In this document: in pieces, positions 1 through 36,107 of the stretch
How the letters are laid out: every line of letters begins with the position of its first letter
Position numbering within the stretch: position 1 is the first letter of the stretch
Source: Bacteroidales bacterium
Lineage (GTDB): Bacteria > Bacteroidota > Bacteroidia > Bacteroidales > Tenuifilaceae
Direction of reading: 5' to 3'
Length of the DNA: 36,107 nt
Assembly (NCBI GenBank): GCA_028680705.1
Contig: JAQUJY010000024.1
Coordinates: forward strand, 1 to 36,107
Made by a program: the position numbers and the translations under genes
The notes under the pieces: model-generated
Seen by the model: only the letters and a program-made list of their open reading frames with translations
Told to the model about the DNA's origin: nothing
Database searches by the model: none

Positions 1-413
1 AAGAAGAATTCGGAAAAAACTTTGCCCTGAAAAATATTTTTAGCTGCTTCTTTTAAAACAGGTAATCCTACTGGCGCATTGGCCAATATGTACCAAGCAA
101 CCCTTAACCAACCCAAAAACCAAGGCTGGGAAAAGAAATTATCAAGAACAATTGCAATAGATAGTAATAGGAATGAAATAATTGCGGGGAAAAAAATTCT
201 CAAAGTAATGCTGTTACCACTTGAATGGTTGTTAGCATTTTCGATTGTTTGTGCTTCCTTTTTTGTTCTTTCAAAAACAGGTTTAGTGGTAGCGCAACAG
301 CCATCCTCTTCGTGTTCGTTATTTAGTTGCAGGTCGGCAATAAGGTTTATTTTCTCTTCCAGGGTACAGCAAAGTTGCTTACCGTTTTCATCGTATATAT
401 GCTTATGGCTCAT
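1..413 (-). CDS. Heavy-metal translocating P-type ATPase (Zn/Cd/Co type), N-terminal part only
   Basis: The frame starts at the ATG complementary to 411-413 and runs off the left edge, giving about 137 residues. The cytosolic N-terminus carries two Cys-Cys pairs (near residues 15-16 and 39-40) and acidic/His residues that could bind soft metals. A hydrophobic helix follows from about residue 72. The visible part ends in a PVLKEAAKNIFQGKVF-type segment, which in ZntA/CadA-like ATPases lies just after the second membrane helix. The family exports zinc, cadmium, cobalt or lead across the inner membrane using ATP. The phosphorylation DKTG motif and the CPC metal site lie outside the window, so the metal cannot be assigned. 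The gene is divergent from a cupin gene, and no metal-responsive regulator is visible beside it. Confidence 0.72.
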   Translation of the reverse strand, partial: MSHKHIYDENGKQLCCTLEEKINLIADLQLNNEHEEDGCCATTKPVFERTKKEAQTIENANNHSSGNSITLRIFFPAIISFLLLSIAIVLDNFFSQPWFLGWLRVAWYILANAPVGLPVLKEAAKNIFQGKVFSEFF

Positions 414-562
414 TTTTTTAAGATGTGATTTATCGAGGGTGTTTGTGTGTGTTGGCTGTGTTCTTTTACTTCCCAGCCCATTCTCCTCCTAATAAGGACA
501 AAACATCTCCATAAAACTTTTGTTTAACGGATAAGAGAATTGAACCATTTAAAAGGCATACT

Positions 563-859
563 ATGGAAAAAGTAACCAAACCCAAAGTAAGGCTATTGGC
601 TAGAGGGGGAAAATTTGTTGCTAAACAGATGGAGGCTAACGCTGGAGACCTTTTGCCGAAACATCTTGCAAACATTGAGTCTGTACTGATTGTACTGGAA
701 GGTGAATGTGTTTTGGCATTGTCCGGTACTGAGCATGTACTAAAGCAGGGCGACAGTTTTATTGTGCCCCCAAAAATAGAGCATCAGATTAGGGTAATTG
801 AGGACTTTAGGGCTGTTCATGTGATGACCAATGATATAGAGTTCAAGTTTTTTGAATAA
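563..859 (+). CDS. Small single-domain cupin protein
   Basis: This 98-residue protein is one cupin barrel. Motif 1 is reduced: one His near residue 34 and a Glu near 39 are present, but the usual HxH pair is not. Motif 2 is clear as GDSFIVPPKIEH (residues 63-74), and a further His sits near residue 86. Cupins of this size are metal-binding enzymes or ligand sensors, often for sugars or small acids. The substrate cannot be read from the sequence. The gene is divergent from the metal ATPase with 149 bp between the starts, so shared control is possible but not shown. The next gene downstream is convergent and lies beyond a repeat-filled gap. Confidence 0.75.
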   Translation: MEKVTKPKVRLLARGGKFVAKQMEANAGDLLPKHLANIESVLIVLEGECVLALSGTEHVLKQGDSFIVPPKIEHQIRVIEDFRAVHVMTNDIEFKFFE

Positions 860-1291
860 GACATGTCTAGTGCCTTTTGTGGTTTCAATCTATTTTTATT
901 CATCTATCCAGTATTTTGAGATAAAACAGGCGATACAGCGTACTTTCTGTTGAAGCAATCTGTCCCTTTCCGTCATTGCAATAAAACTCATGTTTTATGG
1001 GAGTTTTAGAAGCAATCTATCACTCCGCACATTTATCATACCAATAATTTAGGCCTGTTGAGCAGATTTAGCTCGTAATAAAAGATTGCTTCTCCCGTCA
1101 AAGTACGTCGGTATCGCAATGACAGGAAGAGTGCGATTACGGAAAGTGGAAAGTGTAATGACAGGAAAAGAGGGGAGAGTGCAATGACGCAATAAAAGCA
1201 GTACTGACGCGGACTTGTTATCCATGCCATGCTAAACAAAAACAATCCAATTAATGCTCATACTATTTTGGGTATCAGTATTGTGGTTGTC
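860..1291. repeat. Intergenic gap holding decayed repeat element, copy A
   Basis: No gene is credible in these 432 bases between convergent genes. The stretch from about 930 to 1242 belongs to the repeat family also seen at 3296-3525 and 5126-5271. Bases 930-963 match 3366-3399 at 30 of 34 positions. This copy also contains an inverted arrangement: the complement of 1083-1117 again reads GCGATAC...CGTACTTT...GAAGCAATCT, matching the left arm. Its right end (about 1205-1241) carries the same closing block as the other copies, a GCGGACTTG-like stretch followed by GCTAAACAAAAA. The short open frames here are chance readings through the repeat. Confidence 0.75.
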
Positions 1292-2495
1292 TTATTTGTG
1301 TAGTGGCAATGAAAAAGAGAAATTCGACCCTTTCTCTACCATACTCTCAGCCCAAATTTTGCCGTTGTTTTGTTTAATAAATTCTTTACAAAGAATCAAA
1401 CCCAACCCAGTTCCTTTCTCTTGTAGTGTTCCAAGGGTCGAACTCATTTTGTCAATTTTGAATAGCATATCAACCTGCTCTTCTGGAATTCCAACTCCGT
1501 TGTCAATTATCGAAATAGTTAGCTCAACTTGCTCAACAGTTGATGTAATAGTAATTTTCCCATGAGGCTGGGTGAATTTAAAGGCGTTAGATATTAAATT
1601 TCTCAGCACGATGCTAATCATGGTTTTATCGGCATAAACTTGAGTGCCAGGGGAGAGTGTGCTTGAAATATCGATGGACTTTTGCTCAGCGCTAACTGTC
1701 ATTAAGAGTATTGCTTCATTGACAATTGTATTTATCTCGAAATGTTCTGGCTTGAATTTCATGCGGCCGGTTTGTACTTGCGACCACTCCATAAGGTTCA
1801 TTAACAAATCCAACGCCTTGTTTGACGATTGGTTGATAATTTGTGCGTATTCATCAATCTCTTCAATATTTTTATTCTTTATCTGTTCTAAAAGAAGATC
1901 GCTAAAGCCGATAATAGCTGCGAATGGGTTTTTTAGGTCGTGGGCAATAATTGAGAAAATCTTATCTTTAGTAGCGTTAAGTTTTTTAAGTTCTTTGTTT
2001 TGTTTCTCAATAATTAATTCTTTTGCTCTTCGCTCCGAAAGGTCTTCAATAATGCCCCAAACCACTTTTCTTCTATCCGTATCGACAAAAAGAAAACCAC
2101 TTATAGAAAGGGGGTATCGTGAACCGTCTTTGCGAATGTATTCTTTAAAGTTTGGTCCAAAACGACCTGTTTCATTTAATGTTTGAAACTGTATAGCCTC
2201 TTGTTCTTCATATTCCAGAGGGGGTAATATCCCAGAAACTTAAGTTCAGAAATTCTTCTTTGGTATATCCTGTTGATTCTAAAATGGAGTTATTGACCTC
2301 TAAAAAATCACCTGTTTCGTGAATTATCATTGCCATGCCTACAGGAGATTGCTCAAATAGCATTCGAAATTTATCTTGAGCAAGTCTTCGTTCGGTGATA
2401 TTCTGTTCAAAAGTTAATTTTAGTAGATTATTCTCCTGCTCTAATCTCTTCAGTTCTAGTATGAGTTCTTCCCTTGTTTTGTCTTGGTCATTCAT
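1292..2495 (-). pseudogene. PAS-domain sensor histidine kinase, split by a one-base frameshift
   Basis: Two adjacent minus-strand frames make one kinase. The first (2208-2495) begins MNDQDKTREEL, has a short coiled coil and then a PAS domain ending in SFWDITP. The second frame carries the rest of the PAS fold (EYEEQEA..., IRKDGSRYPLS, FLFVD) into an H-box with the phospho-acceptor His in SIIAHDLKNPF, an N-box (NLISNAFKF), and the G1 (DNGVGIP) and G2 (KGTGLGL) boxes. The shift lies at a five-G run at 2220-2224 (plus strand); removing one base restores DITPLEYEEQE. The repaired protein would be about 400 residues and soluble, with no membrane segment. No response regulator is adjacent. A true frameshift and a homopolymer read error are both possible. 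All catalytic motifs are otherwise intact. Confidence 0.85.
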
Positions 2496-2603
2496 TATGA
2501 TGCTCCTATTTTAACAAAGAATTTTTTTTGTAGCAAATGCTTTTTTAGGATTTGTAAAACTTTCCTAAAGTATAAATTAAATTGATAGTTTCATTGATTT
2601 AGC

Positions 2604-2624
2604 TGTAAACATACAACTTTTTGG
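2604..2624 (-). promoter_or_regulatory. Shared module, copy 1, upstream of the histidine kinase
   Basis: On the minus strand this reads CCAAAAAGTTGTATGTTTACA, about 109 bp before the kinase start. TATGTTTA resembles the Bacteroidota -7 box TAnnTTTG, and a TTG lies 17 bases upstream of it. The same block recurs before two other minus-strand genes (3296-3316 and 5126-5146). Promoter function is inferred. It could equally be the edge of a repeat element. Confidence 0.4.
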
Positions 2625-2688
2625 CTTTAACAATTTGGAAATTTGCTTTGCAAAAACTCTTTATCAATAGGCTCACCTGCACAGTACA

Positions 2689-3171
2689 TTATATAATATT
2701 AAAGCTTCCCATTTCCACTCTCTGCTTAATTTCGTAAGTTTCGAACCCAAACTTTGCCCATGTTTTTTTTCCGATTTCGTTTTTGACAAGTACCGATAAT
2801 TCAACGTGTTCTACGCCTTTGCTTTCAAACCACTTTTTAAGTTCTATTAAGAACTTTCTGGCTATACCGAGTTTACGATATTCTCCTTCCACAAATACAT
2901 CATTTATATATCCATTTTCAGCAATCTTGAATATTGGTGATCTTGCTTGGATCTCTCCTGCAGCATAACCAATTAGTTTACCGTTTTTTTTAGCAACCAG
3001 AAGAAGCCTGTTCTCAGAATTCAAACATTTTTCTAGAAAATTTCGATATACCTTATCAACGGATTCTATTGGAGTAAAATAGGGATCGAGCTCGGAATGT
3101 TGTTTTAATAAAATGAGACCATACTTTGTAACTTGTTCTATGTCTTGTAAATTTGCTCTTCTTATTTTCAT
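2689..3171 (-). CDS. GNAT-family N-acetyltransferase
   Basis: This 160-residue single GNAT domain starts MKIRRANLQD, the usual first strand of the fold. The acetyl-CoA pyrophosphate-binding motif A is visible as DVFVEGEYRKLGIARKFL (about residues 91-108), with the R-x-x-G-x-A core. The C-terminal part, KTWAKFGFETYE, is the typical motif B region. Such enzymes move an acetyl group from acetyl-CoA to an amine on a small molecule, an antibiotic or a protein. The acceptor cannot be assigned. It is a lone minus-strand gene between the kinase and repeat copy B, with a candidate promoter module at 3296-3316. Confidence 0.85.
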   Translation of the reverse strand: MKIRRANLQDIEQVTKYGLILLKQHSELDPYFTPIESVDKVYRNFLEKCLNSENRLLLVAKKNGKLIGYAAGEIQARSPIFKIAENGYINDVFVEGEYRKLGIARKFLIELKKWFESKGVEHVELSVLVKNEIGKKTWAKFGFETYEIKQRVEMGSFNII

Positions 3172-3295
3172 ACTGATTAGTTTAATTAATTTTATACGAG
3201 TTAATCTTGTTGACGTTTTTGAATTTTAGGTTGAATTAATACCGCTCGCTATAACTTCTCGAAAAGAATAAGTTGATACGATAATCTTGTTGACC

Positions 3296-3316
3296 TGTAA
3301 ACATACAAATTTTTGA
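3296..3316 (-). promoter_or_regulatory. Shared module, copy 2, upstream of the GNAT gene
   Basis: Minus-strand reading TCAAAAATTTGTATGTTTACA, about 125 bp before the GNAT start, with a TATGTTTA box like TAnnTTTG. It is also the left edge of repeat copy B. A 13-base direct repeat TAATCTTGTTGAC (3202-3214 and 3282-3294) lies between it and the gene. Function is inferred. Confidence 0.4.
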
Positions 3317-3507
3317 CAGCACCTATTGGGCTATTGCGATAATGAGAATTGCCCGACCCGTTATAGCGAGACAGTGTACTTTCTGTCGACGCAATCTGTT
3401 TAGGGGAAAGTTTGTAACAACAGATTGCTTTGTCGCAAAAAGCGCTCCGCGCAATGACGAAAGGGGAACATTGCTGTTGCGGACTTTGAGTCCTTGCCTT
3501 GCTGAAC

Positions 3508-3525
3508 AAAAAACGCACACGTGCG
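3508..3525 (-). terminator. Intrinsic terminator of the beta-lactamase-like gene
   Basis: On the minus strand a CGCAC/GTGCG stem (3514-3525) is followed at once by six T. It lies 38 bases after the stop codon of the serine hydrolase gene. The T tract is the end of repeat copy B. Confidence 0.6.
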
Positions 3526-3562
3526 AGCAGAAGCGCAAAGCCATCCACTCGATTAATATGGG

Positions 3563-4969
3563 TTATTTATTTTCTAGTATCCCGATTAATCCGAAACCAA
3601 GGCTGTCAATGTTTTTCATTTTGGGATTAAAAGTTGAAACATTAGATAAAATGATTACGGCGTTCTTATCTTCAATGCTAATAGCTAATGTAGAAGAATA
3701 TCCTGCCGTTCCTCCATTATGCCAAAACAGCTCTTTATCATTTTCAGATTTTAATATATGCCAACCTAAACCGATTTTCATCTTTTCGTTGACCTTAAAA
3801 GTTGTTTTTCTGGTTAGGGATAGTTCTGTATTTTCGGGATTAAACTGAGCCTTTGCAAATTTCACCAAATCTTCCGTAGCTGATAATATTCCACCGCCAC
3901 CAAACAAAACGTCAAAATCCCAATTAGAAACTATTTCTCCATACGTATCTAGTCCTTTTACAAGGCTATTGTTTAGATTATTTGAACTTGTAAAGGAATT
4001 AGTCATTTCGTATTTATCGAAAATTCTATTCTGCAGTAATTCTTGAAAACTTGTTTTTTGAGATAAGCCAAGTGTATAGCCTAATAATCCTGCTCCTAGG
4101 TTTGAGTAAAAGTAGGCTTTTGCAGGTTCTCTTTCAAGTGCTACAATATTTTCAAGATAATCATCAAGTTCCTTTTTTTTGTAGTTTTTGTACGGATTGT
4201 GTTCATTAGATAAATCCAAGTTTTCAGGTAGGCGGGGTAATCCGGAAGTGTGATTGGCTAAACTTTCAAATGTAATCTTTGTATTGTCTTTAAAAGCAAA
4301 AGGATAATAGCCGTTGATATAATCCGTCAATTTGATTTTATTCTCCACTACTAATGAGGCTAAAACGGTTGATGTAAATACTTTTGTAATGGAACCAATT
4401 TCAAATATTTTGTTTTTATTGTCAATAGGTTTTATGGTGTCATTTTCTTTTATTATTCCGTAATAATTGATTTCATTGTTATGAATTATGCCAATGGAGA
4501 GCTGCGTGTTGTTAGGGAAATCTTTACACTTTGAGAAAATTAAATTTGAAATCTCTTTTGGATAATTATTCAAAGCATTAATTGCCATACTTTCATTTAC
4601 CTTCACTGCTTCATAAGGCTTAATAGAAAGACCATTTATTTTATTGTGGCCATCAAGTGAGATATTAACTGATAAAATTGCGTTCTCAAATTGAGTTTTA
4701 TAGCTTGCATAAGTTCCTTTTTGATAGTTTACAAACTCTTTATTCTCGATTTTCCCAAATTGAGTTCTCAAACTCATTAAAAACTGTTTAGTGCTCTCGA
4801 GAGGTAAAGCCTGCTTCATTTTAGATGAAAAACTATTGAAGATTTCGTTATATTTTTCTGTATTGTAATATGCTTGAAAACTGTCAATTGCAAATGAATA
4901 ATTTTCAGTTTGAGCAAATAATACATTTGTCGTAAGTGTTATTACCAGAAATAAAAACAATCTTTTCAT
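3563..4969 (-). CDS. Secreted serine beta-lactamase-family hydrolase with DUF3887-like N-terminal domain
   Basis: This 468-residue protein has a signal peptide (MKRLFLFLVITLTTNVLFAQ) and is therefore exported. Residues 25-125 look like the small DUF3887-type alpha/beta domain often placed before beta-lactamase domains. The hydrolase domain has all three class C/PBP motifs: SxxK as S193-ITK196, YSN as Y288-N290, and HNGGTAG at 417-423 in the position of the KTG/HxG box. Family members include class C beta-lactamases, D-aminopeptidases, esterases and peptidoglycan-acting enzymes. Nothing here separates true antibiotic hydrolysis from peptide or ester cleavage, and no AmpR-type regulator is adjacent. 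The gene stands alone, with a candidate promoter module at 5126-5146 and a terminator at 3508-3525. Confidence 0.88.
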   Translation of the reverse strand: MKRLFLFLVITLTTNVLFAQTENYSFAIDSFQAYYNTEKYNEIFNSFSSKMKQALPLESTKQFLMSLRTQFGKIENKEFVNYQKGTYASYKTQFENAILSVNISLDGHNKINGLSIKPYEAVKVNESMAINALNNYPKEISNLIFSKCKDFPNNTQLSIGIIHNNEINYYGIIKENDTIKPIDNKNKIFEIGSITKVFTSTVLASLVVENKIKLTDYINGYYPFAFKDNTKITFESLANHTSGLPRLPENLDLSNEHNPYKNYKKKELDDYLENIVALEREPAKAYFYSNLGAGLLGYTLGLSQKTSFQELLQNRIFDKYEMTNSFTSSNNLNNSLVKGLDTYGEIVSNWDFDVLFGGGGILSATEDLVKFAKAQFNPENTELSLTRKTTFKVNEKMKIGLGWHILKSENDKELFWHNGGTAGYSSTLAISIEDKNAVIILSNVSTFNPKMKNIDSLGFGLIGILENK

Positions 4970-5001
4970 GCGTCTATTTTTAGTTTTTTAAAGACAGGGA
5001 T

Positions 5002-5059
5002 GGAACATCCATGGGATAGTCATTCGTTTATGCGTTAAGGCTATTATTATGGATGTTTC
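5002..5059. repeat. Inverted repeat in the leader of the beta-lactamase-like gene
   Basis: GGAACATCCAT (5002-5012) pairs with ATGGATGTTTC (5049-5059) with one mismatch, around a 36-base loop. It lies 33-90 bases upstream of the minus-strand start at 4969. It could be a regulator binding site or a leader stem. No function is shown. Confidence 0.4.
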
Positions 5060-5125
5060 ATTTTTTAAAATGATTACAAATCTCTCTAAAGGTATGAATT
5101 GACTTTGTAATTCCGTTGATTCATT

Positions 5126-5146
5126 AGTAAATATACAAATTTTTGG
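5126..5146 (-). promoter_or_regulatory. Shared module, copy 3, upstream of the beta-lactamase-like gene
   Basis: The minus strand reads CCAAAAATTTGTATATTTACT, about 157 bp before the start, with a TATATTTA box like TAnnTTTG. It is the third occurrence of the module at 2604-2624 and 3296-3316. It is also the left edge of repeat copy C. Confidence 0.4.
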
Positions 5147-5247
5147 GATTAACTATTGGGATATTGTGACGACGTAAAAAGCGCTCCGCGCAGTGATGAA
5201 AAGGGAAAGATTACTGGTGTAGGCGTGGAGCCCATGACTTGTTAAAC

Positions 5248-5271
5248 AAAAAAGCGTGGATTAATCCACGC
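5248..5271 (-). terminator. Intrinsic terminator of smpB
   Basis: GCGTGGATTAATCCACGC (5254-5271) is a perfect 7-bp stem with a TTAA loop. On the minus strand it is followed by six T, and it lies 38 bases beyond the smpB stop. This is a textbook rho-independent terminator, and the T tract is again supplied by the end of a repeat copy. Confidence 0.8.
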
Positions 5272-5309
5272 GAACTGAAGTTTAGGTTAATCAGAACAAT
5301 TAGTATGGC

Positions 5310-5765
5310 TTAGTATTTCCTTAACCTTTCGAGTTCTCTTTTGGAATCTTTCGCTTTAAGGTCTTCCCTTTTATCGTGAATTTTTTTACCTCTTGCTAAA
5401 CCGATATCAACCTTTGCTATGCCTTTTGGGTTAATAAAGAGCTTTAGCGCAACTATTGTTAGGCCTTTCTCCTTAGTACTTCGAAAGAGTTTACGGAGCT
5501 CGTTTTTGTTCAGGAGCAGCTTGCGCTCGCGCTTTGGCTCATGGTTGTTGTATGTACCAAAGGAGTATTCTGCAATATGCATCCCGGTTAGCCAAAGTTC
5601 ACCCTTAATAAACTTGCAATACGCATCAACCATACTGGCTTTACCCAGCCGTATCGATTTAATTTCAGTTCCGGTGAGCACTACTCCAGCCATGAACTTC
5701 TCCAGTATTTCGTACTGAAAGTATGCTTTTTTGTTCTTTATTACAATCTTGTTCGGAACTGCCAT
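5310..5765 (-). CDS. smpB: SsrA-binding protein SmpB
   Basis: At 151 residues it has the usual SmpB length. It begins with an [10 protein letters not shown] strand and continues with [23 protein letters not shown], the OB-fold segment that contacts the tRNA-like domain of tmRNA. The basic C-terminal tail [19 protein letters not shown] is the part that enters the empty mRNA channel of a stalled ribosome. SmpB with tmRNA rescues stalled ribosomes and tags the unfinished protein for proteolysis. A ClpS adaptor is encoded further on, but the two act in separate routes. The gene stands alone with its own terminator. I found no tmRNA gene nearby, which is normal. Confidence 0.97.
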
Positions 5766-6047
5766 GCCTTTATACTAGTTGTGTTGGGTTTTAAAAATCA
5801 AATGTTAAGATACCTAAAAGGATTACGATATGAAAGAGGTGCAAAATTAGCAAAAATCCTACAATTCTCTTAATAGCAACTGTAGGTGTTTTTTTAACTT
5901 CCAATATAAATTTTAAAAGTAGATGGTATTTTAGCATTTTTGAAATCATAACGTGTTAATACTTGTTATAAAAGTTGTAAGGTTTACAAAATTTGTATTT
6001 TTATGGACTTAACAGATTATAGTTTCCTTATCTATTAATTGCTTTTT

Positions 6048-6980
6048 ATGAAAACATCTAATCCTCAGGGATATAACCTGATTACCATTTTGGGGCCTAC
6101 CGCTGGTGGTAAAACTTCTGTAGCAGCAAATTTGGCTAGCCACATTGGTGCCGAAATAATCAGTGGCGACTCTCGTCAGGTTTACCGCAAAATGGACCTT
6201 GGGACTGGTAAGGATATTGACGATTATACCGTAAATGGCAAGCTGGTTCCCTACCATCTAATCGACCTTTTTGAGCCAGGCTATAAGTTCAATGTTTATG
6301 CCTACCAAACCCAGTTTGTTAAGGTATTTAACGATTTATTGAGCCGTAACGTATTGCCTGTTCTTTGCGGTGGCTCAGGTTTATATATCGAAGCAGCAAT
6401 ACAGGGTTATAGGCTAATTGAGGTTCCGGAGAACAGACAATTGAGGGATGACCTTGCATCGAAAAGCCATGGTGAACTTGAGCGGATGCTTGCATCTATG
6501 AAAAAAATGCACAACCATTCCGACACCGATACGCGTAAGCGCTTACTGAGGGCTATTGAGATTGAGGTTTACTATGCAGATGCTGACCCTGCAAGCTTTG
6601 AGTACCCAACCATAAAGAATATCATCTTTGGAGTTAGATTCCCTCGTCTTCAGCAGCGAGAGCGAATTACTCAACGCCTCCGACAGCGGTTATCGGAGGG
6701 TATGATTGATGAGGTTGAAAATATTTTAGCGGATGGCGTTGACCCTGAAAACTTGATTTATTATGGACTTGAGTATAAGTGGATAACAAAGCATGTGCTT
6801 GGCGAAATATCGTATGATGTTATGTTTGAGGGGTTGAATACGGCAATCCATCAGTTTGCCAAAAGGCAAATGACCTGGTTTCGCCGAATGGAGCGAAACG
6901 GACTTACAATAAACTGGATTGATGGCAATCTGCCAATGGATAGCAAGTTGAACTATATCTACGATAAATTACAGGCATAA
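6048..6980 (+). CDS. miaA: tRNA dimethylallyltransferase MiaA
   Basis: I start at the ATG at 6048, giving 310 residues; a longer reading would need a TTG at 6039. The P-loop is GPTAGGKT (residues 16-23), followed by the DSRQVYRKMDLGTGKD block. GGSGLYIEAAIQG stands where most family members have GGTGLYI. The C-terminal HQFAKRQMTWFRR is the conserved end motif. The enzyme transfers a dimethylallyl group from DMAPP to A37 of tRNAs that read UNN codons. The region after the LFEPGYKFNVYAY segment is short, as in the compact MiaA variant of Bacteroidota. Its substrate is an end product of the mevalonate genes at the far end of the window, but there is no operon link. Confidence 0.95.
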   Translation: MKTSNPQGYNLITILGPTAGGKTSVAANLASHIGAEIISGDSRQVYRKMDLGTGKDIDDYTVNGKLVPYHLIDLFEPGYKFNVYAYQTQFVKVFNDLLSRNVLPVLCGGSGLYIEAAIQGYRLIEVPENRQLRDDLASKSHGELERMLASMKKMHNHSDTDTRKRLLRAIEIEVYYADADPASFEYPTIKNIIFGVRFPRLQQRERITQRLRQRLSEGMIDEVENILADGVDPENLIYYGLEYKWITKHVLGEISYDVMFEGLNTAIHQFAKRQMTWFRRMERNGLTINWIDGNLPMDSKLNYIYDKLQA

Positions 6981-7111
6981 ATTCCTGTGTTGGTTTAAAC
7001 TATTCTTTTTGAAAATAGTCAAAGCTCTGAGACAGAAATATTTTAGGTGTAATTTAGCGTTTTATGCTAACATTTACTATTTTTGATATATCCTAAATTA
7101 ATCAAAATAAA

Positions 7112-7696
7112 TTGCACTTGGACAAGCAGCAGCTTATAGAGAGGTTGAGGTTTACTGCCAGAAAAATTGAGGTTATTCAACTTGCCGAATCGTTTGTTGA
7201 GTTGGGTGTAAAACCCGACGAACTTATGGCATTAAGTTTACACCCAGTTGAGTCGGTTCGTTTTCATTCTGCATGGGTTTTGGAGAATATTCTGTTGTTA
7301 AATCTTGAGGAACTCGACTATTATCTACTCGATTTAGTGTGCTATTTACCAAGGGTTAAAAGCGATAGCGTAAAGAGGCATTTTGCCAAACTGATAGCGG
7401 TAGGAGTAAATAGAATAGTAAAAAAAAGTACTGCAAAAATCTTTGTAAAAATTTTTTGGAGCGAAAATTTGGAGTTGCTTGAGGAAACGTGCTTCAGGTT
7501 GTTTGTTGATGAGAAAACGAAAAGTGCCGTGAAAGTTCATAGCCTTGAAATACTATACCTTTTATCAACAAGAGAGAGGTGGATTGCTGAAGAACTACCC
7601 AATATTATTGAGAACCAAATGTCGTTTGGTTCCCCATCAATACGCACTCGGGGCGAAGAGATTCTTAGAAAACTCTCCATCAATAATATCAACTGA
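7112..7696 (+). CDS. Helical (HEAT/ARM-like) repeat protein of unknown function
   Basis: This open frame of 194 codons has no usable early ATG. TTG at 7112 (or 7118) is the likely start, since an in-frame stop lies at 7094. The protein is predicted to be almost all alpha-helix, with paired amphipathic helices of about 35-40 residues (for example VKPDELMALSLHPVESVRFHSAWVLEN) typical of HEAT or armadillo repeats. No catalytic motif, signal peptide or membrane segment is visible. It lies 131 bp after miaA in the same direction and is convergent with the receiver/PEP-binding gene. A protein-binding scaffold role is a guess from the fold. Confidence 0.65.
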   Translation: MHLDKQQLIERLRFTARKIEVIQLAESFVELGVKPDELMALSLHPVESVRFHSAWVLENILLLNLEELDYYLLDLVCYLPRVKSDSVKRHFAKLIAVGVNRIVKKSTAKIFVKIFWSENLELLEETCFRLFVDEKTKSAVKVHSLEILYLLSTRERWIAEELPNIIENQMSFGSPSIRTRGEEILRKLSINNIN

Positions 7697-7720
7697 TTAA
7701 AATACCTGTCGGGCTAATTA

Positions 7721-10705
7721 TTAAGCCAGTTTTACTCCCTCTTTAAGGATTACACCAATCCGTTTTTGCCCATCTATTATAATCTGTAAACTATTCTTTA
7801 GGCAAACATGCCTAAGCATTTCTGTTTCGTAACAAGCCTCCAGTTTCGATAGGTATTCGTAATCAATAAACCCTTCGTCCATGTATTCGTTAACCGTTAT
7901 GTAACCAACCCTAAACGATGTGAGGTTTTGGAAGAAGTGGGTGCCTTGGCTTGGGTCAATCTTATAGTTATTCTGGCCAGCCTCAACTATAATTTTAGCA
8001 GATGAAATTTGGGGCCATTTTACTGGTACACCCAGCCAACTATCGCTTGAGCCCCAGCGACCTGGACCTATAAGGATATAGTTTCTGTCATTATTGCTCA
8101 AGGTTTGGTTTAGCTGTTCCAATTCCGAGGCAATTTGATGTGTTTTAGATGGCGAGAACCTATCAGACTTAACATATACTATATCGAATACGTTGTTTAT
8201 AATACCGTTTCCTAAAGCCGATGGTGAGTACAGAACCATATCGCTTTTTTTAAGCGAATCAAAATCAGCATTTATGATGTCGCGGTTTTGTGCTATTGGC
8301 CTTATTTGTAGCATGCTAAATATCTTTGGCTTATCCACAGGAGTATTTAGGTTTACTGCAAATTCAATCTCAACGGGGTTGTTCATTTCCAATTGCCCAA
8401 TTTTCAGAATGTTCTGCAAAATTTCGGGCAACGGAAACAACTTGTGCTTTAGAATTGGTGCGAAACTAACTATTGGAACGCCTTTGCCCGTGTACCCATC
8501 GGATATTCGCTGGTTTTCAAAATCGTAGGTTGAGCCGCATGCTTCAAGGGTTCCATCAGCAATTGCATCCTTTATGCTAAGCTCTAAAATGTTTACACCA
8601 TCGTTGGTTGAGGGTTTAAAGCTTGAAGGGTTTAGGTCGAGCGCGTAAAAAGTTTTTTGTGTTTCTTTAATAGCCATTTCGGGCGTAGAGAGTTGCAGGA
8701 GTTTTTTTGGGTATTTAGGTGAGAATCTAAGTGATGGTTTTCCCTCAACCACATGCTTTCCAAGTCCAAGGGCAATGTTGGCAATCCCATCATCCGTTTT
8801 TTCAGGTTCAATGGGGTAAAAGTTTAGCGACCGTGCCACACCCGAGAGATTGGGGTAAAATTTTTCACCATGGGCAGAGCCCGTAACCTCCTGAAGAACG
8901 ATTGCCATTCGCTCTTCACCTATTGCGTTGTGCGTAGCTTTCATATATGCTTTGCTCTCTTTATAGTACACCGATGCATAAATGCACTTTATGGCTTGGC
9001 TAAGGTATTCGAGCATCTGCGTTGTATTTCCCTTTACGTTTGGTACCATATAGGTGGAGTATATCCCAGCAAATGGCTGATAGTGCGAGTCTTCAAGAAG
9101 ACTCGAGGAGCGGATTGCGAATGGGTTTTGTGCTACAGCAATCAATGCGCACAGGTCATCATTTATCTGAACGGGTAACGATGCTTTTAAAAAATGCTCA
9201 AGAATCTCATTGTTGTCAGCATTTGATAGAGCAATGGGGAATAGATTGTTCAACTCCATAAACTCTTCGAACACATCGGTACAGATAACCACCGTGCGGG
9301 GTATGCTAACTACTATATTATCAAACTTATGCATCAGGTTATTGTGTTTTATTACCTGATCGATAAAGGCCAAACCACGTCCTTTGCCACCCAGTGATCC
9401 ATCGCCAATGCGTGAAAATATTTGATATTTGTCGTAGCTGTCAGGGTAGAATTTGGCAATTATTCCCCTGCCTTTACTCTGGCGATAACCATCGATGGTA
9501 TCGACAATAAAATTTCGCACCTGATCAGTATTCTCAAAGTCTTCAGCAGCGATGTTCTTAAATATATCGGCAATGGGAAACAATGCTCTTGCTGTAAGCC
9601 ATTTTGTGAAGTGGTTGCGAGTAATATGGTACTGCAGCGAGTGGTCTGGTACTTGAAAGATAATTTCCTGTAACGATTTTAAATCTTTTGCTCTAATAAT
9701 TTCTTGACCAGTGGTAGGTTCTGTGAAAATAAAATCGCCAAAGGCAAAGTACTTTACCACAAAATTGTGCAGTTCTATTGATAGTGTTTTGGAGTATTTG
9801 TGGATAAAACCAACCTTTAACTGATTTGCTATAAGTTGATTGCTGCTGTCGGATGATTGCAAAAGGATTGGCAAATACGGATTGTCGGCCTTTACCATAT
9901 CAATTAAATTTACACCAGCTTGCATATCCATGGTGCCATTATGCGGATAGCTCATATCGGTAATAACGCCCAGCAGGTTGTGCTTATACTTTTTATAGAG
10001 CAATTCGGCTTGCTCATAGTTGCGGGCAAGCAAAACTTTAGGGCGTCCCCGCATGCGCAGCATTTTTTGGTGCTCATTTAAACCCTCGGTCATAAACTGC
10101 TCACTTTGTGTTAGCACAATCTTAAAAAGACTAGGAAGGTAAGCCGAGTAGTATCTTATTGAATCCTCAACCAGTATGATTGCCTGAACTCCGACCTTCA
10201 TAATATCGTGTTCAGCATTCATTGTGTCCTCAATAAGCTTAATTATTGCAAGCATTATACTGGCGTTGCCTAGCCATGAGAAAACATAATCTATTGCGCT
10301 AAGGTCTTCGCGTTTTAGCTTAAGCGATACCTCGCGCGAGAATGGGGTTAAAACAACGATGGGTTTATGTGGATATTCGCTCTTTATTTTTTTTGCAAGT
10401 GAAAAAGTGTCCATCCCCTCTACGTTGAGCATGGTAACAATAAGGTCGATAGGTTTTGTGGATAGTACATCAAAAGCCTCATTTGCCGAGGTTACCTGTA
10501 TAAATTTTGGCGGATATCTTAAGTTCAGATTGATGTACTCCTCAAAAATTTGCTCTTCAATTCGCCCGTCCTCTTCCAGCAGAAACGCATCATACTTGCT
10601 ACATACAAGCAGTATATTAAAGATTCTGCGCTTTAACAGCTGCTCAAAGGCTGTTTCAGCAAAGGAGTGTTTTTCTGCGTTTTTATTGGGAGAGTTAGAA
10701 ATCAT
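7721..10705 (-). CDS. Tandem receiver domains fused to a PEP/pyruvate-binding (PPDK N-terminal type) domain
   Basis: I start at ATG 10705 (MISNSPN...), giving 994 residues; the longer reading uses TTG. Residues 30-160 form a receiver-like fold whose acceptor position reads DLIVTMLN, without an acidic acceptor, so it is degenerate. Residues 175-320 form a second receiver with the acidic pair in LVEDS, a likely acceptor Asp near 250 (GVITDMSYP), Ser in LLQSSDS, and a Lys near 303 (FIHKYSK). From about residue 430 comes the ATP-grasp-like PPDK N-terminal domain: GDGSLGGKGRGLAF, NPFAIRSSSLLEDS, QPFAGIYSTY, and late GPGRWGSSDSWLG. The swivelling phospho-His domain and the PEP/pyruvate barrel of true PPDK or PEP synthase are absent. 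The reaction is unknown; phosphotransfer controlled by signalling is plausible. The gene is monocistronic. Confidence 0.85.
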   Translation of the reverse strand: MISNSPNKNAEKHSFAETAFEQLLKRRIFNILLVCSKYDAFLLEEDGRIEEQIFEEYINLNLRYPPKFIQVTSANEAFDVLSTKPIDLIVTMLNVEGMDTFSLAKKIKSEYPHKPIVVLTPFSREVSLKLKREDLSAIDYVFSWLGNASIMLAIIKLIEDTMNAEHDIMKVGVQAIILVEDSIRYYSAYLPSLFKIVLTQSEQFMTEGLNEHQKMLRMRGRPKVLLARNYEQAELLYKKYKHNLLGVITDMSYPHNGTMDMQAGVNLIDMVKADNPYLPILLQSSDSSNQLIANQLKVGFIHKYSKTLSIELHNFVVKYFAFGDFIFTEPTTGQEIIRAKDLKSLQEIIFQVPDHSLQYHITRNHFTKWLTARALFPIADIFKNIAAEDFENTDQVRNFIVDTIDGYRQSKGRGIIAKFYPDSYDKYQIFSRIGDGSLGGKGRGLAFIDQVIKHNNLMHKFDNIVVSIPRTVVICTDVFEEFMELNNLFPIALSNADNNEILEHFLKASLPVQINDDLCALIAVAQNPFAIRSSSLLEDSHYQPFAGIYSTYMVPNVKGNTTQMLEYLSQAIKCIYASVYYKESKAYMKATHNAIGEERMAIVLQEVTGSAHGEKFYPNLSGVARSLNFYPIEPEKTDDGIANIALGLGKHVVEGKPSLRFSPKYPKKLLQLSTPEMAIKETQKTFYALDLNPSSFKPSTNDGVNILELSIKDAIADGTLEACGSTYDFENQRISDGYTGKGVPIVSFAPILKHKLFPLPEILQNILKIGQLEMNNPVEIEFAVNLNTPVDKPKIFSMLQIRPIAQNRDIINADFDSLKKSDMVLYSPSALGNGIINNVFDIVYVKSDRFSPSKTHQIASELEQLNQTLSNNDRNYILIGPGRWGSSDSWLGVPVKWPQISSAKIIVEAGQNNYKIDPSQGTHFFQNLTSFRVGYITVNEYMDEGFIDYEYLSKLEACYETEMLRHVCLKNSLQIIIDGQKRIGVILKEGVKLA

Positions 10706-11191
10706 TAGATACAACTATTAAGGTTTTAAAATAAGCTAGAATAAAAAGAAATAAACGATAGGTAAAGGTGCAAAATAATTAGTAAACCACGAATCCATGT
10801 ACTATGATATTAGCCTAGTTAATAAGTTGTCAGCCATTTGTATTGCAATAGTTTGTTGTGTCTGATTTATGCAAAGTATTCCATTTTGTATCAATTTAAG
10901 ATAATCTGGACTATCCTCACAAATTTAAATTGGTGCTGTCATCAATTGCTATGAACAATGTTTAATGGTATAATGTTATTCTGCTTTGAATAAGTAAAAT
11001 GTCAAAGGCAAGAATGCTTAGGTCATGTTACAAAATATTGTCGAGTACATTCGATTTTAGGATTAAGTGTCGCGAATCGTTCTGAAAACACACTAATTGC
11101 AACGATTTCATAGCATTTAAAACAAACCCTCTTAACAATAACTTTTTTTAATTAGTTTTGTATTCAAAATTCACATCAAAATAAAAAACTT
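10706..11191. other. Intergenic region between divergent genes
   Basis: This 486-base AT-rich region separates the receiver/PEP-binding gene (minus) from pntAA (plus). It should hold the promoters of both. I found a -7-like box before pntAA but no gene, RNA, repeat or strong hairpin. Confidence 0.6.
11153..11160 (+). promoter_or_regulatory. Candidate -7 promoter box of the pnt operon
   Basis: TAGTTTTG fits the Bacteroidota TAnnTTTG consensus and lies 31 bases before the pntAA start. No convincing TTG -33 element was found upstream. Confidence 0.45.
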
Positions 11192-12322
11192 ATGATTTTA
11201 GGCTTATTGAAGGAGCATGGCTCCGAAACCCGTGTAGCGTTGCTTCCTGAAACCGTAAAAGTTTTTACTGACCTAAAGGTGGAAGTACTGGTGGAAGAGG
11301 GCGCAGGAGAATCTGCATTTGCGTCAAATTCCCAATATCAGGACGTTGGAGCAAAGGTCGTTTCGCGGTCGGAAGTGTTTGACAAGGCAGAAATACTGCT
11401 GCAAATTCAACCACCTGATGAAGGAGATATCCCGAAAATAAAGGAAAACCAAATTTGGATTAGCGTGTTTAATCCGCTTTGGGAAACAGAGTTGGTTAAA
11501 ACTTTCCTTAAAAAAGGGCTTACCTCTTTCAGTCTCGATTCTATTCCCCGTACTACAAAGGCACAAGCCATGGATATTCTATCCTCTATGGCAACAGTTT
11601 CGGGATATATGGCCGTGCTGGATGCGGCGTCGAAATTGCCTACTTTTTTCCCAATGTTCATGACAGCAGCTGGTACTATTCGTCCGGCCAATGTTCTGAT
11701 TTTGGGCGCAGGTGTAGCGGGATTACAAGCCATTGCCACATCGCGTAAATTGGGTGCACAGGTTCAGGTATTCGATGTTCGCTCAGCTGTTAAAGAAGAG
11801 GTAATGAGCTTGGGTGGAAAATTTGTGGAAGTGGAAGGCGCAGTGGAAGACAAAGCAGCTGGTGGTTATGCTGTTGAGCAAACAGAGGAGTTTAAGAAAA
11901 AACAGCAGCAAGCAATAAACGATCATGCAGCAAAAGCCAACGTGGTGATTTGCACCGCCCAAATTCCAGGAAAAAAAGCACCCTTACTGCTTCCTACGCA
12001 TGCCGTGGAAGCCATGAAGCCTGGTTCGGTAATTATCGATTTGGCTGCATCGAGTGGTGGAAACTGTGAGCTTACAAAAGATAACGAAACGATTGTTCAT
12101 AAAGGGATTACCATTATTGGACAGTCTAACTACCCCGCTCATAAGCCCATTGATGCAAGTCGGATGTTTGGTAAAAACGTGTTAAACTTCATGAAACTTA
12201 TTATCGACGATGAGGGTAACTTGAACCTCAATTTTGAGGACGAAATTGTTAAAGGAACTTGTATAACCCACAAGGGCGAAGTTTTTAACGAAAGGGTGAA
12301 ATTAATAATCGAAAAAGCATAA
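11192..12322 (+). CDS. pntAA: NAD(P) transhydrogenase subunit alpha part 1 (NAD(H)-binding)
   Basis: The 376-residue soluble dI component of proton-translocating transhydrogenase. It has the alanine-dehydrogenase/PntA fold, with RTTKAQAMDILSSMA (120-134) and the Rossmann loop GAGVAGLQAI (172-181). The mobile-loop Tyr lies in KAAGGYAVE (Y226). The length matches the separate PntAA of three-subunit enzymes rather than the fused E. coli PntA. It binds NADH and passes hydride to NADP bound on PntB, driven by proton entry. It is the first gene of a pntAA-pntAB-pntB operon, 4 bp before pntAB. The likely role is NADPH supply for biosynthesis. Confidence 0.96.
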   Translation: MILGLLKEHGSETRVALLPETVKVFTDLKVEVLVEEGAGESAFASNSQYQDVGAKVVSRSEVFDKAEILLQIQPPDEGDIPKIKENQIWISVFNPLWETELVKTFLKKGLTSFSLDSIPRTTKAQAMDILSSMATVSGYMAVLDAASKLPTFFPMFMTAAGTIRPANVLILGAGVAGLQAIATSRKLGAQVQVFDVRSAVKEEVMSLGGKFVEVEGAVEDKAAGGYAVEQTEEFKKKQQQAINDHAAKANVVICTAQIPGKKAPLLLPTHAVEAMKPGSVIIDLAASSGGNCELTKDNETIVHKGITIIGQSNYPAHKPIDASRMFGKNVLNFMKLIIDDEGNLNLNFEDEIVKGTCITHKGEVFNERVKLIIEKA

Positions 12323-12326
12323 TGAT

Positions 12327-12641
12327 ATGGAACAAGCATTGACATTTTTCTTTATGTATAAAGAAGCGATATTCATTATTGCTCTATCCATATTTGTGGG
12401 TATTGAGGTGATATCGAACGTGCCAGCAGTATTGCACACCCCACTCATGTCGGGTGCAAACGCAATTAGCGGTGTAATTATAGTAGGAGGGATTATCCTA
12501 GTGGGTCATGCCGATCTTACCACGTTTTCGTTGAATTTAGTGCTGGGTATTTTAGCACTCATCTTTGGTACACTGAATGTGGTTGGCGGTTTTGCCGTTA
12601 CCGATAGGATGCTCGAAATGTTTAAAAAGAAAAAAAAGTAA
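12327..12641 (+). CDS. pntAB: NAD(P) transhydrogenase subunit alpha part 2 (membrane)
   Basis: This 104-residue protein has three hydrophobic helices (about residues 13-30, 42-62 and 67-90) and a lysine-rich C-terminus. It is the small membrane part that, with the PntB helices, forms the proton channel (dII). Its short size is typical of the three-gene form. It begins 4 bp after pntAA and ends 6 bp before pntB, so co-translation is likely. Confidence 0.95.
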   Translation: MEQALTFFFMYKEAIFIIALSIFVGIEVISNVPAVLHTPLMSGANAISGVIIVGGIILVGHADLTTFSLNLVLGILALIFGTLNVVGGFAVTDRMLEMFKKKKK

Positions 12642-12647
12642 GCAATT

Positions 12648-14090
12648 ATGGATAAAATTTTAGGAACAATAAACGGTATGGATTTTACCATGGGCGATTC
12701 GCTACTTGAGCTAAGTTATCTAATTGCCGCACTTTTGTTTGTATATGGTTTAAAACTCCTCTCGCACCCAGCCACAGCACGTCGTGGAAATCTATGGGCA
12801 GCAGGTGGTATGGGATTGGCCATGATTACTACTTTGCTTCTTCATAAGAATGCTCAGGGCGTAGGAATTTCACTTCTCAATATTTGGATTATCCTTGCTT
12901 TTATTGGCGTTGGTTCTGTTATTGGTTGGATAATTGCCCGTAGGGTAAAAATGACTGCCATGCCACAGCTGGTGTCACTCTTTAATGCATCGGGGGGTGC
13001 AGCTTCGATGTTGGTTGCGCTTTTAGAGTATCCCAATGCAAAAGCCGGCGATATCAGCTCAATTTTGGTTACCGTACTCGGCTTAATTATTGGTTCAATT
13101 GCTTTTAGCGGAAGTATGATTGCATACGGAAAACTCGACGGGAAGGTGGGCGATATTAAGAAACCATTTATGACCTACGTTAATCTGTTATTGTTATTGG
13201 TAACATTGGCGTTGGGTGCATACATTGTAGTTTCTCCTAATCCTCCAACTGACTTAATATGGGCAATTTATGCCTTAATGGGTATTTCTTTGGTCTATGG
13301 GGTGATGTTTGTATTTCCCATTGGTGGTGCCGATATGCCTGTTGTGATATCGCTATTAAACGCACTTACCGGAGTTGCGGCTGCAATGGCAGGATTTATT
13401 TATGGAAATCAGGCCATGATTCTTGGTGGTATTTTGGTAGGAGCAGCAGGTATGATATTAACCATGCTGATGTGCAAGGCAATGAATCGCTCATTACTGA
13501 ATGTTATTATTGGCTCATTTGGTGGAGGCGGAGCAGCTGGTATTGAGCACGAACAGGGTACTATAAAAGAGGTGCAGTTGAGTGATGCGGCAGTTTTGTT
13601 AAGCTATTCGCAAAAAATTGTAATTATCCCTGGTTATGGCTTAGCTGTAGCGCAGGCGCAGCATATTGTTCATGAGTTGGATAGCCTATTGGAAGGAAAG
13701 GGAATTGAGGTAAAGTATGCCATTCACCCTGTGGCTGGCCGTATGCCTGGGCATATGAACGTTTTGCTGGCTGAAGCCGATGTTCCGTACGAGAAGTTGA
13801 TAGAGATGGATGCCATAAATCCCGATATGCCCAACGTTGATGTGGCAATTGTTATTGGAGCAAACGACGTGGTGAACCCTGCGGCATATGACGATCCGAG
13901 CAGTCCTATTTATGGTATGCCGATTATTGATGCGCATCTTGCAAAAAATATCATCATTATGAAGCGTGGAATGGGAAAAGGGTATGCTGGAATTGAAAAT
14001 TACCTGTTTTTTAACGATAAAACCCGCATGCTATTTGGCGATGCCAAAAGTTCACTTCAGAAATTGGTGAATGAAATTAAGAGTATGTAG
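12648..14090 (+). CDS. pntB: NAD(P) transhydrogenase subunit beta
   Basis: This 480-residue protein has about eight or nine membrane helices in its first 280 residues and a soluble NADP(H)-binding dIII domain at the end. dIII shows GYGLAVAQAQH (the glycine-rich turn), HPVAGRMPGHMNVLLAEADVPYE, GANDVVNPAA and MKRGMGKGYAG, all hallmark PntB segments. With PntAA and PntAB it couples inward proton flow to reduction of NADP by NADH. It is the last gene of the operon, followed by a terminator at 14171-14217. Confidence 0.97.
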   Translation: MDKILGTINGMDFTMGDSLLELSYLIAALLFVYGLKLLSHPATARRGNLWAAGGMGLAMITTLLLHKNAQGVGISLLNIWIILAFIGVGSVIGWIIARRVKMTAMPQLVSLFNASGGAASMLVALLEYPNAKAGDISSILVTVLGLIIGSIAFSGSMIAYGKLDGKVGDIKKPFMTYVNLLLLLVTLALGAYIVVSPNPPTDLIWAIYALMGISLVYGVMFVFPIGGADMPVVISLLNALTGVAAAMAGFIYGNQAMILGGILVGAAGMILTMLMCKAMNRSLLNVIIGSFGGGGAAGIEHEQGTIKEVQLSDAAVLLSYSQKIVIIPGYGLAVAQAQHIVHELDSLLEGKGIEVKYAIHPVAGRMPGHMNVLLAEADVPYEKLIEMDAINPDMPNVDVAIVIGANDVVNPAAYDDPSSPIYGMPIIDAHLAKNIIIMKRGMGKGYAGIENYLFFNDKTRMLFGDAKSSLQKLVNEIKSM

Positions 14091-14488
14091 CATTCTTTTC
14101 TTTTGATAAACTTAGATAATTTATTTACCTGACTTCAAAAGTAAAGCACTGCATAATCATAAATGAAAGAGCAATCTCAAAGCATAAATAATATTTACTT
14201 TGGGATTGCCTTTTTTTATTGAGTAAAAATCGTCTTTTTTAGCACTAACCTAATATTGAATTGAATAGTATGGTATAAATTCATATTCCTGAGGGGAAAT
14301 TTTATATGCATCAATCACTTTAATTCGTTTATAAAAAAGGCGTATGTTTATAAAGGCAACGTTGCCTCTTTACCTGAAAATGGGTTTTAACCGAACCGTT
14401 TTTTATTCAAAATTCTACATTGCTTTTTGTTGATATAAAAAATCCATTTTTTTACGTTAATTTTATGGGCAAATATTAAGTAGTAGTT
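14091..14488. other. Intergenic region after the pnt operon
   Basis: This 398-base AT-rich gap holds the pnt terminator (14171-14217) and the unrecognised promoter region of the SPOR-protein operon. A TAATTTTA box at 14458-14465 is a weak -7 candidate. No gene or repeat was seen. Confidence 0.6.
14171..14217 (+). terminator. Intrinsic terminator of the pnt operon
   Basis: GCAATCTCAAAG (14171-14182) pairs with CTTTGGGATTGC (14198-14209), with one G-U pair, and is followed by seven T (14211-14217). It lies about 80 bases after the pntB stop. Confidence 0.82.
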
Positions 14489-17320
14489 ATGTTAAAGCAC
14501 TTTTTCGGTACCACGTTTTTCGTACTAGTTTTTGGTTTGCTTCTCCACCTTCCCCTTGTAGGGCAAATTCACACCATAGAACATTTGGATGGACCAGAAT
14601 CCTCCGCAGCCGATTCCCTTTTTAATATTGGTGATTTTGATGAAGCGCTTAACGAGTACCATAAACTATTAGCCGATTACCCGAAGGAATCATCGTTTCG
14701 GTATAAACTGGGAATAACCTACTTGTACGGTACGCGTAACATCGATCAGGCAGTTAAACATTTATCGTTTGCTTCAACAAGTGAGGTTCCTAACGCAGTG
14801 TACTATCATTTGGGTTATGCACACCAATTAAACTATAGTTTCGATAAAGCCATTGAGTACTACAGGCGCTTTACCATTAACAGGGCCGATTTAAATGTAA
14901 GTCAGCAGCATATTGAGAACCTTGTGGGTCAGTGTGAGAGTGGTAACTTTATGCTTAAGTATATATATCAACCAAAGGTACTCGATAAAAAAAGAGTTAA
15001 AGCAGATGAAATGTATCAGTTTATTGTTACCCAAACTGATCATGGCAGTTTTATCCCCAAACCCAAAGATTTGATTACTGCAACCGATGCTAAGCACCAA
15101 GGCCCATCTTATATCTACTTTCCCAAGAACCCTAAGCCGGGCGACAAGTTAATATATTCTAGCTATGGGTCTACCACATCCTTTGGCAAGGATCTTTATA
15201 TAATTGAAATGCTTGAGAATGGCCTTTGGAGTAAGCCCAAGGATTTAGGTGATAATATTAATACTAATTTTGATGAGGATTTTCCGTATTTAGCACCCGA
15301 TGGGATTACCCTTTACTTCGCGTCTAATGGGCATTATAGTATGGGAGGGTACGACATTTACCGAAGTATTTATAATCCTTCGGTTGGTCAGTGGAGTGCA
15401 CCAGAAAACCTGGGTTTTCCCTTTAGCTCGCCATACGACGATTTTATGTTTGTGCCAAACGAGGACGAAACGCTTGCCACCTTTGTTACCAATAGGTCAA
15501 GTTTATCCGATAGCATCGACATTGTATTGGTTGAACTCGATGATAACCCGATTCGCCGTTCAATTGATTCAAAGGAAACGATAAGAGAAATTGCCCGTCT
15601 CGATGTAGCCAAAACCAAAGAAAATGTCAGCCAAACCACTATTGGCAAATCCCCATCACTATCAAATAAAACTCAGGTACAGCAAAATACTGCTTCTTTT
15701 TCTGATGTTGAAAACGATCCCGAATATTCAAGAGCATTGGCAATGGGATTCTCAGAGCAACTTAAGGCAGATTCGTTAAGAATTAAACTTGATGCTCTTA
15801 GAGAAAGGTTCGATTTTATTACAACTGCAAACCAAAGAATTACGCTTGAAAAACAGGTAGTTGCAGTTGAAGATAGCCTGCTTAAAGCCCAGCGTAATGC
15901 CGATATTTATTTTGCTAAGGCAAGCAAAATTGAGCAAGATTTTCTGGTAGGCAAGCGTAAACCACTAGATAGGCCACAATCCTCGTTTAGTTCCGATAGA
16001 CCTGATTTTCTTTATCAGGCGCAGTATGCTACAACGGTATTTCAGAATGAGGAGTTGGCAAAACTTGCCAGGACAGAGCGGTTGGTATCCGAAATAGAAA
16101 GTCAGAGGACAGATGTTCTCAAGTTACAGAAGCAATTTAATGCAAATCCTGACAATGACACGTTACAGGAGCAGACTCTATCCAATGCCAAACTCATTGG
16201 CAAAATGAGTGCTTTTAATAAAACGCTATCGGAATATACTGGAGTTAAGAAAGGGCTTTATAACGACTGTATATCTGTGGCAATGATGAAAGCAGGAACA
16301 AATACGAACGAGCAAGTGAAAAGGGAGTTCGATATTGCCAAAAGCCATTTTCGTTCAGCAACCGCAATTCGCAACAATGCGGTTGAGGAGCATAGGGTTG
16401 AGTCGGAGTATGAGGCTCTATTGCTTGATGAACTTGGAGTTTTGCGCCTCGAGATAGCTTTTGCAAAGCTATGGGGAATAAAACATTTCGAACAGCAAAC
16501 CCTTAGTAGAGTTCTTAAGCTGGAGAGATTTGCCTTTGGCGACGAGTTTATAAAAAATCAGAATATTTCTACAGAATCTATCAGTGGGTCAAAAATACAG
16601 AAAAAGGAGAGTGATGATACTCCATCAATAACTCGTACAGAAACGGATGCCCCTCTTGTTAGCCATATTGAGTTCGTTGTCGAAAGGGAGTCATCATTCC
16701 AGTTGATTGAGGGAGACGATTATTATAAGAGTGTTAAGGACATACCTTCGCATCTTCCTTTGCCCAATGGCGTTATCTACAAAATTCAGCTGGCTGCTTT
16801 TAGCAAACCAATTGATGTGTCAATATTTAAGGGAATGTTCCCCCTGTGGGCCGAACCCGTTAATGAGGGTAAGATTATAAAGTACTATGCTGGCAGTTTC
16901 AGTTTACTGGCTGCTGCAGAGAAAGCGCTACCCACGGTTAGAAGTAAAGGATATAAAGATGCATTTATTGTTGCATGGCACAACGGGCGATCGGTGCAAC
17001 TCAAGCGGGCACAATCGCTTGAGGGATCTGCACAGCAACTTGCTTCTGAGATTCCTGTGAAAATTGATATTGAGTCGGACAGTAAACTTTACATAATTCA
17101 AATAGGTGAGTACTCTGGTAAACTACCCGATGATATAACTCGCACAGTGCGCACTCTTGCTCCTGGTAAGGATATTGTTCGCAAACTCAATCCCAAAGGC
17201 AGTTATACCTACTCGGTAGGCTCCTATAGTGATGCATCGGAAGCAGGCAGAATTAAGGATAACATTGTTGCAAGTGGCATAAAAGATGCCTTTCTAATTG
17301 CTGTTGATATAGATAATTGA
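14489..17320 (+). CDS. TPR-PD40 envelope protein with C-terminal tandem SPOR-like domains
   Basis: This 943-residue protein has a hydrophobic signal-peptide-like N-terminus (1-26). Residues 38-150 contain TPR-like helices (FNIGDFDEALNEYHKLLADYP). Residues 205-350 contain three PD40/beta-propeller strands (KLIYSSYG, GITLYFASNGHYSMGGYDIYRS, LATFVTNRSS). A long charged helical, probably coiled-coil, region spans about 420-700. Two SPOR-like units close the protein: VIYKIQLAAFSK... to FIVAWHNGRSV (about 763-838) and LYIIQIGEYSG... to the end. TPR-PD40 proteins of Bacteroidota, such as PorE, usually end in OmpA domains. SPOR binds stem-peptide-free peptidoglycan at division sites, so a cell-wall anchoring or division role is inferred. 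It heads an operon with clpS, nfeD and floA. Confidence 0.85.
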   Translation: MLKHFFGTTFFVLVFGLLLHLPLVGQIHTIEHLDGPESSAADSLFNIGDFDEALNEYHKLLADYPKESSFRYKLGITYLYGTRNIDQAVKHLSFASTSEVPNAVYYHLGYAHQLNYSFDKAIEYYRRFTINRADLNVSQQHIENLVGQCESGNFMLKYIYQPKVLDKKRVKADEMYQFIVTQTDHGSFIPKPKDLITATDAKHQGPSYIYFPKNPKPGDKLIYSSYGSTTSFGKDLYIIEMLENGLWSKPKDLGDNINTNFDEDFPYLAPDGITLYFASNGHYSMGGYDIYRSIYNPSVGQWSAPENLGFPFSSPYDDFMFVPNEDETLATFVTNRSSLSDSIDIVLVELDDNPIRRSIDSKETIREIARLDVAKTKENVSQTTIGKSPSLSNKTQVQQNTASFSDVENDPEYSRALAMGFSEQLKADSLRIKLDALRERFDFITTANQRITLEKQVVAVEDSLLKAQRNADIYFAKASKIEQDFLVGKRKPLDRPQSSFSSDRPDFLYQAQYATTVFQNEELAKLARTERLVSEIESQRTDVLKLQKQFNANPDNDTLQEQTLSNAKLIGKMSAFNKTLSEYTGVKKGLYNDCISVAMMKAGTNTNEQVKREFDIAKSHFRSATAIRNNAVEEHRVESEYEALLLDELGVLRLEIAFAKLWGIKHFEQQTLSRVLKLERFAFGDEFIKNQNISTESISGSKIQKKESDDTPSITRTETDAPLVSHIEFVVERESSFQLIEGDDYYKSVKDIPSHLPLPNGVIYKIQLAAFSKPIDVSIFKGMFPLWAEPVNEGKIIKYYAGSFSLLAAAEKALPTVRSKGYKDAFIVAWHNGRSVQLKRAQSLEGSAQQLASEIPVKIDIESDSKLYIIQIGEYSGKLPDDITRTVRTLAPGKDIVRKLNPKGSYTYSVGSYSDASEAGRIKDNIVASGIKDAFLIAVDIDN

Positions 17321-17353
17321 TATATTAGCAGCGTTTAAACATTTTTTGAAAAT

Positions 17354-17644
17354 ATGAGCAATCATTATTTTGATAAACCAGATAAGGGTTCGAATCTTGA
17401 GGAGAAGAAGGAGAAGACCCATTCTCTTATTCTTTACAACGATGACCATAACGAGTACGATTTTGTTATCGAATGCTTAATTGATATTTGCAACCATGCA
17501 AAGTGCCAGGCAGAGCAATGTACTCTTATTGCGCATCACAACGGGAAGTGCGATGTTAAAAAGGGTGATCTCAAAACACTTGATGAGATGTGCAATAGCC
17601 TAGTCATTAAAGGGCTAAATGCTGAAATTGTAAACAATAATTAA
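17354..17644 (+). CDS. clpS: ATP-dependent Clp protease adaptor ClpS
   Basis: This 96-residue protein has a flexible charged N-terminus (1-22) and the ClpS core LILYNDDHNEYDFVIECL (25-42). N29 and D30 correspond to the residues that hold the N-degron amino group, and H61/H62 lie at the conserved His position. The Met that gates large residues in E. coli ClpS appears to be Tyr35 here. The Cys-rich middle (ICNHAKCQAEQC) is typical of Bacteroidota ClpS. The protein delivers N-end-rule substrates to ClpA- or ClpC-type unfoldases. It is 33 bp after the SPOR gene and 26 bp before the NfeD gene. Confidence 0.88.
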   Translation: MSNHYFDKPDKGSNLEEKKEKTHSLILYNDDHNEYDFVIECLIDICNHAKCQAEQCTLIAHHNGKCDVKKGDLKTLDEMCNSLVIKGLNAEIVNNN

Positions 17645-17670
17645 AGTAATACCACTTTTATCATCAAAAA

Positions 17671-18129
17671 ATGACTGGAGTTATAGTTTTAATTCTCATT
17701 GGGCTGTTCCTTTTTGTTGTTGAGTTTTTACTCATTCCTGGAATCACAGTGGCTGGCATTGGAGGCGTAGCTTGCTTAATTGGTGGAATATTTTGGGCAT
17801 ACAGCGGTTATGGAAATGCTGCTGGAAATATTACCCTAATCTCAACCCTTATTGCTACCATAATTACCATCGCACTTGCGCTGCGATCAAAAACATGGAG
17901 TAGGTTCATGCTTAAAACGAATGTTGAAGGAACTGTTGCCAGTGACCACTTGACCCAGATTAAGCCTGGTGATGAGGGTACAACGGTTAGCCGACTAACA
18001 CCAATGGGTAAGGTACGGATTAATGATGTTGTGTTTGAGGCTAGATCGACAGGCAATTATGTTGATCAAAAGACTCCAATTGTTGTAATTCGTTTCGAAG
18101 GTTCTGTAGTTATTGTTAAACCCAAATAA
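17671..18129 (+). CDS. Short NfeD-family membrane protein
   Basis: This 152-residue protein has membrane helices at about 3-21, 25-45 and 51-70, followed by a cytosolic OB-fold domain (residues 85-152) with GDEGTTVSRLTPMGKVRINDVVFEARS, the conserved NfeD C-terminal signature. It lacks the N-terminal ClpP-like protease domain of long NfeD proteins. Short NfeD proteins are typically encoded next to flotillin or stomatin partners. Here floA starts 9 bp downstream, which fits a two-part membrane-organising complex. Confidence 0.92.
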   Translation: MTGVIVLILIGLFLFVVEFLLIPGITVAGIGGVACLIGGIFWAYSGYGNAAGNITLISTLIATIITIALALRSKTWSRFMLKTNVEGTVASDHLTQIKPGDEGTTVSRLTPMGKVRINDVVFEARSTGNYVDQKTPIVVIRFEGSVVIVKPK

Positions 18130-18138
18130 AACAATCTT

Positions 18139-19125
18139 ATGAATGATGTTGCTATCTATTTAATAATTTTTGCCGCCAGTATCATTGGGCTATGGATTAT
18201 CTTATACTTTATACCCATTGGCCTATGGTTCTCTGCTTTGGTTAGTGGAGTTAGGGTATCGCTGCTTCAGCTAGTTCTTATGCGTTGGCGTAAAGTTCCG
18301 CCGGGTGTAATCGTTCAGGCTTTAATTGTGGGAACAAAAGCTGGTCTTGAACTTTACCGCAATGATCTCGAAGCGCACTACCTTGCAGGCGGTCGCGTAC
18401 CAAAAGTGGTGTCTGCTCTGGTATCTGCCCAAAAGGCTAATATTCCACTCAACTTTAAAATGGCTACAGCCATTGATTTGGCTGGTCGTGATGTACTTGA
18501 AGCCGTTCAAATGTCGGTAAATCCAAATGTTATCAATACACCTCCAGTAACTGCTGTTGCCAAGGATGGTATTCAACTTATTGCTTTAGCCAGGGTTACC
18601 GTACGCGCAAACATTAAGCAGTTGGTAGGAGGTGCAGGTGAGGAAACTGTGCTTGCACGAGTAGGTGAGGGTATTGTATCATCAATTGGTTCAGCCGATT
18701 CGCATAAGAAAGTGCTTGAGAATCCCGATTTTATTTCTCGTGTAGTGCTTGAGAAAGGCCTTGATGCAGGTACAGCATTCGAGATTTTATCCATTGATAT
18801 TGCCGATATTGATATAGGCAAGAACATTGGTGCTGAATTGCAGATGGATCAGGCCAATGCCGATAAGAATATTGCTCAGGCCAGAGCTGAGGAACGTCGT
18901 GCAATGGCAGTTGCACAAGAGCAGGAAATGAAAGCCAAGGCACAGGAGGCAAGAGCTAAGGTAATTCTGGCTGAAGCCGAAATACCAATGGCAATTGCTG
19001 AAGCTTTTCGTTCGGGTAATCTAGGTATTATGGACTACTATAAGTTTAAGAATATTGAGGCCGATACCAATATGCGTGAAAACATAGCTAAGGATTCCAC
19101 TGGGCCTAATAAGGGCAAAAAGTAA
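18139..19125 (+). CDS. floA: Flotillin-like protein FloA
   Basis: This 328-residue protein has an N-terminal membrane-embedded segment (about 5-50), then an SPFH-like core with [35 protein letters not shown] and [27 protein letters not shown]. The C-terminal helical region is rich in Glu/Ala ([23 protein letters not shown], about 247-269). The length matches FloA/YqfA of Bacillus (about 330). FloA scaffolds ordered membrane microdomains and affects membrane fluidity and the assembly of membrane complexes. It is the last gene of the operon, with a hairpin just downstream. Confidence 0.95.
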
Positions 19126-19140
19126 TTCTTTTTAAATTTT

Positions 19141-19169
19141 GTATGCTTTGCCCTAACGACAAAGCATAC
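19141..19169 (+). terminator. Hairpin after floA, likely terminator
   Basis: GTATGCTTTG (19141-19150) pairs perfectly with CAAAGCATAC (19160-19169) around a 9-base loop, 15 bases after the floA stop. The following run is AACTTTTAATTTT, so the T tract is weak. Confidence 0.6.
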
Positions 19170-19374
19170 AACTTTTAATTTTATTATCTGCTCACAAAAC
19201 TAAATTTTCACGGGAAATAAAAGCACAATAGCAACTCATTGTTCTAAGCCTAGTTCTAGCCTGAGGGTATGAAATTAAGGAGTTTCCTGTAAAATAAAAT
19301 ATAAAATAGCAAGCACTATTATAGGCCTTTTAAGATGTTTTTAATAAAAATCCTATTTAGTAGGTCAAATATGA

Positions 19375-19404
19375 TTGTAAATCTAATTTAAGAGCATATC
19401 TTTA
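19375..19404 (+). promoter_or_regulatory. Candidate promoter of the cold-shock gene
   Basis: TTG (19375-19377) and TATCTTTA (19397-19404) are 19 bases apart, close to the Bacteroidota -33/-7 pattern. The -7 box ends 22 bases before the start codon. Confidence 0.5.
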
Positions 19405-19426
19405 CATAACATTTAAATAATCAACT

Positions 19427-19618
19427 ATGAACAAAGGAACAGTTAAATTTTATGATGAAATCAAAGGTTTTGGTTTCATTAAGGACAACGAATCAACAAA
19501 AGAGTATTTTGTACATTCATCTGGTATAATTGATAATATTAGGGATAATGACGAGGTTACTTTTGATTTGGAGGAAGGAAGGAAAGGACTCAATGCAGTT
19601 AATGTAAAACTTGCATAG
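19427..19618 (+). CDS. Cold-shock domain protein (CspA-like)
   Basis: This 63-residue single cold-shock domain has RNP1 as KGFGFI and RNP2 as EYFVHSSG. These aromatic motifs bind single-stranded RNA and DNA. The family acts as RNA chaperones, often induced by cold or growth changes. It is a single-gene unit with a candidate promoter upstream and a strong terminator 24 bases downstream. Confidence 0.94.
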   Translation: MNKGTVKFYDEIKGFGFIKDNESTKEYFVHSSGIIDNIRDNDEVTFDLEEGRKGLNAVNVKLA

Positions 19619-19641
19619 CCGAAAATATTAATCGCTTCTTC

Positions 19642-19672
19642 AAAAAGTCCTGTTATTTAACAGGACTTTTTT
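19642..19672 (+). terminator. Intrinsic terminator of the cold-shock gene
   Basis: AAAAGTCCTGTT and AACAGGACTTTTTT form a long perfect stem around ATTT, ending in a T tract. It lies between the cold-shock gene and glsA. Confidence 0.88.
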
Positions 19673-19685
19673 ATATGTCTTTTTC

Positions 19686-19693
19686 TATATTTG
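19686..19693 (+). promoter_or_regulatory. Candidate -7 promoter box of glsA
   Basis: TATATTTG is an exact TAnnTTTG match, 17 bases before the glsA start and directly after the cold-shock terminator. The -33 position falls on the T-rich end of that terminator and is not convincing. Confidence 0.5.
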
Positions 19694-19710
19694 TATAAAT
19701 ATTCCCTCAT

Positions 19711-20625
19711 ATGGAGATGCATGATATATTAAAGACTATTTACCAAGAGGTAAAGCCTTTGGCTTCAAAGGGGGAAGTAGCTGATTACATACCTCAGCTT
19801 AGTTTTATTTCGCCTGATAAACTGGCAATTAGCGTTCATAATGTTGATGGCAGTTGCTATGAAGTAGGGGATAGCGATACCCCATTTTCAATACAAAGTA
19901 TCTCAAAAGTTTTTGGTTATACTTTGGCTTTTAAAGTTTTGGGTCCTGATATTTGGAAAAGATTGGACAAAGAGCCCTCAGGGAATTCTTTCAATTCTTT
20001 AGTACAGCTGGAGTATGAGCGGGGGATTCCTCGCAATCCATTCATAAATGCCGGAGCAATAGTAATTGCAGATATTATCCTTTCCCACTACCCAAATCCT
20101 CAGCAAACTCTACTCGATTTTGTAAGGGGCATAACAAACGAACCTTCAATTAGATATAACCATGATGTGGCAACATCTGAGAAGTTGACAGGATATCGAA
20201 ATACAGCTCTGGCATACTTAATGAAAAGTTTCAAAAACATCCATAATTCAGTGGAGGATGTTCTCGATTTCTATTTTCTACAGTGCTCGTTGGAAATGAG
20301 TAGTAAAAATCTCTCCAAATCCTTTCTTTATCTAGCCAATCATGGGATTGTACCAAGTACAAACGAACAAATTCTAACCGTAAGTCAATCTAAAAGAATT
20401 AGCGCCCTTATGCTAACCTGTGGGCTTTACAACGAGTCTGGCGACTTTGCCTATAGAGTTGGTATGCCAGCGAAAAGTGGAGTAGGAGGTGGAGTTGTTG
20501 CCATAATTCCCAAGAAATTGAGCATCTGCGTTTGGTCGCCTCCCCTCAATCGTTTTGGTAATTCCCTTGCAGGGATTGAGGCACTAGAGAAATTTACAAC
20601 ATACACTGGTGATTCAATTTTTTAG
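19711..20625 (+). CDS. glsA: Glutaminase A
   Basis: This 304-residue protein is close to the usual length of about 305-310. It has the serine-dependent beta-lactamase-like fold of GlsA, with catalytic S63-x-x-K66 in FSIQSISKVF, the NPFINAGAI block (109-117), and the C-terminal SGVGGGVVAIIP and PPLNRFGNSLAG motifs that line the active site. It hydrolyses glutamine to glutamate and ammonia. In other bacteria GlsA supports acid resistance through ammonia release. It is a single gene with its own -7 box. A second ATG at 19717 is an alternative start. Confidence 0.96.
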   Translation: MEMHDILKTIYQEVKPLASKGEVADYIPQLSFISPDKLAISVHNVDGSCYEVGDSDTPFSIQSISKVFGYTLAFKVLGPDIWKRLDKEPSGNSFNSLVQLEYERGIPRNPFINAGAIVIADIILSHYPNPQQTLLDFVRGITNEPSIRYNHDVATSEKLTGYRNTALAYLMKSFKNIHNSVEDVLDFYFLQCSLEMSSKNLSKSFLYLANHGIVPSTNEQILTVSQSKRISALMLTCGLYNESGDFAYRVGMPAKSGVGGGVVAIIPKKLSICVWSPPLNRFGNSLAGIEALEKFTTYTGDSIF

Positions 20626-20699
20626 TCTTTTTAGATATTAGTGCTAACAGTCAACCTTATTGTTTGTTAAAACAACGCTCACACAATCAGTGTTGTAAA

Positions 20700-20721
20700 A
20701 GGATTAATTAGAAATAATCCT
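20700..20721 (+). terminator. Weak hairpin after glsA
   Basis: AGGATTA (20700-20706) pairs with TAATCCT (20715-20721) around an 8-base loop, about 75 bases after the stop. It has no T tract, so termination here is uncertain. Confidence 0.3.
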
Positions 20722-20809
20722 CTAATAGTCAACCCCAAAAATTTCTTAAATCGTTTTAGTTTACCCCCTTTCATTGTGTTCCTTCGTATGAAATAAATCG
20801 AATTTCATT

Positions 20810-21991
20810 ATGAAGGAAGTTGTAATAGTATCAGCAGTGCGTACAGCCATAGGAGCCTTTGGTGGTAGTTTATCCAACTTATCGGCTGTTGACCTTGGCG
20901 TAATTGCTGCACGCGAAGCAATAAAAAGAGCAGGAATTTCTCCTAGTGAAATTAGCGAAACAATTATTGGAAATATCTTATCGGCTGGCTTAGGGCAAAA
21001 TATTTCTCGTCAGATAGCGGTAAAATCTGGAGTGCCTGAAACAAGTCCTGCTATGGGTATTAACCATTTATGTGGTTCGGGGCTGCGTTCTGTTTCAATG
21101 GCCGCTCAGTTTATTATGCTTGGCGATGCAGATGTTATTCTTGCTGGTGGCACTGAGAGCATGACAAATGCACCATATCTTTTACCCAAAGGTCGTTATG
21201 GCTATAGAATGGGGCATGGTGAGGTAATAGATTCACTGATTACTGATGGCTTAACCGATGCATTTAATAATTACCACATGGGTATTACTGCTGAGAATAT
21301 AGCAGAGCAATGGGAAATATCGCGTGAGGAGCAGGATGAGTTCTCAGTAAAAAGTCAGAATAAAACTGAAGCAGCACAGAGGGAGGGACGATTTAAGGAT
21401 GAAATTGTTCCTGTTGAAATACCCCAGCGGAAGGGTGATTCAATACAATTTGATAGTGACGAATTCCCCAAGCATGGGCAAACTATTGAGAAACTTGCAA
21501 AATTACGTCCAGCTTTTAAAAAAGATGGTACTGTTACTGCGGGTAATGCTTCGGGAATAAACGATGGAGCCTCAATGCTTGTTGTAATGTCTGCAGAAAA
21601 GGCAAAAGCTCTTGGGCTAAAACCACTTGTGAGAATTGTTTCCTACGGAAACGCCGCACTCGACCCTAAAATTATGGGCTATGGCCCAGTGCCTGCTACC
21701 CGTGCTGCCTTGCTAAAGGTAAAGATGAAAATTAATGATATCGATTTGGTGGAGGCAAACGAGGCCTTTGCCTCGCAATCAATAGCAGTTGCTCGCGACC
21801 TTAAATTAAACCCCGAAATTGTAAATGTAAATGGCGGAGCCATTGCGCTTGGCCATCCGGTTGGTGCATCGGGTGCGAGAATTCTAACTTCATTAATCTA
21901 TGAAATGAAACGTAGAAATGCAGCAACGGGCCTTGCAACACTTTGTATTGGGGGTGGACAAGGTACCGCCTTGATTGTTGAGAATATGTAG
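20810..21991 (+). CDS. atoB: Acetyl-CoA C-acetyltransferase (thiolase)
   Basis: At 393 residues it has the standard thiolase length. The nucleophile is C88 in [12 protein letters not shown]349 lies in [16 protein letters not shown], and the acid/base is C379 in [10 protein letters not shown]. The enzyme interconverts two acetyl-CoA with acetoacetyl-CoA and free CoA. It heads an operon with an SDR (42 bp gap), a sodium symporter, a CoA-transferase and a truncated KAS III. It can act in breakdown of C4 acids to acetyl-CoA, or supply acetoacetyl-CoA for HMG-CoA or 3-hydroxybutyryl-CoA synthesis. The sequence does not fix the direction. Confidence 0.95.
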
Positions 21992-22033
21992 TACAAAAGG
22001 GATTAATATAATAAACAAAAATAAATCAATAAA

Positions 22034-22777
22034 ATGAAACGTTTAAACAATAGAGTAGCCATAATTACTGGTGGTGCCGATGGTTTAGGTAAGGCAACTG
22101 CCAATCTTTTTGCAAGCGAAGGTGCAACCGTTATTATTTGGGATATGAACGAAGAAAAAGGAGCCCAAACAGTAAATGCTATCCATACCAGTGGAGGTAA
22201 AGCATTCTTCTTTAAAGTAAATACTGCAAACTATCTCGAGGTTCAGGAGGCAACTCAAAATACAATTGAGAAGTATGGGAAAATTGACATTCTGATAAAT
22301 AATGCTGGAATTACTCGTGATGCATCGCTAAAAAAGATGACCCCCGAACATTGGCAACAGGTAATTGATGTAAATCTAACCGGCGTTTTTAATTGTGCTA
22401 AGTGTGTTAGCGATAATATGGTTGAAAATGGTTATGGCAGAATTATCAATGCTTCATCGGTAGTTGCTCTTTACGGGAATTTTGGCCAAACAAATTATGT
22501 AGCAACTAAAGCAGGCGTAATCGGAATGACCAAAACTATGGCTCGTGAGTTGGGTCGCAAGGGAGTGACTGTTAATGCTGTTGCACCCGGGTTTATTGCA
22601 ACGGATATGGTAAAGAAAATGCCTGAGGAGGTGCTTAAGAGTATGGAGGCTAAGGTACCTATTGGTCGTTTGGGTTTACCCGAAGAGATTGCCTTGGCAT
22701 ATCTTTTTCTGGCTAGCGATGACGCTGCTTATATCAATGGAACAACGCTTAGCGTTGATGGCGGAATAACTATCTAA
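22034..22777 (+). CDS. SDR, likely 3-hydroxyacyl-CoA/acetoacetyl-CoA or 3-hydroxybutyrate dehydrogenase
   Basis: This 247-residue classical SDR has the TGGADGLG cofactor loop (12-19), NNAG (89-92), Ser near 141-142, and the catalytic Y155-VATK159. VIIWDMNE ends in Asp37 at the tip of the second strand, a position that usually selects NAD over NADP. That favours a catabolic 3-hydroxyacyl dehydrogenase over a biosynthetic FabG. Its place directly after thiolase and before a symporter and CoA-transferase suggests a four-carbon substrate such as 3-hydroxybutyrate or 3-hydroxybutyryl-CoA. FabG-like activity is the alternative. Confidence 0.85.
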   Translation: MKRLNNRVAIITGGADGLGKATANLFASEGATVIIWDMNEEKGAQTVNAIHTSGGKAFFFKVNTANYLEVQEATQNTIEKYGKIDILINNAGITRDASLKKMTPEHWQQVIDVNLTGVFNCAKCVSDNMVENGYGRIINASSVVALYGNFGQTNYVATKAGVIGMTKTMARELGRKGVTVNAVAPGFIATDMVKKMPEEVLKSMEAKVPIGRLGLPEEIALAYLFLASDDAAYINGTTLSVDGGITI

Positions 22778-22844
22778 ATTTTATGCTGCTTGAGTTTGAT
22801 TCGCTTTTAAGAAAACGTTTTTGTACAAATAAAAAGTAATAATT

Positions 22845-24404
22845 ATGGCATCAACAGAACAAGTGCTGGGCACATGGATACTAATTGCACTGTATGCATC
22901 TGCAGTATTGTATTTTGTTATTAAGGGGGCAATGGGCACCAAAAGTATGAAAGATTATGCTGTGGGCAGCATTAATTTTTCTCCAGTGTTTGTAGGCATG
23001 TCGCTTGCAGCAGCAATGACAAGTGCCGCCACATTCATTATCAATCCAGGTTTAATAGCTGTTTATGGAATAAGCGGTGTACTATCATTTGGACTCTTTT
23101 TCCCAATTGCTACAATGCTCTCGTTAGTTGTGCTAACAAAAAGTTTTCGAAAATTTGGTCAGTCCGTAAGCGCTGTTTCCTTGGCTAGTTGGATAGGGAA
23201 AAGGTATAATAGCGATAGATACTCATTGTTTATAGCCTTTCTATCGGTACTGCTGCTAACATTTATTGTACTCATCCTTGTTGCATTAACCAAGGTATTT
23301 GCCAGTGCACTAAATACGAACGAGGTATTTACATTGGCCGCAATTATAATTTTTGTTTTTGGCTATATGATGTTTGGTGGTGCAAATGCAATGGTTTATA
23401 CCAATGCTATTCAGGCCGGAATAATGGTAGTAGTTGCTGTTATACTCTTGTTGTCGGGTTATAATCTTTTTGAGAATGGGATTAGTGGTTTTTTAGAAAC
23501 GCTAAAGTCAATCGATCCGGTTTTAGTAAAAGCCACAAACGAGGGAAGTCCACTTTTTCGAGATTTTTGGGAAATTATTCTTGCACAGGTAATCATTGGG
23601 GCAGCTGTTGTTTGCCAGCCTCATATTATTACCAAATCGCTTTTGCTTAAAAAAGAAAGTGATGTTAATAAGTTTCTTGTTACTGCAATCATTGTTGAAG
23701 CACTTTTCTTTTCAGTTGTAATTGCCGGATTATATGCTCGAATTGAGTTCCCTGATTTAATGGTTAATGGAGTGCCTCTTGGCACCGATAGCATTATTCC
23801 CACCTATGTTATTCGTATTTTTTCCAATGGTTGGGTAGCAATTCTGGTCGGTTTATTCGTAATTCTTGGACTTATTAGTGCCGGAATGTCAACGCTTGAG
23901 GGTTTAATCCAATCATTAAGCACAAGCATAACCAATGATATTATTAACCCGCTTTTTGGAAAGAGGATAGCTGGTGATAGAAGTTATATAAGGATTAATC
24001 GGATAGTCATTGTTCTGCTTGCAGTTGTAGCATTCTTTCTGTCGAGGCATCAGCTGATTTCTCCAAAGCTTAGCGTAGCTATCTTTGCGCAGAATGGGGT
24101 TTACGCTTACTTCTCAATAATATTCATTCCAATTCTCTTAGGAATATTTGGGAAAAGTGTTGGCTTAATGGCACCTCTTTGGGCTTCAATAACTGCATTT
24201 GTCACACATTTTGGAGTATACTATGGCTTGCCATACATCGTAAACAATAACATTACTAGTCTAGGTTATTTTGATAAGTACTTTGTAGGTACTGTTCATA
24301 ATCCAGCAATTGCTGCGGCTACAGCTATCATATTATCGGCAATAGTAGGGCTAACAATTTATCAGGTTAATCGATTTAAACTGTTGACTATTAAATCTAA
24401 TTAA
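22845..24404 (+). CDS. Sodium:solute symporter (SSS family), likely for an organic acid
   Basis: This 519-residue protein has about 13 hydrophobic helices. Family signatures are MSLAAAMTSAATFIINPG (the broken first core helix with the sodium site), GGANAMVYTNAIQAGIM (179-194), and CQPHIITKSLLLK (257-269). In PutP the residue matching N187 is Asp; the change suggests a substrate other than proline. It sits between an SDR and a CoA-transferase. The plausible cargo is a short carboxylic acid (3-hydroxybutyrate, acetoacetate, butyrate or a branched acid) that the next gene converts to a CoA ester. This substrate call is inference from context. Confidence 0.85.
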   Translation: MASTEQVLGTWILIALYASAVLYFVIKGAMGTKSMKDYAVGSINFSPVFVGMSLAAAMTSAATFIINPGLIAVYGISGVLSFGLFFPIATMLSLVVLTKSFRKFGQSVSAVSLASWIGKRYNSDRYSLFIAFLSVLLLTFIVLILVALTKVFASALNTNEVFTLAAIIIFVFGYMMFGGANAMVYTNAIQAGIMVVVAVILLLSGYNLFENGISGFLETLKSIDPVLVKATNEGSPLFRDFWEIILAQVIIGAAVVCQPHIITKSLLLKKESDVNKFLVTAIIVEALFFSVVIAGLYARIEFPDLMVNGVPLGTDSIIPTYVIRIFSNGWVAILVGLFVILGLISAGMSTLEGLIQSLSTSITNDIINPLFGKRIAGDRSYIRINRIVIVLLAVVAFFLSRHQLISPKLSVAIFAQNGVYAYFSIIFIPILLGIFGKSVGLMAPLWASITAFVTHFGVYYGLPYIVNNNITSLGYFDKYFVGTVHNPAIAAATAIILSAIVGLTIYQVNRFKLLTIKSN

Positions 24405-24417
24405 AACCTTTTTTACA

Positions 24418-25728
24418 ATGAAAGATTATTTATCAATATATAATTCGAAACTTATCTCAATTGAACAGGCGGTTGAGCTAATTAAGAGTGACACCGATAT
24501 TATTGTTGCACAATGTGCGTCGGAACCTCAAGGATGTATGAGCAAATTTCACCTTGTAAAAGATAAGGTGAAGAACGTGCAGGTATTTTCGGTACTAACG
24601 TTAAAGCCCTACGATTTTTACATGAAATCTGAGATGAAGGGACATTTTGAACTTTGTAGCTGGTTTCATGCACCCGGCTCAAGGCAGGCAATAAAGGAAG
24701 GAGCAGGAACCGTTACCTATGTGCCCAATATGCTTCATCGTTCAGCAACCGATAGACTCAAGGTTAGAACTCCTCATTTGTTTTTCGGAACCTGTACGCC
24801 CCCCGATGAGAAGGGATTTGTCTCCTTATCGCTAGGTGTAACCTACGAAAAGGACATACTTGAAGCAGCAGAAATTGTGGTGCTTGAAGTGAACGATATG
24901 TTGCCTCGCACTTTTGGCGATACGCATGTTCATATTGATGATGTGGATTTTTTTGTGGAATACTCTCAAACTCCACCCACATTGCCTTCGCCCCAACCCG
25001 ATGAGGTGGCCATGATGATTGGTAATAACATTGCCGAATTGGTTGATGACGGATCAACCATTCAGCTCGGTATTGGTGAAATTCCAAATGCTGCAGCACT
25101 TTCTCTTAGGGATAAAAAGGACTTGGGTGTTCACACCGAGATGCTTGTCGATTCAATGGTTGAACTCTACGAAATGGGGGTAATTACCAACAAGAAAAAA
25201 GCATTTCATAAGGATAAGTTTGTTTGCACATTCGCCATGGGATCTGAAAAGATGTACCAATGGCTAAATAATAATCCTGCCGTTGAATTTTTGCGTGGAA
25301 AATACGTAAACGATCCTTGTATTTTGAAGAAGAATTCAAAAATGGTTTCGATCAATACCTGCATTATGGTCGATTTTACGGGCCAGGTTGCAAGCGAGTC
25401 TATTGGTATAAATCAGTATTCAGGTGCTGGGGGTCAAACCGATACAGCTGTTGGGGCCATTGAAGGGTTTGATGGGTTGGGCAAATCTATTATAGCATGC
25501 CGCTCAACGGCACAAAGGGGAAAAACTTCAACCATTGTTCCTGTGCTTCCTGAGGGTACTGCGGTTACGCTGCATCGAAGCCATACCGATTATGTGGTTA
25601 CTGAGCATGGAGCTGTAAGGCTTACAGGTTTAACTGTTAGGGAACGAACAAACGCATTAATATCCATTGCGCATCCCGATTTTAGAGCAGAACTTACTGA
25701 AAAGGCTCAAAAGATGGGTTATATATAG
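24418..25728 (+). CDS. Acetyl-CoA hydrolase/transferase-family CoA-transferase
   Basis: This 436-residue family I CoA-transferase is of the 4-hydroxybutyrate/butyryl-CoA:acetate type. The catalytic Glu is E241 in GVHTEMLVDSM, the glycine loop is GIGEIPNAA (218-226), and the CoA-binding end reads YSGAGGQTD, then ERTNALISIAHPDFRAEL. It moves CoA between acetyl-CoA and another short-chain acid through a glutamyl-CoA intermediate. It starts 13 bp after the symporter, suggesting uptake followed by activation. With thiolase and the SDR it could route 3-hydroxybutyrate or acetoacetate to acetyl-CoA, or activate isovalerate for the liu-like genes downstream. Confidence 0.9.
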   Translation: MKDYLSIYNSKLISIEQAVELIKSDTDIIVAQCASEPQGCMSKFHLVKDKVKNVQVFSVLTLKPYDFYMKSEMKGHFELCSWFHAPGSRQAIKEGAGTVTYVPNMLHRSATDRLKVRTPHLFFGTCTPPDEKGFVSLSLGVTYEKDILEAAEIVVLEVNDMLPRTFGDTHVHIDDVDFFVEYSQTPPTLPSPQPDEVAMMIGNNIAELVDDGSTIQLGIGEIPNAAALSLRDKKDLGVHTEMLVDSMVELYEMGVITNKKKAFHKDKFVCTFAMGSEKMYQWLNNNPAVEFLRGKYVNDPCILKKNSKMVSINTCIMVDFTGQVASESIGINQYSGAGGQTDTAVGAIEGFDGLGKSIIACRSTAQRGKTSTIVPVLPEGTAVTLHRSHTDYVVTEHGAVRLTGLTVRERTNALISIAHPDFRAELTEKAQKMGYI

Positions 25729-25776
25729 AATCCAGAGATTGTAGATTTATCAAAAGAATTAATTTAGAAAAGAGAT

Positions 25777-26538
25777 ATGTTACCAATAAAAATAGTAGGA
25801 ACAGGAGTTTATGTACCTGGCAAACCAATCGATAATATTGAGTTGAAGCAATTGGCAAATATTGAATTTGACCATGAGAAAACGGAAGCAAAACTTGGTA
25901 TATATAAAAGGCATATAGCTCATCTTAGGGGCATTAACGAAACCACTGCCGATTTTGCAACCAAAGCTGCCGAAAATGCCATTGCGGATGCTGGCGTATC
26001 GCCAAGCGATATCGGGCTTTTTATTGTGGCAACCGATACGCCAGAGTTTATTACACCAGCAACGTCAATTTTGGTGCAGGGGCGAATCCAAAAGGGTGAA
26101 ACATGGTCATCTACGTTCGATGTAAGCGCATCGTGTGCTAGTTTTGCCATAGCGTTTGATAATGCTGTTCGCATAATGGCTACCGACGAATCAATTGAGT
26201 ATGCTGTTGTGATTGGTGTTTACAATATGCCAGCTTTTATTCGCCCAGGCGATGCGTTTGGCTATACAATTTTTGCTGATGGCGCAGGAGCATTTGTACT
26301 AAAAAGGGTTAATAACGAACAATCAGGCTATATCACTGGCCAACTGCTTACCGATGGCACTCAATGGGATTACGTTGGTATTTATGCAGGAGGTAGTAGA
26401 AACCCTATTACTTCCAAAGTTATTGAAGAAGAGAAGTGGGGACTATTAAACTTGCAGCGATTGCCTGGCGATAGAAATGTTCGTCTTTGGCCAATGGTAG
26501 TAGATAAACTGGTAAGTAAAGCAAATTGCAGCCGATAA
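25777..26538 (+). pseudogene. KAS III-family (3-oxoacyl-ACP synthase III-like) protein, C-terminus missing
   Basis: This 253-codon frame matches the N-terminal two thirds of a KAS III/thiolase-fold condensing enzyme: IKIVGTGVYVPG, LGIYKRHIA, DIGLFIVATDTPEF, the nucleophile C120 in DVSASCASFA, and FADGAGAFVLK. Homology ends near residue 246 (VDKLVSKAN), then three unrelated residues and a stop. Normal proteins of the family run to about 330-360 residues, and the missing part carries the catalytic His and Asn. A helical-repeat gene fragment begins in another frame at exactly this point, so a deletion probably joined two genes. As it stands the enzyme should be inactive. Its intact form might have made a ketone intermediate, or HMG-CoA, from acetoacetyl-CoA made by the operon's thiolase. 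Confidence 0.8.
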
Positions 26539-27415
26539 TGATGAGTTCCTCCTTTGGGAAACGCTGCTTAAGGATATTTACTACAACCAAGAATTGGATG
26601 GATATACTCGATATCGTGCTGCTGTAAGGCTAACCATACTATATTATACAAACAGGGAGTTTGATAGATTAATGAGCATTTATGAGCATCTGGATAATCA
26701 GTTCCGGACTAACATTTTCTACTCAAAGCGGATAATGGCTAATTACTATCACAATAGGGCCATGATGCATTCAAAACTCAACGAGTTAGATATTGCCGAG
26801 AAATATTGTTTCCTGTCTATTCGGCAGAAGAACAGCGACTACCTTTTCTACTTAGTTAGTCTTTGTGGAATCTTGCTTAGGAATGGGAAAAGTACCAAAG
26901 CATTAAGACTGATGACAGATTCAATTCCTGAAGTTAAGAACACCAATAGTTTTCATAGTAAAATCGGATTTGCATCTTTCTACATTAAAACCCTTACTGC
27001 AAACAACCAGAGAGAGAAAGCAGTTAGCTATGGTACAACCTTTTTCGAAGGGTATAAGAAAGAGATTCTTGAGTATCGATGGCATTTATTCTTTAGCTCT
27101 TTTATGCAGGCTCTTTTAAGGGATGAGAAGTATTCAAGGGTAATATCGTTGGCACGGAGATATAAGTTAGTGGCAAAAGAAAAACATTTACTAGGCAAAG
27201 CAATGTATTTGCCTGTTATTGCTTGGTATACAAGTCTTTCAGAGTATATGGAGGGCAATATAAGTAAAGCCAAATTTTTTGATACAATAACCAAAAGCGG
27301 TAAGATACTTTTAACCAATCAGCATAGAAAACAGAAAATAAATAATCTACTCAACGATATAGCACATGCTTTGCCCAAAGAAGCGAAACTTCTTTCAAAA
27401 GAACTTGGGATGTAG
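26516..27415 (+). pseudogene. Helical-repeat (TPR-like) protein, N-terminus missing
   Basis: The frame is open from 26516 to 27415 (about 299 codons) and shows continuous helical coding sequence from its first bases (QIAADNDEFLLWETLLKDIYYN), with no proper start. The first usable TTG, at 26594, lies inside that helix run. The protein is a series of paired helices resembling TPRs (for example MANYYHNRAMMHSKLNELDIAEKYCFLSI), without catalytic motifs, signal peptide or membrane segment. I do not recognise the family. Upstream it overlaps the broken end of the KAS III gene. The N-terminal region appears to have been lost in the same event. Confidence 0.6.
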
Positions 27416-27604
27416 AATCCTTAAGTCACTTCATAAATATACTTAATTACCATGCCAATTAGCTAATGTGTTTAATCCTAATCACATTTCATTAACTGAT
27501 CGCTACATAGACTAAGCATAAACCTTATCAACTTAACAATTCAAGGGTTCTGTTGTTAACATATTTTAAATATCAAGATATGTTTTACCCTTAAATTAAT
27601 AGAT

Positions 27605-28603
27605 ATGGTTGGAGTTTGGCTTAAAGCACTTAGGATTATTCCTAAGGTTACAAAACAAGAATGGGATAGTTACGATATTGTTTCAAGGTGGCTTATTTCA
27701 ACCCGTGCCGCCGTTTTTATTATGACTGGACTTGCCGCAGCCATTGGTGGTTTGCTGGCATATCGATCGGGAAACTTTTCTTGGCCCATCTTTTTACTCA
27801 CATTCTTCGGCTTAATCTTTGCCCATGCCACCAATAATCTATTAAACGATTATGTTGACTTTACAAAGGGTGTTGATAAGGATAATTATTTTCGTGCTCT
27901 CTACGGCCCACACCCACTCGAAAATGGTTTTCTCACCAAGAATCGTTTTATAACCTATATAATTGTAACCGGGTTACTTGCTTTAGTGGCAGGGCTTGCC
28001 ATTACCTATTTGGTTGGTTTGCAAACATTGTGGCTGCTTGTTCCTGGACTTTTTTTCTTGCTTTTTTACACCTGGCCACTAAAATACTATGGACTGGGCG
28101 AAATTTCGGTAGTCCTTGTTTGGGGTCCATTAATGATTGGCGGAAGCTATTTTGTTGTATCGGGCGGAGAATGGAGTAATTGGGTGGCATTGGTTAGTCT
28201 AGTTTATGCCTTTGGACCAACAACAGTTCTGCTGGGCAAGCATGCCGATAAGCTAGAAGCTGATAAGGCTAAAAATATCCATACTATTCCGGTTTTAATT
28301 GGCGAAAAAGCTTCGCGATACTCAATTATAGTACTTTGGGTAATTCAGTATGCCTTGGTAACTTTTTTTGTTATAACTGGTCAGTTGGGTCCTGCAGTAC
28401 TATTGGTTTTACTTTCAATACCAAAGTTTATTCAAATGTCGAAGGTAATGCTCCAAAAACGGCCAGAGGTGCAGCCTGTTGGCAAAGAGGGGATAGGCTG
28501 GCCATTATATCTGGTTAGCAGAGCATTCGTATTTAATCGTTCATTTGGCACACTGTTTTTGTTGGGTTTAATTGCCGATATCATCATTCTGAAATTCTTC
28601 TAG
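27605..28603 (+). CDS. UbiA-family polyprenyltransferase
   Basis: This 332-residue integral membrane protein has about eight or nine helices. Both Asp-rich metal/diphosphate sites are present: N81-D82-YV-D85-FTKGVD91 and GKHADKLEADKAKNIHTIPVLIG (D215, D220). The family attaches a polyprenyl chain from a prenyl diphosphate to an aromatic or other acceptor (menaquinone, ubiquinone, heme O or ether-lipid synthesis). The acceptor is not evident, and the HADK version of the second motif is not one I can tie to MenA. It stands alone between two operons and would consume isoprenoids made by the downstream mevalonate genes. Confidence 0.88.
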   Translation: MVGVWLKALRIIPKVTKQEWDSYDIVSRWLISTRAAVFIMTGLAAAIGGLLAYRSGNFSWPIFLLTFFGLIFAHATNNLLNDYVDFTKGVDKDNYFRALYGPHPLENGFLTKNRFITYIIVTGLLALVAGLAITYLVGLQTLWLLVPGLFFLLFYTWPLKYYGLGEISVVLVWGPLMIGGSYFVVSGGEWSNWVALVSLVYAFGPTTVLLGKHADKLEADKAKNIHTIPVLIGEKASRYSIIVLWVIQYALVTFFVITGQLGPAVLLVLLSIPKFIQMSKVMLQKRPEVQPVGKEGIGWPLYLVSRAFVFNRSFGTLFLLGLIADIIILKFF

Positions 28604-28726
28604 TATATAGTACAATTGTTTAAATTATAGCAGACGCTTTAGTATGGAGTTCTTAAATCTTTATAAATACAAAAACGGTTTATTGTTCATGTACATAGAG
28701 GTTTTGGTGTTTTTTAAAACTTTTTA

Positions 28727-30325
28727 ATGATGATAAGCACAGCCACAACAGTAATCAAAACTAATATCAAAAGGAGGTCTGACTCGTTTGTTGAGAACTA
28801 CAAAGAAACTCAGAAAATTATGGCCGAGTTTCGAACTGCAACATCTGCAGTTCTTAACAGAAATTCCGATAGCTATGTGGTTAGGCACAGGGCAAAGGGC
28901 AAGATGACTGCCCGAGAGCGTGTTGATAGTTTAATTGATAAGAATACTACTTTTTTTGAGTTTTCAACCTTAGCTGCAAATGGACTTTATGATAATAAAT
29001 TTCATAGTGCCGGAATTATTACCGGAATTGGTGTAATTCAGGGTATTGAGTCTATTATTATTGCTAACGACCCAACAGTAAAAGGAGGAACCTACGTAAA
29101 AGAAACGATTAAGAAACATCTTAGGGCTCAAGAGATTGCACTCAATAACCATTTGCCCTGTGTTTATATTGTAGAGTCGGGTGGAATATTCCTGCCTGAA
29201 CAGGCTAACGTTTTCGCCGATCACGACCATTTTGGTAAAATATTTTACAACCAATCCAAGTTATCTGCTGCGGGTATTCCTCAAATTGCAATGGTTATGG
29301 GTTCTTGTACTGCTGGTGGTGCGTATATTCCTGCCATGAGCGACGAATCGATAATTGTTGATAAGCAAGGGACCATATTTCTTGCGGGGCCACCGCTTGT
29401 TAAAGCCGCTATTGGAGAGGAAGTAACTGCCGAGGATCTCGGCGGAGCCTATGTGCATACCCACATTTCGGGTGTAGCCGATCATTTTGCACAAACAGAG
29501 GCTGATGCCATTCAAACTTGCCGAAATATTTTCGAGTACCTTCCTAAACCTCGCAAGCATAGTAACAAATCTGAGAGTTTTGAGAAGCCACTCTACTCTA
29601 TGGATGAGCTTTATGGGGTAATACACTCTCAAACTTCTCGCTGGATAGACCCATACGAAATTATTGCTCGGGTTGTTGATGGCAGTAAATTTCAGGAGTT
29701 TAAACCCAGCTATGGAAAAACCATAGTTACAGGTTTTGCTAAAATTATGGGGCAAACCATTGGGGTTATTGCCAATAACGGTGTGCTTTTTTCCGAGTCG
29801 GCGCTTAAGGCTACGCATTTTATTGAGATGTGCAGCATTCGAAAAATACCACTCGTTTTTTTGCATAATATAACGGGCTTTATGGTTGGCAAAAGTGCCG
29901 AACAAAAAGGTATTGCAAAAGACGGAGCCAAAATGGTACACGCAGTTGCCAATGCAAATGTTCCGAAAGTTACTATCGTTTTTGGTCGCTCGCACGGTGC
30001 GGGCAACTATGCAATGGCAGGGCGTGCCTATAATCCTACACTGCTTTTTACATGGCCTAACTCCAAAACTTCAGTAATGGGAGGTCGCCAGGCAGCTGAG
30101 GTTCTTGGTAGCGTAAAGCAGAAAGGCGTCGAAGATATTGATGAGTTTAAAAGAGAAATCATAAAGCGTTATGAAGATGAAGCATCGGTCTACTTTGGGA
30201 CTGCACGCCTATGGGACGACGGTATTATCGATCCTGTGGATACACGAAAAGCAATAGCCTTGGGTTTATCTATTGCTGCAAACAAAGAAGTTCCGGATTA
30301 TAAGCCCGGTATTTATAGAATGTAA
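28727..30325 (+). CDS. liuB: Acyl-CoA carboxylase beta subunit (methylcrotonyl-CoA carboxylase type)
   Basis: This 532-residue carboxyltransferase has two crotonase-fold halves. The first shows MGSCTAGGAYIPAMSDES (191-208) and GPPLVKAAIGEEVTAEDLGGA. The second shows NNGVLFSESALKATHFI, NITGFMVGKSAEQKGIAK and SHGAGNYAMAGRAYNP. The length and these segments fit methylcrotonyl-CoA (or geranyl-CoA) carboxylase beta better than the propionyl-CoA type. It moves CO2 from carboxybiotin to the acyl-CoA, turning 3-methylcrotonyl-CoA into 3-methylglutaconyl-CoA. The biotin carboxylase/carrier subunit is not in the window and must be encoded elsewhere. It is the first gene of the leu/mevalonate operon, with the hydratase 5 bp downstream. 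Confidence 0.87.
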   Translation: MMISTATTVIKTNIKRRSDSFVENYKETQKIMAEFRTATSAVLNRNSDSYVVRHRAKGKMTARERVDSLIDKNTTFFEFSTLAANGLYDNKFHSAGIITGIGVIQGIESIIIANDPTVKGGTYVKETIKKHLRAQEIALNNHLPCVYIVESGGIFLPEQANVFADHDHFGKIFYNQSKLSAAGIPQIAMVMGSCTAGGAYIPAMSDESIIVDKQGTIFLAGPPLVKAAIGEEVTAEDLGGAYVHTHISGVADHFAQTEADAIQTCRNIFEYLPKPRKHSNKSESFEKPLYSMDELYGVIHSQTSRWIDPYEIIARVVDGSKFQEFKPSYGKTIVTGFAKIMGQTIGVIANNGVLFSESALKATHFIEMCSIRKIPLVFLHNITGFMVGKSAEQKGIAKDGAKMVHAVANANVPKVTIVFGRSHGAGNYAMAGRAYNPTLLFTWPNSKTSVMGGRQAAEVLGSVKQKGVEDIDEFKREIIKRYEDEASVYFGTARLWDDGIIDPVDTRKAIALGLSIAANKEVPDYKPGIYRM

Positions 30326-30330
30326 AAAGT

Positions 30331-31134
30331 ATGGATAGTTATAAGGAAATATGCGTTAATACTAAAGATGGTGTAGCCACAATTTGGCTTAATAAACCAG
30401 ATTTGCATAATGCTGTAAGTATTCAGATGCTAGAAGAGTTGACCGATTGCTTTCACTCTATTGAGCAAATGGATAACGTTAGGGTCATCGTTTTAAGAGG
30501 TAAGGGTAAGTCGTTTAGTGCTGGTGCCAATCTCGTTAATATGCTTACAGTTAGCAAGTCAGGTTACGAGCAAAACCTTGACGATGGGTACAAGTGGACT
30601 AGTTGTTTAAGTTCAATTGCAAGTTCAAGTAAGCCAACTATTGCCATTGCAACGGGCAACGTATTTGGCGGAGGGAATGGGCTTCTGGCAGCTGCCGATA
30701 TGGTGATTGCCGATGAGAATGCAATATTTTCGTTCTCAGAGGTGAAACTAGGTCTTGCCCCCTCAACAATATTACCTTATGTGTTAACTCGTGTTAACCA
30801 GCAAAAGGCTAAGTTTCTAATGCTTACAGGCAAAAGATTTAGCGCAGCCGAAGGGTACGACTATGGTCTTGTTGATTTTTTAACACCCTCCGAAAAGATT
30901 GAAGCATTATTGAACTCAATCATCGCCGATTTACGTAAAGCTTCTCCCAGCGGGATTAAGGAAATTAAACGATTGATAAGGGAACTTAGGTATTGCTCTA
31001 ACATTGATGAGGTAAACAACCTAACGGCCAACTCCATTGCCACCTTAAAAATATCTACAGAGGCTCAGGAGGGCATTAGCGCATTTATTGAAAAACGGAA
31101 GCCTTACTGGCTAGTTGAAAATGAAAACGAATAA
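30331..31134 (+). CDS. liuC: Enoyl-CoA hydratase family, likely 3-methylglutaconyl-CoA hydratase
   Basis: This 267-residue crotonase has the oxyanion-hole segments SFSAGANL (61-68) and GNVFGGGNGLLAAAD (109-123). E137 in FSFSEVKLGLAPSTILPYV matches the second catalytic Glu. The position of the first Glu is Gly117, as I recall for LiuC-type hydratases. The LGLAPSTILPYV wording is close to the LGLVPAVISPYV block of LiuC. The predicted reaction is hydration of 3-methylglutaconyl-CoA to HMG-CoA. It begins 5 bp after the carboxylase and 21 bp before the dehydrogenase. A broader enoyl-CoA hydratase activity cannot be excluded. Confidence 0.83.
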   Translation: MDSYKEICVNTKDGVATIWLNKPDLHNAVSIQMLEELTDCFHSIEQMDNVRVIVLRGKGKSFSAGANLVNMLTVSKSGYEQNLDDGYKWTSCLSSIASSSKPTIAIATGNVFGGGNGLLAAADMVIADENAIFSFSEVKLGLAPSTILPYVLTRVNQQKAKFLMLTGKRFSAAEGYDYGLVDFLTPSEKIEALLNSIIADLRKASPSGIKEIKRLIRELRYCSNIDEVNNLTANSIATLKISTEAQEGISAFIEKRKPYWLVENENE

Positions 31135-31155
31135 GATAATCTGAAAGATAAGAAT

Positions 31156-32298
31156 ATGCATCATCCATTAATAAACAAACAGCATAATGACCTTCGTGAA
31201 CAAGTTCGTATTTTTGCTGAAAAGGAGATAAAGCCATTGGCTCAAGGGCTCGATGAACGAAGCGAGTTCTCGGTTAAACTAACCAATGCGATGGGTAAAA
31301 CAGGACTCTTCGGAATGAACCTACCTGTGGAGTTTGGCGGTCGAAATCTCGACACCCTTTCATACATCATCGCCGTTGAGGAGTTGGCGCGGGTTGATAG
31401 TTCCCAGGCGGCTACTATGGCCGCCCATAATTCGTTGGGAATTACTCCAATTTACAAGTACGGCAATAGTGAGCAGCAAAAACGTTTGCTGCCTAGTTTA
31501 ACCTCAGGCGAAGGCGTTTGGGCATTTGGTTTAACCGAGCCCAATGCTGGTTCTGATGCCCGAGCCATTGAAACTACAGCGCTTCTTAAAACCAATCAAT
31601 GGGTTGTAAATGGTCAAAAGATATTTATAACCAACTCGGCATCAGAGTTATCCAAGGGAGTAACTCTATTGGCCAACACAAGCGATAAGGAGGGTCAAAA
31701 GGAATTCTCAGCCATTATTGTCGAGAGGGAGGTATCAGAATACAAAGCAGAACCAATTCATAATAAGATGGTTTGGCGGGCTGCCGATACAGGACTGCTA
31801 ACATTTAATAATACCATTGTTCCAGAACAAAATTTGCTTGGCGAGCGTGGAAGAGGGATGCATTATATGTTGGAAACCTTAGATTCTGGTAGGCTTTCAA
31901 TTGCTGCAGTTGGACTGGGTTTAGCGCAAGGAGCATTCGAAATGGCAAATGCGTATGCAAAAAAAAGGCATCAGTTTGGCAAGTCACTATCGAAAATTCA
32001 CGCTATCTCCGATAAATTGGCTGAAATGGATATTAAGCTCGAATTGGCAAGGAACTACCTTTACTACAGCTGTTGGCTAAAGGATAATAACCTGTCTTTT
32101 AAAAAGCAGGCTGCCATCTCTAAACTATATACATCCGAAATTGCTAAGCAGATAGCCGACGAAGCCGTTCAGATTTTTGGCGGTTATGGACTGTTTAAGA
32201 ATAACGATATTGAACGTTTTTACCGCGACCAGCGTATTCTGGGTATTGGTGAAGGGACTACAGAAATATTAAAGTTGGTGATTGCCAGGAGTATATAA
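31156..32298 (+). CDS. Acyl-CoA dehydrogenase (short-chain type)
   Basis: This 380-residue FAD-dependent acyl-CoA dehydrogenase has the FAD loop WAFGLTEPNAGSD, GQKIFITNS, RRHQFGK-like AKKRHQFGKSLS, QIFGGYGLFKN, and a C-terminal GIGEGTTEI. E366 in that last motif is the catalytic base position of short- and medium-chain enzymes. Isovaleryl-CoA dehydrogenases carry their Glu elsewhere and have a non-acidic residue here. Operon position suggests oxidation of isovaleryl-CoA to 3-methylcrotonyl-CoA, but the residue pattern points to a butyryl-CoA-type ancestor. Physiological direction and substrate are open. An electron-transfer flavoprotein partner is not in the window. Confidence 0.92.
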   Translation: MHHPLINKQHNDLREQVRIFAEKEIKPLAQGLDERSEFSVKLTNAMGKTGLFGMNLPVEFGGRNLDTLSYIIAVEELARVDSSQAATMAAHNSLGITPIYKYGNSEQQKRLLPSLTSGEGVWAFGLTEPNAGSDARAIETTALLKTNQWVVNGQKIFITNSASELSKGVTLLANTSDKEGQKEFSAIIVEREVSEYKAEPIHNKMVWRAADTGLLTFNNTIVPEQNLLGERGRGMHYMLETLDSGRLSIAAVGLGLAQGAFEMANAYAKKRHQFGKSLSKIHAISDKLAEMDIKLELARNYLYYSCWLKDNNLSFKKQAAISKLYTSEIAKQIADEAVQIFGGYGLFKNNDIERFYRDQRILGIGEGTTEILKLVIARSI

Positions 32299-32359
32299 CT
32301 TTTTCAAAGAAGAAACTCAGGCTTTCGGGGTAAAAACATAATTTACAGAGTTGTTAACT

Positions 32360-33667
32360 ATGAGTAATTCACAATATATTAACGGATTTTCAAAGCTAAG
32401 CAACAGCGAAAAAATCTCGATTATTGTTTCGCGTACTAACATTGCTATTGAACAGTTTAATGTGCTGAACCAATTTAAACTACAAAATACTGAAATACAG
32501 AAGCAGCTAGATGAGATTAGCGAAAACGTAGTATCCAACTATATGCTGCCTTTTAGCATAGCTCCTAACTTTATGGTGAATGGCAAGGCTTACTTTGTGC
32601 CAATGGTTATTGAGGAAAGTTCTGTAGTTGCTGCTGCATCGGCTGCGGCAAAATTTTGGTTCAATCGGGGTGGATTTGTTGCCAAGGTAATTTCTACCAT
32701 AAAGATTGGACAGGTACATTTTAACTGGCTGGGCAATTCAAAGCAATTGAAATCAGAATTTGAAAACATTAAAGAGCGATTGATAGCAAGTTCCTCGCAT
32801 TTGCTCGAGAATATGCGAAGGCGCAATGGGGGTATTGTTGATATTGAATTGATTGATTTTACCAATAAACTTGAGAACTACTACCAGGTAAGGGTTAAGT
32901 TTGAAACCGCCGATGCAATGGGAGCCAACATTATCAATTCGGTTCTTGAAGAGATGGCGCAGGCGTTAAAACAATATTTTTTTGAGCATTTTAGCGATGC
33001 TGAATCCGAATACGACATTGTAATGGCAATTCTATCAAACCATACCCCCGAGAGCATTGTTGAGTGCTATGTTGAGTGTGATATTGATGATTTGGCGGAA
33101 ATTTCAGGCGAGCTATCGCCAATGGAATATGCTCAAAAATTTAAGCTTGCTGTAGATATTGCAAACATTGATATTTACAGGGCTACAACCCACAATAAAG
33201 GAATCTACAATGGGGTTGATGCCGTTGTACTGGCTACCGGAAACGATTTTCGTGCGGTTGAGGCCTGTGGACACTCTTACGCTGCCCGAAATGGGCACTA
33301 CAAAAGCTTAACGACTGTAGATATTGATAAGGGCAAATTTCGATATGCGCTTCGTATTCCTATGGCACTGGGAACGGTTGGGGGATTAACCAATCTTCAC
33401 CCCTTGGCAAAACTCTCACTCGATATTTTGGGTAAGCCATCGGCTAAAGAGCTTATGGCAATAGTTGCAGCAGCAGGACTTGCAAATACATTTTCGGCAG
33501 TTCGGGCGCTTACTACCTCCGGAATTCAGAAGGGACATATGCGATTTCATCTAAATAATATTTTAAGTTCGCTAAACGCAACCAATGAGCAGAAAGAGCG
33601 GGCAGAGGAGTACTTTAAAAACAGGAAGGTTTCGCATAAATCTGTACAAGAATTTCTAGGAAGTTAA
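32360..33667 (+). CDS. mvaA: Hydroxymethylglutaryl-CoA reductase, class II
   Basis: I start at ATG 32360 (MSNSQYINGF), giving 435 residues; the upstream TTG is less likely. There is no N-terminal membrane domain, and the length fits bacterial class II enzymes. Motifs in order: ENVVSNYMLPFSIAPNF, the catalytic Glu in MVIEESSVVAAAS (about residues 85-86), TADAMGANIIN, ATGNDFRAVEACGHSYAAR with the catalytic Asp region, GTVGG, and the catalytic His in GIQKGHMRFH. It interconverts HMG-CoA and mevalonate using NAD(P)H. The cofactor preference cannot be read safely. It lies 61 bp after the acyl-CoA dehydrogenase and 40 bp before the GYDIA kinase. Confidence 0.95.
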   Translation: MSNSQYINGFSKLSNSEKISIIVSRTNIAIEQFNVLNQFKLQNTEIQKQLDEISENVVSNYMLPFSIAPNFMVNGKAYFVPMVIEESSVVAAASAAAKFWFNRGGFVAKVISTIKIGQVHFNWLGNSKQLKSEFENIKERLIASSSHLLENMRRRNGGIVDIELIDFTNKLENYYQVRVKFETADAMGANIINSVLEEMAQALKQYFFEHFSDAESEYDIVMAILSNHTPESIVECYVECDIDDLAEISGELSPMEYAQKFKLAVDIANIDIYRATTHNKGIYNGVDAVVLATGNDFRAVEACGHSYAARNGHYKSLTTVDIDKGKFRYALRIPMALGTVGGLTNLHPLAKLSLDILGKPSAKELMAIVAAAGLANTFSAVRALTTSGIQKGHMRFHLNNILSSLNATNEQKERAEEYFKNRKVSHKSVQEFLGS

Positions 33668-33707
33668 ATCTATTCTTTCTGTTTTGCATAACTAATAGTT
33701 TCATTCA

Positions 33708-34625
33708 ATGTACGCTAAATTCTACGCCCACGGAAAGCTTCTTATCACGGGTGAGTACTTTGTACTTGCAGGTGCCAAAGCATTTGCACTACCCCTTAAA
33801 CTTGGCCAAAGTTTGCAGGTTGCGGAGGTAGAGGGCGATAGTAGGATTATAAAATGGCAAACCACCGTACAGGGTATTAGTTGGTTTTCTGCGGAGTTTA
33901 AACTTGATGATTTTTCGATTACTAACACAAACAGAATAAAATCAGCAGAGTACATTCAGCAATTATTAATCCATATTCATCAAAATAGTCTGGCTTTTAG
34001 GAATTTAAATAGGCAATTATCATTCGAGGCTAATGTTGATTTTCCAATGGATTGGGGCTTGGGTAGCAGCTCAACGCTAATATCAAACTTGGCAAATTGG
34101 GCGGGCATAGACCCATACAGTATGCTGTTTGCCGTTTCCAAAGGGTCGGGTTACGATATTGCTTGCGCCACCGCAAAAGGGCCAATACTATATAGTAATT
34201 TGGTTAAACCTACGGTAGAAAAGGCGTGTTTCAATCCCAGTTTCGGCGAGAACCTTTACTTTGTTTATTTGGGAAGAAAGCAGGATACAGCAATAAGCAT
34301 CAGTTTGCTTGGTTCTCAAATTTTGGAGCGAAAGGATGAGGCAAAAAGAATTACAGAACTTGCCAAACTTGTGGTAAACTCCAAAAATCTTGATGAGTTT
34401 AATGGCTATTTAAATGAGCACGAGGAAATTGTGTCGAGGGCAATAGGTTTGCCAACGGTTAAGTCAGAGCTGTTTAATGATTTTACAGGAACTGTAAAAT
34501 CGTTGGGCGCTTGGGGTGGCGACTTTGTTTTAGCCACTCATCGTGGGACAGTCGATGATGTTGTTAACTACTTTAAACAAAAGGGATACAGCGTAATACT
34601 CAAATATAACGATATTGTGCTATGA
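33708..34625 (+). CDS. GYDIA-family GHMP kinase, probable phosphomevalonate kinase
   Basis: This 305-residue GHMP-fold protein has an N-terminal HGKLLITGEYFVLAGA motif, the ATP loop WGLGSSSTL (116-124), and the family-naming GSGYDIA (146-152). GYDIA kinases occur in Bacteroidota beside mevalonate genes. With a mevalonate kinase and a diphosphomevalonate decarboxylase already present, the remaining phosphorylation step, phosphomevalonate to diphosphomevalonate, is the natural assignment. That role is inference. The stop codon overlaps the next gene's start by four bases (ATGA), so the two are probably translated together. Confidence 0.9.
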   Translation: MYAKFYAHGKLLITGEYFVLAGAKAFALPLKLGQSLQVAEVEGDSRIIKWQTTVQGISWFSAEFKLDDFSITNTNRIKSAEYIQQLLIHIHQNSLAFRNLNRQLSFEANVDFPMDWGLGSSSTLISNLANWAGIDPYSMLFAVSKGSGYDIACATAKGPILYSNLVKPTVEKACFNPSFGENLYFVYLGRKQDTAISISLLGSQILERKDEAKRITELAKLVVNSKNLDEFNGYLNEHEEIVSRAIGLPTVKSELFNDFTGTVKSLGAWGGDFVLATHRGTVDDVVNYFKQKGYSVILKYNDIVL

Positions 34626-35725
34626 GCCATTTGCCACAAAGTCGAAAATATTTAAAGGATGTCGAAAGCCTTACGTTTTTTGAGCTTTCCAGTCCTAAAA
34701 GTGTAGGTTGGGAAAGCCCATCGAATATTGCATTGGTAAAGTATTGGGGCAAGTATGGCGAGCAGCTGCCTCAGAATCCTTCGTTAAGTTTTACGCTTAA
34801 GCATTCTAAAACCATTACCCGAATTGAATATCAAAAGAAGCGGAAAGAATTGCCATTGCTTGAATACTATTTTGAGCAGAAGCAAAAAATTGAGTTTGAG
34901 GATAAGGTTCGAAAATACCTTGACAGAATTTCAATTTACATTCCTTTTGTAAAGAGCCTTGATTTACTTATATACAGCCAAAATACGTTTCCACATTCGG
35001 CAGGTATTGCCTCTTCGGCATCGGCATATAGTGCATTGGCGCTATGTTTATGCAGTATTGAGAATGAGTTATTTGGCAAGCTCAATGATACCCATAAGTT
35101 TCTTCAAAAAGCATCGTTTTTGGCACGGTTGGGGTCGGGTAGCGCTTGTCGTTCAACCTATGGCGAGTTGGTTCTCTGGGGCGAAACCAAGAGTGTAAAA
35201 GGTTCGAGTAATGAGTCTGCCATTGAATTGAGAAGCGAAGTAAATTCTGTTTTCAAAAACTATTTTGATGCAATTCTCATAATCGACTCGGGCAAAAAGG
35301 AGCTTTCCAGCACCCTCGGGCACGGTTTAATGCAAAACCATCCATTTGCTACTGCTCGGTACGAGCAGGCTAGGCAAAATTTAGATAAAATTTTAGAAAG
35401 TCTAAAGATGGGCGACGAGCGGAATTTTGCTCAGATTGTTGAGAACGAGGCAATGACGCTGCACACCCTACTTCTGTCATCGGTTCCATCGGTCTCGCTA
35501 CTTAAGCCAAACACGCTAGTGGCTCTCGAAAGGTTAAAGGCTTTTAGAACGAGTAGTCAACTTAATTTCACCTTTACGCTCGATGCAGGTGCCAATATCC
35601 ACATACTTTATAAAGCCTCAATTAGGACACAAATGGTTGATTTTATTACAAGTAACTTAACAGAACTATTCGAAAATGGACTTTGGATTGATGATGAAAT
35701 TTCTACAGGACCCAATAAACTATAA
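34622..35725 (+). CDS. mvaD: Diphosphomevalonate decarboxylase
   Basis: This 367-residue GHMP-superfamily enzyme has the signature SNIALVKYWGK (34-44), PSLSFTL, the phosphate loop FPHSAGIASSASAYSALAL, LGSGSACRSTYGE, the DSGKKELSST segment, and the catalytic Asp in FTLDAGANIHIL. It converts diphosphomevalonate to isopentenyl diphosphate with ATP, releasing CO2 and phosphate. Between residues 65 and 105 it has a charged KKRKELPLLEYYFEQKQK insert region, as in Bacteroidota homologues I recall. It overlaps the GYDIA kinase by 4 bp and is followed 12 bp later by the mevalonate kinase. Confidence 0.95.
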   Translation: MSHLPQSRKYLKDVESLTFFELSSPKSVGWESPSNIALVKYWGKYGEQLPQNPSLSFTLKHSKTITRIEYQKKRKELPLLEYYFEQKQKIEFEDKVRKYLDRISIYIPFVKSLDLLIYSQNTFPHSAGIASSASAYSALALCLCSIENELFGKLNDTHKFLQKASFLARLGSGSACRSTYGELVLWGETKSVKGSSNESAIELRSEVNSVFKNYFDAILIIDSGKKELSSTLGHGLMQNHPFATARYEQARQNLDKILESLKMGDERNFAQIVENEAMTLHTLLLSSVPSVSLLKPNTLVALERLKAFRTSSQLNFTFTLDAGANIHILYKASIRTQMVDFITSNLTELFENGLWIDDEISTGPNKL

Positions 35726-35737
35726 CCATACAAATTT

Positions 35738-36107
35738 GTGAAATACTTCAATTCTAAAATATTGCTATTTGGCGAGCATACGGTTCTCTATGGTTCCGAT
35801 GCATTGCTAATGCCATTTTTAGGTTTTTCGGGTAAATTCGATTTTATTTCAAATAATCAGTGCAACGACGACAAGTTGGTATCACACAAAATACTAGTTG
35901 CGTTTTTCGAGTTTGTTGTAAAATCAAACTTCTCAAATCTTTTTAATACCTCGCAGATTGCTTCGGAACTCAGCAAGGGGCTTTACTTTAACTCTAATAT
36001 TCCCATTGGCTATGGAGTTGGCAGTTCGGGTGCGTTAGTTGCTGCATTTTATGATGAGTTTGTTATCGAAAATGATGGAAAGAGTATTGATGAGTTAAAG
36101 CGAGTTT
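35738..36107 (+). CDS. Mevalonate kinase-like GHMP kinase, N-terminal part only
   Basis: The frame starts at GTG 35738, 12 bp after the mvaD stop in the same phase, and runs off the right edge after about 123 codons. It has KILLFGEHTVLYGSDALLMP at the start, the substrate/ATP signature of mevalonate kinases, and the ATP loop NIPIGYGVGSSGALVAAFYDEF near residues 95-110. It would phosphorylate mevalonate, completing the three ATP-dependent steps encoded here. The GTG start is chosen because no ATG is available between the mvaD stop and the conserved N-terminus. Confidence 0.85.
   Translation, partial: MKYFNSKILLFGEHTVLYGSDALLMPFLGFSGKFDFISNNQCNDDKLVSHKILVAFFEFVVKSNFSNLFNTSQIASELSKGLYFNSNIPIGYGVGSSGALVAAFYDEFVIENDGKSIDELKRV

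Follow-up and report, generated by a model that had tools for sequence, protein, structure and literature searches.

The closest described systems are PPDK and PEP synthase (PF01326 + PF00391 + PF02896) and rifampin phosphotransferase, in which a large rifampin-binding domain sits between the ATP-grasp and His domains. A precedent for the control of nitrogen assimilation is provided by GlnE/GlnD, where glutamine synthetase is under covalent control by a dedicated transferase. The combination of a receiver with a PPDK-type domain (REC-PPDK) has already been catalogued (PMC5847659), and PPDK is listed among the outputs of receivers that have lost their Asp (PMC4395418). The survey passages on REC-PPDK list the combination only and mention neither a His domain nor a link to glutamate dehydrogenase (GDH); as far as these passages go, the surveyed architecture is almost certainly that of the protein analyzed here. 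Literature searches combining GDH with receiver or dikinase yielded no paper on the function of the family, its His domain or the GDH link. The architecture is known, and mechanism and target are unrecognized in the papers searched.

The stretch of DNA analyzed, here called the window, comprises 36,107 nucleotides from a Bacteroidales bacterium of the Tenuifilaceae (GCA_028680705.1, contig JAQUJY010000024.1, positions 1–36,107 of the forward strand). A preliminary description had placed an open reading frame at 7721–10705 and had read its product as a degenerate receiver, a second receiver with a plausible acceptor Asp near residue 250, a PPDK N-terminal ATP-grasp-like domain and a conserved C-terminal GPGRWGSSDSWLG block, with neither a phospho-His domain nor a PEP barrel. 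The frame is indeed intact at these positions, and homologues with 88, 76 and 69% identity match it end to end. Residue numbers are counted from the Met at ATG 10705; an alternative upstream start at TTG 10714 is possible and would give 997 aa. A pseudogene or fusion artefact was ruled out by the intact frame and by full-length homologues across most Bacteroidales. In an AlphaFold2 model of the whole protein built from 28 homologues (pLDDT 85) the two receivers are followed by a helical linker, the ATP-grasp domain and a C-terminal alpha/beta domain, with the boundaries listed in the table. Convergent with the gene lies a frame for a 194-aa repeat-like protein (7112–7696, plus strand), which matches no Pfam family above cut-off and occupies the same position in L004, L005, L015, L019 and L020. 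On the other side NAD(P) transhydrogenase alpha and beta genes (11192–14090, plus strand) are divergently oriented; same-sized genes are found at this position in L004, the closest relative of the window copy.

Table. Features of the receiver-PPDK gene in the window and the basis of their assignment.
Feature	Position	Strand	Basis
Complete CDS, 994 aa from ATG 10705	7721..10705	-	stop 7721-7723
Receiver 1, degenerate (residues 27-164)	10214..10627	-	Pfam Response_reg; PorX receiver Z 14.5 for 27..161
Receiver 2, canonical (residues 172-322)	9740..10192	-	MicA receiver Z 14.9, rmsd 1.8 for 174..322
Codon of Asp250, predicted phospho-acceptor	9956..9958	-	conservation
Helical linker (residues 323-411), weakly DUF5752-like	9473..9739	-	PF19027
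PPDK_N ATP-grasp domain (residues 437-809)	8279..9397	-	Pfam E 1.5e-38; Z 26 to 5hv1 and 2ols
Predicted divergent swivelling phospho-His (phosphoryl-carrier) domain (residues 816-994)	7724..8260	-	AlphaFold2 + VIA-align
G-x-G-R-W-G loop after third strand of His domain, family signature	8051..8068	-	alignment
Codon of His923 in S-x-G-[ST]-H-F-F, predicted phospho-His	7937..7939	-	alignment, model

The two receivers were recovered both by Pfam, with two matching stretches (E 1e-9), and by structural comparison using VIA-align, with Z about 14 to receivers for residues 27–161 and 172–322. Receiver 1 is degenerate, as had been described: the fold is present without the acceptor Asp, and among 141 aligned family members the acceptor column holds mostly T, C, V or S and never Asp. 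Receiver 2 combines the fold with all residues characteristic of a response regulator, namely the acidic pair E180/D181, the acceptor D250, S284 and K303. D250, S284 and K303 are each kept in all 118 relatives that can be aligned at receiver 2, in agreement with the plausible acceptor predicted near residue 250, and Glu180 and Asp181 are present in 119 and 115 sequences, respectively, of the 141-member alignment. The linker scores 17.1 bits with PF19027 in the window protein, below the cut-off, and 25.6 bits against a cut-off of 23 in the relative L022. The HisKA/HATPase core of a histidine kinase gave no Pfam match in the window protein.

The ATP-grasp domain is equally clear, with rifampin phosphotransferase and PEP synthase as its structural matches, and chance similarity was rejected at E 1e-38. 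It contains the catalytic set GGK441, R532-S-S, E538-D539, E781 and Q800, that is the Lys, Arg, Glu and Gln typical of the PPDK/PEP synthase group. As these residues are invariant or nearly so in about 139 sequences, an active nucleotide site is to be expected. The PEP/pyruvate TIM barrel is absent as stated in the preliminary description: the open frame stops after the His domain, there is no Pfam match to a barrel and the model contains none. Likewise no rifampin-binding domain is inserted between the ATP-grasp and His domains, residue 809 being followed directly by the next domain at 816.

The claim that a phospho-His domain is missing did not hold. When the C-terminal 192 residues were modelled alone by AlphaFold2 from 46 diverse relatives, a confident model was obtained (pLDDT 91) with the secondary-structure order b-b-a-b-a-b-a-b. 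At the top of the VIA-align ranking stood a PPDK phosphoryl-carrier domain (2fm4; Z 6.7, rmsd 3.8, 118 of 128 residues in the alignment), and the other leading matches were rifampin phosphotransferase, PPDK 371–513, the C-terminal domains of pyruvate kinases and Enzyme I. Folds other than carriers scored mainly below about Z 5.2, with 2ioj (Z 5.8) as an exception. Since Z values of 6–7 lie below 8 and are modest, the assignment also rests on colinearity: a single full-length structural alignment spans the ATP-grasp and C-terminal domains of PPDK (1dik 6..510 versus 416..989 of the window protein), and the same holds for PEP synthase (2ols 4..463 versus 418..939). His923 is invariant in all 139 sequences with a letter at this column and forms the first residue of a helix in the model, which we take to correspond to the helix bearing the phospho-His of PPDK. 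The GPGRWGSSDSWLG block was found to be conserved in the family alignment.

Sequence methods do not see this domain. There is no Pfam match to PEP-utilizers in the C-terminus, Foldseek alone returned no significant match for the domain (best E 0.01) so that carrier domains emerged only after re-ranking by VIA-align, and when the profile of the C-terminal family was set against that of the His domains of PPDK and PEP synthase, built from six template sequences only, the probability was 0.2. We therefore claim no homology at the sequence level for this domain. Judging by the predicted fold, we regard the C-terminus as a phospho-His domain that has diverged beyond the reach of sequence methods; by predicted fold, then, a His domain is found within the last 250 residues, which the preliminary description had itself named as grounds for giving up its reading, and together with His923 it supplies the second module of the PPDK/PEP synthase group. 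This illustrates that a domain deemed missing may exist yet escape sequence profiles.

The family is nearly universal in Bacteroidales (172 of 198 genomes). It was found in 53 of 61 genomes of a Bacteroidaceae-like family delimited by a 16S motif and in 117 of 120 genomes of the genus Bacteroides, including all 70 of high quality; it also occurs in some of the other classes, with 49 of 296 genomes positive in a phylum-wide sample. We distinguished several forms. Class A, the type of the window protein, is arranged receiver-receiver-ATP-grasp-His and has about 1000 aa, and A' carries an additional N-terminal extension of 150–450 aa. Class B consists of ATP-grasp and His domains alone (about 581 aa). 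Class C (about 1065 aa) ends in a nucleotidyltransferase domain (NTP_transf_2). GxGRWG and SxG[ST]HFF are common to all forms, and complete sequences deviate from them in isolated cases at most. Classes B and C lack receiver 2 and keep His923 and the ATP-grasp residues.

Proteins in which the ATP-grasp and His module is fused to NTP_transf_2 are encoded at L012:9829-13017:-, L076 (8643 onward), L075, L077, L078, L079 and L082. Their genes often adjoin a GDH gene and a gene for a class B protein, so that classes B and C possibly form a two-enzyme modification cassette. A calcineurin-like phosphoesterase recurrently adjoins class C genes (L010:1846-2727:-; also L012, L074, L076, L077 and L078) and could remove the modification. 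The genome that contains the window also harbours, on contig C119 (G000; L057, L072), a 1364-aa open frame with PPDK_N and PEP-utilizers matches; the true PPDK is a different gene, on C30.

The commonest neighbour of the family genes is GDH (Pfam ELFV_dehydrog). Of 80 loci with flanks, 49 have a GDH gene within 6 kb and 32 have one within 0.7 kb; the locus sets were not picked by GDH content, although one set was picked for multiple or short copies and some loci are truncated. With one GDH gene in the 3.09 Mb of this genome, chance alone would place GDH in a 15 kb neighbourhood in about 0.5% of cases. At the remaining 31 of 80 loci, including 7 of 20 Bacteroides loci, GDH is absent within 6 kb, and the window copy has none either. 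The orientation of GDH to the family gene varies, being upstream, downstream, convergent or divergent with gaps down to 4 bp, and GDH-adjacent members occur in each deep branch of the family tree; the linkage is therefore not one inherited arrangement. Class B genes lie 24–41 bp from GDH. In this genome the sole GDH gene starts 147 bp after a paralogue of the window protein on contig C125. The window copy itself has probably lost the linkage, since in the tree it groups, with support, with a GDH-linked gene of Perlabentimonas, the second of a tandem pair.

Four relatives have genes for a histidine kinase and a response regulator situated between two GDH/PPDK-like pairs. This arrangement and the intact receiver 2 are consistent with the earlier suggestion that the receivers steer a phosphotransfer or nucleotide-dependent activity, which still stands apart from its assumption that no phospho-His domain is present. 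The kinase has a PAS domain and the regulator is of the LuxR type (L086:7313-9394 and matching places in L089, L090 and L091); both are candidates for the upstream signal source.

We tentatively propose, with confidence slightly short of even, that the protein is a receiver-controlled phosphotransferase combining the two leading modules of PPDK/PEP synthase without the barrel, and that GDH is its predicted partner. As the minimal class B proteins encoded beside GDH possess neither receivers nor a third domain, the acceptor of the His923 phosphate must be sought in trans and not on the same chain, and a receiver cannot serve as acceptor throughout the family. The simplest candidate is a partner protein encoded by the adjacent gene.

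It is less likely that the same relay from ATP-grasp domain to His serves a small-molecule phosphotransferase whose acceptor is a nitrogen or redox metabolite, GDH being a mere metabolic neighbour. Rifampin phosphotransferase is after all the closest full-length structural match, and a paralogue beside GDH and a window copy beside NAD(P) transhydrogenase make up a metabolic theme. But the protein has no counterpart of the rifampin-binding domain or the PEP barrel, class B is restricted to ATP-grasp and His domains, and receiver control together with the recurrent linkage to one gene suits a dedicated protein partner better. We consider it improbable that the protein is a nucleotide-sensing scaffold that binds ATP or ADP as well as GDH and alters GDH activity through binding, without phosphotransfer; the GDH linkage fits binding or modification equally, but the invariance of the ATP-grasp catalytic residues and of His923 across very divergent branches goes beyond the demands of binding. 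Least probable is a self-loading response regulator, in which His923 would pass its phosphate to Asp250, in the same protein or in a partner receiver, in a one-protein phosphorelay with protein binding as output: both residues are invariant where present, but classes B and C without receiver 2 retain His923 and the ATP-grasp residues, and the His phosphate therefore needs another use there.

For the receiver-controlled phosphotransferase we envisage the following steps. A histidine kinase would phosphorylate Asp250 of receiver 2, as its conserved residues suggest, and receivers and linker would then alter their hold on the ATP-grasp and His domains, turning the enzyme on or off. Judging from the catalytic set and the carrier fold, the ATP-grasp domain would use ATP to phosphorylate His923, and the His domain would swivel and hand the phosphate to a partner standing in pyruvate's place. 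Gene neighbourhood points to GDH as this partner, its activity presumably being raised or lowered by the phosphate. The window copy, now beside NAD(P) transhydrogenase genes, might act in trans on the sole GDH or have been re-targeted. Because its relatives repeatedly adjoin GDH genes, the receiver-PPDK protein is probably an unrecognized switch for ammonia/glutamate metabolism.

A 3-kb downstream segment reportedly restored GDH activity in E. coli in a study from 1996. According to its title, a trans-acting gene affects Bacteroides GDH activity (Baggio & Morrison 1996). We regard the identity of this factor with the receiver-PPDK gene as a lead only. A gene of the receiver-PPDK family immediately follows a gdh on its 3' side in L127, L128 and L157; other Bacteroides differ, and a Bacteroides genome whose 16S primer site is of the B. 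thetaiotaomicron type (G729, L161) has the family gene upstream of GDH, not downstream. For B. thetaiotaomicron the guessed locus tags BT_1970, BT_1971 and BT_1973 were searched; BT_1971 is a catalase (PMC4595636), which calls for caution, and a different gene may therefore adjoin gdhA in this species.

In Bacteroidales, among them dominant species of the human gut, GDH is a main route by which ammonia enters carbon metabolism, and little is understood of how its activity is controlled in this order. A gene close to the core genome, annotated only as a PPDK-like or receiver protein, would become a testable candidate for this control. If true, PPDK-type His-domain chemistry would extend from metabolites to the regulation of a metabolic enzyme.

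In comparison with known systems, the window protein shares with PPDK and PEP synthase an ATP-grasp domain with the full catalytic set and then a predicted swivelling His domain, with the His at the start of the equivalent helix and a colinear structural match. In contrast to these enzymes, it has no barrel and is preceded by two receivers, and its His domain carries GxGRWG and SxG[ST]HFF where theirs carry GGxTSHAA, with no detectable sequence similarity. Rifampin phosphotransferase (5hv1), the best match in Foldseek and VIA-align, likewise joins ATP-grasp and His domains without a PEP barrel, but has no receivers, whereas the window protein lacks the rifampin-binding domain. More speculatively, and on balance rather unlikely, the family might represent a new class of receiver-gated PPDK-type ATP-grasp/swivelling-His enzymes that reversibly phosphorylate GDH, a Bacteroidota counterpart of GlnE/GlnD and perhaps the trans-acting gene of 1996. 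By analogy, an ammonia-assimilating enzyme would be controlled covalently in both cases, and class C relatives carry a nucleotidyltransferase domain too; the fold differs, and transfer would presumably be phosphoryl here, whereas it is nucleotidyl in GlnE/GlnD.
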